This document shows, one piece after another, positions 1-64,000 of a stretch of DNA of 64,000 nt. Within the stretch, counting starts at the first letter, position 1, and each line of letters starts with the position of its first letter. The notes below the pieces were generated by a model. It saw only the letters and a program-made list of their open reading frames with translations, did no database searches and was not told the origin of the DNA. The stretch spans positions 124,001 to 188,000 of the forward strand of contig NZ_PJBF01000041.1 of the NCBI RefSeq assembly GCF_002836505.1, read 5' to 3'. The translations under genes and the position numbers were made by a program. This DNA comes from Psychrobacter sp. Choline-02u-9. Its GTDB lineage: Bacteria > Pseudomonadota > Gammaproteobacteria > Pseudomonadales > Moraxellaceae.

Positions 1-207
1 GGATTTTTTATGGCGATTGGTACATTGGGTTTTGTAACTAAAACTACTTGGTTTACGTTAGGTTTGATAGATCAAGAAGCATGGTTTGGTAATTTATATA
101 TCAACGGTTTATATATATTTATCGCTTTTAGTATCCGATTTTTTTATGGCTGGTTTGTTTTTTGGAAAAATAATTTTTTTAAGTGTGTAAAAAAGTTCAG
201 TTATTAG
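1..207 (+). CDS. possible C-terminal tail of a membrane protein (partial)
   Basis: This frame is open from the first base of the window and ends with a stop at 205-207, so it may be the end of a gene that begins upstream. The translation is rich in Phe, Trp, Ile and Gly, with two hydrophobic stretches and a Lys-rich end, like the last segment of an integral membrane protein. I do not recognise the family. The AT-rich composition could also produce such an open frame by chance. An internal ATG lies at 10. Confidence 0.25.
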   Translation, partial: GFFMAIGTLGFVTKTTWFTLGLIDQEAWFGNLYINGLYIFIAFSIRFFYGWFVFWKNNFFKCVKKFSY

Positions 208-355
208 AGGTTCGTTCGCTTTGAACTCACATTGCTGACTTGTACTAAAGTTATATTTCGTCCACTATATGACAGATGCTTTTATCTATTTTGGATAGCT
301 ATTGAGCTATTGAGCTATTAATTAACTAATAATAAAACTCTTAAAGGAAAAAATA
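208..355. other. leader region of the HIT gene with a short tandem repeat
   Basis: This AT-rich gap precedes the HIT gene. At 301-316 the octamer ATTGAGCT occurs twice in tandem, followed by another ATTA. A good ribosome binding site (AAAGGA, about 343-348) precedes the ATG at 356. I see no convincing promoter or RNA gene. Confidence 0.4.
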
Positions 356-796
356 ATGACTGAAGTAAATCAAAAGACTGCTTATGACGACAATAATATT
401 TTTGCCAAAATGTTAGATGGTGATATTCCATATCACAAAGTATATGAAGATGATAAAACGCTGGCCTTTATGGATATCATGCCACAAGCAGAAGGCCATG
501 TATTGGTCATACCAAAACAGAAAGCCGTTGATTTGGCGGATCTTGAGCCTGAATATGCTGCTGCGGTGCTAATGACGTCTAAGAAAGTCATGCAAGCTCA
601 GCGCCAAGTATTTGAGCGTGAAGGCGTTATCCAAATGCAGTTGAATGGCTCACAAGCAGGTCAAACGGTCTTTCATTATCATGTGCATCTCATTCCATCA
701 AGTATCCATGAATTGGGTCGTCATGCAGTGACCCAAGCAGATAATAGTGATTTGGCAGCTATTGCGCAGAAGTTGGCGGCAGTGATTGATGCATAG
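356..796 (+). CDS. HIT family nucleotide hydrolase/transferase
   Basis: A 146-residue histidine-triad protein. The triad HYHVH at residues 107-111 is followed by a hydrophobic LIP, the family's catalytic motif, in which the middle His forms a nucleotidyl intermediate. The N-terminal half carries the usual HVLVIPK strand (residues 48-54). Members hydrolyse adenosine phosphoramidates or dinucleoside polyphosphates in the cytoplasm; the substrate here is unknown. The length is slightly above the 110-140 typical of HinT-like proteins. The ATG has a clear AAAGGA site upstream. It appears to be a single-gene unit closed by the hairpin at 898-925. Confidence 0.9.
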   Translation: MTEVNQKTAYDDNNIFAKMLDGDIPYHKVYEDDKTLAFMDIMPQAEGHVLVIPKQKAVDLADLEPEYAAAVLMTSKKVMQAQRQVFEREGVIQMQLNGSQAGQTVFHYHVHLIPSSIHELGRHAVTQADNSDLAAIAQKLAAVIDA

Positions 797-897
797 TTAG
801 AAAACAGAGTGCTTCTGTTTAGGTACAATAAATATTGGTATTTACGAATTAGCGAGTATTCAAAGATTATAAATCACTAAAAAATATATATACAATC

Positions 898-925
898 AAA
901 AGGCAGCTAGCAAGCTGCCTTTTTT
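898..925 (+). terminator. intrinsic terminator after the HIT gene
   Basis: AGGCAGCT (901-908) pairs with AGCTGCCT (913-920) across a 4-base loop, with three further A-U pairs. A run of T follows from 921. It lies about 100 bases after the HIT stop codon. Confidence 0.85.
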
Positions 926-1106
926 ATTTTCTTGGTAATAGTCATGTAACATTCGTTAAAGTCATGTTACGAGTTGAACGCTTGTCTAGGGTTTTGGAAA
1001 AGAGTGTGATAATTATTATAACCATTCACACACATTTTCTAATCTTTGCCTTAATTAAAACTTTTCTATAAAAAGGCATCGTCAACTTTTGAGGATATTA
1101 TTTTTC
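926..1106 (+). other. upstream region of the BCCT gene
   Basis: AT-rich spacer. A possible -10 (TATAAC) lies near 1017, but no matching -35 is clear. The site GAGGA at 1091-1095 lies 11 bases before the ATG at 1107 and supports that start. Nothing else is visible. Confidence 0.35.
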
Positions 1107-3152
1107 ATGAGTAAATTACCTCGTTCGACTATTTTATTACCAGTCTTTGTACCTGCAGCAATTATTATGCTGCTATTGGTCATTGGTACGGCTATTAATC
1201 CTGAAGCAGCGGGTGCTCTGTTTAGTGATGTGCTTAGTTTTACGACTGAGACATTCGGCTGGTTTTATATGCTGGCAGTGGCACTGTTTTTGATGTTTAT
1301 TATTGTACTGGCGTTTTCGTCTTATGGCAGTATCAAGCTGGGCCCTGATCATGCTGAGGCAGAGTACGGATTCCTTGAATGGTTTGCCATGCTGTTTTCG
1401 GCAGGTTACGGGATTGCGCTACTGTTTTATGGGGTAGCGGAACCAGTGATGCACTTTTCTAGTCCGCCAATGTCGGATCCGCAGACTATCGCCGCGGCAA
1501 AAGAGGCGATGCAAATTGCGTATTTTCATTGGGGTTTTCATATTTGGGCAATTTATGGTGTCGTTGGTTTATCACTAGCGTATTTTGCGTTTCGTCATGG
1601 TCTACCACTATCGATACGCTCGACGTTGTACCCGATTATTGGTGACAGGATTCATGGCCCTATCGGTCATACGGTTGATGTGTTTGCGATATTAGGTACG
1701 ATGTTTGGTATTGCGACCAGTCTTGGCTTGTCGGTGTCGCAAATCAATGCGGGACTAAATTATTTACTGCCAGATATCATTCCAGTGAATACGACCGTAC
1801 AGGTGATTGCCATTGCCTTAGTGACCGCCGCGGCATTGGTATCGGTGTTGGCAGGTATGGATAAGGGTGTAAAACGCTTATCTATTTTAAATATGTTATT
1901 GGCAACTGCGTTGATGCTGTTCGTATTTGTTGTCGGTCCGACCATTTTTATCTTGAATGCCTTTATGGAAAATACGGGTAGTTATTTAGGTAACATCGTT
2001 GAACGTACCTTTAGCTTGCAGGCATACGAGAATAGCAATTGGATCGGCAGCTGGACTTTATTTATTTTTGCATGGACGATTGCATGGGCACCTTTTGTAG
2101 GTCTGTTTATCGCCAAGATTAGCCGTGGTCGTACTATTCGTGAGTTCGTTTTGGGTGTGATGCTAGTACCGACTTTCTTTACGTTCTTCTGGTTTTCGGT
2201 GTTTGGTGATACCGCGCTACACATGATTATGGTCGATGGTTATACCTCATTAATCAGTGAAGTACAAAACAACCAAGCGATTGCTTTATTTAAACTGTTA
2301 GAGAATCTACCGTTTACTGAATTTGTGTCGTCGTTGACCATTTTATTGATTATTACCTTTTTTGTGACGTCATCGGATTCTGGCTCATTGGTAATCGACT
2401 CGCTAGCGGCAGGTGGTCGCAGTGATACACCATGGTGGCAGCGTAGCTTTTGGGTAGTGACTGAAGGTGCTGTCGCAGCAGTATTGCTACTTGCAGGTGG
2501 TTTAGAAGCCCTACAAACAGCAGCTATCGTTAGTGCGTTACCATTTGCGGTTATTATTCTTATTTCAATGTTTGGTATGTGGCGTGCGCTGCGTATCGAA
2601 GGACATCGTAATCAAAGCCTTGGTAATGACAACAGACTGCCGCCGCATTTACTCAAACCGTCTGCATGGCGCGAGCGTATTGATTATATGACCGACAAGC
2701 CAACGCGTGAAAAGGTTCTTAGCTATATCAAAGAAGTGGTTATGCCTTCGATGATGGAGGTGTCGTCTAAATTTGCAGAAACTGGCTGGACGACTGAGGT
2801 CAACTATGACGCGGTGAATAACCGTGCGGTGCTTGAGTTGCAACGTGGTGACGATGTCGAGTTTTGGTATGAGGTGCGCTTATCTGAGCATGATGCGCCT
2901 GACTATTATACTGAAGACAGCGCAGATACCTTGCCACAAGAGCACTATCATCGCGCTGAAGTGTATCTACGCCGTGGTGGTCAGACCTATGACTTATACG
3001 GCTACAAATCTGAATCAGTGATTAATGACATCATCGATCAGTTTGAGAAGTATTTGCATTTCCTTAATGTATCGCCTGATAGTCTACCGTGGCGCATGCA
3101 AGAGCATGATGATGACATCACGCTAGAGCAGGGCAGTGTGCTTGATAAATAA
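1107..3152 (+). CDS. BCCT family choline/betaine transporter, BetT-like
   Basis: A 681-residue betaine-choline-carnitine transporter. It has the roughly 12 membrane helices of the family in the first 500 residues, including the conserved tryptophan-rich segment WTLFIFAWTIAW followed by APFVGLFIAKISRGRT. A hydrophilic C-terminal domain of about 180 residues follows, as in E. coli BetT (677 residues); in such proteins this domain tunes activity to osmolarity. The substrate is probably choline or glycine betaine, taken up with H+ or Na+. The frame can be opened at a TTG at 1089, but the ATG at 1107 has a GAGGA site and gives the usual N-terminus. It fits with the quaternary-amine ABC importer at 14.5-17.4 kb. 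Confidence 0.9.
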   Translation: MSKLPRSTILLPVFVPAAIIMLLLVIGTAINPEAAGALFSDVLSFTTETFGWFYMLAVALFLMFIIVLAFSSYGSIKLGPDHAEAEYGFLEWFAMLFSAGYGIALLFYGVAEPVMHFSSPPMSDPQTIAAAKEAMQIAYFHWGFHIWAIYGVVGLSLAYFAFRHGLPLSIRSTLYPIIGDRIHGPIGHTVDVFAILGTMFGIATSLGLSVSQINAGLNYLLPDIIPVNTTVQVIAIALVTAAALVSVLAGMDKGVKRLSILNMLLATALMLFVFVVGPTIFILNAFMENTGSYLGNIVERTFSLQAYENSNWIGSWTLFIFAWTIAWAPFVGLFIAKISRGRTIREFVLGVMLVPTFFTFFWFSVFGDTALHMIMVDGYTSLISEVQNNQAIALFKLLENLPFTEFVSSLTILLIITFFVTSSDSGSLVIDSLAAGGRSDTPWWQRSFWVVTEGAVAAVLLLAGGLEALQTAAIVSALPFAVIILISMFGMWRALRIEGHRNQSLGNDNRLPPHLLKPSAWRERIDYMTDKPTREKVLSYIKEVVMPSMMEVSSKFAETGWTTEVNYDAVNNRAVLELQRGDDVEFWYEVRLSEHDAPDYYTEDSADTLPQEHYHRAEVYLRRGGQTYDLYGYKSESVINDIIDQFEKYLHFLNVSPDSLPWRMQEHDDDITLEQGSVLDK

Positions 3153-3185
3153 TGCATGGGATGTATTAAAAACGAGTAATGCTTA

Positions 3186-3213
3186 TGCAAGTTATTCACG
3201 TGAATAGCTTGCA
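3186..3213. repeat. 28-bp near-perfect palindrome between the BCCT gene and dusB
   Basis: GCAAGTTATTCAC (3187-3199) is followed directly by GTGAATAGCTTGC (3200-3212), so the arms match at all but one position and extend by one further T-A pair. With no spacer it looks more like a protein-binding dyad than an RNA hairpin. It sits 34 bases after the BCCT stop codon. Confidence 0.6.
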
Positions 3214-3236
3214 ATAAACGCAGGAATCCTTAGAAT

Positions 3237-3272
3237 AACGGCTTGTTTTCCTTACAAATCAAGCCGTTTTTT
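3237..3272 (+). terminator. terminator-like hairpin running into the dusB start codon
   Basis: AACGGCTTG (3237-3245) pairs perfectly with CAAGCCGTT (3260-3268) over a 14-base loop and is followed by TTTT (3269-3272). The ATG of dusB begins at the next base, 3273. It can serve as the terminator of the BCCT transcript. It leaves no ribosome binding site for dusB in a read-through transcript. Confidence 0.75.
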
Positions 3273-4304
3273 ATGTCTATTGATTCTTCCGTTTTACCTT
3301 CTTCCTCGACTTTGTCTGACCATCCATTGTTGCAGTCATTAAATATCGGTGGCCTGACGATTGAAAACCGTTTGATGGTCGCACCGATGGCAGGCGTAAC
3401 GGACAATCCTTTCCGCCGATTGTGCAAATCATTTGGCGCAGGTCATGCGGTCAGTGAAATGATCATCGCTGATACGGCCCTTTATGCACGCAAAAAATCC
3501 TTGTACCGTGCCAATTTTGACAATGAGATTGCGCCTATCTCGGCACAGATAGCAGGTGCTGAGCCGGACAAACTGGCTGAAGCGGCTCGTTATCAAATTG
3601 ATAATGGCGCACAGATTATCGATATTAATATGGGCTGTCCGGCCAAAAAGGTCTGTCGTAAGCTGGCAGGCTCTGCATTGTTGCAAGATGAGGATTTGGT
3701 CGCGCGTTTGCTAGATGCAACGGTCAATGCCGTGGATGCACCTGTCACGCTAAAAACACGTCTAGGGTTTGAGAATGGTCGTGAAAATATCTTACGAGTC
3801 GCTAAGCGTGCTGAGCAGGCAGGCATTGCAGCAATTGCTATTCATGGACGTACGCGTGAAGACATGTATACAGGCAATGCACGCTATGAGCTAATACACG
3901 AAGTCAAAGAAAGTATCAGTATTCCTGTCATTGCCAATGGCGATATCGACAGCGCACAAAAAGCCCAACACGTCTATGAGATGACAGGCTGTGATGCGGT
4001 GATGATTGGGCGTGCTGCACAAGGGCAGCCGTGGATATTTCGCGATATTGAGCACTTTTTGCGTACTGGCGAGCGCCTAGAGGCACCGAGCGTTAGTGAG
4101 ATAAAAGAGATCGTACTGGCCCATTTGCAAGAGCTCTATGATTTCTATGGGGAGTACTCAGGCTGCCGTATCGCTCGCAAACATATTGCATGGTATACGA
4201 CAGGTATTCCAAATTCTAACGCCTTTAGACAGGCGATGTATGGTGAAGAAAGTACGGTTGGGCAATTTAAAGTGGTCGAGACTTTTTTGCAGGCGCACGA
4301 GTAG
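3273..4304 (+). CDS. dusB: tRNA-dihydrouridine synthase DusB
   Basis: A 343-residue flavin-dependent enzyme that reduces uridines in the tRNA D-loop. Visible motifs are the FMN-site VAPMAGVTDNPFR, the catalytic loop NMGCPAKKV with the active-site Cys at about residue 122, the IHGRTREDMYTG segment and VIANGDID. The NMGCPAKKVxRKLAGSALL signature matches DusB rather than DusA or DusC. About 20 low-complexity residues precede the usual start. No Shine-Dalgarno precedes the ATG at 3273, because a hairpin plus T-run abuts it. A TTG at 3243 lies inside the hairpin, so the true start is uncertain. No fis gene follows, unlike in enterobacteria. Confidence 0.92.
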   Translation: MSIDSSVLPSSSTLSDHPLLQSLNIGGLTIENRLMVAPMAGVTDNPFRRLCKSFGAGHAVSEMIIADTALYARKKSLYRANFDNEIAPISAQIAGAEPDKLAEAARYQIDNGAQIIDINMGCPAKKVCRKLAGSALLQDEDLVARLLDATVNAVDAPVTLKTRLGFENGRENILRVAKRAEQAGIAAIAIHGRTREDMYTGNARYELIHEVKESISIPVIANGDIDSAQKAQHVYEMTGCDAVMIGRAAQGQPWIFRDIEHFLRTGERLEAPSVSEIKEIVLAHLQELYDFYGEYSGCRIARKHIAWYTTGIPNSNAFRQAMYGEESTVGQFKVVETFLQAHE

Positions 4305-4383
4305 TAATCGCTTAAATATTGTTTTATAAATCAGTGCTAGTTATTTCTATGCATCGTTTCTTGATGGCATTTTTGTCCAACAG

Positions 4384-4785
4384 CTATGCTTTATCAATTG
4401 GCACAGTATGATTGTCAGTATCAGACTGTTTGTCAGGCACAGGTTTTCTATTTTGCCAAGGGAATCGACCTTCTAGTTCAACTTGTAGCGATAAGCTTAA
4501 AAAGGTTCGAATCAGTACGATGAAACCTAGCACCAGTACGCTGCGTAGCGATGGCTCGGTGACGACAGTAGCCACGATATCAGCGGCAATCAGTACTTCT
4601 AACCCCAACAATATAGATTTGCCTACGGTCTGTCTGATCTCGACGTAGGTATCATTGTTGAAGTGCCTCGACGCTCGAAAAGCTTTATACAAGGCAAGAA
4701 ATAGCCCAAAAAACATAATGAGGACGCCAATGACTTCGATCATTTTGGCAATTAAGTCGATATAGTGAGTTAGTGTGTCTATCAA
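4384..4785 (-). CDS. DUF1622 family membrane protein
   Basis: A 133-residue protein with three likely membrane helices (about residues 12-33, 55-75 and 78-100) and a charged hydrophilic tail. The order of helices and the motif around LLGLEVLIAADIV match the DUF1622 family, whose function is not known. The start is a TTG at 4785, supported by a strong GAGGAG eight bases upstream. It is convergent with dusB. Its promoter side holds the heptanucleotide repeat at 4820-4861, shared with the divergent SDR gene. Confidence 0.75.
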   Translation of the reverse strand: MIDTLTHYIDLIAKMIEVIGVLIMFFGLFLALYKAFRASRHFNNDTYVEIRQTVGKSILLGLEVLIAADIVATVVTEPSLRSVLVLGFIVLIRTFLSLSLQVELEGRFPWQNRKPVPDKQSDTDNHTVPIDKA

Positions 4786-4819
4786 AGTAGATACTCCTCA
4801 TAATTAATCAGAAAAAAAG

Positions 4820-4861
4820 CTTAACACTTAACACTTAGTACTTAGCATTTAGTAATTAACA
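4820..4861. repeat. six-unit heptanucleotide tandem repeat
   Basis: Six consecutive 7-bp units read CTTAACA, CTTAACA, CTTAGTA, CTTAGCA, TTTAGTA, ATTAACA. The first two are identical and the rest differ at one or two positions. The array lies 35-76 bases upstream of the DUF1622 start, in the divergent promoter region shared with the SDR gene. Confidence 0.8.
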
Positions 4862-4918
4862 ATAAGCTAAAAATGTATCTATAAATATCTATGTCGACGA
4901 CGAAATTTGTAAAAGTCC

Positions 4919-4930
4919 CGTTAGCTAACG
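4919..4930. promoter_or_regulatory. 12-bp perfect palindrome, possible operator
   Basis: CGTTAGCTAACG is self-complementary over 12 bp. It lies 46 bp upstream of an extended -10 element (TGC-TATAAC, 4973-4981) that would start the SDR transcript about 34 bases before its ATG. The binding protein, if any, is unknown. Confidence 0.35.
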
Positions 4931-5021
4931 CCCACTATGGTTTTGTTCACTCCATACGACATTTTTTTGCTATGCTATAACCGAATACCAATAACTATAG
5001 AATAAACGAAAAGGACTTTTT

Positions 5022-5909
5022 ATGGCCAATCTCTCGAAAAAAGCAATTACCAAAGCCGTCAAAGGCAAGAATATTATCATCACAGGCGCTTCAAGTGGTA
5101 TCGGTGAGCGCACGGCTTTTTTGCTCAGTGAATGTGGTGCGCATGTTATTTTGCTGGCCCGTACTGAAGATAAGCTAAAAATGGTCAAGGAAAACATCGA
5201 AACACTTGGTGGCACGGCCAGTTACTATCCATGTGATCTTACTAATATGGATGAGATTGAAAAAACCAGTGAAAAGATTTTGGCTGACTTTAAACATGTT
5301 GATGTACTAGTCAACAATGCAGGACGTTCGATTCGCCGTTCAGTGCATGAGTCGGTCAACCGCTTTCATGACTTTGAACGTACCATGGAGATTAATTATT
5401 TTGGCGCGGTCAAAATCATTCTTGGTTTCTTGCCAACGATGATTGGTCGCCAAACCGGTCAAATCGTGAATATATCCTCAATTGGGGTATTGGCTAATAG
5501 CCCTCGCTTTTCAGCGTATGTCGCGTCAAAGGCGGCCTTAGATGCATTTAGTCGCTGTTTGGCTGCTGAAGTCAAAGGCGATAATATCAAAGTGACTAAT
5601 ATTTTTATGCCACTTGTGCGTACCCCAATGATTGCGCCAACCAAGCTATATCGTTATATGCCAGCACTGATGCCTGATGAAGCAGCGATGATGGTCGCAA
5701 AAGCCATCGTTCATAAGCCAAATAGCATTGCTAGTAATATGGGCAAATTTGCCTCGGCGACTTATTCACTAGTACCAGCCTTTAACGTTGGCGTTCAGTC
5801 CATTGGTTATCGAATTTTCCCAAGTTCGACCGCTGCGCAAACGACGGATAGCAAGCCTAACCTTGCTCAGCGTGCCTTTGCCAAAATTCTTCCTGGTGAG
5901 CACCACTAG
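5022..5909 (+). CDS. short-chain dehydrogenase/reductase (SDR)
   Basis: A 295-residue classical SDR. The nucleotide-binding TGASSGIG is at residues 21-28, NNAG at 98-101, the catalytic Ser at about 153, and YxxxK at Tyr166-Lys170 (SAYVASK). The length and C-terminal segment resemble SDRs often associated with fatty-acyl or lipid metabolism, but the substrate cannot be read from sequence. AAGGACT upstream of the ATG is a reasonable ribosome site. It is monocistronic, closed by the terminator at 5944-5968. Confidence 0.88.
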   Translation: MANLSKKAITKAVKGKNIIITGASSGIGERTAFLLSECGAHVILLARTEDKLKMVKENIETLGGTASYYPCDLTNMDEIEKTSEKILADFKHVDVLVNNAGRSIRRSVHESVNRFHDFERTMEINYFGAVKIILGFLPTMIGRQTGQIVNISSIGVLANSPRFSAYVASKAALDAFSRCLAAEVKGDNIKVTNIFMPLVRTPMIAPTKLYRYMPALMPDEAAMMVAKAIVHKPNSIASNMGKFASATYSLVPAFNVGVQSIGYRIFPSSTAAQTTDSKPNLAQRAFAKILPGEHH

Positions 5910-5943
5910 AAACGATTTGTTATCAGGCTCGAATTTGAATAAG

Positions 5944-5968
5944 AAGGATACTACGGTATCCTTTTTTT
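5944..5968 (+). terminator. intrinsic terminator after the SDR gene
   Basis: AAGGATAC (5944-5951) pairs with GTATCCTT (5956-5963) over a 4-base loop and runs into seven T residues (5962-5968). Confidence 0.85.
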
Positions 5969-6218
5969 ATGCCTCAAATACTCTTAAGCAGTATAAAAGC
6001 CTTCTTCTCCGTTTATATGTGAAAGACTTAGTTATACGTTAAATAAACCTTTAAAACTTCCGCTGTTAAATTTCCTTTATATCTCTAATTTTCAGGAAGA
6101 TGAATAAAATTCATCTTATGTTTAAATTGTATCGTTTTTATTCATGTTTAGATTTCGGTATGATTCACCTCATACACAGATTTGGTTTTATCTCAGATAA
6201 ATAAGGTAGCGGATCACC
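5969..6218 (+). other. upstream region of the methionine cluster
   Basis: An AT-rich gap between the SDR terminator and mesX. It contains the MetR-like dyad at 6097-6117. Short AT-rich -10-like hexamers are present but none is decisive. The mesX start at 6219 has weak purine-rich sequence upstream (AAGGTAGCGGA). Confidence 0.4.
6097..6117. promoter_or_regulatory. MetR-like operator upstream of mesX
   Basis: A perfect inverted repeat with 9-bp arms (AAGATGAAT and ATTCATCTT) around AAA. Its core TGAA-N5-TTCA (6101-6113) is the consensus recognised by MetR, the LysR-type activator of methionine genes. It lies about 100 bp upstream of a methionine-synthase cluster, which fits that role. No metR gene is in the window. 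Confidence 0.6.
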
Positions 6219-7256
6219 ATGAGTAAAGAATTCAATTGTTCAATTAAGCACATTCGTTTTGACGAAAACTATCAGCCTGCAGATAGCACGCGTTTGACGA
6301 CTAACTTTGCAAATTTGGCACGCGGCGAGCACCGCCAAGAGAACTTACGCAAAACGTTAACCATGATCAATAACCGCTTTAATGCATTGGCGCATTGGGA
6401 TAATCTGACAGCAGATCGTTATTCTGTTGAAGTTGATATCATCTCTGTCGATCTAGATATTAAAGGCAATGGTCAGACGTTTCCTATTATCGAAACGCTA
6501 AAAACAACGATTGTGGATCACAAAGAAAACAAGCGTATCGACGGTATGGTTGGCAACAGTTTCTCCTCTTACGTGCGTGATTATGATTTTAGTATTGTGT
6601 TACCAGAGCATCGCGACAAAAACCTAGCATCCATAACGCCAGATAATTTTGGTGAGTTGCACGGCAAGCTGTTTCAATATTTATTGAATTCAGAGGCTTA
6701 CAACGCTCATTTTCACAAAAAACCAGTGATTTGCCTGAGCGTGTCAACCAGCAAGACTTACTACCGTACTGTCAATCAGCATCCTGTATTGGGCATTGAG
6801 TACAAGCAAGATGAATACTCGTTGACCGACGACTATTTTTATAAAATGGGCTTAACGGTACGTTATTTTAAGCCTGAAGGTAGCGCCGCGCCATTAGCCT
6901 TTTATTTTGCAGGGGACTTGCTCAGTGATTACACCGATCTTGAGCTGATTAGTGCAATCAGTACTATGGAGACCTTTCAGAAGATTTACCGTCCTGAGAT
7001 TTACAACGCCAACTCAAGCGCTGGACAAGTGTATCAACCTAGCCTGAATTACCAAGACTATTCATTGACGCAAGTAGTCTATGACCGCGCTGAACGTAGT
7101 CAGATGGCAGTAACCCAAGGCAGATTTACTGAGACGCATTTTATTAAGCCGTATCAAACAATCCTTGAGGAATGGGCTGCAAGCTATGATGTAACAGGCG
7201 ATACTGCTGAAAAAGAAGCTGCTGAAAAAGAAACGGCTAGGAAGCAAGCCGCTTAA
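6219..7256 (+). CDS. mesX: DUF1852 protein MesX, partner of methionine synthase MesD
   Basis: A 345-residue protein of the DUF1852 family, recognised from its overall sequence and its position directly before the MesD-type synthase. Published work on core methionine synthases showed that MesD needs a DUF1852 protein and oxygen and does not need 5-methyltetrahydrofolate or cobalamin. The chemistry of MesX is not settled in what I know. No classical cofactor motif is evident. The last ~20 residues are a repetitive Glu/Ala/Lys tail. It is 54 bases from mesD and surely co-transcribed, probably under MetR-type control. Confidence 0.85.
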   Translation: MSKEFNCSIKHIRFDENYQPADSTRLTTNFANLARGEHRQENLRKTLTMINNRFNALAHWDNLTADRYSVEVDIISVDLDIKGNGQTFPIIETLKTTIVDHKENKRIDGMVGNSFSSYVRDYDFSIVLPEHRDKNLASITPDNFGELHGKLFQYLLNSEAYNAHFHKKPVICLSVSTSKTYYRTVNQHPVLGIEYKQDEYSLTDDYFYKMGLTVRYFKPEGSAAPLAFYFAGDLLSDYTDLELISAISTMETFQKIYRPEIYNANSSAGQVYQPSLNYQDYSLTQVVYDRAERSQMAVTQGRFTETHFIKPYQTILEEWAASYDVTGDTAEKEAAEKETARKQAA

Positions 7257-7310
7257 CTGAGCATTACTCATCAACATAATAAAAAATAAATTAACTAGAA
7301 GATAAATCGT

Positions 7311-8339
7311 ATGAAACTACTATTACCGACGTCTACCGCTGGCAGCTTACCAAAACCGTCTTGGCTAGCAGAACCCGAGAAAATTTGGTCACCTTGGGCT
7401 TTAGAGGGCGAGCAGTTGCTTGAAGCCAAGCGAGATGCGCTACGTGTATCATTGCAAGAACAACAGCATGCAGGGATTGATATTGTGAGTGATGGCGAGC
7501 AGACCCGTCAGCATTTTGTGACTACGTTCATCGAGCACCTTGATGGTGTTGACTTTGAGAAGCGTGAGACGGTCAAAATTCGTAATCGCTATGATGCGAG
7601 CGTGCCATCAGTCGTTGCTGCGGTGAGCCGTCCGAAGTCCGTGTTTGTTGATGATGCCAAGTTTTTACGCCAGCAAACTGATCAGCCAATCAAATGGGCG
7701 TTGCCAGGGCCGATGACGATGATTGATACGTTATATGACGGTCATTATAAAAGCCGTGAAAAATTGGCTTGGGAATTTGCTAAAATCCTGAACCAAGAGG
7801 CAAAAGAATTAGAAGCGGCTGGCGTCGATATTATCCAGTTTGATGAGCCTGCATTTAACGTGTTCTTTGATGATGTGAACGACTGGGGTATTGCAACTTT
7901 AGAGCGTGCCATTGAAGGCCTAAAATGTGAGACAGCTGTCCATATTTGCTACGGCTATGGCATCAAAGCCAATACCGATTGGAAAAAGACACTAGGCTCA
8001 GAGTGGCGCGAATACGAAAAAGCGTTCCCTAAATTGCAACAGTCGAAAATCGATATCATTTCACTGGAGTGTCAAAACTCACGTGTACCTATGGATCTGA
8101 TTGAGCTGATTCGCGGTAAAAAAGTGATGGTCGGTGCCATTGATGTGGCAACCAACACTATCGAGACAGCAGAAGAAGTGGCAGATACGCTACGCAAAGC
8201 GCTACAATTTGTCGATGCCGATAAGCTGTATCCTGCCACTAACTGCGGCATGGCACCTTTATCTCGCCAAGTCGCACGTGGTAAGCTCGCGGCATTAAGC
8301 GCTGGTGCTCAAATCGTTCGTCAAGAACTGACTGCTTAG
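7311..8339 (+). CDS. mesD: core methionine synthase MesD (MetE C-domain type)
   Basis: A 342-residue zinc-dependent homocysteine methyltransferase corresponding only to the catalytic barrel of MetE, without the folate-binding N-terminal domain. The expected zinc ligands are His211 and Cys213 (HIC), Glu253 (SLEC) and Cys312 (TNCG). The QFDEPAF motif (residues 176-182) and the DGEQTR segment (61-66) belong to the homocysteine site. The adjacent DUF1852 gene places it in the aerobic MesD family, which makes methionine without methylfolate or B12. The methyl donor is unknown. Confidence 0.88.
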   Translation: MKLLLPTSTAGSLPKPSWLAEPEKIWSPWALEGEQLLEAKRDALRVSLQEQQHAGIDIVSDGEQTRQHFVTTFIEHLDGVDFEKRETVKIRNRYDASVPSVVAAVSRPKSVFVDDAKFLRQQTDQPIKWALPGPMTMIDTLYDGHYKSREKLAWEFAKILNQEAKELEAAGVDIIQFDEPAFNVFFDDVNDWGIATLERAIEGLKCETAVHICYGYGIKANTDWKKTLGSEWREYEKAFPKLQQSKIDIISLECQNSRVPMDLIELIRGKKVMVGAIDVATNTIETAEEVADTLRKALQFVDADKLYPATNCGMAPLSRQVARGKLAALSAGAQIVRQELTA

Positions 8340-8444
8340 AGTTTAGCCGTTTAGGAAATTCTATTTAGAGAATTTCCCTTGCAAAACTAAAATTGAAGCA
8401 CAATTTTTTAACGTTATTTTTTAACGTTTCTCGGGATTGAAGCA
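8340..8444 (+). other. mesD-flavin reductase spacer with two stem-loops
   Basis: An inverted repeat GGAAATTCT/AGAATTTCC lies at about 8355-8378. A smaller AAATTG/CAATTT hairpin near 8390-8408 ends in T residues. TTTTTAACGTT then occurs twice. The second hairpin could partly terminate transcription and lower expression of the downstream gene. The evidence is modest. Confidence 0.35.
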
Positions 8445-8960
8445 ATGATTAAAGATAGGATTGACGCGACCGACTTTAGAGATGCCATGTCTTTGCTAAC
8501 GACTGCGGTCAATGTGGTGACTACAGCAGGCGCGACGGGCATACATGGGTTTACAGCGTCGGCAGTATGTAGTGTCACAGACACACCGCCGACCTTGCTT
8601 GTCTGTATGAATCAAACGTCTCGGTCACATGGCTACTTTCTCGAAAATAAGATTCTAACTGTCAATGTATTAGGCGCGCAACATGAGCAGCTGTCCAATG
8701 CTTTTGCCTCTAAGCTGTGTTCAGAAGAACGGTTTGCATATGGTTCTTGGACACAATTACAAACAGGCGCTCCTGTATTGGAGGATGCCTTGGTCAGCTT
8801 TGATTGTGAGATTGAACAAATTCAAGAAGTCGGCACGCATAGCGTCTTTATGTGCCGCGTTGTCGCTATCAATCAGGCTGAGCCACAAGGCGGAACTGAT
8901 GAAGGGTTGGTTTATTTTAATCGTGCCTATTCTAGAGTGGGGCAAGTGGAGCTTATTTAA
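8445..8960 (+). CDS. flavin reductase family protein
   Basis: A 171-residue protein of the flavin-reductase-like (HpaC/ActVB) split-barrel family. It has the typical N-terminal F(R)xAMxxLTTAVNVVTT segment, the FMN-site GFTASAVCSVTDTPP (about residues 35-49) and a C-terminal GLVYFNRAYSRV. Such enzymes use NAD(P)H to make free reduced FMN or FAD for a partner oxygenase. Its position after mesX-mesD suggests it feeds reduced flavin to the oxygen-dependent MesX/MesD reaction. That is an inference from gene order. Confidence 0.85.
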   Translation: MIKDRIDATDFRDAMSLLTTAVNVVTTAGATGIHGFTASAVCSVTDTPPTLLVCMNQTSRSHGYFLENKILTVNVLGAQHEQLSNAFASKLCSEERFAYGSWTQLQTGAPVLEDALVSFDCEIEQIQEVGTHSVFMCRVVAINQAEPQGGTDEGLVYFNRAYSRVGQVELI

Positions 8961-9073
8961 TCCGATATCTACAATCCAACACCTAAGCCTATGGGCTATT
9001 GCTCGTTCAATATTGAGCAGTCGTTTAACTATAATTATCATCTCATTAAATCTAAATAAGAAGTAACTATCCT

Positions 9074-9889
9074 GTGGAATTAATAACTTTTTTAATAATA
9101 GGGGCGCTAGCAGGATTTGCTGCAGGGCTATTTGGAGTAGGCGGTGGCACTATTATCGTACCACTGCTATTTATTGTCTTTACGCAAATGGGTTACAGTC
9201 CTGACAGTATTATGCACTTGGCCTTGGGTACTTCACTAGCGACTATCATCGTTACATCCATAAGCTCGCTCATGGCGCACAATAAGAAAGGCGCAGTCAT
9301 GTGGCCTGTCTTTAAAAATCTGACGCCAGGTTTAGTAATAGGCTGTTTTTTAGGGGCAGGGATAGCAGGACAGATATCTGGGTTGTATCTTCAGTTGATT
9401 GTTGGTGTGTTTTTGCTTTGGGTCGCTTATAAAATGTTTATGGGTGGCAAAAAGAAAGCAGATAGCGATGCTGGTAATGTTCATATAGCTTTGCCTTCAA
9501 AGCCTAAGCAATTAGCAGCAGGGGCGGGTATCGGTATTGCTTCTGCTATTTTTGGCATTGGCGGTGGTAGCTTAACCGTACCTTACCTCACGCGTTACGG
9601 TGTGGTTATGCAAAAAGCCGTTGGAACCTCAGCCGCATGTGGATTGCCTATCGCCATTGCAGGTGCGCTAGGGTTTATGTTCTTTGGTATGCAAGCTCAA
9701 GTCGACGTGCCCAATACGATTGGCTTTGTTCACATCTATGCTTTTTTGGGCATTAGCATGATGAGCTTTTTTACCGCCAAGCTAGGCGCAAAAGTCGCTC
9801 ACGCATTATCGCCGCAGTTGCTGAAAAAATGCTTTGCAGTACTGTTGACCGTCGTAGGCTGTTACTTTTTATATAAAGGATTGTTCTAA
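9074..9889 (+). CDS. TauE/SafE family sulfite/anion exporter
   Basis: A 271-residue membrane protein with about eight helices in two homologous halves. Each half starts with the family's glycine-rich motif: GLFGVGGGTIIVPLL near residues 18-32 and IFGIGGGSLTVPYL near 160-173. The family exports sulfite, sulfoacetate or related organosulfur anions. Lying directly after the methionine cluster may reflect sulfur handling, though that link is only positional. The start is a GTG at 9074 with a weak upstream site. A large perfect inverted repeat (9943-9987) follows. Confidence 0.85.
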   Translation: MELITFLIIGALAGFAAGLFGVGGGTIIVPLLFIVFTQMGYSPDSIMHLALGTSLATIIVTSISSLMAHNKKGAVMWPVFKNLTPGLVIGCFLGAGIAGQISGLYLQLIVGVFLLWVAYKMFMGGKKKADSDAGNVHIALPSKPKQLAAGAGIGIASAIFGIGGGSLTVPYLTRYGVVMQKAVGTSAACGLPIAIAGALGFMFFGMQAQVDVPNTIGFVHIYAFLGISMMSFFTAKLGAKVAHALSPQLLKKCFAVLLTVVGCYFLYKGLF

Positions 9890-9942
9890 GTGACTTGAGA
9901 TTAATGGACGCTTGAAAGGATTCAAGGGTAGGTTTTCAATTA

Positions 9943-9987
9943 GCATACCGACTAGCTACATTCTTAAATTGTAGCTAGTCGGTATGC
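9943..9987 (+). terminator. perfect 18-bp inverted repeat after the TauE gene, terminator-like
   Basis: The 18 bases at 9943-9960 pair without mismatch with 9970-9987 over a 9-base loop, followed by AGTTTTA. It sits between convergent genes. The stem is longer than most intrinsic terminators here and the T-run is short, so it may be a repeat element serving as a transcription barrier. Confidence 0.6.
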
Positions 9988-10035
9988 AGTTTTATAGAAG
10001 GTATGTTGATTCAGTCCTTTATTTAGCTAAATCAC

Positions 10036-10500
10036 TTAACCAAATACTCGCCATAATATCCAAAATATTCCTATCATCAAGACAGCAATCACGAGCAATC
10101 GTTTTAGCCAATAAGGTAGTAGAGGTTTCTTGTAGCCTAAGTCATTCAACTGACTATCGACACCATCTTGCAGCCCCTTAAACCCTTGACTCTGTTTGGT
10201 GGTTTTAACACGGTTTTTTACCAATGGTCCAGGCTCGTCTTCCTCTTGCTCTCTATCAAAGCTGATGGCTTGATTTGGAATGCCTTGTTTACTAGCGATG
10301 GTGTTGAGCTTCTGTTGTTGCTTTACTTTCAGCTGGGTCTCATAAGCATCAATTCTACTTTTGGCTTCATCCATACTGATGTTTTCGTCTGCTGCCAAAG
10401 TTTTAATAGCCATTACTAGGTTGTTTTTTTCGACCATCATAATGACGTCTCTTGGCAACTTGGTATTGACCGGTTTTGCGCTAGGGTCGGGGTTAAACAT
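10036..10500 (-). CDS. membrane-anchored protein with an L7/L12 C-terminal-like segment
   Basis: A 154-residue protein. Residues 17-52 resemble the helix-turn-helix part of ribosomal protein L7/L12 (a VEKNNLVMAIKTLAADENISMDEAKSRID-type stretch). A charged linker follows. One hydrophobic helix at the C-terminus (about residues 132-152) suggests a tail-anchored inner-membrane protein facing the cytoplasm. Function is unknown. It is convergent with the TauE gene and lies about 160 bases beyond the end of ppa, separated by the ppa terminator. Confidence 0.7.
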   Translation of the reverse strand: MFNPDPSAKPVNTKLPRDVIMMVEKNNLVMAIKTLAADENISMDEAKSRIDAYETQLKVKQQQKLNTIASKQGIPNQAISFDREQEEDEPGPLVKNRVKTTKQSQGFKGLQDGVDSQLNDLGYKKPLLPYWLKRLLVIAVLMIGIFWILWRVFG

Positions 10501-10581
10501 GACTGTCCTTATTAGGGCGTATAAGTGCGAATGAGTTATATGCTCATTATAACCATGTTAGACAAGCAAGATTCAAGCAAA

Positions 10582-10617
10582 AAAATACCGCGGCCACCAT
10601 GGTGACTGCGGTATTTT
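10582..10617 (-). terminator. ppa terminator (bidirectional form)
   Basis: AAAATACCGC (10582-10591) pairs with GCGGTATTTT (10608-10617) over a 16-base loop. Further A residues before the left arm give a U-run for the minus strand, so it terminates ppa about 40 bases after its stop. Confidence 0.85.
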
Positions 10618-10657
10618 CTTATTTATCGTTATTGGCATTTTTGCCAATATTTGATAA

Positions 10658-11188
10658 TTATAGATCTTTCCAGCGTTGGATAGACTCTTTGATAACTTCT
10701 TTCGCTTCGGCGACATCACCCCAAGATTCAACAACCGTCGTACCAGCTTTTTTCAGGTCTTTGTAATGACTGAAATGGAACTCTAATTGGTTGATCAACT
10801 GTTTTGGTAGGTCTTCTAAGCTGTTGTAAGCATTGCCTGTGTCACGGTCATCAGCAGGGACAACAACGATTTTATCATCTACTTCGCCATCATCAACAAA
10901 CTTCATCACGCCGATAACTTTTGCTTTTAAGAAAATACCAGTCGGTAGTGGCTGTTCAGTCAATAGCAATACGTCAAGCTCATCACCGTCTTCGTCAAGT
11001 GTTTGTGGGATGAAGCCATAGTTACAAGGTTTGGCAAAAATCTGTGGGTCAATACGGTCAAGCTCAAATACTGCTAATTCGCGATTCCACTCAATTTTAT
11101 GGCTGCTACCAGCTGGGATCTCTACTACTACATTGATGATGCCGCCGTCTACGTCGCCTGCGTCCAAAATTTTGTTAAAATCTGCCAT
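10658..11188 (-). CDS. ppa: inorganic pyrophosphatase
   Basis: A 176-residue family I soluble pyrophosphatase, the same length as the E. coli enzyme. The metal-binding acid cluster DEDGDELDVLLL, the following LPTGIFLKAKVIGV segment and the DDKIVVVPADDRD motif are present. It hydrolyses pyrophosphate to drive biosynthesis in the cytoplasm. The frame could open at a TTG at 11200, but the ATG at 11188 with GGAG seven bases upstream gives the canonical N-terminus. It is transcribed alone and ends at the hairpin at 10582-10617. Confidence 0.95.
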   Translation of the reverse strand: MADFNKILDAGDVDGGIINVVVEIPAGSSHKIEWNRELAVFELDRIDPQIFAKPCNYGFIPQTLDEDGDELDVLLLTEQPLPTGIFLKAKVIGVMKFVDDGEVDDKIVVVPADDRDTGNAYNSLEDLPKQLINQLEFHFSHYKDLKKAGTTVVESWGDVAEAKEVIKESIQRWKDL

Positions 11189-11382
11189 AAAATGCTCCAA
11201 TTTGCTTTTGTTTTAGATGTTTGAATAAGGGGTTGAGCTAGGGATACAGCAAGGATAATTGCTGCGTCCAATTTGTACTGCATGCGATTATAGCAAGTTT
11301 GTACTGAATTTTCTCTTAATGCTTAAGTCTAAGCGTGCAAGATATTATGCAAAAAAAGATTATGCAAAAATAGGTTCAAAAT

Positions 11383-12270
11383 TTACTTAGGTGCGATAGC
11401 TCGTAACTCAATCAGACCAGCATGGCGCTTGGCGATGTTATCAATAAGTTTTTGAGTGACTGTCTCATAGCTGAATGAATCGCTCATTTGCTGTTCAGTC
11501 TGCGCATCTGGCTCAGTTTGCTCTGAATCTGTCTGCATGGCTACAAAGTCAGACAATCGCAACATTTGCATGCCAGCATAGCCACAAGGATTGATGGCGT
11601 TAAATGAAGATAGGTCACAATTTAAATTAATCGCAATACCATGGTAGCTAAAGCCATGCTTAATCTTAAAGCCTAGCGAGGCCATTTTGCCCAGCATAAT
11701 CTTATTATCAAGAGAGTTGTCATCTGTAGAGGTGCTGTCATCTGTTGCAGCAGTATCTGCATATAAGTAGACACCTGGGGCATCGCGGCGTGCATGAGCA
11801 CTGATATTATCACTATTAGATGGTGAGCTACTCAAACAGTCATTGATGACGTCTTCTATCGCTTGCTCAGCATGGGAAACGAGATTGCGTACACTCCATT
11901 TGAGACTGTCTAAGTCAAACAACCAATAGATAACCAGCTGCCCATGACCGTGCCATGTCACCTGACCACCGCGATCGGTCTTGATGATAGGCGTGTCAGT
12001 ACGCTGTAATATATGCTCTTCTTTGCCTGCCTGTCCCAGCGTGTAGACGTCGTTATGATCGACAATCCACAATTCATCAGGCGTACGCAGCCCTTGTTGT
12101 TTTTTTAGATCGATACGTTCGAGGGTGCGTGCCAGCATCGCATCGAGAGTAGGGACATAATCGGCGGCTGAGAGAGATTTGCTGACAAGCGTGTCATTAA
12201 GGGGTTGTGTGTCATTTTGCATGAGAGTATCTGTCTTATTATTATCAAGTTTAAAATAAATAATGCTCAT
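11383..12270 (-). CDS. lipB: octanoyltransferase LipB
   Basis: A 295-residue lipoyl(octanoyl) transferase that moves octanoate from acyl carrier protein to lipoyl domains. The signature RGGQVTWHGHGQLVIY is at residues 100-115, the catalytic Lys at 195 (GKMASLG) and the catalytic Cys at 229 (INPCGYAG). It is longer than the usual 210-220 residues. There is an N-terminal extension, an acidic Ser/Thr/Asp insert at about 172-188 just before the catalytic Lys, and a Glu/Gln/Thr-rich stretch in the C-terminal part. An alternative ATG at 12222 would remove 16 residues; neither start has a strong ribosome site. No lipA is adjacent, and the DUF493 gene often found beside lipB lies at 59.2 kb. Confidence 0.92.
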   Translation of the reverse strand: MSIIYFKLDNNKTDTLMQNDTQPLNDTLVSKSLSAADYVPTLDAMLARTLERIDLKKQQGLRTPDELWIVDHNDVYTLGQAGKEEHILQRTDTPIIKTDRGGQVTWHGHGQLVIYWLFDLDSLKWSVRNLVSHAEQAIEDVINDCLSSSPSNSDNISAHARRDAPGVYLYADTAATDDSTSTDDNSLDNKIMLGKMASLGFKIKHGFSYHGIAINLNCDLSSFNAINPCGYAGMQMLRLSDFVAMQTDSEQTEPDAQTEQQMSDSFSYETVTQKLIDNIAKRHAGLIELRAIAPK

Positions 12271-12628
12271 CGGTAGTGTAGCAGTTTTGGCGACTATCGC
12301 CCAAAGATATATACTGGCGCAATGTCTGTAAATGGCGTAAATGCTAATAGAAAACAGCTAGCAATTGATGATGAAATAATAGGTATAGAACAGTGGTAAG
12401 TCGCTTATAAAGGTACTGCTAGTACAGACGCAGTAGTCAACCAAAGATGCTGTTCATTGCTCAGTCGATGCGCTACATTAAAGTGTGATGAATGGAATCT
12501 GATGAAATTTATAGTCAGAGTAGGTTATCAAAGAGTGCACCTGACTAGAAAGATAGAGCCTCTAACCCAATATAGTATAGTGACTACAAACCTTATGACT
12601 ATTACTATGATTATGACAAGGAAGACAA
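12271..12628. other. divergent promoter region between lipB and the aldehyde dehydrogenase
   Basis: An AT-rich intergenic stretch of about 358 bases holding the starts of two divergent genes. AAGGAAG at about 12619-12625 is close upstream of the ATG at 12629. I see no RNA gene or significant repeat. Confidence 0.4.
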
Positions 12629-14113
12629 ATGACAGATAGCAACCAAAGCGCCCATGAGCAGGCAGTGACCGAGACCGGTTTTGCGCTGCAGCGTGTGCCT
12701 GAAGCCCTAAGTACGGCGACGACTATCGATGAGATGAAAGCGCAATTTTCGCGCTTGCAAATGTTAAGCCGTACCCAGCCAATCAATGATTGGGGCACTC
12801 GTACGATGCAGCTAGACAATCTAGAAGTGATGCTTAGTGACAACCAAGAGAGTTTTGCAAAGGCGATTAGTGCAGACTTTGGCTATCGTAGCCAGTCAGA
12901 GACTCAGTTCGCTGAGTTGTTTCCTAGCTTTACCGGTATCAGCCACGCCAAGAAACACGGCAAAAAATGGATGAAAGCCCATCGTGCGCCTATTTCAGCG
13001 CTATATATGCCAGCCCATAATGAAATTCAGCCTCAGCCATTGGGTGTGGTCGGTATCATGGTACCTTGGAACTATCCATTATTTTTAGCAATTGGCCCGA
13101 TGATTGATGCACTCACCGCGGGCAACCGCATCATGGTCAAGATGAGTGAAGCTGCGCCGCAATTTGCAAAGACGTTTGCTGACGCCATTGCTCGTTATTT
13201 TTCGCCAGATATGATTTGTGTGGTGCTCGGTGAAGTTGAGATTGCCGCCGCCTTTAGTGAGCTACCATTTGACCATCTGCTATATACCGGATCGACTGCG
13301 GTGGGCAAAAAGGTAATGGCTGCCGCTGCGCCCAATTTAACACCAGTGACGCTTGAGCTTGGTGGTAAATCACCTGTAATCGTACTAGATGATGCCAATC
13401 TAGAGTCTGTTGTCAATCGAGTGATGATGGGTAAGACACTAAATGCTGGGCAGACGTGTATTGCTCCAGATTATGTCTTGATTCATCGTCAATACCATGA
13501 CCAGTTTATCCAACTCGCAAAAGAGTGGATGACCAAGCATTATCCTGATATCGAAGAAAACCCAGATTATTCTCGCATTATTAATGGTGAGCAGTTCAAA
13601 CGGGTAAAAGGCTATCTAGATGCGCTAACAGGCGGCGAGTTACATGCGTTAACTGCCGTTGAATCTAATATAGAGACCCGTTTAATGCCGCCAGTCATCG
13701 TCAGCGAGCCTGAGCCTGACAGCGACCTCATGCAAAATGAGATTTTTGCCCCGATTTTGCCGCTGATGCATTATGAGACGCTTGATGATGCCATTTACTT
13801 TGTGAACTCGCGTCCACGGCCATTGGCACTATATGTGTTTAGTGACAATTACAGCAGTATCGAAAACGTGCGTAACAATACGGTCTCGGGTGGCTTATGT
13901 ATCAACGAAGTTTTGATACATGTGGCTCAGCACGACTTGCCGTTTGGTGGCGTGGGTGACTCTGGTACTGGTGCGTACCATGGTAAGGCTGGCTTTGAAC
14001 GTCTCAGCCATATGAAGCCGATTTTTGTCCAAACTAAGCTCAATGGCTTGAATTTATTATTGCCGCCTTATGGTGGACTGTTTAAAAAGGCGATGGCGCT
14101 GTTTTTGAAATAA
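12629..14113 (+). CDS. aldehyde dehydrogenase, coniferyl-aldehyde type
   Basis: A 494-residue NAD(P)-dependent aldehyde dehydrogenase. The cofactor region PWNYPL (about 146-151), the GSTAVGKKV loop (221-229), Glu243 in LELGGKSP and catalytic Cys277 in NAGQTCIAP are all present. The overall pattern (QPLGVVGIMVPWNYP, the C-terminal HVAQHDLPFGGVGDSG and the lack of an N-terminal extension) matches the class annotated as coniferyl aldehyde dehydrogenase. In organisms that do not use lignin this class oxidises medium or long aliphatic aldehydes. The gene ends at a strong terminator (14185-14217). Confidence 0.88.
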   Translation: MTDSNQSAHEQAVTETGFALQRVPEALSTATTIDEMKAQFSRLQMLSRTQPINDWGTRTMQLDNLEVMLSDNQESFAKAISADFGYRSQSETQFAELFPSFTGISHAKKHGKKWMKAHRAPISALYMPAHNEIQPQPLGVVGIMVPWNYPLFLAIGPMIDALTAGNRIMVKMSEAAPQFAKTFADAIARYFSPDMICVVLGEVEIAAAFSELPFDHLLYTGSTAVGKKVMAAAAPNLTPVTLELGGKSPVIVLDDANLESVVNRVMMGKTLNAGQTCIAPDYVLIHRQYHDQFIQLAKEWMTKHYPDIEENPDYSRIINGEQFKRVKGYLDALTGGELHALTAVESNIETRLMPPVIVSEPEPDSDLMQNEIFAPILPLMHYETLDDAIYFVNSRPRPLALYVFSDNYSSIENVRNNTVSGGLCINEVLIHVAQHDLPFGGVGDSGTGAYHGKAGFERLSHMKPIFVQTKLNGLNLLLPPYGGLFKKAMALFLK

Positions 14114-14184
14114 CAATTCTTGAGTTAGACATTTTATAGTAGCTATAGAAATTAATAGTGACCTTTTTAATCGATACCATAACC

Positions 14185-14217
14185 AATAGCACCTATCCAG
14201 ATAGGTGCTATTTTTTT
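14185..14217 (+). terminator. intrinsic terminator after the aldehyde dehydrogenase
   Basis: AATAGCACCTAT (14185-14196) pairs with ATAGGTGCTATT (14201-14212) over a CCAG loop and is followed by T residues to 14217. Confidence 0.9.
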
Positions 14218-14279
14218 ATCTAAAATACCAATTTACAAATATAGATTTCTAAAATTAAGAGCGACTTTTCATAAGAGCT

Positions 14280-14308
14280 TTATCAAAATTATCGTAAATT
14301 TATCTAAT
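14280..14308 (+). promoter_or_regulatory. candidate promoter of the ABC importer leader
   Basis: TTATCA (14280-14285) and TCTAAT (14303-14308) are separated by 17 bases. They match the sigma-70 consensus at 4/6 and 5/6 positions. Transcription would begin near 14315, immediately before a run of three hairpins. Confidence 0.35.
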
Positions 14309-14314
14309 GCGTTA

Positions 14315-14448
14315 ATCGACAAATAAGCGTTTGTCATCACTTCTATAAATCGCTACACTTTGTAGTAAGTCTAAACAACAGTAGATAGTAGCTGAATGGT
14401 CTAGAGCCAGCATTGGTAAACTTGATATAGACCTTTCAGCTGTTTTTT
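14315..14448 (+). ncRNA. structured leader or small RNA ending in a terminator-like hairpin
   Basis: Downstream of the candidate promoter there is a GACAAA/TTTGTC stem, a small CTAC/GTAG stem, then a 14-bp stem with one mismatch (14390-14403 with 14428-14441) followed by GTTTTTT (14442-14448). The last hairpin lies 58 bases before the start codon of the ABC importer. It could be an attenuator in the leader or the end of a separate small RNA. I do not recognise a known riboswitch class. Confidence 0.4.
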
Positions 14449-14505
14449 AGTTCTATTGTTTTGATAGTGATTTCATGCCGATACAACATAATAATAGGAA
14501 AGAGT

Positions 14506-16428
14506 ATGCGCCAATGGATTGCATTAAGCTTACTGTGGATGAGCGCGATACTATTGCCTGTATCGGCGTCTGCAGCCTGCAACTCGCCGATTAAATTTGG
14601 GGCGCTAACCTGGGAGAGTGGGCAATTTACCTCCGGCGTACTCAAATATATCGTAGAAGACGGATACGGCTGCACAGTAGAAGAAGTACCAGGAGCAGGG
14701 CCTGCACTTGATACAGCGCTCTCACAGAATGACATTCAGGTCATCGGGGAGCAGTGGGTTGGCCGTTCGCCAATCATGGAAAAAGCCATTGAGCAAAATA
14801 AAGTGGCCATCATCGGCGATACGCTAAAAGGTGGTGCAACTCAAGGCTGGTATGTCCCGCGATACGTCTTGGAAGAGAATCCAGGACTTCGCAGCTATCA
14901 AGATCTGCCTAAATATACGGAGCTATTTAAAGACCCTGAAGATCCTGGTAGATCACGTTTTATGAACTGTCCCTCTGGTTGGACGTGTGAGATTTTTAAC
15001 ACACGTTTGCTAAAAACCACCGGTCTAGACAGCCTTTTCAACAACGCACACCCTGGTACAGGTGCTGCTCTTGATGCCGAAATTGCCTCCGCTTTTGAAC
15101 AGCATAAGCCACTGTTGTTTTACTACTGGCAACCCACTGGGCTAATGGCAAAATATGACCTTGCGCCATTAGAGTTCCCAGCTTATGAGGATGCTTGTTG
15201 GCAAAATCTGCTGCTCGCTGATGGTAAGATGTATTGCGTGTCAGGATTCCCAGTATCGCCGTTAGGTATTGCCGTTTCTACCCCGTTTGTCGAATCCAAT
15301 CCCGAACTAGCAGCTGTCTTTGAAAAGATGCAATTTACCTCTGATGAGCTCAACGGTGCTATCTTGGAGATGAGCGAAAGTAAACGCACTGGCGATGAGC
15401 AAGCCATGGTGTTTTTGCGTGACAACCCAGAGGTTTGGCAAGCATGGTTATCCGATGAGGCCGCTACCAACCTCGCTACCAAGTTAGGCCTTAGCTCAAC
15501 GGGTGCTGTCTCTACAACTGCATCTAATATCAATGCGTCAGCGCTCGCCTCAAGCTTTCCTTCATGGTCGCTTGAGACCCCACTCAATAATGCCTTAGCA
15601 AATGTGGTCCAAAACTATGGTGATGTATTTCGTACTATTAGCACAATGGCGCTTACTTACCTGCTATTACCTATTGAACGATTATTAACGGTTGTCCCGC
15701 CTTGGCTTATTATTGCATTTGTGACTGTGCTTGGCTGGTTTGGTGTCCGCAAGATTTGGTTCGCGCTGGCATGTGGTGCAGGGTTGTTTTTGATTGGTGC
15801 TTTTGGCTTATGGGGCGCATTAATTGACACTCTAGCGCTGCTTATCGTATCGGTACTGGTCACGGTGGTGATTGGTATTCCTATTGGTATCGCTATGTCA
15901 GGTAGCAAACTGCTACGCAAGACTGTGACGCCAGTGTTAGATATCATGCAGACCATGCCGAGTTTTGTATATCTCATACCAGTGCTGATGTTGTTTGGTA
16001 TTGGTAAAGTGCCTGCGTTATTCGCGACTGTGATTTATGCGCTGCCACCCTTGATTCGTCTGACGACGTTAGGGATTACACAAGTCAATCATGAAATGGT
16101 CGAAGCAGGACGATCCTTTGGTAGTACGCATTTACAGCTACTTCTTTGGATTAAATTGCCACAAGCGTTGCCCAGTATTATGGCAGGTATCAATCAGGCC
16201 GTAATGATGTCACTTGCCATGGTGGTATTGGCCTCAATGATTGGTGCTCCTGGTCTTGGTGAAGATGTGTTGCAGTCTATCCAAACGCTCAATATCGGTC
16301 AGGGCCTACAAGCAGGTACGGCCATCGTTATCGTTGCCATTATCATTGATCGTATTACGCAAGCATTTGGTCAAGGTAAGCGTACCCGTCAAAAAAACAT
16401 CGAAGCAGGCAGACGTCCGATTGGGTAG
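14506..16428 (+). CDS. quaternary-amine ABC importer, substrate-binding/permease fusion
   Basis: A 640-residue fusion. Residues 1-23 are a signal sequence or first membrane anchor ending in VSASA. Residues 25-330 form an OpuAC-type binding domain (GALTWESGQFTSGVLKYI, then GWTCEIFNT). Several membrane helices from about residue 385 carry the permease module with its EAA loop (VEAGRSFGSTHLQLLLWIKLP). The likely substrates are glycine betaine, choline or related compounds. The binding domain comes before the permease, the reverse of the Lactococcus OpuABC order. The frame opens at a TTG at 14461, but the ATG at 14506 has an AGGAAAGAG site and a proper signal peptide. The partner ATPase follows. 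Confidence 0.88.
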   Translation: MRQWIALSLLWMSAILLPVSASAACNSPIKFGALTWESGQFTSGVLKYIVEDGYGCTVEEVPGAGPALDTALSQNDIQVIGEQWVGRSPIMEKAIEQNKVAIIGDTLKGGATQGWYVPRYVLEENPGLRSYQDLPKYTELFKDPEDPGRSRFMNCPSGWTCEIFNTRLLKTTGLDSLFNNAHPGTGAALDAEIASAFEQHKPLLFYYWQPTGLMAKYDLAPLEFPAYEDACWQNLLLADGKMYCVSGFPVSPLGIAVSTPFVESNPELAAVFEKMQFTSDELNGAILEMSESKRTGDEQAMVFLRDNPEVWQAWLSDEAATNLATKLGLSSTGAVSTTASNINASALASSFPSWSLETPLNNALANVVQNYGDVFRTISTMALTYLLLPIERLLTVVPPWLIIAFVTVLGWFGVRKIWFALACGAGLFLIGAFGLWGALIDTLALLIVSVLVTVVIGIPIGIAMSGSKLLRKTVTPVLDIMQTMPSFVYLIPVLMLFGIGKVPALFATVIYALPPLIRLTTLGITQVNHEMVEAGRSFGSTHLQLLLWIKLPQALPSIMAGINQAVMMSLAMVVLASMIGAPGLGEDVLQSIQTLNIGQGLQAGTAIVIVAIIIDRITQAFGQGKRTRQKNIEAGRRPIG

Positions 16429-16516
16429 AAGGTTGTGTAATGGTGGCATATGACTGAAACCATGGTAATCGACCGAAGCCCTGATAATAAAAACCACGTG
16501 AATAGTGAGAGCACCG

Positions 16517-17428
16517 ATGAATCATATTCAACTAAAAAATATCAGTAAGATTTATAATGCCAGTAGCACGCAAGCACAGTCTGCATTGGCATTGCTGGCT
16601 GAGGGTATGGATAGCATCAAAGTAAAAGAGCAAACGGGCTATTCAGTTGGTCTGTATGATATCAATCTAGATATTAAGGCAGGCGAGTTGCATTGCATCA
16701 TGGGTCTATCAGGCTCTGGCAAGTCAACGCTGATACGCCATATTAACCGCTTGATAGATCCAACCAGTGGTGAGATATGGGTAGATACTGCTCTGAATAG
16801 AGACCATGCGACCCACAAGATGGCTGATAGGCAATCAGCGACAGATAATGTAAATACGGTAGTAGAAGAAAGTTCTGCTACGGCTATTAACATTTTAGCG
16901 CTCAACGATAAGCAGTTGCAGCATTATCGTCAGCAGACCGTCAGTATGGTCTTTCAGCACTTTGGCCTCGTGCCACACATGACAGTTATGCAAAACGTCG
17001 CTTATGGTCTACGCGTGCGAAAAATGAGTACCAAAGATCGCCACGAAATTGCACGGTATTGGCTAAATGAGGTTGGGCTACCTAGTCTGGAGCATAGCTA
17101 TCCTGACGAGCTGTCGGGAGGCATGCAGCAGCGTGTGGGTCTGGCGCGTGCTTTGGCCACTGACAATCCAATTTTGCTAATGGATGAAGCGTTCTCTGCA
17201 CTTGATCCGCTCATTCGCGCTCAGTTGCAAGACCAACTACTCGAATTACAAGATCGATTGAACAAGACCATTGTATTTATTACCCATGACATCGATGAAG
17301 CTGTCAAAGTAGGTCAGCGTATCAGTATGCTAAATGGCGGTCGACTCATACAAACGGGGACGCCAAGCGAGTTGCGGCATAATCCTGCTGATGATTATGT
17401 GGAGCAGTTTATGAGTGCAAAAGCGTAA
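16517..17428 (+). CDS. quaternary-amine ABC importer ATPase, ProV/OpuAA-like
   Basis: A 303-residue ABC ATPase. Walker A GLSGSGKS is at residues 63-70, the ABC signature LSGGMQQR lies about two-thirds along, and Walker B ILLMDEAFSALD follows. The N-terminal insertion with ALLAEGMDSIKVKEQTG is typical of the ProV/OpuAA group. A polar insert follows the first strands (about residues 93-125). The C-terminal pair of CBS domains that senses ionic strength in OpuA and ProV is absent, since the protein ends shortly after the ATPase core. The ATG at 16517 is preferred over a GTG at 16505. It is 88 bases after the fusion gene and co-oriented. Confidence 0.9.
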   Translation: MNHIQLKNISKIYNASSTQAQSALALLAEGMDSIKVKEQTGYSVGLYDINLDIKAGELHCIMGLSGSGKSTLIRHINRLIDPTSGEIWVDTALNRDHATHKMADRQSATDNVNTVVEESSATAINILALNDKQLQHYRQQTVSMVFQHFGLVPHMTVMQNVAYGLRVRKMSTKDRHEIARYWLNEVGLPSLEHSYPDELSGGMQQRVGLARALATDNPILLMDEAFSALDPLIRAQLQDQLLELQDRLNKTIVFITHDIDEAVKVGQRISMLNGGRLIQTGTPSELRHNPADDYVEQFMSAKA

Positions 17429-17700
17429 GCCGTGTTAACTATCCATGAATAGGTTGTCTGGATAGACTTATACGTTATTTTTATAAATGGTTTAAATAAT
17501 CGTAATTATTTTGCTGGCATTTCGACGTCATTTTTCTGCAATCAAAAGTGAACTCTGAAATAAATACCAAATTTCGTTATACTGAACGGCTTATCGATGG
17601 CTCATAATGAATGAGCGTGTATTGTTTATCGTCCACATATGATGTCGCTTTGTCTATCAAATGACGTTTGTTTCTTATTTTGCACTTTTAAGGCCATAGC

Positions 17701-18927
17701 ATGACCGTTTCTTATGCACCTATTATTACTTCATTGCTTGATAATGATTTGTACAAATTTACGATGTTACAAGCCATGCTGCATCAGTTCCCGCAAACCC
17801 ATGGTGTTTATCGCTTTCGCTGCCGTAATAACAAAGATGCAGCCTATCCGTTGGCTGATATCCAAAAAGATCTAGAGCAGCAACTAGACAGCTTATGCGA
17901 ATTGCGATTTTTGCCAGATGAGCTCGAGTACTTGCGTAGCTTACGCTTTATTCGCTCAGATTTCGTTGACTATCTAGAATTGTTTAAGCTAAAGCGTCGT
18001 TTTATTACGGTAAGTACAGACGATAAAGGTCGCCTGTTTATCGATATCGAAGGGCCGATGATTCAAGCGATGTTCTTTGAAGTATTTGTACTGGCTATTG
18101 TCAATGAGCTGTATTTTAATGCGCTATCTAATGACAGCGTGATTGAAGAAGGACAACGTCGCCTCGATGCAAAAGTAGCGCTATTACATCAATATGCCGA
18201 AAAGCAAACCCAGTACGGTCAGTATACACCGCCATTTATCGTCGCTGATTTTGGCACGCGTAGACGCTTTAGTCGACGCTGGCAAGCACATGTCGTAGAG
18301 ACACTACATAAAGCCGAGCCAAAGATAGTTGGTGGTACATCAAACGTATATTTGGCCAAGCAATTAGGAATGACGCCAATAGGCACCATGGCGCACGAGT
18401 TTATGCAGGCGTTTCAAGCATTAGATGTGCGTCTGCGAGATTCACAAAAGGCCGCGCTTGAAGCGTGGGTGCATGAGTATCGTGGCGACTTAGGTATTGC
18501 ATTGACAGACGTAGTCGGCATGGATGCGTTCTTACGTGATTTCGATTTGTATTTTGCTAAACTATTCGACGGTCTGCGTCATGATAGCGGCGACCCTTAC
18601 ATCTGGGGCGATAAGGCGATTGCCCATTATGAGAAGCTAAAGATAGACCCAAAGACAAAGATTTTGACTTTTAGCGATGGGTTAGATTTAGAGAAGGCGT
18701 GGGAGCTGCATCAATACTTTAAAGGTCGCATTAGAACCAGTTTCGGCATCGGCACCAATCTGACCAATGATATGGGCATTACGCCGATTAATATCGTGCT
18801 TAAGTTGGTAGAGTGCAATGGTCAGCCAGTCGCCAAGCTGTCTGATAGCCCAGGCAAGACCATGATTAATAACGACACGTATCTTGCCTACCTGCGCCAA
18901 GTCTTTGAAGTTGACGAACCAGAATAA
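17701..18927 (+). CDS. pncB: nicotinate phosphoribosyltransferase
   Basis: A 408-residue enzyme of NAD salvage, making nicotinate mononucleotide from nicotinate and PRPP with ATP hydrolysis. The family motifs [22 protein letters not shown] followed by GTMAHEFMQ (with the phosphorylated His), and [17 protein letters not shown] are all present. The length matches E. coli PncB (400). AAGG lies before the ATG. It is a single gene, with a 270-base upstream gap in which no operator is recognisable and a terminator at 18991. Confidence 0.95.
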
Positions 18928-18990
18928 ACCGAATATCAAACTGTTGCATTGCCAAATGTGCCAAATAAGATTGATGCGCTTGGTTTGACC

Positions 18991-19023
18991 AATCAGCTGC
19001 TATCTAGTGGCTGATTTTTATTT
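18991..19023 (+). terminator. intrinsic terminator after pncB
   Basis: AATCAGC (18991-18997) pairs with GCTGATT (19010-19016) over a 12-base loop and is followed by a T-rich run that reaches the end of the convergent xseB gene. Confidence 0.75.
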
Positions 19024-19267
19024 AACTATCAACACTGCTAGTAGATTTTTCTTCGGCAAAGGCGGCATCCAATGCTTGCTGTACAGCATTGATACGAGTC
19101 TCGCAAACGCGATAAGCGGCAATAGACTCTTCAACCGTTGTCATTAGATTATCAATATCAGGCTCATCTTGTTGCTGTAGTTCAGCCGCATTGGTTTTTA
19201 AAATATCATAAGCCGCCTTAAAGGTTTTTGGGGCGGCTTTTTTGCGTCGACGAGTAGGGGTAGTCAT
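19022..19267 (-). CDS. xseB: exodeoxyribonuclease VII small subunit
   Basis: An 81-residue protein with the XseB core (FKAAYDILKTNAAELQ, then LMTTVEESIAAYRVCETRI), an antiparallel helical hairpin that binds XseA in multiple copies. A Lys/Arg-rich N-terminus and an acidic tail flank it. AGGAAA precedes the ATG. It lies 58 bases downstream of xseA on the same strand, so the two subunits are probably made from one transcript. Exonuclease VII degrades single-stranded DNA from both ends. Confidence 0.88.
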   Translation of the reverse strand: MTTPTRRRKKAAPKTFKAAYDILKTNAAELQQQDEPDIDNLMTTVEESIAAYRVCETRINAVQQALDAAFAEEKSTSSVDS

Positions 19268-19325
19268 AAAATTTCCTAATTTTTAAAGATAAGTAGATGA
19301 GTAATCTGTAGATATTATTATGTGG

Positions 19326-20858
19326 TTAAGTTAGAGCGCCTGAGGTTTCCGTTGCTTCTTTATCCATAGTGACATCGATAATCTGCGCTTTTGCGTTGCC
19401 ATCTTTTAAAATGATATTGACGGTTTGCTCAGGATAGAGTTGGGTACTACTAGTGAGTATTTGCTTGTTTTTAGCATCCGTGAGCATGGTGTAGCCCTGC
19501 TTGAGTACGCGAGACGGTCGATGTAATAGCACAATATCACGTAGATGTTCGCTATCACGCTGTGCTTGCACAATTTGCTGCTGTGCGTTTTGCATGATTG
19601 ACTCTTGATGACTTTTGCTATTGGTAGCGGCTTTTGCGAGCTGTTGATGCGCCAAGGTTTGCGTTTGTGTGTATCGCTCAGCTGTCAGTCTGATAGCTTG
19701 CTTTACTTGACGCTGGGCACTTTGCTGAATACTGCGCCATGCATAATCACTGTCTTTTCGTAGAGCGGTTAGTTGGCCAATCGTTTGCGACTGTATTTGG
19801 CTTAATTGGCGTGCGGTTTGTTGCTCGGCAGTATTCAATTGACGCTGTGCCGCTTGCTTGATTTGAGCTTGATATTGTAGCGTCTGAGTGACGAGCTGGG
19901 CCAAGTGGCTATGGATAGCAGCAATCACCTTTGAGGGTGTATCAAAGCTAGTATGTGCCACTTCATCTAAGATGACCTTGTCACGCTCATGACCGATGCC
20001 CACCCAGACAGGAATAGGCTGCTCAGCAACCAAAGCTGCCAGCTCATAATCATTGAGATAAGCTAAGTCGCCAACCGCACCGCCGCCGCGAATAATAACC
20101 AACAAGTCTGGTAGACGCTGATAAATTTCATAAAACTGCTGCTGGGCGCTAACGATGGCTTGACGGATTTCAGCGGGCGCATGATTGCCTTGAAAAGTCG
20201 CATTATGATAGTGGAAGTGACACGCACCTGTACTAGCTAAGCGATTGGCATCTGCTTGAAAATCGCCTAAACCAGCCGCCTTTTCAGGGGCGATGACCAG
20301 CACATGCTCAATATCAAAAGGAGCAGGTAACTGCTGATTGAGATGTAAGAGCCCTTCGCCTGTTAAGCGGTCAACCATTTCTGCATATTGCCGTGCCAAG
20401 TCGCCTAGTGTATAACTGGGGTCGATATCTTCAATCGTGATTGAAAAGCCGTACTGGGCATGGAACCCTGCCGATACTTTAAGGAGTACGGTCAAATCAC
20501 GCTCAAGCGGCATACCAGTCGCGCGTTCAAACTTAGCTAATACACGCGCAGCTTTAAAACGCCATAGATTGCCACGGCAGCTAGCGACCACTTTGCCATC
20601 GTCATCTTTTTCTGCCAGTTCAAAGTAGTAATGACCACCTTTACTCGACAGATTACGAATTTCAGCTTTTACCCAGACACGGTGATCAAAAGTTTGTTTG
20701 ATGACCATCTCAACCGCTGATAAATAATCACTTAGGCGTAGAACCGTATCCTCTAGATGGTCTTCCTGCTCAGCGAGTTCCGCCTCTAGAGTGGCCAAAT
20801 CTTTGGCAGGTGCTAATACTTTGGCTTGTTTAATATTTGAAAGATTGGGTTTACGCAT
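19326..20858 (-). CDS. xseA: exodeoxyribonuclease VII large subunit
   Basis: A 510-residue catalytic subunit. An N-terminal OB-fold (residues ~40-135, with VWVKAEIRNLSSKGGHYYFEL) is followed by the catalytic domain with VIRGGGAVGDLAYLNDYELA and PIPVWVGIGHERDKVILDEVAHTS segments. A long coiled-coil, Gln/Ala-rich arm (about 310-440) and a C-terminal segment with the VLKQGYTML motif complete it. About 30 residues extend the N-terminus beyond E. coli XseA. It is co-directional with xseB downstream. Confidence 0.95.
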   Translation of the reverse strand: MRKPNLSNIKQAKVLAPAKDLATLEAELAEQEDHLEDTVLRLSDYLSAVEMVIKQTFDHRVWVKAEIRNLSSKGGHYYFELAEKDDDGKVVASCRGNLWRFKAARVLAKFERATGMPLERDLTVLLKVSAGFHAQYGFSITIEDIDPSYTLGDLARQYAEMVDRLTGEGLLHLNQQLPAPFDIEHVLVIAPEKAAGLGDFQADANRLASTGACHFHYHNATFQGNHAPAEIRQAIVSAQQQFYEIYQRLPDLLVIIRGGGAVGDLAYLNDYELAALVAEQPIPVWVGIGHERDKVILDEVAHTSFDTPSKVIAAIHSHLAQLVTQTLQYQAQIKQAAQRQLNTAEQQTARQLSQIQSQTIGQLTALRKDSDYAWRSIQQSAQRQVKQAIRLTAERYTQTQTLAHQQLAKAATNSKSHQESIMQNAQQQIVQAQRDSEHLRDIVLLHRPSRVLKQGYTMLTDAKNKQILTSSTQLYPEQTVNIILKDGNAKAQIIDVTMDKEATETSGALT

Positions 20859-21228
20859 AATATTAGACCAAAGATAATGAAAATATAAAGACTGACGAGG
20901 ATGTGCTGAATACGATAGAGGATAGTTTAACTTAAAAAGGAGAGTACAAAAAGCGAAGCCAACAAGCTTTGATTGATATATTATCTATATCGCAGTTTGT
21001 TGGCTGTTTAATCAGAGGGCGATTGTATGTCACTTAATGTTAGCGATTAGATCGTAAACCTGTTTGCGTCTAAAAGAGATTGTCGTGTAGAGAAAAGTAG
21101 ATAGATATTTTTAGCTAGATATAGTCGGTTCGAGATAATTCAGATACAAGGAAGGCAAGTGAAAGTGCTACAAATAATAGACTGAGTGAGCCTGACACTG
21201 TATCTGATTTATATGGTATTGACGATAT
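20859..21228 (-). other. spacer between xseA and the lipoprotein gene, with a hairpin
   Basis: This stretch holds the xseA upstream sequence and one prominent stem-loop: AGCCAACAA (20957-20965) pairs with TTGTTGGCT (20997-21005), and GATATA/TATATC forms a second stem inside the loop. On the minus strand a U-run (complement of 20948-20952) follows, so it likely terminates the lipoprotein transcript. Confidence 0.5.
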
Positions 21229-21597
21229 TTATTGGCAACGGAAGTTAATGGTGTATTCGTAATCATCGCTGCGTGACAAATCTGGTGTACCCGTGCCAAA
21301 TATCGAGCCAACAACAGCACCTACTTGACCAACCATACGGCCAGTACGCTCGTTTAAGATGCCATTATATTTTACATTATCATCAACGATAATCACTTGC
21401 TTGCTTCGACAGGTTTTTTGAGCACTATCGATCGCATTTTGTTGTGCCTTGACTTTGGTGTCAGCGATACCTGTTGTCTCATAGATAGAATTGGCACGCT
21501 GAATCACGGGTGAAGAAGGTGTACTTTGACAGGCGCTCAAAGCAAGTGCAGCCACTAACGTTGCCGTCAAACTGGCAGTTTTATTACAAGTATTCAT
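21229..21597 (-). CDS. small outer-membrane-type lipoprotein with a glycine zipper
   Basis: A 122-residue protein with a lipoprotein signal peptide whose lipobox LSAC places the acylated Cys at residue 23. The mature part begins QSTPSSP. A Cys at 63 could pair with the penultimate Cys121. A Gly-rich stretch GRMVGQVGAVVGSIFGTG (about 86-103) resembles a glycine zipper as in some small lipoproteins. I do not recognise the family. It is a single gene, with a 12-bp palindrome upstream at 21676-21687. Confidence 0.75.
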   Translation of the reverse strand: MNTCNKTASLTATLVAALALSACQSTPSSPVIQRANSIYETTGIADTKVKAQQNAIDSAQKTCRSKQVIIVDDNVKYNGILNERTGRMVGQVGAVVGSIFGTGTPDLSRSDDYEYTINFRCQ

Positions 21598-21675
21598 AAA
21601 TAATTCCTGATTTATATAAACAGAACGTCTTAGCTATAGGCAAAGCTTTATGAATGTAGCTTATCTAGATATTAC

Positions 21676-21687
21676 CTGTCTAGACAG
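21676..21687. promoter_or_regulatory. 12-bp perfect palindrome upstream of the lipoprotein gene
   Basis: CTGTCTAGACAG is self-complementary and lies about 80 bases upstream of the lipoprotein start on the minus strand. Apart from this dyad I see nothing else in the 300-base divergent gap 21598-21899. Confidence 0.3.
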
Positions 21688-21899
21688 TTATTGTGTGCTG
21701 TATTACGGGTATATTGCCGATGAACCTTGCACTGAATATAAATCAATTTGCAACCTCAAGAACAGCAATATTGCAAAACTACAGACAACCGTTATTGACC
21801 AAAAATAAAACAAGTCGCATCCGTACACAGCAAATCACTTGAAATATAAATTGTATCTAGGATAATTGAGCCATTCATTTTTTATTAATAAGTAATACT

Positions 21900-22559
21900 A
21901 TGCAATTAATTCCTGCTCCTGCTGGCGTGCTCGAGGTTGACGCACTGTGGCAAAATGACAATCCTAATGATCCAAATACAGACACGGTGGCGCTGCTGTG
22001 CCATCCTAATCCGTTGTTTGATGGTACGATGAATAACAAAGTGGTCACCACTATGTATCGCTTTGCCCGTGACAACGGTATGCATGTGGTGCGCTTTAAC
22101 TTTCGCGGCGTTGGTCAATCGACAGGCGAGCATGATTACGCGGAAGGTGAAGTGGTCGATGCAATGACCGTGCTACAATGGATTGCTGAACAAACCAATG
22201 CTCGAAAGCTATGGCTAGGTGGTTTTTCTTTTGGTGGCTATGTCACAGCACGCGTGGCTGAACAAGTGCTTGAGGCCGCACATATATGGGGGCTGGGTGA
22301 CTTTGAAGTGACGAAAATTGCCCTTATCGCACCATCAGTCGAAAAAAATGACAGTACTGATATTAGTCTGCCTGCGGATAGAACTTTTGAGATTTATGGT
22401 AATGCGGATGAGGTGATTGAACCTGATAATATGCAGGAATTTGCAGACCGATTAGGCATTGAAGTCAGCGTGGTCGATGGCGCGGGTCATTTCTTCCATG
22501 GTCGCTTATCAGAGCTCAAAGGTTTATTAGACAAGCATAGCTTTGGGCAGAATAGCTAA
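21900..22559 (+). CDS. alpha/beta hydrolase
   Basis: A 219-residue serine hydrolase of the small COG2945-like type. CHPNPLFDGTMNNKVV (residues 34-49), NFRGVGQSTGEHD, the nucleophile elbow GGFSFGGY with Ser110, a likely Asp in YGNADEVIEP and His in GAGHFFHG form a complete catalytic set. It has no signal peptide, so it is cytoplasmic. The substrate is unknown. The ribosome site before the ATG is weak. Confidence 0.85.
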   Translation: MQLIPAPAGVLEVDALWQNDNPNDPNTDTVALLCHPNPLFDGTMNNKVVTTMYRFARDNGMHVVRFNFRGVGQSTGEHDYAEGEVVDAMTVLQWIAEQTNARKLWLGGFSFGGYVTARVAEQVLEAAHIWGLGDFEVTKIALIAPSVEKNDSTDISLPADRTFEIYGNADEVIEPDNMQEFADRLGIEVSVVDGAGHFFHGRLSELKGLLDKHSFGQNS

Positions 22560-22605
22560 TTTATTTGTTACCTAGCTCAGCTTCATAGTTTTCGTTTTGA
22601 TATGG

Positions 22606-22645
22606 TTTAGCATGGCTTGCTTGCTAGCACCAGCGTTATGCTAAA
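22606..22645. repeat. inverted repeat upstream of zapE
   Basis: TTTAGCAT (22606-22613) and ATGCTAAA (22638-22645) are perfect inverted copies separated by 24 bases. They lie 36 bases before the zapE start. This could be a regulator site or a leader hairpin. The evidence is limited to symmetry. Confidence 0.3.
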
Positions 22646-22680
22646 TTATCTTATTATTTTGATATTTATTTAATCCAACG

Positions 22681-23793
22681 ATGAGTCGTATTATGAGTTT
22701 ATCTCCATTGCAACGTTACGAGAAAGCCGTCAGTACAGATGAGTTTACTCGGGATGAGCAGCAATTTCAGGCCATGAGCTATCTTGATGAGATATACCAT
22801 CAGCTCATCAATAGTGCACCGCAAAAAAAAGGTTTTTTTGGCTTTTTAAAATCCAAACCTGCCGCACCAACGGGTCTTTATATGTGGGGCGGTGTTGGCC
22901 GCGGTAAAACGTGGATGATGGATATGTTTTATGACTCGTTGACCATCGAGCGCAAGATGCGTCTGCATTTCCATCATTTTATGCAGCGTGTCCATAGAGA
23001 GCTTAACAAACTACAAGGTGAGAGCGATCCACTCGAAAAAGTCGCTGATATTATTTATAAAGAAGCGGTTATCATCTGTTTTGATGAGTTTTTTGTTTCT
23101 AATGTCTCTGATGCCATGATATTAGGCGATTTGTTCACTATGCTGTTCAATCGCGGTATAACTTTGGTTGCTACCTCAAACATTGAGCCAGCTGGATTGT
23201 ATAAAGATGGCTTACATCGTGACCGTTTTATGCCTGCCATTGCGGAAGTTGAGCGTCATACGACGGTAATGAATATCGACTCGGGAATTGATTATCGTCT
23301 GCGCGTATTGCAACAAGCTGAGCTATACGAAGCGCCACTTACTAAGGCGAACTATCATTGGTTAGCCAACCGTTTTGCGAGCTTGTCGAATAATCAGAAA
23401 ATCAGTAAAGAGCCCATTACTATCAATGGACGAGAAGTAAAAATCAACGCTTGTACCGAAGATATCCTATTCTGTGACTTCCGTCATCTCTGTATGGCGC
23501 CGCGATCAGCCGCTGATTTTATTGAGCTTGCCAAACGATTTAGTACTGTTTTAGTTGACTCCGTGCCAGCGCTAGATGACGACTTGCGTGATCCAACGCG
23601 CCGTTTCATTTATCTCGTCGATGAATTTTATGATCGCCGTGTAAAACTATTGGTACGGGCAGAGCAGCCGATTCTAGACTTGTACCAAGGAGAAAAATTG
23701 GCGTTTGAGATTGAACGTACTCGCTCACGTCTGCTTGAGATGCAGTCAGAGGACTATCTACGCATGGACCACCGAGTCGAAGATGTTGCGTAG
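22681..23793 (+). CDS. zapE: cell division protein ZapE (AFG1-like ATPase)
   Basis: A 370-residue P-loop ATPase. Walker A GGVGRGKT is at residues 70-77, Walker B ICFDEFFVSNVSDA follows at about 122-135, and the family segment MRLHFHHFMQRVHREL is present. ZapE associates with the FtsZ ring and destabilises FtsZ polymers with ATP during division, especially under stress. The length fits E. coli ZapE (375). A second in-frame ATG lies at 22693; neither has a clear ribosome site. Confidence 0.93.
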   Translation: MSRIMSLSPLQRYEKAVSTDEFTRDEQQFQAMSYLDEIYHQLINSAPQKKGFFGFLKSKPAAPTGLYMWGGVGRGKTWMMDMFYDSLTIERKMRLHFHHFMQRVHRELNKLQGESDPLEKVADIIYKEAVIICFDEFFVSNVSDAMILGDLFTMLFNRGITLVATSNIEPAGLYKDGLHRDRFMPAIAEVERHTTVMNIDSGIDYRLRVLQQAELYEAPLTKANYHWLANRFASLSNNQKISKEPITINGREVKINACTEDILFCDFRHLCMAPRSAADFIELAKRFSTVLVDSVPALDDDLRDPTRRFIYLVDEFYDRRVKLLVRAEQPILDLYQGEKLAFEIERTRSRLLEMQSEDYLRMDHRVEDVA

Positions 23794-23914
23794 TTTATCG
23801 CTGAGTTGAGACTGCCTATGTGTAGCTCTCAACTGCTCTATAGCGGTTAAAAAATAAGAAAGTGATATTATAAATAATAAGTAGTGATAGATAATAATAA
23901 ATAAGGATAAAACA

Positions 23915-24574
23915 ATGACTACAACTGACAATGAAAGCCAAGAAACTGAAGACAACAAACTGTCTATTAAGAATGTAGCAGCGAATGATATCTCATCTAC
24001 CAGTGATGAGCTGATAGGTTGGATCAATTCAAGACGCAGCATGGGCAATCTAGATGAGCCAGCCCCGACGCGTGCGCAGATTGAATCTGCCATTGAGTGT
24101 GCGGCAACTGCGCCAGATCATAAAAAGTTGCGTCCGTGGCGCTTCATCGTGACGCAAGGTGAGGCGCGCCATGAATTAGGCCGTGCCTTGCTCGAAGCTG
24201 CCCAAGCAAAAGCGCTACAAGATGGCGAAGAGTTGTCTGAAAAAACCATCACTAAAACTAAAAATATGCCGCTGCGAGCGCCGCTAATCATAACGGCTGT
24301 AACTCAAATGCAAGAACACAAAAAAGTACCGCCTTTTGAGCAAATGCTCAGTGCGGGTGCTGCTGTACAAAATCTAATCTTGGCATTAAAGGCCCAAGGA
24401 TTTAGTACCGTTTGGCGCACTGGGCTGTTATGTAATGAGCCTGCAGTAAAAGCGTATTTTGGCGTAGGCGCAGATGATTATGTGACAGCTTTTGTTTATA
24501 CTGGCACAAGTCCCAAGGATGAGTCCAAACGCAAACCTATTGATATCGAACCGCTAGTTCGCTTCGAGTCGTAA
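23915..24574 (+). CDS. nitroreductase family protein, YdjA-like
   Basis: A 219-residue FMN-dependent oxidoreductase. It has an N-terminal SRRSM segment (about residues 37-42) for FMN phosphate, APDHKKLRPWRFIV (69-82), and GAAVQNLILALKAQGFSTVWRTG in the C-terminal half, as in the minimal YdjA subgroup. About 30 polar residues precede the usual start. AAGGATAAAACA precedes the ATG. The physiological substrate is unknown. It lies between zapE and gpsA on the same strand. Confidence 0.85.
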   Translation: MTTTDNESQETEDNKLSIKNVAANDISSTSDELIGWINSRRSMGNLDEPAPTRAQIESAIECAATAPDHKKLRPWRFIVTQGEARHELGRALLEAAQAKALQDGEELSEKTITKTKNMPLRAPLIITAVTQMQEHKKVPPFEQMLSAGAAVQNLILALKAQGFSTVWRTGLLCNEPAVKAYFGVGADDYVTAFVYTGTSPKDESKRKPIDIEPLVRFES

Positions 24575-24700
24575 TGTAGCTTAGTGCTGTCTATTTATAA
24601 GATTATAATTTCACAAAGTTGTAATTCAAAGATAATAAGGCCAGTCGCTGAGCACGATAGATTCTATTGATAATACGTCAGTCAACACGGATAAAAGAAC

Positions 24701-25993
24701 ATGACAAGCCCTAACAATAGTAATAAAAACAACACCAGTGCTAATAATGAAACGGACAAAGAGTCGTCTGAAAAGCAGAATGGTATGCTTGCAGGTATTT
24801 TTGAGCGAGCAACCAAGTCAGGTCTCGGCCGTAAAAAGTCAAATCCTAGTCCTGTTGAATCAGCTGTGGCAAAGGATATGGCCGACATTCATAGCAATCC
24901 AACCAAGCTGCGTTTGGCGTTTTTGGGTGGTGGTAGCTTTGGTACGGCAATGGCAAATTTAGCCGCACGTAATGGCTGTGATACCACGCTGTGGGTACGT
25001 AATAAGCGTACGGTAAAAGCAATGGCCAAAACACAGACCAATAAAAAGTATCTACCGGGCTATAAGCTTGATGATCGATTGAAATACAGCCATGATTTGG
25101 CGGCAAGCGTCAAAGATAAAGACATTATTTTTATCGCTGTGCCAGGTTTAGCCTTTCGCGAAACGCTAAAAAACATCGCACCTTTTATCAGTGGTCAGTC
25201 CATTGTATCGTTGACTAAAGGCATGGAAAAAGACACCTTTGCGATGATGAGTGATATCATCAAAGAAGTGTTACCAGAAGTGAATTTTGGCGTCATGTCA
25301 GGGCCTAACCTCGCCATAGAAATCATGAAAAATATGCCGTCTGCTACGGTTATCGCAAGTGAGTCAGAGCCATTACGTCATGCTGTGCAAGCAGCATTAC
25401 ATAGTGCCTTCTTTAGAGTATTTGCTAGTGATGATATACGCGGCGTCGAGCTTGGCGGTGCGCTAAAAAACATCTACGCAATTGCCATGGGGATGGCGGC
25501 AGCTTATGAAGTAGGTGAGAATACTAAAGCGATGATTCTTACTCGTGCTTTGGCAGAAATGAGTCGTTTTGGCGTTGAGGAAGGTGCCAATCCGCTCACT
25601 TTCTTGGGCTTGTCAGGGGTAGGCGACTTATACGCCACTTGTAGCTCAGAGCTAAGTCGTAACTATCGTATCGGTAATATGCTTGGACGCGGTATGAGTA
25701 TAGATGCCGCGGTCAAAAAGCTTGGCCAGACCGCTGAAGGGGTAAATACCATTCAGCAAGTACATGAAAAGGCGACCAAGGCGGGTATCTATATGCCAAT
25801 TACTCATGCGCTCTATGCGGTGATTTATGAAGACAAGGCCGCTCTAGGCGTTGCGCTACATCTAATGGAAGCAGGATTCCGTAGCGATGTTGAGTTTGTC
25901 ATGGCGCATGATCATAGCAATGCTGCGCTTACGGCTCATATGAAAACCTCTGGTAGCAATAGCAAAAGCAAAGATGGCGATGCTGATAAGTAA
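24701..25993 (+). CDS. gpsA: glycerol-3-phosphate dehydrogenase [NAD(P)+] with N-terminal extension
   Basis: A 430-residue enzyme that makes sn-glycerol 3-phosphate for phospholipids. The NAD-binding GGGSFGTAMA lies at about residues 75-84, followed by VPGLAFRETL, SGPNLAIEI, the catalytic-Lys segment ELGGALKNIYAIAMG and GLSGVGDLYATCSS. E. coli GpsA has 339 residues. Here about 65 residues, rich in Asn, Ser, Lys and Glu, precede the Rossmann fold. In-frame ATGs at 24785 and 24878 would shorten this. A C-terminal Ser/Lys/Gly tail is also present. sixA follows after 57 bases. Confidence 0.93.
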   Translation: MTSPNNSNKNNTSANNETDKESSEKQNGMLAGIFERATKSGLGRKKSNPSPVESAVAKDMADIHSNPTKLRLAFLGGGSFGTAMANLAARNGCDTTLWVRNKRTVKAMAKTQTNKKYLPGYKLDDRLKYSHDLAASVKDKDIIFIAVPGLAFRETLKNIAPFISGQSIVSLTKGMEKDTFAMMSDIIKEVLPEVNFGVMSGPNLAIEIMKNMPSATVIASESEPLRHAVQAALHSAFFRVFASDDIRGVELGGALKNIYAIAMGMAAAYEVGENTKAMILTRALAEMSRFGVEEGANPLTFLGLSGVGDLYATCSSELSRNYRIGNMLGRGMSIDAAVKKLGQTAEGVNTIQQVHEKATKAGIYMPITHALYAVIYEDKAALGVALHLMEAGFRSDVEFVMAHDHSNAALTAHMKTSGSNSKSKDGDADK

Positions 25994-26050
25994 GACACAC
26001 CATTAAAAATCAGTATTAAGAAAGTCGAACTCAGCGCTCCAAGGAAGGTT

Positions 26051-26509
26051 ATGAAAATTATATTAGTACGTCATGGTCAAGCAGAAGATGAGACACGTCC
26101 AGATAGCGCGCGTCAGCTGACGGACTTTGGTCAGCAGCAAGCAGCGCAAACGGCAGAGTATGTGACCACTCACTATAGCCCAGATCGTTTTGTGGTCAGC
26201 CCTTATACGAGAGCGCAGCAGACTTTATCTGCGTTCCAGTCACAAGCGCCGCAAGTACTATCATCTGTGCAGGACAATATCACGCCCTCGGATGATGCGC
26301 GCCAAGCTCTGATAGATATTGCCAATATTGAAGCTGAGTGTTTGGTTGTTGTTTGTCATATGTCTATCGTCGCTTATATCGCGGGATTGCTGACAGGCGA
26401 CTATCCAGAATCGTTCTCTTTAGCAGAAGCCAGAGTGTTTGATATGGAATTTGTGATGACTGGCATGGCAACGGAAGTTGATCGTTTTGTTCCTGACCAG
26501 CCGTACTAG
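26051..26509 (+). CDS. sixA: phosphohistidine phosphatase SixA
   Basis: A 152-residue histidine-phosphatase-superfamily protein with the catalytic RHG at residues 7-9 (LVRHGQAED) and the second-half VVCHMSIVAYIAGLL containing the other catalytic His. The short length and lack of extra domains match SixA, which removes phosphate from phosphohistidine on phosphotransfer proteins. AAGGAAGGTT precedes the ATG. It is 57 bases after gpsA and likely co-transcribed with it. Confidence 0.88.
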   Translation: MKIILVRHGQAEDETRPDSARQLTDFGQQQAAQTAEYVTTHYSPDRFVVSPYTRAQQTLSAFQSQAPQVLSSVQDNITPSDDARQALIDIANIEAECLVVVCHMSIVAYIAGLLTGDYPESFSLAEARVFDMEFVMTGMATEVDRFVPDQPY

Positions 26510-26700
26510 ACTAGATATTCTAATATTTTGCTTAGGAACGCTTTGCTAGAGCATAGTTGATTGAATATAACGGATTTAAAATGGTATTGGTACAAAGTTC
26601 AGCCCTTTATTAATCATATAAAATCATCCAGCTGTTTCAAAAACCGCATCAATCCTTAACGATATTTTGATAACTGCAGCAATAATTGAGGACACGTTTA

Positions 26701-27972
26701 GTGTTACATGTTTGGTTACGAGCGAAGCATAGCCCGCTAGCTGTCTGGCACGAAGATGTACAGCAATGGCAAATGGTTGATGGTTGGCAACAGCTGCAAA
26801 CAATCTATGGTAACTATAAGTCCAATAGCCAAAAGACGCTTTGTCTATACTTCCCCTCAAGTCACGCGTTGCAAGTAGACACGGCGCTCAATGCTACTCA
26901 GCTTAAACAGCTGGGTAATAGCGGCAAGCAGTACTTATTTGAAGAAACTTCATTAACACCTATTGAGCAATTAAACATCCGCCAATTGAGCCATGCTGAT
27001 ACGACGCAATTGTATGCACTGGCACAAAACGATATTGAGGCATGGCAGCAAAGTGCGCAGCTAGCCGGTATGAATATAGTAGCGTTACTGCCAGATTTTT
27101 TATTGTTGCCACCGCCAGAAGAGGGCGCAGGTCAGCAAGTGGCTCTCTATCAAGATTCACAGACTATGCTGCTGCGCCAATCATTGCGTCAGGGCATGGC
27201 CGTCAGCTATTTACCGCTAATGTTTGAGCGTTTCCCGCATTTGAGTGAAGTAATGGTACTGCCGTCTATTGAGGCAGCTATTGACGCATCGCTTGACTTA
27301 CTAGATTCATCATCGTCCATGGATTTAGTAGCGCAAACTAAAGCGTTGATCGCTGATCATCAGCTGCTACTGACGACCCTGCCTACAGTACCTAAGCCAA
27401 TTGACAGTCCCGAACGTCACGCGCTTAATTTCTTTATGAAATCTACTGACTCACAATTATCGCCATATTTGCGAGTGGCGATGATGGTTGCGCTATCAGC
27501 GTTAGTGCTGCAAATGGCAACCGATGGTGTACAGTGGTATAAGTATAATCAAGCAACCGCAGCAACCAAGACTGCAATTGCGGCACAATATCAGTCTTGG
27601 TTTGCCGATGAGCCACTGAGTACGCGCACCAAATTGCAAGTACAGCTGCAACCAAAACTGCGTAGCGATAGCCAAGCGCCTGCATCGCATATGGCGGCAC
27701 TGTCACGCATATCACCGCTGATTAAACAGTCTTCATTGCATGCACAGTCACTGGTAATGCAGCCATCAGCGCTCAGCTTTACCTTGATTGCTCCAGATCG
27801 CGGTAGTCTTGATAAATTCACAAGCACACTGGTAGCACAAGGCTTAAATGCCAAACTTGCGCAAGTGAATAGTAATGAGCAAGGTCAGTTTAGTGGTCAA
27901 GTCACTGTCAATGTGATAGAAAATAATATTGCAGAAAACAGCGACATGGCAAACAATGCGGCAGCGTCGTAA
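26701..27972 (+). CDS. gspL: type II secretion system protein GspL
   Basis: A 423-residue protein with an actin-like cytoplasmic N-terminal half, a single membrane helix at about 262-280 (LRVAMMVALSALVLQMA) and a periplasmic ferredoxin-like tail. This is the GspL architecture, which links the GspE ATPase to the inner-membrane platform. Identification rests on this layout and on the GspM-like gene directly after it. The start is a GTG at 26701 with GAGGA eight bases upstream, preferred over the TTG at 26686. No other gsp gene is in the window. Confidence 0.82.
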   Translation: MLHVWLRAKHSPLAVWHEDVQQWQMVDGWQQLQTIYGNYKSNSQKTLCLYFPSSHALQVDTALNATQLKQLGNSGKQYLFEETSLTPIEQLNIRQLSHADTTQLYALAQNDIEAWQQSAQLAGMNIVALLPDFLLLPPPEEGAGQQVALYQDSQTMLLRQSLRQGMAVSYLPLMFERFPHLSEVMVLPSIEAAIDASLDLLDSSSSMDLVAQTKALIADHQLLLTTLPTVPKPIDSPERHALNFFMKSTDSQLSPYLRVAMMVALSALVLQMATDGVQWYKYNQATAATKTAIAAQYQSWFADEPLSTRTKLQVQLQPKLRSDSQAPASHMAALSRISPLIKQSSLHAQSLVMQPSALSFTLIAPDRGSLDKFTSTLVAQGLNAKLAQVNSNEQGQFSGQVTVNVIENNIAENSDMANNAAAS

Positions 27973-28004
27973 CTCATCAAGGTATTGGTAATAAAGGTCA
28001 AAAC

Positions 28005-28574
28005 ATGAAACGATTACAACGCCGTATCAAACGTAATGCAGCGGTCTCTGCAACCAGTACTAAGGCTCATGTATTGTCAGAGCGTATGAATAATTATCAA
28101 AATGTACTCACGACGCGCTGGCAAGCATTACCTCCCCGTGATCAGCTAGCATTAGCTATATTGTCCGTATTTCTACTGTTGTTTATTGGCGGCTATGGTG
28201 GCTATAGCGTTCATCAAGCAGCGAGCGATAGTAAGAGTGACTATCAGGAACAAGTGGCGGATTATTTTTGGTTGCGTGCTCAAGCAGGTAATATTGATAG
28301 TAGTGCATTGAATTCTGGTAACAACGCTACTGGAGAGGTTGATATGCCGCCTGCTAGTCGTATCAATGCGCTGCTCAATAACTCAGGTATAGCAGGTGCT
28401 CAGGTGGTTGCGACTGGTGATGAAGTGCAACTGAGCTTTACGCATCCTAGTCAAGCGGTTGTCAGCACTGCACTGGGTAAGCTTGAACAGCAAGGTTGGC
28501 AGTTTATACAGCTATCTATGCAGCAAGACCTGACCAATAAATCTATACAGGTACAAGCAACGGTCACTTCTTAA
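28005..28574 (+). CDS. gspM: type II secretion system protein GspM
   Basis: A 189-residue protein with a basic cytoplasmic N-terminus (about 45 residues), one membrane helix at about 48-66 (LALAILSVFLLLFIGGYGG) and a periplasmic domain. The segment WQALPPRDQLALAIL before the helix is characteristic of GspM (the WxxLxPREQ motif). GspM pairs with GspL in the inner-membrane platform. It is 32 bases downstream of gspL. Confidence 0.82.
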   Translation: MKRLQRRIKRNAAVSATSTKAHVLSERMNNYQNVLTTRWQALPPRDQLALAILSVFLLLFIGGYGGYSVHQAASDSKSDYQEQVADYFWLRAQAGNIDSSALNSGNNATGEVDMPPASRINALLNNSGIAGAQVVATGDEVQLSFTHPSQAVVSTALGKLEQQGWQFIQLSMQQDLTNKSIQVQATVTS

Positions 28575-28596
28575 AATGCATCATTTTGTGATAAAT

Positions 28597-28637
28597 ATTT
28601 TAGATGCTTATGTCAGAAATTTTAGATACTTATATCA
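28597..28637. repeat. two-copy 19-bp direct repeat downstream of gspM
   Basis: The segment at 28597-28615 recurs at 28619-28637 with two substitutions, a period of 22 bp. A small AAAATG/CATTTT hairpin overlapping the gspM stop precedes it. The spacer holds nothing else obvious. Confidence 0.6.
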
Positions 28638-28786
28638 CTGTATGCTTAGTACTCGACACTCAATCCTCGACAGCAAAATAATGCTTTATCGTTGGTATCA
28701 TTGAAAAGCCATTTATCTGGCTCCATTAAATAGTTAACCATATGACTATCGAACAAAAATATTACCAGTAAGGAAAACCTCACATA

Positions 28787-29200
28787 ATGCGGGACAGTAT
28801 GAGCAACGATAAGCGCCGTTCGTTAATTACTTATAACCACATCACTTATTTCTTATATGTGATCAGCTACTTTACTGCGGGTTTACTGTGGATTGTGCCG
28901 ATTGTCATGAATTATGCCAAGCGCCATGATGCTAATGGGTCATGGTTAGCCACGCATTTCGATTGGCAAATCAAGACCTTTTGGTACAGTATCGTTTGGT
29001 TCGTCATTGGCATTATTTTGATTACCTTCGCACTAGGCGGCTTTGGCGTTAGCTTATTGGCGGATAGTGGCAATATCGCTATTGGCTCAATATTATTAGC
29101 TGGTCTTGGTTTGCTCATTATGACTTTTACCTTTATCTGGCATTTATATCGCATTATACGTGGTTGGATTGCGTTAACTGATGGACGTCCAGTACCGTAG
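28787..29200 (+). CDS. DUF4870-like small membrane protein
   Basis: A 137-residue protein with three predicted membrane helices (about residues 20-42, 63-90 and 98-122) and a C-terminal IRGWIALTDGRPVP. The combination of N-terminal HITYFLYVISYFTAGLLWIVPIVMNYAKR and the RGxxAL end resembles the DUF4870 family of unknown role. AAGGAAAA lies 11 bases before the ATG at 28787. A second ATG at 28799 is possible. It stands alone between gspM and pyrD. Confidence 0.7.
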   Translation: MRDSMSNDKRRSLITYNHITYFLYVISYFTAGLLWIVPIVMNYAKRHDANGSWLATHFDWQIKTFWYSIVWFVIGIILITFALGGFGVSLLADSGNIAIGSILLAGLGLLIMTFTFIWHLYRIIRGWIALTDGRPVP

Positions 29201-29319
29201 ACGTTTAATAGTACCTTTGTGCTATGTCTTTAGCTTAGAAAGCGGCAGCTTATCGTTATTTAGCAGAGACTCATCAGCATTGGTTACTGCTTAAATGTAG
29301 AAATTTAGCGACTGAAACT

Positions 29320-29349
29320 TTGCTCTTATTTCTGTTAAGCTGATATAAT
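29320..29349 (+). promoter_or_regulatory. candidate pyrD promoter
   Basis: TTGCTC (29320-29325), an 18-base spacer and a consensus TATAAT (29344-29349), itself preceded by TGA, form a good sigma-70 promoter about 65 bases upstream of the pyrD start. Confidence 0.55.
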
Positions 29350-29414
29350 CGCTGCGCCCGATTTCATTCGCATTTTTTATTCACTATTTCTTCCAAGCAG
29401 GGTCTGCCATCACT

Positions 29415-30449
29415 ATGTCTTATGCCTTACTTCGTCCTTTTTTGTTTAATATGGATCCCGAACACGCCCATGAGATGACGCTATCTTTATTGGATAAAGC
29501 GCATAAAGCGCGTGTTTTAGGCTTGGCGTATGGTCAGTCAATGCAACCAACAGACTGTATGGGTTTGCAGTTCTCTAACCCAGTTGGTCTGGCCGCAGGC
29601 TTGGACAAAAACGGCGATTATATTGATGCGCTGGCTGAGTTAGGGTTTGGTTTTATAGAAGTAGGAACCGTCACGCCAAGACCGCAAGTAGGCAATGACA
29701 AGCCAAGACTATTTAGAATCAAGCAAGCAGATGCGATTATCAATCGTATGGGCTTTAACAATGAAGGCGTTGATTATCTGATCGACAATGTCAAACGCTG
29801 TAAATATAAAGGCAATATTGGTATTAATATTGGTAAAAATGCCGATACGCCAGTAGAGCAAGCCGCTGATGATTATGTGTATTGCTTAGAGCGTGTGTAT
29901 CCGCATGCCTCATACATTACGGTCAACATCTCCTCGCCAAACACTAAAAACTTACGTGATTTGCAAAGTGGTGAAGCACTGACTCAGTTAATGGATACGA
30001 TTAAAAATCGTCATAGTCAGCTGGCTACTGAATATGGTTTTTATGTCCCATTAGTGCTTAAAGTTGCTCCAGATTTAGAGCCATTACAAGTTGACTATAT
30101 CTCGCAGCAATTAATAGACTTTGAAATTGATGGTTTGATTGCGACCAATACAACACTAAGCCGTGTAGGTGTCGAAGACTTGCGTGATGGCGACCAAATG
30201 GGCGGCTTATCTGGTCGTCCTGTGAGTCATATTAGTACTCAGATTTTGCAACAGTTCTCTGATCAGTTAGATGGTAAAGTCGCTTTGATAGGCGTGGGTG
30301 GTATCGATAGTGGTGCCAAAGCCGTCAAAAAAATCGAAGCAGGCGCAGACATGGTACAGCTCTATACGGGGCTTATTTATCGTGGTCCTGGGCTAGTGCA
30401 GTCTTGCATTCAGGCAATCGGTGGCTATTACGATGCCATGGAAAGTTAA
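29415..30449 (+). CDS. pyrD: dihydroorotate dehydrogenase (quinone), class 2
   Basis: A 344-residue membrane-associated flavoenzyme of pyrimidine synthesis that oxidises dihydroorotate with quinone. An amphipathic N-terminal helix region (residues 1-40) typical of class 2 precedes the barrel. FMN and substrate motifs include [23 protein letters not shown], the catalytic-Ser loop [15 protein letters not shown] and [11 protein letters not shown]. It is 30 bases from the cvpA-like gene, so the two form a probable operon. Confidence 0.95.
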
Positions 30450-30479
30450 TCCACTAAATAAGGTAATAAGGCGTAAAGC

Positions 30480-30977
30480 ATGAGTGGTTTAGATATTGTG
30501 ATTGCTATCGTTGTCTTGATTGGCTTATGGCGCGGCTTTCAAGTAGGACTGATTAAAACAGCAATAGGCTTGGTAGGTTGGTTTATCGCCCTTATCGCTG
30601 CTACTAGGCTGGCAGGAGTAGTGTCGCCCCAATTAACGGGTATCGTGCAAAACCCTGTGTTACAGATGGCAATGGCCTTTTTATTGGTAGTGATTGCCAT
30701 ATTGGCAATCATGCATCTGATAGCGTTTGTATTCTCAGGCGTGCTCAAAACCTTACGTTTGGGCGTCTTGGACAAAATGGCAGGCGGCGTACTGGGTGCT
30801 GCCAAAAACGTACTAATGGTCTTGGTTGTACTCAGCGTCAGTGCGCCATTGCTAGTACAGATGCCGCAGTGGCAAACCTCCGTACTAGCGCCTGAGCTGA
30901 TGCCATATGCACCGATGGGCAAGGCTCTAGTATCGGATGTATTGGGCATGGCTTGGGATCAGGTCAATCAGTCGTAA
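30480..30977 (+). CDS. cvpA: CvpA family membrane protein
   Basis: A 165-residue protein with four membrane helices and the family start GLDIVIAIVVLIGLWRGFQVGLIK. CvpA was described as needed for colicin V production and often lies upstream of purF, as here (236 bases before it). Its molecular role is not firmly known, though CvpA proteins have been linked to envelope stress resistance. AAGGCG precedes the ATG. Confidence 0.88.
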   Translation: MSGLDIVIAIVVLIGLWRGFQVGLIKTAIGLVGWFIALIAATRLAGVVSPQLTGIVQNPVLQMAMAFLLVVIAILAIMHLIAFVFSGVLKTLRLGVLDKMAGGVLGAAKNVLMVLVVLSVSAPLLVQMPQWQTSVLAPELMPYAPMGKALVSDVLGMAWDQVNQS

Positions 30978-31125
30978 TTGTTTAATTGCCTATTATTTTA
31001 TCTGACTGTCTATTATTTTACTTCTTTTTATACTTCTAAATTTTTGCACGTGTCACTGATAATCAAACATAGGTTATCGAAAAATCTCGTTAAGTTTCTT
31101 ACAATATCATCAGGTTAGCGGCGTG

Positions 31126-31157
31126 CGACAGTGAATGATTTTAGCAATATACTGTCG
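31126..31157. promoter_or_regulatory. inverted repeat upstream of purF, possible operator
   Basis: CGACAGT (31126-31132) and ACTGTCG (31151-31157) are perfect inverted copies 18 bases apart, centred about 72 bases before the purF ATG. It does not match the E. coli PurR operator. It is reported for its symmetry only. Confidence 0.3.
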
Positions 31158-31213
31158 TTAATTTTGCCGTTATTGTCGTACTAATGTATGAGTCAAAATA
31201 GGATATAGCTATT

Positions 31214-32749
31214 ATGTGTGGAGTCATTGGAGTTGCAGCTCACGAACCAGTCAATCAGATTCTTTATGACGGTTTGACGATGCTACAGCATCGCGGGCAA
31301 GATGCAGCAGGTATTGTCACTTTGCAAGATGGGCGACTCTATCTACGTAAAGAAAATGGCATGGTACGTGACGTATTTATGAATCGTCATATGATGAAAC
31401 TGGTTGGTAAGTTCGGTATCGGTCACGTTCGTTACCCGACAGCTGGTACTTCTAGCAGCGCCGAAGCACAACCATTTTATGTCAACTCACCATATGGTAT
31501 TACCCTTGCGCATAACGGTAACTTGACCAATGCTGAGAATTTGGCCAAATCTTTGTATATCGAAGATCGTCGCCACCTTAATACTGACTCAGATTCTGAA
31601 GTACTGTTAAACGTACTAGCACATGAGATGCAGAATTTAGGCAAAACACACCCAACTGCTGATGATATCTTTGAAGCAGTAAAAGCTGTCTATAAACGCT
31701 GTGAAGGCGCTTATGGCGTTGTCGCTTTGATCACTGGTCATGGCTTACTTGCATTCCGCGATCCAAACGGTATCCGTCCACTTATCTTTGGTAAGCGTAT
31801 GGCACCGAATGGCGGCACTGAGTATATGGTTGCTTCTGAATCAGTTGCATTGACAGGTTCTGGCTTTACTATCGTTCGTGATGTAAAACCAGGCGAAGCG
31901 ATTTTTATCGATTTAAACCATAAGCTGCATACGCATCAATGCGTCGAGCAAAAAGAATACACGCCTTGTATCTTTGAATATGTGTACTTTGCTCGTCCAG
32001 ATTCGATTATGGACAATATCTCAGTTTATAAATCACGCCTACGCATGGGTGAAAAACTGGCAGATAAAATCCTTGCTGAATGGGGTGAGGATCATGATAT
32101 CGACGTGGTCATTCCAATTCCGGATACGTCACGTACTTCAGCGATGGAGCTGGCGTTAAAAATGAACGTTAAGTACCGTGAAGGGTTCATGAAAAACCGT
32201 TACATCGGTCGTACGTTTATTATGCCAGGTCAGCAGCAGCGTAAAAAATCAGTTCGCCAAAAGCTGAGCGCTGTGCCACTAGAGTTCAAAGGCAAAAATG
32301 TACTGTTGGTTGATGATTCTATCGTTCGTGGTACGACCTGTCATGAAATCATTCAAATGGCACGAGATGCTGGTGCTAACAAGGTGTTTTTTGCCAGCGC
32401 TGCGCCACCAGTGAAATTTCCAAACGTATACGGCATTGATATGCCCGTACGTAGCGAGCTTATTGCCTCAGGCAATAGCGTTGAAGAAGTACGTGATATC
32501 ATCGGCGCTGATCGTTTGATTTTCCAAGATTTGGATGATTTGATCGATGCAGTAAAAGATACCAAACATAGCCGAGTGGAAGGTTTTGATTGTGCGGTAT
32601 TTAACGGCTGTTACATCACTGGTCAGATCAATGAAGCGTATCTTGATCACCTGCAAGAGCAGCGTAACGATACTGCCAAGACTGGTAAAAAAGGCGTACA
32701 AATAGTGGCTGATACCCCAGTTGATATGATGGGCGTAGAAGAGCTTTAA
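31214..32749 (+). CDS. purF: amidophosphoribosyltransferase
   Basis: A 511-residue enzyme for the first step of purine synthesis. The nucleophile Cys2 follows the initiator Met ([13 protein letters not shown]), so processing exposes the N-terminal Cys. Glutaminase motifs HRGQDAAGI and [11 protein letters not shown] follow. The phosphoribosyltransferase site [17 protein letters not shown] is in the C-terminal half. The length is close to E. coli PurF (505). AGGATATAG lies upstream of the ATG. Confidence 0.96.
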
Positions 32750-32778
32750 GCTAAGTTAAAGCCATTGTTTTCAGATAA

Positions 32779-32814
32779 CAAAAAGCTAGATTCTGAATGA
32801 ATCTAGCTTTTTTA
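32779..32814. terminator. bidirectional terminator between purF and azlD
   Basis: A 14-bp perfect stem (32780-32793 with 32799-32812) with a 5-base loop, flanked by A-run and T-run. It ends purF on the plus strand and azlD (stop at 32868) on the minus strand. Confidence 0.9.
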
Positions 32815-32867
32815 TGTTTAAAATATAGCCAATGGTACTGACGTTTATATAAATGGTCGAAACAGTT

Positions 32868-33227
32868 TTAGCCTAGAAAACTGCTAAATAACCAAAATAG
32901 ACCATTGATTGCTGCTATACCGACAACCATACTGACCAAAAGCTGACGGCTGATATGATAGATAAACAATACCAAAATAAGTGCGCCGACTTGTGCCATT
33001 AATAGATGCAACTCGGTATCGCTTAAAGCAACAGTCGTCGATAGGTCTTGATAAGAGAGGCTAGTTAAAATTAACAGTACCATCACTGATAATGGCAAAC
33101 TCTCATTTAATCGGTGTAGCCAAGGTGTATCGAGTAGCTTTCTAGGTATCAGTGCGGGTAGCGCACGAGTGATAAAGGTCACAGCTGCCATGGCAAGCGT
33201 AGCAAAAATAAGATAACTACTGGTCAT
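32868..33227 (-). CDS. azlD: AzlD family branched-chain amino acid exporter subunit
   Basis: A 119-residue protein with four hydrophobic segments and the family opening AAVTFITRALPALI. AzlD works with AzlC to export branched-chain amino acids or analogues. Its start overlaps the 3' end of azlC by 11 bases, so translation is likely coupled. The gene ends at the shared terminator with purF. Confidence 0.88.
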   Translation of the reverse strand: MTSSYLIFATLAMAAVTFITRALPALIPRKLLDTPWLHRLNESLPLSVMVLLILTSLSYQDLSTTVALSDTELHLLMAQVGALILVLFIYHISRQLLVSMVVGIAAINGLFWLFSSFLG

Positions 33228-33948
33228 AAGAGTCTCCCGTCTTTTGACGCTCTATCCAAAACCCACGTACCAAAATCATAAACATACAGATAGTGATGGC
33301 TACTAGTAGCAACCAGTCACTGGTAAATAGCGAAGCAATGATTAAGCCAAGCATGGCAATACCAATCGGGAAGTAGCGTTTGATACTTTGAAATTGCTCA
33401 TAAGCCAGAATTGCAAACAGGCAAACCAACGCAAAATCTAAATTTGGCACCAAATCACTGAGCGTACTACCAATCATTACGCCAACCGTACTCGCCAGTA
33501 CCCACCAGCTTTGGTTAAATAGGCTGATAGGAAGTATCAGCGCTCGTCGTGACTCATTTGGTAAGCTTGTCATGATCGAAAAAGTCTCGTCGGTCAACGC
33601 AAACAAACAATACGTCTTGGCCAGCTTATTTTTTGGTAAATACTGTAATAACGGCATACCATAGAATACATGACGTAGATTAATCGCCGCAATATTGGTG
33701 GCGATATTGCCAATCGGTAGGCCCGCGCTCAGCATTGGTAAACAAGCATACTGAGCTGCACCAGCATAGAGAACGATACTGAGCATAATCGTTGCCCATA
33801 TCGGGATACCTGCTACCTGTGCGAGTACACCAAAGGCAATACCGGCAGGCAGATATCCCATAGCAACTGGCAAGCTTTTCTTAAAGCCCTCAGCCCATTG
33901 ATAGCGGTTTGCATGTTGATGGCTTAATTCATTTGAATGAGTATTCAC
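33217..33948 (-). CDS. azlC: AzlC family branched-chain amino acid exporter
   Basis: A 243-residue membrane protein with about seven helices. It has the AzlC features AMGYLPAGIAFGVLAQ, YAGAAQYACLPML and AAINLRHVFYGMPL (about residues 88-101). With AzlD it forms a small exporter of the LIV-E family. It is the first gene of a two-gene unit; the 155 bases upstream contain the terminator of the MATE gene. Confidence 0.9.
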   Translation of the reverse strand: MNTHSNELSHQHANRYQWAEGFKKSLPVAMGYLPAGIAFGVLAQVAGIPIWATIMLSIVLYAGAAQYACLPMLSAGLPIGNIATNIAAINLRHVFYGMPLLQYLPKNKLAKTYCLFALTDETFSIMTSLPNESRRALILPISLFNQSWWVLASTVGVMIGSTLSDLVPNLDFALVCLFAILAYEQFQSIKRYFPIGIAMLGLIIASLFTSDWLLLVAITICMFMILVRGFWIERQKTGDSYDQ

Positions 33949-34052
33949 ATGACATCCTAAATTTTTCTTATGATATTTTTATAAATCTATTGATATAAAA
34001 ATTATTGATTCAAACGGTATTGCTGCAAAATTAAAAAGTGCAAAACGAGCTT

Positions 34053-34082
34053 AATAAAAACGTTCTATCGAAAATTGATAGA
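34053..34082 (-). terminator. terminator of the MATE gene
   Basis: TCTATC (34064-34069) and GATAGA (34077-34082) form a short stem. On the minus strand it is followed by a U-rich run, the complement of 34053-34060. It lies just after the MATE stop codon at 34104. Confidence 0.6.
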
Positions 34083-34103
34083 GCAAACATAGTATAAAAT
34101 TAA

Positions 34104-35510
34104 CTAAGCTTCAGGTTGTAGTTTTTCATAGCTGTCAGTCTGATTGGCACGGTACAAAAACCCACCTAGAATGACTAGTCTCAATAATAATAGACACCAC
34201 ACGCTAAGCCAAATACCTGTCATATCCCATTGTTGATAGAGCAGCCAACTCAACGGAAAGAAAATAGCAGCCAGTATCAGCGCCGCATTACGGATCACGC
34301 TACCAGCCGTCAAACCGAAAAATATCCCATCCAGCCAATAGGCACCAACACCGACAAGAGGCAATAATACGGCATATAAATGGTAGTCATAGGCGAGGGC
34401 AAACACCGACTCAATATTGGTCATAAATCCTAAATACGTAGGCATCGAAAGCCACCAAATGGCGCTCAACATGATAGCAAGACCATAACTAACCACGCCT
34501 GTACGCTTTATGATAATACGAAAACGTGGCCAATCACGTCGCCCTGCAGCTTGTCCACTTAACGTTTCAGCAGAAACAGCGACGCCATCTAAAGCGAAGG
34601 CAGATATGCTTAATACTTGCAATAAAATAGCGTTAGCAGCCAGTATGACATCTCCGCTTTGCGCAGACAGTCGAGTAATCCAAGCAAAGCTTAGCGTTAA
34701 GATAAGAGTGCGTACAAAGATATCTTTGTTTAAAGAAAATAGCCTAAGCATCTTTTCTTTCGTAAAATACTGTCGATCCGCTTTGAATAATACAGACCAC
34801 GATATTTTTAGATGTTGGCGGCTCAACCACAGTGCCATCAGTATTCCAAACCAAAATGCAATAGTCGTTCCCAGTGCGACACCAGCTAATCCCATCTGCA
34901 TTGCAAATACAAAAAACAAGGTCAGTACGATATTAAGTACGGCAATAAAGCCCTGTTGATAAAGCATATAACGGGTCTTACCTTGTCCTGCAAACCAACC
35001 AATAAATGCAAAATTCATCAGCTCTGCGATCACGCCCCAAAAGCGTACGTCTAAGTAGGTTTTCGCTGCGCGTCCACTCTCAGGATTGGCTGATAGTGCT
35101 TGTAAGCCAAAATCAATCAGCCAGGGCTTTGCCAGTAGCAATATTGCTCCGATAACAAACGCCAATAGTAACGCGCGCTGTAAGATAGACAGCAAAGGCG
35201 TGGGCACTGATAGAGCTGATGCATTGCTAGTATTATTCGCCAGTTGTCCCAATGCCTGTGCAGCAAGTCCAGATGATGCATATTGCAAAAAGTTAAAGCT
35301 AACAAGCAATAGCGACAGCAGCTGTATGGCCAAACCCATGCCAGCAAGTTTCGCTGTGTCATTCATATTGCCAACAATGGCCGTATCAATAACGCTCTGC
35401 AATGGCATGGCCAAATTGGCTAGCAGTACAGGCAATGCAATCGCGACAATACGCTTATAGCTTGTGTCAATAGGTGGCATCGCGTGAGAAGTTGCGGAAT
35501 TAGCTGACAT
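34104..35510 (-). CDS. MATE family efflux transporter, DinF-like
   Basis: A 468-residue cation-antiport multidrug exporter with about 12 helices. The N-terminal segment IALPVLLANLAMPLQSVIDTAIVG and the tandem repeat of that layout in the second half (VSAETLSGQAAGRRDW) are typical of the DinF branch. The open frame extends upstream to 35639, but its first 43 codons run through the secF terminator and lack the family pattern. The ATG at 35510 is therefore chosen, although its ribosome site is weak. Substrates are unknown. Confidence 0.88.
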   Translation of the reverse strand: MSANSATSHAMPPIDTSYKRIVAIALPVLLANLAMPLQSVIDTAIVGNMNDTAKLAGMGLAIQLLSLLLVSFNFLQYASSGLAAQALGQLANNTSNASALSVPTPLLSILQRALLLAFVIGAILLLAKPWLIDFGLQALSANPESGRAAKTYLDVRFWGVIAELMNFAFIGWFAGQGKTRYMLYQQGFIAVLNIVLTLFFVFAMQMGLAGVALGTTIAFWFGILMALWLSRQHLKISWSVLFKADRQYFTKEKMLRLFSLNKDIFVRTLILTLSFAWITRLSAQSGDVILAANAILLQVLSISAFALDGVAVSAETLSGQAAGRRDWPRFRIIIKRTGVVSYGLAIMLSAIWWLSMPTYLGFMTNIESVFALAYDYHLYAVLLPLVGVGAYWLDGIFFGLTAGSVIRNAALILAAIFFPLSWLLYQQWDMTGIWLSVWCLLLLRLVILGGFLYRANQTDSYEKLQPEA

Positions 35511-35612
35511 GGGTGACTCGTTTATACGTGAACGATAAAGAGGTATATTCGTTAAATAATAATAAAATTGTAAGGCAGTACATTTAATGTAAGAGACAAA
35601 ATAGCTATAAAG

Positions 35613-35651
35613 ACAAAAGCACCTAGACTCATTATTCATAAGTCAGGTGCT
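35613..35651 (-). terminator. terminator of secF
   Basis: AGCACCT (35618-35624) pairs with AGGTGCT (35645-35651), extended by GACT/AGTC past a one-base bulge. On the minus strand UUUUGU follows (complement of 35612-35617). It lies about 90 bases beyond the secF stop. Confidence 0.8.
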
Positions 35652-35741
35652 CTTATTTAAACGTTGTATCTGTGCAATCAGTAATTATATAGAATGTGAT
35701 AACACGCTATTTCAGCGTATCAAACCATCTAATATACCTTA

Positions 35742-37004
35742 CTAAACGTTGTCTTGCTCAAACATTTTTGGATCATTGAAAGTAACGATTTCTTCTTCAA
35801 ACTCTGGTTTTACTTTTACGATAAAATCATCACGCGACAGACCCATGCGCAGCGGAATCGAACTGGCAATATAAGTTGATGAGTAAGTACCCGCAAGCAA
35901 ACCGATGAATAGAGCTACTGAGAACCAGTATAACCCATCACCGCCCAAGAAGAGCATGGCTAGTACGACCAATAAAACGGTTGAGATGGTCATAATCGTA
36001 CGGCGTAGCGTCTCGGTCAATGACAAATCAATCGTCTGTTCTGGCGTAATTCCGCGAACACGGCGGAAGTTTTCACGAATACGGTCATAGACAACGATGG
36101 TATCGTTCAATGAATAACCAATCAATGCCAATACCGCAGCCAATACCGTCAGGTCAAAGGGGAAGCCGAATAGTGCAAATACACCGATGGTTACGACGGC
36201 ATCATGGAACAGTGACAGTACAGCACCTAGAGACAATTTGAACTGGAATCGTAGGGCAACATAGCCGAGCATACAAACCAGTGCCAACACCAATGCCATG
36301 ACTGAGTTTAGATAAACCTCATTACCAACTTGGCTACCAATGATATTTACGTTGCTAATCGTAGCGGTATTGCTAGGTAGTGCCAATGCTTGCGTCAGAT
36401 TTGCGCTTAGTCCATCGACGTTATCAGACTGAGGAGGTAGACGTACCAATAGCTCTTCACGCGTACCTAGATACTGTACAACCGCATCATCAAAGCCATT
36501 GTCTGCTAGTGCTTGTACAACAGCAACTTGCTCAACAGGCTGCTCATAACGAACATCAGCAGAGACACCACCAGTAAAATCAAGACCTAAGTTCAGACCA
36601 TTTACCGCGATAGCAATGATACTACCGATCACCATAAATAAAGATAGTAGTGCCATCGGCTTTTCTATCTTCATAAATGGAATGATACGTTGGTTGCCAA
36701 CTGCCTTGATGCCACCTTCAGCGACAGCTGCTGCATCATCAGCGGCGTCACCTGATATTACGTCAGAATCAACAGCGGTAGACAGTGCTTGACTGTCTTC
36801 GGCATTTTGACCTTTACCACCGCGACGACTAGAGCTTTTACCTGACTTTGCGGTAGTAGGGTTATTGGTTTTAGTATTGCTACCTTTACCATCACGACGC
36901 GGTTTGTTACGGCGACGCGTACTTGCATTGGTCGTGTCACCGTTTGAGCCATTTCGATCAGGATTATTCTGCTGTTCTAAAGGGTTGTTATTATCGATCG
37001 CCAT
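35742..37004 (-). CDS. secF: protein translocase subunit SecF with long basic N-terminal extension
   Basis: A 420-residue SecF, about 100 residues longer than usual. Residues 1-105 are hydrophilic, rich in Asn, Arg, Lys, Gly and Ser, then Asp/Ala. The SecF core begins at about 108 with PFMKIEKPMALLSLFMV, followed by GLDFTGG, a periplasmic domain, and five helices carrying YSLNDTIVVYDRIREN. The extension is translated: its ATG has AGGAGA six bases upstream, overlapping the secD stop (GGTTAGGAG), so translation is coupled. SecDF uses the proton gradient to help secretion. It is 9 bases from secD. Confidence 0.95.
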   Translation of the reverse strand: MAIDNNNPLEQQNNPDRNGSNGDTTNASTRRRNKPRRDGKGSNTKTNNPTTAKSGKSSSRRGGKGQNAEDSQALSTAVDSDVISGDAADDAAAVAEGGIKAVGNQRIIPFMKIEKPMALLSLFMVIGSIIAIAVNGLNLGLDFTGGVSADVRYEQPVEQVAVVQALADNGFDDAVVQYLGTREELLVRLPPQSDNVDGLSANLTQALALPSNTATISNVNIIGSQVGNEVYLNSVMALVLALVCMLGYVALRFQFKLSLGAVLSLFHDAVVTIGVFALFGFPFDLTVLAAVLALIGYSLNDTIVVYDRIRENFRRVRGITPEQTIDLSLTETLRRTIMTISTVLLVVLAMLFLGGDGLYWFSVALFIGLLAGTYSSTYIASSIPLRMGLSRDDFIVKVKPEFEEEIVTFNDPKMFEQDNV

Positions 37005-37013
37005 AATATTCTC

Positions 37014-38891
37014 CTAACCGATGCTCAGACTTTTGATGGATTTACGCTTACCATAAGCAATTTGTACCAGTGCACGTGTCACCAAAATAGCGGTGAATAG
37101 CGAGCTGACAATACCAATAGCTAGCGTAATCGCAAAGCCTTTAATCGGACCAGTACCAATCGCAAATAGGATAAACGCGACCAATAAGGTTGTAATGTTG
37201 GCATCAAAAATACTGCTAAATGCGCGATCGAAACCTGCCACAATGGCTGATTTTGGCCGCACACCATTGGCAATCTCTTCTCGTATTCGCTCAAAGATCA
37301 GCACGTTGGCATCAACTGCCATACCAATGGTCAAAACGATACCTGCGATACCCGGTAGGGTAAGTGATGAACCCAAAATTGACATAATCGCAATGATAAT
37401 AATAACGTTAACGGCTAGCGCAACGTTGGCAATCACACCGAACAGACGATAGAAGATAATCATAAACGCGAAGACTAATAGATAGCCGACTTGCGTAGAG
37501 AACAATCCTTTATCAATGTTTTCTTGACCGAGTGATGGACCAATAGTGCGCTCTTCTACGAAATACATCGGTGCAGCAAGTGCGCCCGAGCGTAGCAATA
37601 GCGCAAGCTCAGCTGCTTCAGCACTACTATCTAAACCAGTAATACGGAATGATGAACCCAATACCGCTTGAATGTTGGCGCGGTTGATGACTTTGGTTTC
37701 AGCATAAGGTGTACGTACTTCAGTCGTCTCACCAGTCGCTGGATCTTCTTCGTAAGTGATTCTTTGTTTGTTTTCTATGAACAATACAGCCATCTGTTGG
37801 CCAACAGCTGTACGTGTGGCGTTCTGCATAAGCTTACCGCCAGCACTGTCCAAGGTAATACTTACTTCAGGTAGACCACTTTCATCCAAGCCAGTTTGCG
37901 CGTTGGTTACTTTGTCCCCGGTGACGATCGCTTGACGATCTAACAATACAGGAGGACCATCAAGTGTTTCGAATGGGAATGCCTCTGTGCCCGCTGGAGG
38001 TATACCGCCAGTATAAGTGTCAGCATCTTCTGCTACCATACGGAACTCAAGGTTTGCAGTACGGCCAAGTACACGTTTTGCTTCAGCAGTATCTTGTACA
38101 CCAGGTAGCTCAACGACGATACGGCTAGCACCTTGCGACTGTACCAAAGCTTCGGTAACACCCAGCTCAGCAATACGATTACGTAGAGTCGTTAAGTTCT
38201 GATTGACCGCGTAGCTATTGATTTCGTCAAGTGTCGCATCGTTATACGATAAGACCAATGCAGGACCTTGATCATCAATAGAAGACTGCAAGTTAAACGT
38301 ATTGCTCATTGAGCCTTGTAATACATTTTGGGCACGGTTACGAGTGTCAGTATCAGCAAAATGCAATACCACGCCGCGATCTTCGGTTTTGATACCTTTG
38401 ATTGCTACTCGCTCAGCACGTAGCTCACGTCGCATATCACGACTGGCGCTGGTCAAACGCTGTTCAAGCGCTTTGTCCATATCGACTTCGAGTACAAAGC
38501 GTACACCACCACGCAAATCGAGACCAAGCTTCATCGGTCTTGCACCGATATCGCGTAGCCACTGCGGGGTAGTTTGTGCTAGGTTAAGGGCAACGACATA
38601 GTCTTCGCCCAAGTTTTGACGTAGCACTTCTTGCGCTTTTAGCTGATCGACTGGGTTATTGAGGCGTACCAGCGCGCTGTTGCCCTCAAACGTACCATCG
38701 TGGTTATCTAGACCTGCCTCTTCGAGTAAGCTTTGAGACTCGGTTAAGATGCCTTCGGATAGCTGAGTTCCTGCTGCTGCGCTCGTAATCTGCACAGCAG
38801 GCTCGTCAGGGTAAAGGTTGGGGGCAGCATATAGACCGGCAACGAGTAGCACGACGGCAATTAGTAAGTATTTCCAAGCGGGATATTGCAT
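37014..38891 (-). CDS. secD: protein translocase subunit SecD
   Basis: A 625-residue inner-membrane protein. It has an N-terminal helix (PAWKYLLIAVVLLVAGLYAAPNL), a large periplasmic region with PMKLGLDLRGGVRFVLEVD and LRNRIAELGVTEALVQ, then five helices with GMAVDANVLIFERIREE. It forms SecDF with SecF. The frame extends to 38936, but the ATG at 38891, with an AAAGAAG site, begins the usual sequence. No tgt or queA gene is adjacent; yajC lies about 390 bases upstream and has its own terminators. Confidence 0.95.
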   Translation of the reverse strand: MQYPAWKYLLIAVVLLVAGLYAAPNLYPDEPAVQITSAAAGTQLSEGILTESQSLLEEAGLDNHDGTFEGNSALVRLNNPVDQLKAQEVLRQNLGEDYVVALNLAQTTPQWLRDIGARPMKLGLDLRGGVRFVLEVDMDKALEQRLTSASRDMRRELRAERVAIKGIKTEDRGVVLHFADTDTRNRAQNVLQGSMSNTFNLQSSIDDQGPALVLSYNDATLDEINSYAVNQNLTTLRNRIAELGVTEALVQSQGASRIVVELPGVQDTAEAKRVLGRTANLEFRMVAEDADTYTGGIPPAGTEAFPFETLDGPPVLLDRQAIVTGDKVTNAQTGLDESGLPEVSITLDSAGGKLMQNATRTAVGQQMAVLFIENKQRITYEEDPATGETTEVRTPYAETKVINRANIQAVLGSSFRITGLDSSAEAAELALLLRSGALAAPMYFVEERTIGPSLGQENIDKGLFSTQVGYLLVFAFMIIFYRLFGVIANVALAVNVIIIIAIMSILGSSLTLPGIAGIVLTIGMAVDANVLIFERIREEIANGVRPKSAIVAGFDRAFSSIFDANITTLLVAFILFAIGTGPIKGFAITLAIGIVSSLFTAILVTRALVQIAYGKRKSIKSLSIG

Positions 38892-39120
38892 AATCACTTC
38901 TTTAAGTTGATAAACGACTGGCGACGTAGGCCACAAGTTAGCAGATGGGAAGTTAGCGATAGCAACGGTCGAGTGCTATGTTCAGCAGCCGTCATCATGC
39001 ACCATTGCGATCATCCGCGATGATAGTAACGCATAAAACAGTAAAGCAAATAATACAGATGTCTGTTTATCTGGTCACCAAAAATCATATGGCTAGATTG
39101 GATAAAGATAGGACATCTAA

Positions 39121-39159
39121 ACAGTAAGCTTAATTTATATAGCAATTTTACCTTACTGT
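39121..39159. repeat. inverted repeat beyond the yajC terminator
   Basis: ACAGTAAG (39121-39128) and CTTACTGT (39152-39159) are perfect inverted copies 23 bases apart. They lie between the yajC terminator and secD, in the region that must contain the secD promoter. Confidence 0.35.
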
Positions 39160-39170
39160 GTTAATAGCGA

Positions 39171-39203
39171 AAAATGACCGTAAATCATATACGGTCATTT
39201 TTT
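39171..39203 (-). terminator. terminator downstream of yajC
   Basis: AAAATGACCGTA (39171-39182) pairs with TACGGTCATTTT (39190-39201) over a 7-base loop, with A-runs and T-runs on both sides. It separates yajC from secD, although these genes are usually co-transcribed. Confidence 0.8.
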
Positions 39204-39234
39204 AGTCATTACATTCGTTAATGTGACGACTATT

Positions 39235-39280
39235 GAATGTTCACTAATAAATTTTCACTAATAAAAGCTAGTGAACATTC
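39235..39280. repeat. nested inverted and direct repeats just after the yajC stop
   Basis: GAATGTTCACTA (39235-39246) and TAGTGAACATTC (39269-39280) are perfect inverted copies. Inside them TTCACTAATAAA occurs twice (39241-39252, 39255-39266). The right arm can thus pair with either copy, giving alternative hairpins directly downstream of yajC. Confidence 0.7.
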
Positions 39281-39283
39281 TCA

Positions 39284-39613
39284 TTAGACGCTTTCGATCG
39301 TGCCAGCAGGCAATACTGAAATAACAGAAGCACGTTGTACTTTGACGTCAGTATTGTTGTTTAGGCTCACGACGGCGTAATCGCCTTCGATTGCTTTGAT
39401 ACGACCCATTAAACCACCAGCAAAAATAATTTCACTACCAACGGTTAATGCGTTAACCATGGCACGGTGCTCTTTGGTACGCTTAGACTGCGGGCGAATG
39501 ACCAAGAAGTAAAAAATCGCAAAAAACGCAACAGGCAGTAAAATCTGACCGAATAGACCTGCAGCACCTGCAGTCTCTGGTGCAGCATGGGCAGCTTGAA
39601 TAAATAAGCTCAT
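39284..39613 (-). CDS. yajC: preprotein translocase accessory subunit YajC
   Basis: A 109-residue protein with one membrane helix (about 22-42, ILLPVAFFAIFYFLVIRPQ) followed by the cytoplasmic RPQSKRTKEHRAMVNALTVGSEIIFAGGLMGRI signature. YajC associates with SecDF in the holotranslocon. It is followed by two stem-loop structures before secD. Confidence 0.93.
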   Translation of the reverse strand: MSLFIQAAHAAPETAGAAGLFGQILLPVAFFAIFYFLVIRPQSKRTKEHRAMVNALTVGSEIIFAGGLMGRIKAIEGDYAVVSLNNNTDVKVQRASVISVLPAGTIESV

Positions 39614-40169
39614 AATATCTCTCAGTAAGTCATAGACAATAATAAAATTAGACGCATAGTAACAAAAAATCCCAGACTTGGTAACTGTTAATCATAGGCT
39701 GAGCGTGTTTTTCTTAGCGTAAGGCATACTATCAGCCAACGGATAGGACAACAATGTTTTTACTATATTCAGATAACCTATATAAAGCCTCAGACTAAAT
39801 AACTGTCATGAATTGGCTAGTAAAGATGTCGTCATACAACCGTTAATAGTAGGGTAATAAAATTCATCAAAAAACAAAAACTTAAAAATGGCGACTTATT
39901 GTGAAATGGTATCATCAATGCTACTATCAAATGGCAATGATTGCCTGCATTTAGTATGCTACGTATTGAACCATAATAAGGCTTTTTAAGGCATAGTATG
40001 GCTTTGAAATAGCGATTAAATCAGCTAAATCAGCTTTGAGTAACTATTTATACGATAGACAGAGGTCTTTTATTACTTCATTAATAGCAATCTGAAAATC
40101 GATATAAATTGCTCATGACATTATCTTCCTTTTACTCTTTTTAGGTTACCTAACTTGTTCACCACTTTT
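39614..40169. other. divergent upstream region of yajC and the CNNM gene
   Basis: An AT-rich gap of more than 500 bases. I looked for tgt/queA remnants, tRNAs and strong hairpins and see none. Both flanking genes must have their promoters here, but no element stands out. Confidence 0.35.
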
Positions 40170-41468
40170 ATGTTTGTACCTCGTTTATGTCGTCCGCGTG
40201 CTAATCGTAAAGACGCATCTGCAGAGCCTCCCTCGAGAATGACTACTAGTTCTCGATTTGGTTATACTTCTTTTTCGGCACTATCTGCATTGGTAATTCT
40301 TCTGATACCGCAGGCAGTGTGGGCAGCTGGTGCTGTATCAACGTCCAGCGAGCCCGCAGCACCAACTGCGCTTAGCGTTTCTTTATTGATATTTTTTGTC
40401 TTACTCGCTATTGGTGTCTCTTTCGTCTGTTCATTAGCAGAGTCTGTTTTGCTGAGCATGACGCCATCGTTTATTGCAGATGTGCAAGAAACCAGTCCAA
40501 AAAAAGCAGAAATGCTTAAAAGCCTCAAAGTGGACAATATCGACCAGTCGCTAGCCGCTATTTTAACGTTAAATACGGTTGCCCATACACTTGGCTCTAT
40601 CGGTGCGGGTGCACAGGCTACGATCGTCTTTGGTAGTGCGTGGTTTGGTCTGTTTTCTGCCCTCATGACGCTTGCTATATTATTCTTGTCTGAAATTATC
40701 CCAAAAACACTAGGTACAGTTTACTGGCGTCAGCTAAGTGGTTTGGTTGCTTATTTCGTTCGTGGCATCATCCTGCTGCTATACCCGTTAATTTGGTTCT
40801 CAGAGCGTCTGACGAAACTATTGGTACGCGGTAAAGAACCACAAACATTTAGCCGCCGTGAGTTTGCTGCTCTTGCTAGTATCGGTGAAGAATCAGGACA
40901 AATTGACCCACTAGAGTCGCGTATCATTCGTAACTTGCTCGCATTTGGCGCTATTAAAGTAGAAGATATCATGACCCCGCGCTCAGTGATGCTTGCATTC
41001 GAAGAAAATAAAACCGTTGCTGAGCTATTGGTTGACCGTCCAAAGCTGACGTTTTCTCGCTTGCCAATCTATGATGGTGATTTGGATAACATTACAGGCT
41101 TTGTCCTAAAAACGGACATGCTACTGGCTAAAGTTAATCATGCTATGCACAAGCCGTTGACGCAATTTCAACGAGACATCACTTTTGTCTTCTCTAAAAT
41201 GAAGCTGTTTGACTTGTTAGAGTTGATGCTAAAAAACCGTATTCATATTGCGATTACAGTCGGCGAATATGGTGAAGTTAAAGGCTTGGTCACGTTAGAA
41301 GATGTGTTTGAGACATTGTTAGGTCTTGAGATTGTTGATGAGATAGACCGCGTCGAAGACATGCAGGCCTTGGCTCGTCAGATGATGGATAGACGGGTAG
41401 AGCGTTTAGGCATGAAGCTCAGCGATGATGAGCAGTATGAAGACAGTAATAACGAACCTAAGTCTTAA
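40170..41468 (+). CDS. CNNM/CorC-type transporter-associated protein (DUF21 plus CBS pair)
   Basis: A protein of about 432 residues. After a variable N-terminus and a hydrophobic segment there is a DUF21 domain of several helices (VSLLIFFVLLAIGVSFVCSLAESVLLS onward), then a CBS pair introduced by EDIMTPRSVMLAFE and ending with GEYGEVKGLVTLEDVFETLLG. Such proteins are linked to Mg2+ or Co2+ efflux and resistance. There is no CorC_HlyC domain after the CBS pair. The start is uncertain: TTG 40155, ATG 40170 or ATG 40239 are all in frame, without a decisive ribosome site. Confidence 0.85.
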   Translation: MFVPRLCRPRANRKDASAEPPSRMTTSSRFGYTSFSALSALVILLIPQAVWAAGAVSTSSEPAAPTALSVSLLIFFVLLAIGVSFVCSLAESVLLSMTPSFIADVQETSPKKAEMLKSLKVDNIDQSLAAILTLNTVAHTLGSIGAGAQATIVFGSAWFGLFSALMTLAILFLSEIIPKTLGTVYWRQLSGLVAYFVRGIILLLYPLIWFSERLTKLLVRGKEPQTFSRREFAALASIGEESGQIDPLESRIIRNLLAFGAIKVEDIMTPRSVMLAFEENKTVAELLVDRPKLTFSRLPIYDGDLDNITGFVLKTDMLLAKVNHAMHKPLTQFQRDITFVFSKMKLFDLLELMLKNRIHIAITVGEYGEVKGLVTLEDVFETLLGLEIVDEIDRVEDMQALARQMMDRRVERLGMKLSDDEQYEDSNNEPKS

Positions 41469-41856
41469 CGAAATCTTAACTATGCCCTAATGAAGCCAAA
41501 CTCTAACGTTGATAACTTAACCATAGTATTGATGGTTCTAAAGATTGATGGTTTAACAATGGTCAGCTCATTATGGGCTGACTATCAAACTAGAGCCGTA
41601 AAGCATCACAAAGCACATAGTTATTATGGCTAGAATCTGCAGCACAAATGCTTATGAATATTTGATTTGATAGCCTGTGTTTTTATTCGCAATAATTACA
41701 CAGGGTGTCACATGGCTGTGAGAATTCGATGATAGGCTCGGCATATGATATGAGTATATAGATATATCTATACAGATACATGGCCGAAATAAATGATAAA
41801 AGAGCGTTAATCGTCACTATATGACACTAACGAAAAAAATATCGCTAAGGATTATC
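41469..41856 (+). other. spacer with hairpins and an AT palindrome
   Basis: This gap holds an AACCAT/ATGGTT stem near 41519-41537, a GTCAGC/GCTGAC stem at about 41560-41580 (possible weak terminators of the upstream gene), and a perfect 16-bp AT-rich palindrome at 41757-41772. AAGGA just before 41857 supports the next start. Confidence 0.4.
41757..41772. repeat. 16-bp perfect palindrome upstream of the secreted-protein gene
   Basis: TATAGATATATCTATA is self-complementary. It lies about 85 bases before the ATG at 41857 and could overlap promoter elements. AT-rich palindromes can arise by chance. Confidence 0.35.
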
Positions 41857-42351
41857 ATGAAAAAATTATTGGGAAATAGGCTATTAGCTCTATTGGTGAA
41901 AAGCGCCAGCATCACTGCAATCGTAGCAGTAGCCAGCACCATCAGTATCAATGCACAAGCGGCAACTATGACCGAAGATTTGGTACAAAACTATGCCGCC
42001 GCAATGAAAGCGTCAGCGAATAGCCAGAGCATCAATCAGGTATCGCGCCTTGTGTCAGATGACGCGCTTATTTCTTTATCTAGAAAGGGAAAGTCTACCA
42101 GTCTAGACAAAGATGCCTATTTAAAGCTGCTTCAAAACAGCTGGAATGATACGTCCAATTATCGCTATGATATTTCGGTAGATAATGTGGTGATTACTGG
42201 TTCACAAGCCAAAGCCAATGTGACGACCAATGAAAGCTGGGTAAAAAATGGTCAGCAAGTATCATTTGTTACCACATCTCGTGTGACCTTGACCTTATCT
42301 ACTGGTAATGCAGTGCTCTTGCGTGCAGTGTCTCAGGTGGCTATTAATTAA
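41857..42351 (+). CDS. small secreted protein, NTF2/SnoaL-like fold suspected
   Basis: A 164-residue protein with a signal peptide (MKKLLGNRLLALLV onward, cleavage likely after INAQA near residue 35). The mature part begins with a helix holding AAAMKASANSQSINQVSRLVSDDALISL and then alternating strands ending TSRVTLTLSTGNAVLLRAVSQVAIN. That pattern resembles the periplasmic NTF2-like/DUF4440 layout, but I cannot assign a family firmly. The frame could begin at 41821, but the ATG at 41857 has AAGGATT upstream and a proper signal sequence. Confidence 0.65.
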   Translation: MKKLLGNRLLALLVKSASITAIVAVASTISINAQAATMTEDLVQNYAAAMKASANSQSINQVSRLVSDDALISLSRKGKSTSLDKDAYLKLLQNSWNDTSNYRYDISVDNVVITGSQAKANVTTNESWVKNGQQVSFVTTSRVTLTLSTGNAVLLRAVSQVAIN

Positions 42352-42597
42352 GTCATCATCGAGCAAGTAAGACTCAAAAATACAATAGGTAGCATAAACA
42401 ATAGCTGATTGAGCTAGCTGCGATTTCGACCTATAAAAAGTCTTAGCTGGCTAATAATAGTCATTACTTAGTTTTATAGGCTACTTGAGCGTCTATGATT
42501 ATCTTTTATATTAGGCTAGTCTTTGCTTTACATTGCATACTATACTATCCATCAACTTTATCTTATTAATTTCTGTCGTTAGGAAACCTCCAATATC

Positions 42598-45588
42598 ATG
42601 TCTACTGTGCTATCACACTCTCGCTCATTTATTGCGTTGCCATTGACGCTTGCGGTATCCACTTTACTGATTAGTGCGTGTAGCAACACATCAGCGGTAA
42701 AAAACAAAGGTGCGACCAATAGCTCATCTGTCATCACCAAAAGTCCTGCCAATCAAGGGGCTAATACAGGTAGTGCAGACTACTCAACTGCGTTTTTAGA
42801 TGCAGAGAGTTTGGATGAGTTGGCTGACTTGTTAGAAGCCACTGACATGACCATGGTAGAAGGTAACCAGCTTGCTATTCAGCAATATGGTGATTTGTGG
42901 AATCGTCTACGCGCAGGCTACCGCATGAATGGTGGTAAGCCAATCTATAATCAGCGCATTGAAGGTCAAAAAAGCTGGTTTACCAGTAGACAGGATTATC
43001 TCAATCGCCTAACTGCACGTGCCAGTCGTTATATCTATCATACGGTACGAGAGGCAGAGCGTCGCAATATTCCAACAGAGCTTGCCTTGTTACCAGTTAT
43101 CGAAAGCTCTTACGATCCAAGTGGTACGAGTAGTGCGGCAGCTGCGGGCTTATGGCAGTTTATTCCAAGTACAGGCCGTATCTATGGCTTGAACCAAAGC
43201 AGCACTTATGATGGTCGTCGCGATGTGATCGAATCGACACGTGCTGCCTATGACTTTTTGACAGCACTGCACAACCAGTTTGGTAGTTGGGAGCTAGCAT
43301 TGGCTGCTTATAACGCTGGACCTGGCCGTGTACAAAAAGCAATTGATGCCAACGCAGCGCGCGGACTGCCAACAGATTACTGGTCACTTCAATTACCGAC
43401 TGAAACGATGAACTATGTGCCGCGTTTCTTAGCTGTAGCCGAAATCGTCGCTAAGCCTGAGCAGTATGGTGTGTATCTACCAGCTATCGCTAACCGTCAG
43501 CATTTCCGTAGTGTACCAGTTAACTATGGTGTGAGCTTGGCAGAAGTATCGCAGTTAACTGGAGTCAGCTATGATGAGCTAGAGCGTCTAAACACTGCAC
43601 TGACATCAGGCCGCGTTGATTCTTCAGGTCCACAGCGTGTCATCATTCCTAACGACGTCAGCCTCAATGCTGATGCCAAATTAAGTGGGCTCAGAGGTAA
43701 CGGTACAGGCAATGTACTCGCCTCAAACAACGCAGGTAGCTCAAGTACGACAGCGACCACACCAAGCTATAATAACAAACCATATACTGCCTCATCATTA
43801 CCGTCTACTGGTAGTGCATTGGCTGATTATGCCGCTAGCGCAAGTGTACCTCAGCAGACTACCAGCTACATCTCACCATCTGCGACGCCAACTAGCAGCT
43901 CGGTATACAGTGGCAACTCTTCAGCTCGTACTGAGCCACCACTGACCACAGCAGAGACTAACAAAATCAATGCTGAGCTTAAGAGCAGTAACAGTCTACC
44001 GACTACCTCAGCTCAGATTACTCAGAACAATACGATTGTCCAAGAGCCACCGCTTAGCAAAGAAGAGCGTGATTTCATCGCCAATCAAATCCGGAGAAAT
44101 ACCTCTGAGACCAATGTTATCAATGCTGATGGCAACATTAATCTATCAGCCGTACAAACACAGCAGTCTATCTTAGAAGCGAGTGGTGCAGAGAAGAAAC
44201 TTAGCTTTGCTAAAACCTCGGTAAGTAAGCCAAAACCTCAAGGCACTCGTACCACTTATACGGTCAAACGTGGCGATACGCTCTCGAACATTGCGAGTCG
44301 AGCAGGGGTTAGTTGGCGTGATATCGCAGAATGGAACCAGATAGATGCCAGTGCCAATTTGCTCTCTGGCAGTACGTTATATCTATATAATGCCAAGACT
44401 ATCGAGCCACTGAGTACTGCTAATAACGCCGCCGCTAGTCAGCCTGACAGTTACGTCGTACAAGGCGGTGATACGCTTATCGGTACGGCTAATCGTTTTG
44501 GCTTATCGGTCACTCAGCTAGCCAGCTATAACAACCTGAGCAGCCGTGCTGATCTGCTCAGAGGTCAGAAACTATGGCTCATACCGGGTAAAGTGACTAC
44601 ACCTGCGACGACACCTGCAGCGCCTTCTACCAAGCCGAGTAAATCAAGCACTGCGACCAAAAACTATAAAGTAAAAGCAGGGGACGGATTAATTGCATTG
44701 GCACGTCAATTCAATGTGTCGACAGATACTTTAGCCAGTCTCAACGGTATCAACAGCACAAGTTCGCTATATGTTGGTCAGACGCTTAAAGTGCCAGCTA
44801 GTGTTGATTTTGATGCTGCAAGCACGATAAATACTAGCAGTAGTAATAGCTCAAGTTCGGTCGCGACCACCAATTACAAAGTAAAATCAGGTGATACGCT
44901 GATTGGTATTGCGAACAGCATCGGAGTGAGTGCAACGGAGCTGGCTGCAGTAAATAGCAATTTTGATGCAAAGGCTCGCTTGCAACGTGGTCAAACGATT
45001 AAAGTTCCTGCTACTAAAGAGTTGGTTGACCGTCAGCTGAATGACAAAGCGGTCAGCTACAAAGTAAAATCAGGTGATACGCTAACGGGTGTCGCTAAAC
45101 GTTACAATATTGGCTTAAGTGATTTGGCATCAGCGAATAACTTGAATACCAACTCGAATCTGATATTGGGCCGTACTATTACCATCCCTGCTAGCGGCAG
45201 TGTGGCAAGTGCATCTAGTAGCAGCCAAAGCAGCAGCTCTGCTAGTAGCAGCAGTAGTAGCTCAGCAAGCAGTGGTACGAAATTAGGTAATACTGAAAGC
45301 TACAAAGTTAAATCTGGCGATGGCCTAATTGCTCTAGCACGTCAGTTTGGCATATCGGTAGAGGATTTGGCAGCGACCAATGATCTAGCGACCAATGCAC
45401 AACTACAACGCGGCCAAACGCTTAAAGTACCAAAAGCGACAGTAAGCTACACGGTTGGCTCGGGTGATAGCTTGATTGGTTTAGCACGCAAATATGGTGT
45501 CTCAACACAAGAGCTGGCTGATATGAACAATATCGCCGCTGATACGATGTTGCAGCGTGGTCAGCGTCTGACAGTTCCAAATCGTTAA
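42598..45588 (+). CDS. mltD: membrane-bound lytic murein transglycosylase D with seven LysM repeats
   Basis: A 996-residue lipoprotein. The lipobox LISAC places the lipidated Cys at residue 28. The SLT domain has catalytic Glu169 in LLPVIESSYDP, followed by GLWQFIPSTGRIYGL and the AAYNAGPGRV motif. A Ser/Thr/Asn-rich linker (about 360-550) follows. From about 555 to the end I count seven LysM peptidoglycan-binding repeats, each starting with a YxVxxGDxL motif, joined by Ser-rich linkers. E. coli MltD has 452 residues and far fewer LysM copies. A further degenerate LysM-like stretch may lie near 305-350. The enzyme cleaves glycan strands to 1,6-anhydro ends. Confidence 0.93.
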   Translation: MSTVLSHSRSFIALPLTLAVSTLLISACSNTSAVKNKGATNSSSVITKSPANQGANTGSADYSTAFLDAESLDELADLLEATDMTMVEGNQLAIQQYGDLWNRLRAGYRMNGGKPIYNQRIEGQKSWFTSRQDYLNRLTARASRYIYHTVREAERRNIPTELALLPVIESSYDPSGTSSAAAAGLWQFIPSTGRIYGLNQSSTYDGRRDVIESTRAAYDFLTALHNQFGSWELALAAYNAGPGRVQKAIDANAARGLPTDYWSLQLPTETMNYVPRFLAVAEIVAKPEQYGVYLPAIANRQHFRSVPVNYGVSLAEVSQLTGVSYDELERLNTALTSGRVDSSGPQRVIIPNDVSLNADAKLSGLRGNGTGNVLASNNAGSSSTTATTPSYNNKPYTASSLPSTGSALADYAASASVPQQTTSYISPSATPTSSSVYSGNSSARTEPPLTTAETNKINAELKSSNSLPTTSAQITQNNTIVQEPPLSKEERDFIANQIRRNTSETNVINADGNINLSAVQTQQSILEASGAEKKLSFAKTSVSKPKPQGTRTTYTVKRGDTLSNIASRAGVSWRDIAEWNQIDASANLLSGSTLYLYNAKTIEPLSTANNAAASQPDSYVVQGGDTLIGTANRFGLSVTQLASYNNLSSRADLLRGQKLWLIPGKVTTPATTPAAPSTKPSKSSTATKNYKVKAGDGLIALARQFNVSTDTLASLNGINSTSSLYVGQTLKVPASVDFDAASTINTSSSNSSSSVATTNYKVKSGDTLIGIANSIGVSATELAAVNSNFDAKARLQRGQTIKVPATKELVDRQLNDKAVSYKVKSGDTLTGVAKRYNIGLSDLASANNLNTNSNLILGRTITIPASGSVASASSSSQSSSSASSSSSSSASSGTKLGNTESYKVKSGDGLIALARQFGISVEDLAATNDLATNAQLQRGQTLKVPKATVSYTVGSGDSLIGLARKYGVSTQELADMNNIAADTMLQRGQRLTVPNR

Positions 45589-45656
45589 TGAATAAGATAT
45601 TAATGGATACCGTTTACATAAGGCGTCATTAATATTAATTAGTAATCGTATCGCAC

Positions 45657-45690
45657 AAAAAAGCTGCTCTTTATAAGAGCAGCTTTTTTT
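45657..45690. terminator. bidirectional terminator between mltD and the MltF-like gene
   Basis: GCTGCTCTT (45663-45671) pairs with AAGAGCAGC (45675-45683) over a 3-base loop. Six A residues precede and seven T residues follow, so it can serve both convergent genes. Confidence 0.92.
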
Positions 45691-45752
45691 ATTTAACAAG
45701 AATAAATAACTGTGAAAGTTTAGCTTGCAAATTGCCTAGTAATATTTACAGA

Positions 45753-46961
45753 CTAGACAGTCTGAGTTTTAATAGTCTCAAGATAGCTTCTGATATTACT
45801 GACATAGTGCATGGCTTGACCATAGCGGCTATTCGACGCTCTATTGTCTGCTAAATAAGCATAGACATTCGCCCAGCTCTTATCATCGATACCTTGAGCT
45901 CGTAGTTCACGTTGGATTCTTTTTACCGCATTGGGACCCATGTTATAACCTGCAAGGGCAAACCAGATACGGTCAGTTTTTGGCACATCAGAGAAGTCCG
46001 CTTTCACTTGCTCTAGATAGCGCGCACCGCCACCAATGCTTTGGTAAGGATCGACACGGTCTGAGACGCCCATCGCTTTTGCAGTGTTATTGGTCAGCAT
46101 CATTAACCCGCGTACACCAGTCGGCGACACAGCATTGGCATCAAGATGCGACTCTTGATAACCCATCGCGACCAATAGTTCCCAATCATGATTATAATTG
46201 CGTGCTTGCTCTTCAAACGAAGACTGATAGTCCGGTAATTTTTCCGTTAAGGTTCTCTGGAAATGATCCTGACTATAGGCATCCTTGAGCAAGTTTTGAT
46301 TGTAGAACGCGGCAAGTTTTTGTGTGTTTTGTAGCTTGATGCTATCGCACAAGAAGTAACTGGCCTTTCTAGATAATGGGTCATTGGATGAGCTAAACGT
46401 CCAACTTACCTTAGGATGTAGACCATTCTTAGTCAGACTAGAGTCATAACCACAGCTGACATTGATAGACGATAGGTTCAACTGGCTTTTTAGCTTGGTG
46501 CTAGCCGTAGTCAATGCCATGTCAGCGTTGCCAGTTCTTAGTGCTTTTAGTGCCGCTTCTTCACTGGCGTAGGCTTTTAGATTGATATCGACACCGAGCT
46601 CGTCGGCATAAGTGCGCACCAAATCAAACCCAAAACCATGTTGGAAGCCATCGGTAGCAAAGTAAGTGCTATCGCCTGGTACCGCAGCAATGGTCAAGGT
46701 GTTTTCCAGCATGACATTGTCATAGGCTGGTACCGATGTATTCATGGTCGTTAAACTCTCAGCGGGCAACGAGAGTAGAGCGATGCTAGAGATTTGTGCC
46801 AGCTTCTTGGTTCTGGCAAAACGATTAGACGCAATAGGGGTAACGGATGAAACGATGTTACTTTTGGTGTTTAGTAGGCGTTTAGATGGACGCAGTAAAT
46901 AAGAAATACGGCGTTTGGCCCCTTGCGCAGATACTTTTACACGATAAGTAATACGCTGCAT
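45753..46961 (-). CDS. MltF-like lytic transglycosylase with solute-binding domain
   Basis: A 402-residue protein. A basic N-terminal stretch (about 50 residues) and a weak hydrophobic segment (ISSIALLSLPAESL) suggest export. A solute-binding (SBP_bac_3-like) domain follows, from NTLTIAAVPGDSTYFATDGFQHGFGFDLVRTYADELG to about residue 220. An SLT domain follows, with the catalytic Glu in AMGYQESHLDANAVSPTGVRGLMML and LAGYNMGPNAVKRI. This order matches MltF, a membrane-bound murein transglycosylase. It is convergent with mltD, giving two peptidoglycan lyases side by side. Confidence 0.88.
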   Translation of the reverse strand: MQRITYRVKVSAQGAKRRISYLLRPSKRLLNTKSNIVSSVTPIASNRFARTKKLAQISSIALLSLPAESLTTMNTSVPAYDNVMLENTLTIAAVPGDSTYFATDGFQHGFGFDLVRTYADELGVDINLKAYASEEAALKALRTGNADMALTTASTKLKSQLNLSSINVSCGYDSSLTKNGLHPKVSWTFSSSNDPLSRKASYFLCDSIKLQNTQKLAAFYNQNLLKDAYSQDHFQRTLTEKLPDYQSSFEEQARNYNHDWELLVAMGYQESHLDANAVSPTGVRGLMMLTNNTAKAMGVSDRVDPYQSIGGGARYLEQVKADFSDVPKTDRIWFALAGYNMGPNAVKRIQRELRAQGIDDKSWANVYAYLADNRASNSRYGQAMHYVSNIRSYLETIKTQTV

Positions 46962-47053
46962 GGATGTCTCCTGATTTTAGCCATCCTTCTTACCGCAAAA
47001 ACACGTATAAATATATGTGCATAATATTGACATATATCGATATCGTATCTTAA

Positions 47054-47091
47054 ATAGAGTGGCATTTTTAATAGAACAAATGCCACTCTAT
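47054..47091. repeat. perfect 14-bp inverted repeat
   Basis: ATAGAGTGGCATTT (47054-47067) pairs with its exact inverse complement at 47078-47091 over a 10-base loop. It lies about 90 bases upstream of the MltF-like start. There is no T-run, so it is not a typical terminator. Confidence 0.6.
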
Positions 47092-47910
47092 CTTGTTTGA
47101 CTATAGCGCCACTAGCGTACTCTCTCTAAGAGTTAGTGGGATAGTTTGTCGTCAGCCAGCTATCGATATGTCATAAAAGCGTTCTAAACAGTGTTCATAA
47201 GTACTGGTTTAAAATACTGAACGCACAACGACGCGAAGGATATAAATCAGATGATTCCTTCATCGATAACTAAATATGGCTAGTGGCCAAACAACTATAT
47301 ATCAAACATAGGTAAGGTCATGATTAAGTTATTGAGACAAAGACATAGCTTGAAACATTGATGTAAGGTTTTGCCAATGAGGCAAATACATTCAACTGTT
47401 TTAACTATGCTAACTTTGATGGCTGGCTATACTTTGAATCACTAATATTAAGTTACTAGTAATAGGATAGCTGGCTACTAAAGTTGTTTGTCCAGCAATG
47501 AGGGTAAGTAAAATAACCAGAATTGATAGTTTATAGCTGTCTATCAAACTGACTATGTCATACCGTCATCGCGACACCAAAAATAAAAAAATACCATGCT
47601 GCTAACATACATAGTGCAAACATAGTATTTCGATGGGTAGCGGTTTAAAATCTTATCGCTGATATAGCATGATAAAGTTTTAAACAACTACCAACATTAT
47701 TTTAGTGCCATAACCGGAAGCTGTAATAATGGGAAGTTTCATGACAAAACGTTCTTTCTTACGGGTAGTAATATGCGGTTACTAATTGCATTATTCAAGT
47801 GGAGTTAAGAAAAAAGCGATAAAACTTAACAATTGAGATATAAACGGTTAATTTTCCAGATATTTGGTACATAATAATCAAAAATAGAATAACAAAGTTT
47901 AAATAGTAGT

Positions 47911-47963
47911 CAAACTAGACTTTATGCTTATGGTGTGACTATAGCATTAGCAAGTCTAGTTTG
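47911..47963. repeat. long hairpin with 12-bp perfect arms, near the Nif3-like gene
   Basis: CAAACTAGACTT (47911-47922) pairs with AAGTCTAGTTTG (47952-47963), and inner ATGCT/AGCAT bases also pair. GCTTTT follows on the plus strand. It lies about 80 bases beyond the stop of the Nif3-like gene on the minus strand and may act as its transcription barrier or belong to a small RNA. Confidence 0.5.
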
Positions 47964-48041
47964 GCTTTTAAATTATCATTTCCTTTATAAGTTTTTCTCT
48001 ATCAATGACAACCGTTTAAAATGGCTTTTTAAGTGGCTAGT

Positions 48042-48866
48042 TTATGCTGGGTTTTTGATATCGATAAAGGTAACTGGCAGACCAAATTTTTGAGCGACTA
48101 TCTCTCCTAATGCTTGAATACCGCCACATTCTGTCGCATGATGACCACAAGCAAAATAGTCAATCCCAAGCTCACGCGCGCTATGTGTGGTACGCTCAGA
48201 TATCTCACCAGAGATAAATGCATCACAGCCCATGCTAGCCGCTTGCTCAATCATATCCTGCGCACCGCCCGTACATATACCCACACGTTCGATCAGCCTA
48301 CCATTTTTCTGAGTAGGAGAGTCTGCATGATACTCAGCTGAAATATGTAATGGCGCGCGGCCTAAAGCTTGAGTAATGGTGGCAATGAGATCGTCAGTAC
48401 TTTGCGGTGTGCAAGTAGCGATATTGCCCACAGGATGGGACTCGGTAGGATAGAGCGCACCAGTAATCGTCATGCCGAGTACGTCAGCAAGTTTTGCGTT
48501 GTTGCCAGAGATTGGGTGTGAGTCAAGCGGTAGATGATAGCCAATCATAGAGATACCGTGTTGCATCAGCTTGCGCACGCGTCGACCTTTCATCCCAGTA
48601 AGCGGTGCAGGTTCGCCTTTCCAGAAGTATCCATGATGCACCATAATTGCATCGGCATTGTCAGCGATCGCAGCATCAATTAGGGCTTCACAAGCCGTGA
48701 CACCAGTGACGATACGCTGAATTGGTCGTCCGCCATCTACTTGTAGACCGTTTGGTGCGTAGTCTTTAAACGCACTAGTAGATAAGTAGTCGTCACAGAA
48801 CTGTGTCAATGCCTGAGCGCTAATGCTTTGAGTATTGGATTCAGCTGTCGTATGATTTGCAGTCAT
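48042..48866 (-). CDS. Nif3-like dinuclear metal-centre protein (YbgI type)
   Basis: A 274-residue protein with the metal-binding motifs of the Nif3/YbgI family: AIMVHHGYFWKG near residue 75, the MIGYHLPLDSHP segment near 110, and GHHATECGGIQALGE near the C-terminus. Members form hexameric rings with two metal ions per subunit. A GTP cyclohydrolase-like activity was once proposed, but the role is unsettled. It is divergent from the DegS-like gene. Confidence 0.88.
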   Translation of the reverse strand: MTANHTTAESNTQSISAQALTQFCDDYLSTSAFKDYAPNGLQVDGGRPIQRIVTGVTACEALIDAAIADNADAIMVHHGYFWKGEPAPLTGMKGRRVRKLMQHGISMIGYHLPLDSHPISGNNAKLADVLGMTITGALYPTESHPVGNIATCTPQSTDDLIATITQALGRAPLHISAEYHADSPTQKNGRLIERVGICTGGAQDMIEQAASMGCDAFISGEISERTTHSARELGIDYFACGHHATECGGIQALGEIVAQKFGLPVTFIDIKNPA

Positions 48867-49246
48867 TATGTTTTCCTGTCATCAATAAAATGTATGTCGT
48901 AAGGTGCTGTAGATTAACTAAGCAAAAATTATGTATTATCTGTCATGTTTGAGAGTGTTTGGTTTTGGACTTCTCGCTTTATGTTCAATTCTCGAAATGT
49001 TGAAGTGTCGAGCATCGTAAAAGCTATTTTAACATGCCGTTGTAAGCAAGCAGACAAGCTGGATAACTGAAATGGTACACGATACGTTACTATTTACTGG
49101 TATTGCGGTTATAATTTATATACGTGAGTCTGCCTAGCTGTATAGCATTTGACCATCTGATGAATGGGTCAACACTAGCTAAGCGGTCGCCATTATCTCA
49201 CATCGTTTTTCACTGTCTGTTTGCAATAAATTTATAGAGGTTTTAT
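48867..49246. other. divergent promoter region, Nif3-like gene and DegS-like gene
   Basis: About 380 AT-rich bases with no clear repeat or RNA structure. Purine-rich AGAGG at 49237-49241 precedes the ATG at 49247. No confident promoter can be named. Confidence 0.3.
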
Positions 49247-50572
49247 ATGTCGTCATCCCGGAACACCAATAACAAGGCGTCTTTATTAAAATGGTTACCT
49301 TGGGTCTTATTGCTGCTAGTGTTGGCAGCGTTTATCTGGTTGTTCACGAGTATGAAGTCGACGTCAGAGGCCACATGGGAGCCGCCGAGAACCCCGCCTG
49401 CGGAGCAGCAAGCAGCAGAGCCAGTGTCGGACACGCCAGCGCCTATCTCTTCTTATCATAATGCAGTGGCGCGTGCGTCGCAGTCTGTAGTCAATATCTA
49501 TACGACGCAAACGATGACCGAGCATCCTTATATGGATGATCCCGTACTGCGCCGGTTTTTTGAGTATCATGGTGGCCCATCACAAGAGCAGGGCAATACC
49601 AATTTAGGCTCTGGTGTGATCGTATCAGAAGATGGCTATATCGTGACCAATGCCCACGTAATCGAAAAGGCCGATGAGATCACAGTCGCGTTCAATGATG
49701 GTCGTAAGAGCCGTGCCAGAATCATCGGTACAGATCCTGATAGTGACCTAGCTGTGATTAAAGTCGATATGACTGGATTGACGCCACTTGGCTTCCGTGA
49801 AGATCCGATTCGTGTGGGTGATTTGGCTCTAGCGATTGGTAACCCATTTGGTGTGGGTCAGACAGTGACGCAGGGGATTATTTCAGCGACTGGACGTACT
49901 GGACTGGGTGTCAATAAATTCGAAGACTTTATCCAGACTGATGCCGCTATCAATCCGGGTAACTCAGGCGGTGCGTTGGTCGATGCTCGTGGTGAGTTGG
50001 TCGGTATCAATACCGTTATATTCTCGCGCTCTGGTGGTTCGATGGGTATTGGCTTTGCCATTCCGACGGCACTGGTTGAGCAAGTGATGAATGCTTTGAT
50101 TAAAGACGGCCGTGTAAGTCGTGGCTGGCTAGGTATCGAGATCCAGTCACAGCTACGTGATCCAACGCAATTAGAGACGTCAACAGGTGTAGAAGTACTA
50201 AACGTCATTGATAACAGTCCAGCGGCGAAAAGTGGTCTACGTGTCGGTGATATCGTCCTAACCATCGATGATGTCGAGATGACAGATGCCAATACGTTGA
50301 TTCAGTATGTTGCCCGTAAGCCACCAAACACTGAGCTAGATGCGCAAATATTGCGTCAAGGTAAAAACGCCCAAGTAAAAATCACCCTAGAAGAGCGTCC
50401 AGCACAAGAACCACTTGAGCGTCCTGTCGTACTGCAAAATGAGAGTATGGGCGGCATGGGAGAGCCAAGCATCCAAGGTGATGAAGAAACGCCGATGATG
50501 TCAAAGGCAGAGCGTGATCGTATGCGCGAAGAGCTGATGAAACTGTTTGAGCAAGATACCGCAACGCAGTAA
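49247..50572 (+). CDS. degS: DegS-like periplasmic serine protease
   Basis: A 441-residue HtrA-family protease. It has one N-terminal membrane anchor (about residues 15-34), a proline-rich linker, a trypsin-like domain with the triad His137 (NAHV), Asp167 (SDLAV) and Ser240 (PGNSGGAL), and a single PDZ domain at about 285-385. One PDZ plus an anchor rather than a cleaved signal is the DegS layout, which senses misfolded porins and starts the sigma-E cascade. A hydrophilic C-terminal tail of about 60 residues is longer than in E. coli DegS (355), so its role may differ. A bidirectional terminator follows. Confidence 0.85.
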   Translation: MSSSRNTNNKASLLKWLPWVLLLLVLAAFIWLFTSMKSTSEATWEPPRTPPAEQQAAEPVSDTPAPISSYHNAVARASQSVVNIYTTQTMTEHPYMDDPVLRRFFEYHGGPSQEQGNTNLGSGVIVSEDGYIVTNAHVIEKADEITVAFNDGRKSRARIIGTDPDSDLAVIKVDMTGLTPLGFREDPIRVGDLALAIGNPFGVGQTVTQGIISATGRTGLGVNKFEDFIQTDAAINPGNSGGALVDARGELVGINTVIFSRSGGSMGIGFAIPTALVEQVMNALIKDGRVSRGWLGIEIQSQLRDPTQLETSTGVEVLNVIDNSPAAKSGLRVGDIVLTIDDVEMTDANTLIQYVARKPPNTELDAQILRQGKNAQVKITLEERPAQEPLERPVVLQNESMGGMGEPSIQGDEETPMMSKAERDRMREELMKLFEQDTATQ

Positions 50573-50650
50573 GTCGTAGGTTCTTCTTACCACTATGTGC
50601 TGGCTCATAACGTGTTTATGGGACAGCACACTGATGTAGCTAATAGCATA

Positions 50651-50687
50651 AAAAAGCGCGTTCCTTATCTAAAGGAGCGCGCTTTTT
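50651..50687. terminator. bidirectional terminator between degS and the ferredoxin gene
   Basis: GCGCGTTCC (50656-50664) pairs with GGAGCGCGC (50674-50682) with one wobble. Five A residues precede and five T residues follow, giving terminators in both directions. Confidence 0.9.
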
Positions 50688-50742
50688 GTTGGAGCTGATT
50701 TTTCTAAATTTTAAAGGCTAGCTTTATCTATACCTAACCCTG

Positions 50743-51012
50743 CTATAACTTCTCAATAGGGTCATGATTGATATAGATGACACCTTGCACACGGCAACAG
50801 CAGGGCAGGATCTCATCTTCTTCAATCATCGCCAGTGGGTCAAATGGATAATCGACCGTATGCGAGCTAGCAATACGTTTGACTCGGCAACTACCACAGT
50901 AGCCCTCGCGGCATTGATAGTTTACCTCGTGTCCGGTGCGTAGCAGTCCATCTAGCAGACTCTCGTCATCATGTAGATAGAACTGCTTTTTACTGGTCAT
51001 TACCCAAGTCAT
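50743..51012 (-). CDS. yfaE: 2Fe-2S ferredoxin, YfaE-like, for ribonucleotide reductase
   Basis: An 89-residue plant-type ferredoxin with the cluster motif Cys34-x4-Cys39-x2-Cys42 and a fourth ligand within the CCC at 71-73. Its position right after nrdB matches YfaE, which supplies electrons to maintain the diferric-tyrosyl cofactor of NrdB. A second possible ATG lies at 51000. The gap to nrdB (51013-51168) carries the degenerate tandem repeats described separately. Confidence 0.88.
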   Translation of the reverse strand: MTWVMTSKKQFYLHDDESLLDGLLRTGHEVNYQCREGYCGSCRVKRIASSHTVDYPFDPLAMIEEDEILPCCCRVQGVIYINHDPIEKL

Positions 51013-51089
51013 CGTTAATCCTATTGGGATATGTCTGTGCTACTGCTATCCCTACTATTAACCCATAAGACGATTACAGCGATAGAAAT

Positions 51090-51183
51090 TTTATAACTTC
51101 AAATTTCTACCGCTCAAACCTTTATAGCTCAAAGCTCTTATAATGTAGATTCTTATAACGCAAAGCTCTTACAATTCAAAGTC
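51090..51183. repeat. degenerate ~16-bp tandem repeats overlapping the nrdB stop
   Basis: Read on the minus strand, a unit like AGCTTTGAGCTATAAG recurs about six times with substitutions and small length changes. The first copy covers the last codons and stop of nrdB (stop at 51169-51171). The others fill the spacer toward yfaE. They look like decayed duplications of the gene's own 3' end. Confidence 0.55.
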
Positions 51184-52302
51184 ATCAAAATCACTGTCTG
51201 ATAAGTCAGAGTCAATCTGACCAACCAAGTACGAGCTAATCTCAGTCTCTTGCGGTGCTACTTGCACATTGTCAGACGACAACCACGTGTTGATCCACGG
51301 GATTGGGTTTGATTTTGAATTCGGGAACGCCGCTGGCAAGCCGACCGTTTCCATACGCAAGTTGGTGATGTATTCGATATATTGGCAAAGGATGTCTTTG
51401 TTTAGACCAATCATCGAGCCATCTTTGAATAGATAGCCTGCCCATTCTTTTTCTTGCTCAGCAGCCTTGCGGAAAATCTCAATGCTTTCCTCATAGCATT
51501 CTGCGGCAATCTCGACCATCTCAGGATCGTCACGACCGTTGCGCATGAGATTTAGCATATGCTGCGTACCCGTCAAATGCAGCGCTTCGTCACGAGCGAT
51601 GAGCTTGATGATTTTGGCATTACCTTCCATCAATTTACGCTCAGCAAAGGCAAATGAGCAAGCAAACGATACATAGAAACGAATGGCTTCTAGGACATTG
51701 ACCGCCATGATGCATAGGTACATTTGCTTTTTGAGTGATCTTAAATCAACCGTCACTTGCTCGCCATTGATGTTGTGCGTACCTGGCCCATACAGGCTAT
51801 ATAGCTGCGAGTTGCGGTACAGCTCATCATAATACTGAGCGATATCAGAGGCACGGCCTAAGATGTGCTCGTTTTGCATAATGTCATCAAAGATAATATT
51901 TGGATCATTGACGATATTACGAATGATATGCGTATAGCTGCGTGAGTGAATGGTCTCAGAGAACGACCATGTCTCAATCCACGTCTCAAGCTCAGGGATA
52001 GATACTAGCGGCAGTAGCACCACGTTTGGACTACGACCTTGGATAGAGTCGAGTAGGGTCTGGTACTTGAGGTTACTCAAAAATATGTGCTGCTCATGCG
52101 ACGATAGATTGCTAAAGTCGATACGGTCGCGTGATACATCGACTTCTTCTGGACGCCAAAAGAACGATAGCTGCTTTTCAATCAATTGCTCAAAGATAGG
52201 GTGCTTTTGTTGGTCATAGCGCGCCACGTTGACGGGCTGACCAAAGAACATCGGCTCTTTTAGCGCATTGTTTGGCGTTTGAGAAAAAATCGAGTAAGTC
52301 AT
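51169..52302 (-). CDS. nrdB: ribonucleoside-diphosphate reductase class Ia, beta subunit
   Basis: A 377-residue R2 protein, matching E. coli NrdB (376). It carries the diiron ligand segments, including [15 protein letters not shown] and the [15 protein letters not shown] helix. The acidic C-terminus ends in DSDFDDFEL, the tail that docks on NrdA. It generates the tyrosyl radical used to reduce ribonucleotides. It is separated from nrdA by a small Lys/Ala-rich gene and the KAP NTPase gene, all on the same strand. Confidence 0.95.
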
Positions 52303-52399
52303 GGGACTGCCTTTATAATTGATACGGTTATTAATTTGTAGGGATTTGACTGGTTTTGATTTGAGGTTATGACACGTTTTTGGATTATAGCGTTTTAGC

Positions 52400-52771
52400 T
52401 TAGAGGTTCTCTAGCGATATCTGCGACGACTCTTGTCCATCGTTCATATAGGCTTTGAAAATCTCGCTCAGTTCACTATCATCGAGCGCTTCTAATTCAT
52501 CAAGTGCGCTTTTGCGTAGGGTGCTCACATCAGACTCTTCCGCTGCTGTTTTTACGTCTTTTTTAGCCGCTCTCGATACTGGCTTTTTGGCTGCTTTTAC
52601 CACGCTTTTTTTGGCGACGGCTGCCTTTGGTGCTTCATTTATACCTAACTGCTGACGCACCTCTGCAATATCAACCTCGACTTGTACGATATGCGAGCCA
52701 CCATCGTTTAGGTCTGAAAATACGTTTGGGATAAACAAACCACCGTCTTTGATGATTGCGGTATATTGCAC
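52400..52771 (-). CDS. small Lys/Ala-rich protein between the KAP gene and nrdB
   Basis: A 123-residue protein I cannot assign. Residues 1-35 look like a short beta-rich domain ([16 protein letters not shown], then HIVQVEVDI). Residues 48-75 are a Lys/Ala-rich stretch of repeated AAKK units resembling histone H1-like tails. The C-terminal 40 residues are acidic and helical ([17 protein letters not shown]). The start is a GTG at 52771 only three bases after a perfect GGAGGT, an unusually short spacing. It lies 97 bases before nrdB and may be co-transcribed with it. Confidence 0.7.
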
Positions 52772-52819
52772 ATGACCTCCGTCGTTTTATTCTGTCTATA
52801 TGTTGCTTTTATAGTGGTT

Positions 52820-55800
52820 TTAAGTTTTATTCATTCTATTTTTGACTTCAACTTGAGATTTATTATCTTTAAATTCGGGTATTTGTATACTTAATCCTAA
52901 TTTCTTGTTTAATTTTTCATAAATTTGAAATTCATTACGGTCACTTGACGATAGTTTATGCTCAACCTGCGCAACAAGGGTTTCTTGATGGCTTTCTCTA
53001 AAACCAATAGGAATGTCTAAAAGCCATTTTATCTTCTGCATATGATTACTTTCTATCCAGCTACTGATCCTGCTTTCTAAGTCTCTTTGATCTAGATGTT
53101 TGATATAGGGTGCAATAGATGGGGCTATCAACATGAAATCCATCTCATCTAGAGGATCAGTTTCATTATGTTGAAAATAGCTTTTTGTTACTTCCTCAAG
53201 ACGTAAATCTATATCTAGAACCTTATTTTTCAAACTCCAAAATTTTCTTAAAATATCATGATTTGGTAAATCTAAAGTATTGGAAGTGATTAGTTGAAAG
53301 TAGCTTGCCCATGCCATACTAAATGTAGGAGTACTATCTGGTATGCACGATAATAGTTCATTATCGCTTTCAAAAGCTTCTAACCATTGCTTTTTATTTA
53401 AGTTTTTTAGAACTGATTTAGCAAAATCCCTAGCCTCCTTATTACCATGTTTAGTTAGCAGATTAATAGCTTTATGATATGCGTTAGGTTTCTCCCTAAT
53501 ATCTTCATGTATACTCTCTAACGCTCCATTCTCGCATAGCTTAACGATCACTTCTTCTAAAATTGAGTCAGAGCTCCATTCAATTTCATCAAAATGTGCT
53601 GCACCACACGAAAATAAATCTGTGTCATCACTATTTTCTAAAATATGTACGGCAAATTTATTTTTCTCATTTCTAGCTAAGTCCCAGATATTATGTAAGC
53701 TATTAGCTTCCCTGAATAAATTTAAAACCCAATCAAGTTTATCTTCTTCAAGCTCATGTGATAAATATTCCTTAATGAAATCAGGTACTTGGGCGTTATC
53801 TCTATATTTTTCATCTATAATAGCTACTAAAAAAGGTAGTGTTGGATTTTTTTCTATACTTGAATACCTAGATCTTTGCCAAAATCCAGATGATTTTATA
53901 CATTCTTCAAGTTTTTCCCTATCAGTTTCTTTTAACATAGGTGTAATATTTATAATGAAATTATAGAATGGTTCTATATCATGTTCTCTGGAAGGTAAAT
54001 TAAGCCAGCTTATAACTGAATTTACTAATGTTTTCCAGTTAGATATATCGCTATCTATTTCCAGAGACTTAATTAGTACTTTGAAATTTTCTGTTTTTAA
54101 TTGATTAGAATTAAAACCACAGTTAGCAACAATTTGTTCGTAAATATTAGTCTGAGGTAAGACTGTCTTAATTATACTATCTTCACTTGAGCATTCTGTT
54201 ATCCATGTTTTCCAGTTTTCGTAGGTAAAAGTGTAACGAGATTTTCTTATAGAACTGTCATGCGCAAATAGTATAGCCTCAATCTCTGATAGACCTGATA
54301 ATTCTGAACGACTAAATTTCTCAGTACCAACTGATTTTACTAACTTGACCACTCTAGTTTTAAACTTCGAATTTAAATGTTCAATAAAATCTTTTCTATT
54401 CCTAGTAATCTTAATTAATTTCTGTACAGTCTCCGTATAACTGTATTTTTCAAAATTTAAATCTTTGAAGAAATCTATAAAAGTAGTTTCTATCTTGTTT
54501 ACATATTCATATATATTTTCTACTTCATCTACAAAAGCATCATGTAAGCTAGCAATAGAGTTTATGACGTGACCATCATTACTACCATCTTTTATTATCC
54601 ATTCGTTTTCACTAGCTCTAAATGCAAGCCAAAAAGCATCTTGATGATTTTCTCTAAGTTCTTTAAGCTTCTTCCCCTCACCTTTGAAAATAGATGATTT
54701 TATTTCTGGAGAGAGAAGTAGTTGTGTGCCTTTATCTGCGCTAACACCGAATAAAAGACCAGCAAGCTCGGGTTTGATCTGTGATTCTTTGAGGCTAGTT
54801 GGGAATGACTCAGGAATACCTTCTTTCAACAAAGCAGTTCTAAATTCATTCTCAGTCATTGATTGTCGAGCAAGACTATAGATACATAACGATTCGGCAC
54901 TAAATTCATTTTTCCAATGTAAAGCTAGAATTCCAACTCTATTAATTGTGCTATGTATATATCTAGGCGATGGTGACTTATCTAGCTTGCTCATACATCT
55001 GATATAACTCTCTATATACGCATTTTTAAATTCTTCATGCCAACCATAAAGTGACTTATCAACGCATTTTTTAAAATAATCAATCCAAGCAGACATGACA
55101 GGAGGTGGCACCTCAACTGTAATTTGAAAACATTTCTCCATAAATGAAGTTGCCACTATATTTCTTGACGCTGCTTCAGTTTTCCCGTTATCAGTTTTTG
55201 AATCGTTATCTTGAACTTGAAAATTGTCACTTTGCCAGATTTTCTGTATAGCTTCCCTATCAAAAGGAATTAGGAACCAAAGTTTATCTTTCCATTCGAG
55301 AGGTTTTGAGTTAAGTGAAGAGCTTCTATGTTGAAAAAATGTCTGTAATGTTGACCAAATTGTTTGAGCATAGTCAGGATCAACTCGGTCGAGGTTATCA
55401 ATAACAATAATAGCTTGTTCATAAGTAGTTGTAGATTCTGATGAGAACAAATGTGACATAATCTCATCAAAGAATTTCTCAAACTCGATAGAGGTTCTTT
55501 CTCCATCTTCAGTAATGTCCTGAGTATAGTTTTCAGTCGACTCTGATTCAAAAAAGTCCCATTTAGTCTTATCATCAGAATCTTTATCACCCCAGAACTT
55601 CCACCAAATAATCATTAATAAAGGACCGAAGGCAAAGAGCAGGCCAAAAATTAATCTAAAGCTAGGAGAGGTAGCTGCTTCATGAGTAGGCCATACTAAA
55701 CTATCATACGGAGTTTGGTTTAGTAAGGCCGCTCCTGCAGGTACAAGAATAGCAACAGTTGATAGATATTTCCCAAGCTTTGAAGCAGACTTTTCAGACT

Positions 55801-56191
55801 TAACAGTTACAGTTTTCTTCCTCGCGCTTACTTGATTTTTCAACTCAATTAACTTTTTATCTTCACTGCTTGATTCTATGGAATCAATTAAACTTTCTAA
55901 AAAAATTTTTCTTAAAGGATCTCCATCATGTGCCCACGCATCAAAAGCGAAAAAAAAGACATTCTTATCTTCTTCTTGTAATTGTTGCCTAAGAATATTA
56001 ATGATTGTTGATTTACCAGAACCCCAGCTACCTTCCAAACCAATAGTTAGACCGTATTCTTCTTGAGTCATTAGCTTGTTTAAGGTCGTTGCCACCTTTT
56101 CATGAGTTTTATCTTCAAACAGGTCAGTTTTTGCAACTTGTTCATGAAGTACATGAAATGAGTAATCGTGATTGAGTTCTTTATCAGTCAT
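52820..56191 (-). CDS. KAP family P-loop NTPase, membrane-associated, AT-rich insertion
   Basis: An 1,123-residue protein. Walker A GSWGSGKS is at residues 54-61, the KAP-type FDAWAHDGDPLR segment at 83-94, two membrane helices at about 142-158 and 178-200, and Walker B IIVIDNLDRVD at 261-271. Helices inserted in the NTPase domain are the hallmark of the KAP group (Kidins220/ARMS and PifA). The remaining ~800 residues are mostly helical with no domain I recognise. The gene is far more AT-rich than nrdA (18 of 60 G/C in row 53641 against 27 of 60 in row 57001), which suggests transfer. It lies between nrdA and nrdB. A defence role is plausible by relation to PifA but not shown. Confidence 0.85.
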   Translation of the reverse strand: MTDKELNHDYSFHVLHEQVAKTDLFEDKTHEKVATTLNKLMTQEEYGLTIGLEGSWGSGKSTIINILRQQLQEEDKNVFFFAFDAWAHDGDPLRKIFLESLIDSIESSSEDKKLIELKNQVSARKKTVTVKSEKSASKLGKYLSTVAILVPAGAALLNQTPYDSLVWPTHEAATSPSFRLIFGLLFAFGPLLMIIWWKFWGDKDSDDKTKWDFFESESTENYTQDITEDGERTSIEFEKFFDEIMSHLFSSESTTTYEQAIIVIDNLDRVDPDYAQTIWSTLQTFFQHRSSSLNSKPLEWKDKLWFLIPFDREAIQKIWQSDNFQVQDNDSKTDNGKTEAASRNIVATSFMEKCFQITVEVPPPVMSAWIDYFKKCVDKSLYGWHEEFKNAYIESYIRCMSKLDKSPSPRYIHSTINRVGILALHWKNEFSAESLCIYSLARQSMTENEFRTALLKEGIPESFPTSLKESQIKPELAGLLFGVSADKGTQLLLSPEIKSSIFKGEGKKLKELRENHQDAFWLAFRASENEWIIKDGSNDGHVINSIASLHDAFVDEVENIYEYVNKIETTFIDFFKDLNFEKYSYTETVQKLIKITRNRKDFIEHLNSKFKTRVVKLVKSVGTEKFSRSELSGLSEIEAILFAHDSSIRKSRYTFTYENWKTWITECSSEDSIIKTVLPQTNIYEQIVANCGFNSNQLKTENFKVLIKSLEIDSDISNWKTLVNSVISWLNLPSREHDIEPFYNFIINITPMLKETDREKLEECIKSSGFWQRSRYSSIEKNPTLPFLVAIIDEKYRDNAQVPDFIKEYLSHELEEDKLDWVLNLFREANSLHNIWDLARNEKNKFAVHILENSDDTDLFSCGAAHFDEIEWSSDSILEEVIVKLCENGALESIHEDIREKPNAYHKAINLLTKHGNKEARDFAKSVLKNLNKKQWLEAFESDNELLSCIPDSTPTFSMAWASYFQLITSNTLDLPNHDILRKFWSLKNKVLDIDLRLEEVTKSYFQHNETDPLDEMDFMLIAPSIAPYIKHLDQRDLESRISSWIESNHMQKIKWLLDIPIGFRESHQETLVAQVEHKLSSSDRNEFQIYEKLNKKLGLSIQIPEFKDNKSQVEVKNRMNKT

Positions 56192-56272
56192 TAAAGTTGC
56201 TGCCTTTTATTTTTGAGAAAAAAGTATAGTTCTTTTGCAAACATAAAATACATACTTAGTACGACACCTAAT

Positions 56273-56307
56273 TATGAAATAAGCTTGAAGTTCAAACTTA
56301 TTTCATA
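56273..56307. promoter_or_regulatory. 35-bp near-perfect palindrome between nrdA and the KAP gene
   Basis: Seventeen bases on each side of G56290 are inverse complements with a single mismatch (56284 against 56296). It is AT-rich, lies about 80 bases upstream of the KAP start and 95 bases after the nrdA stop. No U-run follows on the minus strand, so an operator or dimer-binding site is as likely as a terminator. Confidence 0.6.
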
Positions 56308-56401
56308 TGACTGATAACTTATACTTATAATTTTCGTAGAAAACTTGGACTAAATCTTTATATTACAGATGAAGACCTTAATTTCTCTAAATTATTCCAA
56401 C

Positions 56402-58678
56402 TTAAATCTTACATGCACCGCCAGCACAATCATCTTCCATATCCGCTTGGGCATCGTTCGCACCATCACGAGTATTATGATAGTACAACGTCTTCACACC
56501 CATCTTATAAGCGTTTAGCAAGTCTTTTAGCAATATCTTCATCGGTACACGGCCACCAGCATAACGAACAGGATCGTAGTTGGTATTGGCAGAGATACTT
56601 TGATCGACGAATTTTTGCATGATAGCGACCAGCTTTAGGTAACCGTCATTGTTTGGCATTTGCCATAGTAGCTCGTACTGATCTTTTAGGGTAGCAATCT
56701 CAGGCACGACTTGCTTTAAGATGCCATCTTTGGACGCTTTGATAGAGACCAGACCACGTGGTGGCTCGATACCGTTGGTCGCGTTGGCGATCTGACTTGA
56801 GGTCTCAGACGGCATCAAGGCGGTTAGGGTAGAGTTGCGTAGACCGTGCTCAGTGATCTCGCCACGTAGTGTTTCCCAATCGAGATGTAGCGGCTCTTGG
56901 CAGATTTTATCCAAGTCGGCTTTGTACGTATCAATCGGTAAGATACCTTGTGAGTACGTGGTCTCATTGAACGCAGGGCATGCGCCTTGCTCTTTTGCCA
57001 ATTTGTTCGACGCTTTCAAGAGGTAGAACTGCAACGCTTCAAAAGTCTGATGGGTCAGACCAAGCGCGCTGTCGTCAGAGTAGCGTGCACCATTCTTAGC
57101 TAAGTAATAAGCATAGTTGATTACGCCCACACCTAGCGTACGGCGACGCATGCTGCCGTTTTGAGCGGCTTTTACTGGATAGTCTTGATAGTCGAGCAGG
57201 GCATCAAGCGCACGGACGATTAGCTCGGCTGGCTCTTCGATGTCGCTGACGTTTTCGACTTTACCCAAGTTGACCGCTGATAGCGTACAAAGAGCGATTT
57301 CGCCTTCTTCGTCATTGATGTTATCCAGTGGCTTGGTCGGTAGCGCGATTTCCATACATAGGTTTGACTGGCGAATCGGGGCAACCGTCGCATCAAATGG
57401 GCTATGGGTGTTGCAATGATCGACGTTTTGGATATAGATACGACCCGTGCTGGCGCGCTCTTGCATCATTAGGCTGAACAAATCAGCGGCTGGGATTTGA
57501 CGGCTACGTACGTTAGGATCGTTTTCGTACTTGGTGTATAGCTCTTCGAATTTGTCTTGATCTTCAAAGAACGCATCATATAGGCCTGGCGTGTCACCTG
57601 GTGAGAATAGCGAGATGTCTTGACCTTTGATGAGGCGCGTGTACATCGTTTTGTTTAACTGTACGCCGTAGTCCATATGACGGACACGGTTGTCTTCGAC
57701 ACCGCGGTTGTTTTTGAGTACCAGTAATGACTCAACTTCTAAATGCCATAGTGGATAAAATAGAGTCGCAGCACCGCCACGGACGCCGCCTTGTGAGCAG
57801 CATTTCACAGCCGTTTGGAACAGTTTGTAGAATGGGATACAGCCAGTATGCTGTGCTTCGCCGCCACGGATAGGACTACCAAGGGCACGGATACGACCCG
57901 CGTTGATGCCGATACCAGCACGCTGTGATACATAGCGTACGATGGCGCTAGTGGTCGCGTTGATAGAGTCTAGGCTATCGCCGCACTCGATCAAGACGCA
58001 CGAGCTAAACTGGCGTGATGGCGTACGCACACCTGACATGATAGGCGTCGGTAGTGAGATTTTGAACTCTGAGGTTGCATCATAGAAGCGTTTGACGAAA
58101 TCAAGACGGTCTGACTTGTCGTATTGGCTAAACAGACACATACCGACGAGCATGTATAAGAACTGCGGGCTCTCATAAACAGTTTTGCTCACACGATCTT
58201 GTACCAAGTACTTACCAGCCATTTGCTCAACAGCGGCATAAGCAAGGTTCATATCGCGCCAGTGATCCAGATACTCTTCTAGCTCGTCAAATTCAGCACG
58301 GCTATAGTCAGCTAGGATATGTTGATCGTATTTGCCAGCATCAGTCAAAGTTTTGACATGGTCATATAGGTGCGGCGGGGTGAATTTGTTATAAGCAATC
58401 TTACGTAAATGGAAAATAGCCAAACGCGCTGCTAGATATTGATAATCAGGCGTGGTTTCAGAAATTAGGTCGGCGGCAGACTTGATGATGGTTTCGTGGA
58501 TATCACGAGTCTTGATACCTTCATAAAACTGGATGTGCGATTTTAGCTCAACTTGCGATACTGACACATTTTCTAAACCATCAGCCGCCCACGCGATTAC
58601 CTTGTGAATTTTGTCTAAATCAATAGGCTCTAAACGTCCATCACGTTTGGTTACTTGGATTTTGTCAATATGTGTCAT
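56402..58678 (-). CDS. nrdA: ribonucleoside-diphosphate reductase class Ia, alpha subunit
   Basis: A 758-residue catalytic subunit, close to E. coli NrdA (761). An N-terminal ATP cone (KIQVTKRDGRLEPIDLDKI, about residues 5-90) senses the ATP/dATP balance. The barrel carries FSSCVLIECGDS with an active-site Cys, NLCMEIALP and CTLSAVNLG. The C-terminal redox pair is Cys751 and Cys756 (DCAGGACKI). It makes deoxyribonucleoside diphosphates. NrdR-like boxes lie upstream at 58825-58870. Its usual partner nrdB is more than 4 kb away, beyond the KAP gene. Confidence 0.96.
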   Translation of the reverse strand: MTHIDKIQVTKRDGRLEPIDLDKIHKVIAWAADGLENVSVSQVELKSHIQFYEGIKTRDIHETIIKSAADLISETTPDYQYLAARLAIFHLRKIAYNKFTPPHLYDHVKTLTDAGKYDQHILADYSRAEFDELEEYLDHWRDMNLAYAAVEQMAGKYLVQDRVSKTVYESPQFLYMLVGMCLFSQYDKSDRLDFVKRFYDATSEFKISLPTPIMSGVRTPSRQFSSCVLIECGDSLDSINATTSAIVRYVSQRAGIGINAGRIRALGSPIRGGEAQHTGCIPFYKLFQTAVKCCSQGGVRGGAATLFYPLWHLEVESLLVLKNNRGVEDNRVRHMDYGVQLNKTMYTRLIKGQDISLFSPGDTPGLYDAFFEDQDKFEELYTKYENDPNVRSRQIPAADLFSLMMQERASTGRIYIQNVDHCNTHSPFDATVAPIRQSNLCMEIALPTKPLDNINDEEGEIALCTLSAVNLGKVENVSDIEEPAELIVRALDALLDYQDYPVKAAQNGSMRRRTLGVGVINYAYYLAKNGARYSDDSALGLTHQTFEALQFYLLKASNKLAKEQGACPAFNETTYSQGILPIDTYKADLDKICQEPLHLDWETLRGEITEHGLRNSTLTALMPSETSSQIANATNGIEPPRGLVSIKASKDGILKQVVPEIATLKDQYELLWQMPNNDGYLKLVAIMQKFVDQSISANTNYDPVRYAGGRVPMKILLKDLLNAYKMGVKTLYYHNTRDGANDAQADMEDDCAGGACKI

Positions 58679-58824
58679 GCTGGCCTCTATTTTGATTGCT
58701 TATTGTGATGCTGCGCGCCAAAGCAGCGGCAGACATTCTTTATAACGCTATTATACGGGGGTGTGGTAGCTGTTTTTTTGGGCAAAAAGCTACCACTACT
58801 CGTAGTGACGGTTAAAATCACTGA

Positions 58825-58870
58825 GTACTACATATAGCGTTTTTGTTAATTGGTAGGCACAATATAGCGG
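58825..58870 (-). promoter_or_regulatory. pair of NrdR-like boxes upstream of nrdA
   Basis: The NrdR consensus ACACWATATATWGTGT matches 58825-58840 at 12 of 16 positions and 58855-58870 at 10 of 16. Both share ATATAGCG, exactly 30 bp apart. Paired boxes about 31 bp apart upstream of nrd genes are the usual NrdR arrangement. The second box is weak, so this is a candidate only. Confidence 0.4.
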
Positions 58871-59102
58871 GAAAATTTTGAAAATACTATATTGATTTTA
58901 GAATAAAACTATGTTGCTACAAGGTTGTAGGCAGTCCAAATTTTGGCAAAGGACGATGGGATAAGGGTTAGACGCAAATGCGGTCAATAATAAATTTTTG
59001 TAAAAATATCGTGAGATTTACTTTTCATTCTCTCGGTTATTGTCGACTGATAATGGGAGTCATGGCGGCAATAATGCGGGCGCAGATTGTACATTAAACC
59101 AC

Positions 59103-59145
59103 AAAAAATCGCCACCCATAACTTATTACTAGCGAGTGACGATTT
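59103..59145 (-). terminator. terminator of the DUF493 gene
   Basis: AAATCGCCAC (59106-59115) pairs with GTGACGATTT (59136-59145) with one mismatch. Additional A residues from 59103 give a U-run on the minus strand, just past the DUF493 stop. Confidence 0.7.
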
Positions 59146-59178
59146 GGACTAAAAAGGCGTGAAAGTTTTTTATGCGAC

Positions 59179-59571
59179 TTATAAAACAATACGAACCGTT
59201 TTTGCATTATCAAGTGAGGCATAAAGCGCATTCACTTGCTCAGCAGCGGTTAGGTACAAATTAACCCGTGCTGAGTGAAAACGACCCGTTTTAGACGGCT
59301 TAACTTCGATAGACGCCAAATCAAAATCAGGGAATTGGCTACCCAAAATTAGCTTCACTTCATTAAGCAAACTCTCACGCTCGCCTTCATGACCGATGAT
59401 GCTCAGTGGGTAGTTCATCGGGAACTCCCAAAGCTCTGGGTTTTGAATATCAGTCTTTTTGCCTACCAATGCGCCTTTATTTGGCGTCAGGTCAGTGACT
59501 TTAACTGACGGCTGATTGCTGGTTGGGTTATTTGTGCTGTTGTCGTTGTTGTCTTTTGAATCATCACTCAT
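59179..59571 (-). CDS. DUF493 (YbeD-like) protein
   Basis: A 130-residue protein. The first 45 residues are Asn/Ser/Asp-rich and probably disordered. The DUF493 core follows: FPMNYPLSIIGHEGE, a helix, then KPSKTGRFHSARVNLYLTAAEQVNALYASL. This is the ACT-like fold of YbeD, which in enterobacteria lies beside lipB. Here lipB is at 11.4 kb. The function is not established. Confidence 0.85.
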   Translation of the reverse strand: MSDDSKDNNDNSTNNPTSNQPSVKVTDLTPNKGALVGKKTDIQNPELWEFPMNYPLSIIGHEGERESLLNEVKLILGSQFPDFDLASIEVKPSKTGRFHSARVNLYLTAAEQVNALYASLDNAKTVRIVL

Positions 59572-60010
59572 GATATGAGCCTCGCTTATATAGGTAAATA
59601 GGAAAAAGTTAATCAGTCATTAGTAGTAAATAAGTAAGTAACTAACATTAAGTCATTCGAAAATCGCTGCTATAGATATTTAGTTAGTTAAACATCTGCT
59701 CAAATCATGCCAAAAGCATAACGCAAAAATCTGAGACAGGCTCAGTATGGTCGTAAGTGGCACTTAAATCAGTCAAGCTATAGTCGATTCAATTTAAAAG
59801 TAGTACAAGGCAACCGAGTGTAGATGTAACTGTGATACTTCAAGCGAGGTTAACGCTGTCATACTTTTATAGTGGAATGGCTATATTAGGCAGAGAATAT
59901 ATGCACTGTTTATAGTGGTCTATAGGTGATTATTCAAGTGAAGTCTGTATTTAGTCCGTTTCATCTTGAAGTAGTAAGCTAAATGGCTTTTATTAAAACT
60001 ATTATAAAAG
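59572..60010. other. spacer between the DUF493 and bestrophin genes
   Basis: About 440 AT-rich bases between two minus-strand genes. Some short direct repeats (AAGTAA units near 59628-59645) occur. I see no gene, convincing terminator or RNA structure. Confidence 0.35.
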
Positions 60011-60970
60011 CTATTGCAAATAGCCATTGATAGGAGTGATATCAGGCGGAATATCCGTCTCTCCCAATGCTTCTCTTAGATTAATCTCGATAGTGCGTGA
60101 CAAGGCAGTCAAAGGTAACTGGTTAGCGGCCAAACCAAAAGGCTCTTCTAACTCTTCACTAAGCGCATCCAGACCAAAAAAAGTATAAGCAATCACCGCA
60201 CAAACCAACGGGGTTGCCCAACCGAGTGATGCCACCAAACCGAAGGGCAACATAATGCAATATAAATAGGTCGTGCGATGTACCAGCAGCATGTAAGCAA
60301 AGGGCAGTGGTGTGTTATGAATGCGCTCGCACGCTGCCAGTACAATTGTCATAGAGGTCAGGCGTTCATCCATATTTTGTATGACTTGTTCCGATACCAG
60401 TCCTTGACGCCGAATATCGCCAAGCTGTTTACCCATTAGGCGCATTATATAATCAGGTACGTTTTTCGCTTGGCGCATACGGTCATGGTGTATCGCTGCA
60501 ACAAGAGGCTCGATATCCGCCCAAGGTGGCGTACCACGCAATCGGTGGCGCACAGCATGGGCAAAAGAAATGGTCAGATATACCATCGTTCGCTGAGTAT
60601 CGTGTGCAGTCGCATTGTCATCCTCGCCATCATCTATGGCATTCGCATCGTCATCATCTATAAAAGACAGCACTTGGCGCGTTAAGCTACGAGAGTCATA
60701 TACCAGCTGACCCCACAGTCCGCGCGCTTCCCACCAACGCTGATAACTGGCATTGTTTCGAAACCCAAGAAACAACGATAAGGCAATCCCGAGCAAGGTA
60801 AACGTTGCCATACCATAATAAGGAAACGAGTCAGGCATCCAGTGCTGAATAATCGTGATGAGCGTACTAAGAATAGTAATCAGCAAAATTTGCGGATAAA
60901 TTTTTGGAATGATTGATCCACGTAGAGTGAAAAATATCTTAAGGGCATTGGGTGTTTGCCGGACAATCAT
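60011..60970 (-). CDS. bestrophin-like membrane protein (UPF0187/YneE)
   Basis: A 319-residue protein with the bacterial bestrophin pattern. It has N-terminal helices with FPYYGMATFTLLGIALSLFLGFRNNASYQRWWEARGLWGQL, an amphipathic middle, and a C-terminal LDALSEELEEPFG segment shared with eukaryotic bestrophins. Bacterial members form pentameric cation-selective channels. An Asp/Glu-rich loop (DDDDANAIDDGEDDNA, about 103-118) replaces part of the usual linker. It is transcribed alone. Confidence 0.88.
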   Translation of the reverse strand: MIVRQTPNALKIFFTLRGSIIPKIYPQILLITILSTLITIIQHWMPDSFPYYGMATFTLLGIALSLFLGFRNNASYQRWWEARGLWGQLVYDSRSLTRQVLSFIDDDDANAIDDGEDDNATAHDTQRTMVYLTISFAHAVRHRLRGTPPWADIEPLVAAIHHDRMRQAKNVPDYIMRLMGKQLGDIRRQGLVSEQVIQNMDERLTSMTIVLAACERIHNTPLPFAYMLLVHRTTYLYCIMLPFGLVASLGWATPLVCAVIAYTFFGLDALSEELEEPFGLAANQLPLTALSRTIEINLREALGETDIPPDITPINGYLQ

Positions 60971-61664
60971 GTCAGTTTCCTAGCGATGGGGTATATGTAG
61001 ACACTATTAAATGTCACGTGTGATTCTAATATAGAAATGAGTTCTGTAAAGCCCAAAAGGCTATAAATTTATTCAAACTAAAGAGTAAGGTGATTACTTA
61101 AGCTTGATAATTGAGATAGCTATAGGAGTTAAATCCTCGCCAAAAGAGCGATGTTTTTATTAATCTACTTTATGTATGTTAAAATGATGCAAAATATCAC
61201 TTCTTAACTCTATAAAAGCTGCCACCACAAAGATGAATACGCCACCCTAGCTGTACCCCTCCTCAGTAATGATTGCTTCCTATAGCAATTACTCTTATAA
61301 AGCGTCTGACGCTTTTTCTTGTGCGCACGCACTGCTTTAACGTTTGTATCACTATTCGATATATCTAGTGGATCATAAAAATTATCCCACTAAAAATATG
61401 TTATGACGATAACTCGATAACTATGCTCGTTCACATTTTTATATTTATCATTTGATAGGCAATGGGCAACGTGTCTGGATATCAAAGGGTATAAACAGAG
61501 ATGTGCCTAGATAGCAAAGGATCTAAATAAAGATGTGTCAGACTTTTCATGTGAGATGATTTTTAACTACTTTTTAGATACTTTCCAATTAGATATTTTC
61601 TAAATAATGATTAGATACCTCGTTTATTGACAGACTAAAGCAGTTCCCCAAAACTGAGTTAAAT
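60971..61664. other. 694-base divergent region between the bestrophin and SulP genes
   Basis: No reading frame of note. At 61272-61289 an ATTGCT/AGCAAT stem and at 61299-61315 an AAAGCG/CGCTTT stem followed by TTCTT form a two-hairpin unit with a terminator-like end, about 345 bases before the SulP start. It could be the end of a small RNA. The rest shows nothing I can support. Confidence 0.4.
61272..61320 (+). ncRNA. possible small RNA 3' end (two hairpins plus U-rich tail)
   Basis: Two consecutive stem-loops, the second followed by a U-rich tail, lie in a gene-free region upstream of the SulP gene. No coding gene ends nearby on the plus strand, so an orphan terminator may mark a small RNA starting near 61180-61200. 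No promoter is convincing. Confidence 0.3.
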
Positions 61665-63164
61665 ATGTTAAATACAATTAAAGAGCATTGGCTATCCAAT
61701 GTGAGAGGCGATGTCTTGGCTGGCATGGTCGTCGCTTTGGCGCTTATCCCTGAAGCGATTGCGTTTTCTATCATTGCCGGTGTCGATCCCCAAGTAGGGC
61801 TTTATGCCTCGTTTTGTATCGCGGTAGTGATTGCGTTTGTCGGTGGTCGTCCAGCGATGATTTCGGCGGCGACTGGTGCGATGGCGCTACTAATGGTGAC
61901 GCTGGTCAAGGATTATGGATTGCAGTATTTGTTAGCAGCCAGTGTGCTGACAGGTGTTATACAGATTATCTTTGGCTTCTTAAAGCTAGGTAATCTAATG
62001 AAATATGTGTCGCAATCCGTAGTGCTCGGCTTTATCAATGCCTTGGCTATTTTGATTTTTATGTCACAGGTTCCTGAGCTGATGCCGCAGGCAGGTTCAA
62101 ACCTAGTACACGTATACGGTCTTGTGGCGCTAGGTCTAGTCATTATCTATGGCTATCCATATATTCCAAAGATCGGTAAAGTGATTCCATCGCCATTGGT
62201 CAGTATTGTACTGGTCACGGCTATAGCTATCTTATTAGGTGCAGAGGCTCGAACCATCAATGATATGGGTCAGCTACCTGATACCCTGCCGATGTTTTTG
62301 ATACCTGATATCCTGTTGAACTTAGATACGTTGATCATTATTTTCCCGTACTCTATCAGTTTGGCGATAGTGGGCTTACTTGAGTCTATGATGACCATGA
62401 CTATCGTAGATGATTTGACCGATACCAAAGGCGACCGTACGCAAGAGTGTAAAGGCCAAGGTATTGCCAATGTGGTTAGTAGCTTTTTTGGCGGGATGGC
62501 AGGCTGTGCGATGATTGGGCAGTCGATCATCAACGTCAAATCAGGCGGCTATACACGTCTTTCTACTTTAGTGGCAGGCGTGTTTTTATTATTGATGGTA
62601 GTGTTCTTAAGCGATTGGTTAAAGATTATTCCAATGGCCGCATTGGTCGCTGTGATGATTATGGTGTCTATCGGTACTTTTAACTGGGATTCGTTTAAGG
62701 AACTAAAAACCAAGCCGTTACAAAGTAATGTGGTCATGATTACGACTGTCGCTGTGGTGGTCGCAACGCATAACTTGGCCTATGGCGTATTGATTGGCGT
62801 GCTGCTGTCAGCATTGTTCTTTGCCAATAAGATTGAGCGCTATATGAGTGTGCATAGTCACATGGATGAAGCATCGCAAACGCGTTATTATCGAGTTGAC
62901 GGACAAGTATTTTTCTCATCAGCAGAGCGTATGATTGATTCCTTTGATATTAAAGAATCTGTCTCTAACGTGGTCATTGACGTGTCGCGCGCGCATTTTT
63001 GGGACGTGACAGCAGTCGCCGCCATAGATAAAGTCATCATTAAATTTCGCCGCGAAGGCACTGAGGTAGAGCTAATCGGTTTGAACGAGGCGAGCCAAGC
63101 GATGATAGATAATTTCGGTGTGCATGATAAGCCAGATGCTGAGCAAAGCTTAGGCGCGCATTAA
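61665..63164 (+). CDS. SulP family anion transporter with STAS domain
   Basis: A 499-residue protein. About twelve or more helices begin after the SulP opening [37 protein letters not shown]. The [23 protein letters not shown] segment lies near the middle. A C-terminal STAS domain (about 410-495) contains [15 protein letters not shown] and [22 protein letters not shown]. The family moves sulfate, bicarbonate or dicarboxylates; the substrate is not readable here. The protein is shorter than many SulPs (550-600). Confidence 0.9.
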
Positions 63165-63201
63165 ATCAGCCATGCATTAATAGTGTCATATTGATAAGTG
63201 T

Positions 63202-63241
63202 AAAAAAGCTGAGTGTACCTTGGCTTTTTTTGTGCAGATTA
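63202..63241 (+). terminator. terminator after the SulP gene
   Basis: AAAAAAGC (63202-63209) pairs with GCTTTTTT (63233-63240), followed by more T. It lies about 40 bases after the stop codon. Confidence 0.7.
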
Positions 63242-63436
63242 AAACCTGATTAGAAGACTATATTCTTTTATGGATAAATATCTTAGAAGCTAATAGGACG
63301 GCAGAAACGAAGGGGTAGCTAGAAGGGAAGAAGTAACAGGTTTGGATGATGCGGTATGGAGATAGTTAATCGTTATATTGAAATATCTAGATGTTTTGTA
63401 ACAAAGAAAAATAGCTCTATAGATTATGAGAATTTT

Positions 63437-63745
63437 TTAAAGCTTCAACAGCTCTTTTTCAACTTCATTGAGAAATGCTTCGATATTAGCTTCATGACGC
63501 TGATAAAACGTCCATTGTCCATGGCGTTCGGACGTAACCAATCCTGCTTTTTTTAACACACCCATATAGTTTGAAATGGTTGATTGCGACAATCCAGCTT
63601 TTTCTTGGATGTAGCTGACGCATACACCATCCAGATTAGCATGCTCTGGTAATGACGCTGGAAAGTTTGATCTGTCTTTCAACCACTTTATGATTTGGCG
63701 ACGCATGGGGTTGTTAAGTGCAGATATTATGTTTTCTGTATTCAT
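63437..63745 (-). CDS. ArsR-family winged-helix transcriptional regulator
   Basis: A 102-residue regulator. The N-terminal ALNNPMRRQIIKWLKDR, the recognition helix-turn-helix YIQEKAGLSQSTISNYMGVLKKAGLV (about residues 45-70) and the wing with RHGQWTFYQRHE form a typical ArsR/SmtB domain. Only one Cys (residue 42, just before the helix-turn-helix) is present, so the metal-sensing Cys pairs of ArsR or CzrA are missing. It may sense another signal. Its target is unknown; the palindrome at 63814-63828 upstream is a candidate operator. Confidence 0.82.
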   Translation of the reverse strand: MNTENIISALNNPMRRQIIKWLKDRSNFPASLPEHANLDGVCVSYIQEKAGLSQSTISNYMGVLKKAGLVTSERHGQWTFYQRHEANIEAFLNEVEKELLKL

Positions 63746-64000
63746 AAAATGTGTGATATCGATACCTAGTTAATAATCAACAACTGTCAGAGTGGAACAT
63801 TGGATTTTTAGCTTACTCATTATGAGTATAAACACTAAAGCGTAGTAGTATTTGTTTACTACCAATGTGTCAACCATATACAAGTAAACGGCTACTAGTA
63901 GCATACAGCTTATAACTAGCGTTTGTATTCTGACTATACATTTCTATAACAGTAGAGTATACAGCCAAAACCAGTTTAATTATGACAGTTGTACTGTCTA
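63746..64000. other. upstream region of the ArsR-type gene to the window end
   Basis: AT-rich, with the 15-bp dyad at 63814-63828 and repeated TACTAC/GTAGTA trinucleotide-like motifs near 63842-63905. No gene is visible before the window ends. Confidence 0.35.
63814..63828. promoter_or_regulatory. 15-bp perfect palindrome, candidate operator of the ArsR-type gene
   Basis: TACTCAT and ATGAGTA flank a single central T. It lies about 70 bases upstream of the regulator's start on the minus strand, a reasonable place for autoregulation by a dimeric winged-helix protein. Confidence 0.4.

Follow-up and report, generated by a model that had tools for sequence, protein, structure and literature searches.

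The window (the whole stretch of 64,000 nucleotides of Psychrobacter DNA analysed here) carries on its reverse strand the genes for both subunits of class Ia ribonucleotide reductase (RNR), nrdA and nrdB, and a long gene for a KAP-family P-loop NTPase, here called kap (Table 1). The earlier note had placed kap between nrdA and nrdB; the class Ia identity of both genes is confirmed, but a small conserved gene, p123, intervenes before nrdB. The p123 product has no accepted Pfam family, and at its C-terminus it is similar to a RelB-type protein found in the slot described below (hhalign probability 91, 32 columns). No tRNA genes were found in the 64-kb window and no Rfam families at window positions 48000–62000, thus no tRNA-type integration site is seen near the locus. 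A scan for promoters and terminators gave results near chance (24 found versus 18.3 ± 4.3 expected; 5 versus 4.9), and none of the terminator-like sites it found lies after nrdA.

Table 1. Features of the nrd locus in the window
Feature	Position	Strand	Basis
2Fe-2S ferredoxin, downstream of nrdB	50743..51012	-	Pfam Fer2 6.4e-11
nrdB, class Ia RNR beta subunit	51169..52302	-	equivalog NF006576, 732.2 bits, above cut-off
p123, small conserved gene, right core flank	52400..52771	-	123-aa ORF, matched in 87/104 genus loci
Variable slot, nrdA stop codon to p123 start	52772..56401	-	homology breaks judged by eye, 20 loci
kap, KAP-family P-loop NTPase, main cargo of slot	52820..56191	-	ORF list, Pfam, conserved motifs
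All-helical C-terminal region (residues 430–1108), HEAT/ARM-like alpha-solenoid in model	52868..54904	-	AlphaFold2
Walker B region including IDNLDR (264–269), residues 260–269	55385..55414	-	D265–R269 invariant, 5 aligned sequences
Hydrophobic segment 2, residues 177–195	55607..55663	-	Kyte-Doolittle mean 2.09
Hydrophobic segment 1, residues 139–157	55721..55777	-	Kyte-Doolittle mean 1.58
Walker A GSWGSGKS, residues 54–61	56009..56032	-	residue 55 S or G, rest identical, 5 aligned sequences
nrdA, class Ia RNR alpha subunit, left core flank	56402..58678	-	equivalog NF006578, 1507.8 bits, above cut-off

The kap ORF, which has exactly the ends given in Table 1, starts with ATG and encodes 1123 aa. 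Its product belongs to Pfam family KAP_NTPase (PF07693; E-value 1.2e-28, 100.6 bits versus a cut-off of 20), the alignment spanning residues 32–422 and positions 3–289 of the 293 in the profile. When the window KAP was aligned with four relatives, the segment FDAWAHDGD (residues 83–91) was retained in all five sequences; one or two residues vary in Walker A and FDAWAHDGD, and one varies in IDNLDR. Both hydrophobic segments fall between Walker A and Walker B, inside the NTPase domain, and such a pair was found in 6/6 long proteins examined, the window's included. Pfam and the motifs are thus in agreement with the earlier description of a 1,123-residue KAP NTPase with Walker A, FDAW, two hydrophobic segments and Walker B. 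The same note had described kap as poorer in G/C than its neighbours, and this is so: G+C is 32.9% versus 47.9% in nrdA, and GC3 is 24% versus 50% in nrdA and 53% in nrdB. The base composition of kap is foreign.

The nrdA–p123 slot across Psychrobacter

We surveyed 105 genomes of the genus, two of which had no nrdB match; the other 103 yielded 104 loci, 80 of them with both nrdA and p123 visible (left out were 10 loci whose stretch lacks nrdA and a further 14 that have no p123 match). The slot is occupied in all 80 loci, is 1077–4678 bp long and in every one is richer in A+T than nrdA. Its interquartile range of length, 1657–2470 bp, compares with 507–549 (n = 90), 78–107 (n = 87) and 98–159 bp (n = 73) for neighbouring intervals, which thus show little variation. 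Its content makes 41 main-cargo clusters. The main cargo ORF is codirectional with nrdA in 80/80 loci, a count made less strict because eight ORF clusters, taken to be border, companion, toxin–antitoxin or antisense ORFs, were set aside when main cargo was chosen. Two of the 14 loci without a p123 match, outside the 80, have short nrdA–nrdB distances and may be near-empty (G004, 204 bp; G108, 423 bp).

The kinds of cargo observed are CBASS-like, TIR/caspase, AbiH, AAA-DUF4435, SLATT, RT, nSTAND and a second KAP kind. The Pfam families among them include SMODS, ThiF, JAB, TIR_2/ThsB, Peptidase_C14, SLATT_6, AGS_C, AbiH, AAA_21+DUF4435, nSTAND1 and RVT_1, and likewise P63C, DUF4145 and a weak match to DNA_pol_B_exo1. 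A Pfam match is absent in 14 of 40 cargo proteins scanned, a set chosen by hand to represent clusters or as prominent ORFs, partly from loci outside the 80. With PADLOC at 1e-5, 271 models were matched by 47 cargo proteins plus the window KAP versus nine by 40 other window proteins, a control that includes core genes; in single PADLOC scans of ten cargo proteins, mostly picked among those without a Pfam match, nine were unmatched. RelE-type toxin ORFs occur in the slot in 37 of 103 genomes. The second KAP kind (G078) has a nearly full-length match to PADLOC model PDC-S20 (3.3e-91) and has no hydrophobic pair.

Conserved core flanks with variable content (80 loci, 41 clusters) and known immune families among that content are two of the marks of a core defence hotspot, and the slot has both. 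The place, for which the earlier note had considered a permissive insertion point, is a site of exchangeable content, with unrelated cargo across species. That note had also suggested looking across genomes for a vacant nrdA–nrdB interval or for different defence genes in it; other genes, defence families included, are there, and no empty site is seen among the 80 loci. Cargo differs even between close relatives: G068 and G074 have identical nrdA and nrdB and different cargo, and G103 has other cargo than Psychrobacter aestuarii despite a 95.3% identical nrdA (pairwise nrdA identities compare only loci of equal nrdA length, 2274 bp in 72/80). In a sister genus, neither nrdA nor p123 was found within 1.5 kb upstream of the close nrdB (two genomes).

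In Pseudomonas aeruginosa the hotspots cDHS1 and cDHS2 are described as mostly occupied, with differing immune genes between conserved core flanks; both adjoin a tRNA or tmRNA gene, mobile genes are frequent there, and cDHS1 has a median of 26 kb (PMC10250203). The Psychrobacter slot likewise has core flanks, variable immune content and high occupancy; in contrast, it is 1–5 kb long, holds mostly one module and lies inside the RNR operon on one strand. A literature search, mostly outside subscription journals, found no published naming of an nrdA–nrdB or Psychrobacter defence hotspot, and in none of PMC10250203, PMC10121019 and PMC11124354 does the main text contain the term ‘nrd’.

Since no integrase or transposase accompanies the cargo in this window, we propose homologous recombination within nrdA and within p123–nrdB as the probable means by which cargo is exchanged. 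A rise of identity toward the 3′ end of nrdA is general across the genus (+3.2 points on average over 2476 pairs that do not share cargo), with only a modest excess in the 16 pairs that do: 3.96 versus 2.64 in matched pairs, reached in 183 of 20000 draws, the pairs being non-independent. With distance from the slot, fourfold-site identity along nrdB declines (66% to about 51%). In nrdA the first bin and the last full one are both at 65%, and the penultimate full bin has the maximum, 76%; as a trace of flank recombination the pattern is suggestive only. Taken together, support for such recombination is modest. By reading, IS-type transposase ORFs were seen in two loci outside the 80 (G034 and G064).

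Relatives of kap and comparison with known systems

Full-length kap is present in 2 of the 105 genus genomes, the window's and that of P. aestuarii, in both at the nrdA–p123 slot; slot G+C is 33% and 31% in the two carriers, and that of their nrdA 48% and 53%. The earlier note's claim of transfer stands in part: accessory distribution and foreign composition favour it, but a simple recent transfer is at odds with nucleotide identity between the two species, which is 84% for kap and 81–84% for nrdA.

In samples of the order, class and phylum (390, 369 and 398 genomes) the only further relatives with E ≤ 1e-30 were those of G925 and G303, the latter on a 4.8 kb contig that is uninformative on context. 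Three distant KAP relatives are located in restriction or RloB-type loci: in Alcanivorax flanked by HsdS and HsdR, the contig also carrying AbiEii; in Thiotrichales after TniQ and before an Eco57I/N6 methylase; and in Omnitrophota preceded by AAA_21 and RloB. No nrd gene was recognised by reading in these three loci. In another family of the same order a distant 1169-aa KAP lies directly after nrdAB; among 30 nrdB loci of that family, 3 have relatives of Psychrobacter slot cargo encoded within 1.5 kb after nrdB (L165, KAP; L167, the G097 type with 43% identity, 1e-48; L169, the DUF2971 type, 4e-10), none being found in the other 27.

Among plasmids, a Thermaerobacter relative has transposase and toxin–antitoxin genes beside it and no recognised defence system there. 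Four further plasmid records match kap residues 1–501 or less (Rhizobium twice, Bacteroides and Phocaeicola): the match in Rhizobium sp. 11515TR falls in a region without an annotated gene; that in R. gallicum lies among metabolic and hypothetical genes, a DUF262 gene and an HNH gene following at a distance of about 6 kb; and near the Phocaeicola match there is only a predicted resistance gene. Phage records gave no kap match at 1e-5, and none of 69 viral-contig stretches that matched a pattern encodes a kap relative. Phage-borne nrd was considered as a vehicle and rejected: with at least 5000 phage records matching, the top phage NrdB among the matches listed shares 76% identity with that of the window, thus no near phage source is seen.

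Tmn, reportedly due to Gao et al. in 2020, is a single-gene system. It is described as a KAP-family NTPase with two membrane segments acting in defence (PMC11846954), and the window KAP has both elements of this domain plan. Among the PADLOC models matching the window KAP, none bears the name Tmn. Compared by description only, the two are also alike in being single genes of accessory distribution, and Tmn appears to be the closest published kind, a match that rests on the shared domain plan. In QatA of QatABCD the KAP NTPase domain is joined to a C-terminal region that is unrelated, and the protein is reported as a heptamer or octamer (PMC13279940). The window KAP, too, pairs its KAP domain with a C-terminal region of another kind; however, it scores 55 bits against the NCBIfam QatA cut-off of 600, and its neighbours are nrdA and p123/nrdB, with no QatB-, QatC- or QatD-like genes recognised there. 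PADLOC gave only partial matches to the window KAP, the best within residues 14–147. PifA, the KAP protein of the F plasmid, excludes phage T7. It has the KAP P-loop segment in common with the window KAP, but closeness to it is not supported, the PADLOC model covering kap residues 33–147 only (model 28–140 of 720). Similarly, the defence candidate PDC-S20 is a KAP, and a nearly full-length PDC-S20 KAP occupies the same slot in G078, whereas the window KAP was matched only within residues 29–130 (best stretch 29–128, model 22–114 of 464).

For a low-confidence model of kap residues 1–530, the best solved fold was RdrA (Foldseek E-value 1.5e-4; Z 12.5, 213 aligned residues, rmsd 5.5, residues 26–358, 13% identity), with a TM-score of only 0.25 of the query and with Cdc6/ORC nearly equal (Z 12.0). 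RdrA, of RADAR, forms a heptameric AAA+ ring (PMC9994260); the window locus differs in having no RdrB-like deaminase gene among six neighbouring proteins scanned. Sequence search of solved structures gave only short P-loop matches. Structure prediction for the C-terminal part, proposed in the earlier note, yielded an all-helical, solenoid-like fold, yet model confidence is weak (mean pLDDT of the two kap models 61.9 and 63.7; ten-residue means mostly 68–88 from residue 720 to 1100). Lists of solved folds for this region are dominated by HEAT/ARM-repeat chains, with Z up to 8.7, matches that show a common arrangement only.

Readings of kap and of the slot

Sequence comparison and modelling show a KAP P-loop domain with intact motifs, a hydrophobic pair, a predicted all-helical C-terminus, a slot with unrelated cargo and relatives in defence loci. 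We consider it probable that the slot serves as a core defence slot throughout the genus and that kap is among its many exchangeable cargoes, most likely as a single-gene anti-phage ATPase. The KAP core would assemble into an AAA+/STAND-like ring, as the RdrA heptamer (best fold) and the QatA heptamer or octamer suggest. The solenoid may bind a phage-derived or phage-altered ligand, upon which an ATP-driven rearrangement would follow; the inserted membrane hairpins could then act on the inner membrane and stop the infected cell, i.e. abortive infection.

The earlier note had imagined a KAP response to phage takeover of dNTP synthesis. Unrelated cargo in one slot points instead to site preference, while recurrence beside nrdB in another family leaves room for a link with nrd. 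A form of immunity coupled to RNR, in which the slot is favoured because cargo is co-transcribed with nrdA (immune genes would then rise with dNTP demand) or in which the KAP monitors RNR or nucleotide levels in infection, seems to us unlikely. Main cargo codirectional with nrdA in 80/80 loci, the distant 1169-aa KAP directly after nrdAB and the 3/30 nrdB loci followed by cargo relatives are what it would predict; the strand bias, however, would equally arise if antisense cargo simply did harm within an operon, the cargo types are mutually unrelated, 27/30 nrdB loci of the other family have no cargo relative, and the three KAP relatives have no nrd gene recognised by reading in their loci. That the slot is a neutral landing site gathering any foreign DNA without selection for defence, with kap an accessory gene of another role, is harder still to accept: known immune families are well represented in the cargo and not in the control set, no slot of the 80 is empty and three KAP relatives sit in defence loci, against which stand the 14/40 cargo proteins without a Pfam match, the RelE-type toxin ORFs in 37/103 genomes and the P63C, DUF4145 and weak DNA_pol_B_exo1 matches.

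Most improbable, and disfavoured, is the view that kap is an nrd-operon gene with a housekeeping role, inherited vertically and since lost by most relatives. Both copies in the genus are indeed equally placed and have diverged like their flanks (84% versus 81–84%), but kap is in only 2/105 genomes, its slot is foreign in composition in both carriers (33% and 31% G+C versus 48% and 53% in nrdA), and G103, so close to P. aestuarii in nrdA (95.3%), carries other cargo.

With kap read as cargo of a defence slot, it would add a long membrane-plus-solenoid family to the poorly understood group of immune ATPases. The slot is a resource for discovery: within a single genus, 41 main-cargo clusters lie between constant core flanks and are clonable by nrdA/nrdB primers. 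It suggests that an essential operon may serve as a defence hotspot even where neither a tRNA gene nor an integrase is present, and the question whether immune genes are positioned for co-regulation with dNTP synthesis can be tested cleanly on it. A broader and doubtful idea is that the nrdA–nrdB interval is a dedicated socket for immune cassettes, favoured by long KAPs and arisen at least twice in the order, where expression of sense-strand defences would follow nucleotide demand and thus phage replication. The socket would have two arrangements, inside nrdA–nrdB in this genus and just after nrdB in another family, with long KAPs beside nrdAB in both.

A variable slot in the nrd operon

The earlier note described an AT-rich KAP NTPase gene between nrdA and nrdB of the window. 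A KAP NTPase with its motifs and low G+C is indeed found there, but a small gene, p123, intervenes before nrdB; below, slot is the interval from the nrdA stop codon to the p123 start and cargo the genes inside it. Both subunit genes of the window, nrdA and nrdB, match class Ia equivalog models. The G+C content of the KAP gene (kap) is 32.9% versus 47.9% in nrdA, and its GC3 is 24% versus 50% in nrdA and 53% in nrdB.

Across 103 genomes of the genus, 104 nrd loci were collected, of which 80 show both nrdA and p123. In these 80 the slot is 1077-4678 bp long (median about 1950, interquartile range (IQR) 1657-2470 bp), is never under 500 bp and is always lower in G+C than nrdA (means 34.9% and 47.4%). 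The main slot ORFs, chosen after exclusion of eight ORF clusters (border, companion, antisense), form 41 clusters and have the nrdA direction in all 80 loci. The only equal-length pair with identical nrdA and nrdB, genomes G068 and G074, carries different cargo. The flanking intervals vary little compared with the slot: DUF493-nrdA has an IQR of 507-549 bp (n=90, largest 1384), p123-nrdB of 78-107 bp (n=87, largest 654) and nrdB-ferredoxin of 98-159 bp (n=73, largest 373). By eye, in 20 loci, homology stops at the nrdA stop codon or within roughly 150 bp past it, and on the right 30-200 bp upstream of p123, except where a RelBE-like pair is present. Core defence hotspots are already known (PMC10250203); a literature search found no published one inside an RNR operon that is small, mostly single-module, one-stranded and, as in the 80 loci here with both borders seen, always occupied.

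Four genomes of other families (NrdB 57-70% identical) have an nrdA-nrdB gap of 17-103 bp without cargo. Where nrdA is visible but p123 has no match (14 loci), nrdA and nrdB lie 204-9452 bp apart; the short intervals of L072 (genome G004, 204 bp) and L150 (G108, 423 bp) may be near-empty and may represent an ancestral or an emptied state. Many genomes (e.g. loci L041, L042 and L044) have a G+C-richer border stretch of ~200 bp upstream of p123 that ends in promoter-like TTGGCTACTGTTATAAT; it is absent from the window and Psychrobacter aestuarii. IS-type transposase ORFs were read in the loci of G034 and G064, both outside the 80. The nrdB split in two, with stops, in G087 (L153) and the two nrdB loci of G094 (L151, L152) may each be an assembly effect.

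Cargo and its exchange

Pfam matches at 1e-3 or better were obtained for 26 of 40 scanned cargo proteins, and many of the families are immune ones. The AAA_21-DUF4435 fusion resembles the two PARIS proteins joined in one chain. Since the other 14 proteins had no Pfam match, and nine of ten scanned singly with PADLOC (picked mostly for absent Pfam matches) had none there, much of the slot content is without an assigned family. At 1e-5, 48 proteins (47 cargo plus the window KAP) matched 271 PADLOC models versus nine models for 40 other window proteins; the 271 is inflated by redundant models (e.g. cyclases) and counts models rather than proteins with a match.

Features of the window, slot cargo types and cargo relatives beside nrdB
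Feature	Location	Basis or remark
kap, 1123 aa, ATG start	window 52820-56191(-)	ORF reading; Pfam KAP_NTPase, 1.2e-28
p123, 123 aa	window 52400-52771(-)	
A+T-rich inverted repeat between nrdA and kap start	window 56273-56307	arms 11 bases exact, ~17 with one mismatch
CBASS-like set (SMODS, ThiF, JAB, DUF6602)		Pfam
Second CBASS-like pair (SMODS+AGS_C with SLATT_6)		Pfam
TIR_2/ThsB + caspase-type peptidase		Pfam
Protein kinase		Pfam
AAA_21+DUF4435 single-chain fusion	L059:11653-13278 (G030)	Pfam, G030 member scanned; homologue in G093
AbiH		Pfam
nSTAND1/AAA		Pfam
DUF4062		Pfam
Reverse transcriptase		Pfam
AIPR; Schlafen AlbA_2		Pfam
CHAT; FRG		Pfam
DUF2971; DUF4238		Pfam
Second KAP kind, 476 aa	G078	PADLOC, nearly full-length PDC-S20, 3.3e-91
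551-aa protein with P-loop-like GRPGAGKT	L049:11003-12658	homologues G006, G007 (split, two ORFs), G035
Family of ~400 aa	L128:2511-3728	homologues G009, G019, G085, G103, G109
1169-aa KAP relative directly after nrdA-nrdB	in region L160:6540-14486 (G925)	25% identity over 532 columns
KAP	L165, after nrdB	
G097-type cargo relative	L167, after nrdB	43% identity, 1e-48
DUF2971-type cargo relative	L169, after nrdB	4e-10

The GRPGAGKT protein, found in four slots, has no match in Pfam or PADLOC and is a candidate new defence family; the one scanned member of the ~400-aa family, present in six slots, likewise has none in either. In many genomes (e.g. L045, L048, L062) the slot edge facing p123 is taken by a RelBE-like toxin-antitoxin pair, next to various main cargos; a RelE-type ORF occurs in 37 and a RelB-type ORF in 34 of 103 genomes. 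The C-terminal end of p123 (32 columns) resembles the slot RelB-type protein (hhalign probability 91), and p123 may be a lone antitoxin.

Cargo passes between lineages, since the identity of a cargo found in two genomes can greatly exceed that of the flanking genes: 97.5% versus 90.9% in nrdA for G008/G058, and 92.3% versus 83.6% for G066/G123. At the nrdA 3' end, 16 recently sharing pairs have an identity excess of 3.96 points versus 2.64 in matched pairs, a modest difference (183 of 20000 draws, with non-independent pairs). Close to the slot, nrdB has raised fourfold-site identity; in nrdA the effect is less clear. These patterns fit, but do not prove, movement of cargo by double crossovers in the flanks. 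No recombinase accompanies kap in the window. A ComEC-type competence protein encoded in its genome makes DNA uptake by the host possible, which says little since the family also occurs in 10 of 14 control genomes.

The kap gene: history, structure and proposed role

Full-length kap protein is encoded in two of 105 genus genomes, the window genome and P. aestuarii (G057), in both at the nrdA-p123 interval; 11 others have short P-loop matches only. The closest genome by nrdA (G023, 95.2%, among loci of equal nrdA length) has a different slot gene. Thus kap is not present in all relatives, an outcome that the earlier note had named as refuting its view, and its accessory status stands. Recent transfer is not borne out: between the two carriers kap DNA is 84% identical and nrdA 81-84%, so the kap pair may be old and common by descent.

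Walker A and Walker B are kept in an alignment with four relatives, and two hydrophobic segments lie between them. The full-length model is weak (mean pLDDT 61.9); its residues 720-1100 are all helical (pLDDT mostly 68-88), and structure searches with it gave HEAT/ARM-repeat proteins, where Z up to 8.7 reflects a common arrangement only. For residues 1-530, modelled separately (mean pLDDT 63.7), the best match is the heptameric RADAR protein RdrA, with a Foldseek E of 1.5e-4 at a TM-score of only 0.25, and a Z of 12.5 at an rmsd of 5.5 over 213 aligned residues; Cdc6/ORC (Z up to 12.0), BrxC, NRC and CED-4 come next, and the model fits an AAA+/STAND-like core. From these matches, and because another KAP protein, QatA, is reported to be a heptamer or octamer (PMC13279940), we infer a ring assembly.

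The domain plan, slot and genomic company of kap are direct observations, and a defence role, taken together with the core-slot reading, is likely. The solenoid would sense a phage-linked ligand, the KAP core would assemble with ATP, and the membrane hairpins would act on the inner membrane, halting the infected cell. For this mode of action the closest published model is Tmn, likened here by description: it is a KAP NTPase, contains two membrane segments and inhibits several phages (PMC11846954).

Relatives of kap outside the genus

A scan of genome contigs gave four kap relatives, one of them in P. aestuarii. The relative of Alcanivorax sp. 1008 follows HsdM and HsdS and precedes HsdR, other ORFs intervening, and its contig also carries AbiEii; the one from a Thiotrichales genome bin stands between TniQ and an Eco57I/N6 methylase, and the one from an Omnitrophota bin is preceded by AAA_21 and RloB genes. 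On a Thermaerobacter plasmid, a KAP protein of 1119 aa is surrounded by transposase genes and genes of toxin-antitoxin type; no recognised defence system was seen beside it.

In the family of G925, a genome from another family of the same order, relatives of Psychrobacter slot cargo lie in the 1.5 kb after nrdB in three of 30 nrdB loci (the KAP in one, other cargo types in two more) and were found in none of the other 27. A response to phage takeover of dNTP synthesis, as suggested in the earlier note, may be possible; its only evidence is strand, place and this recurrence beside nrdB. Beyond its KAP gene G925 has a HipA_C-like gene.
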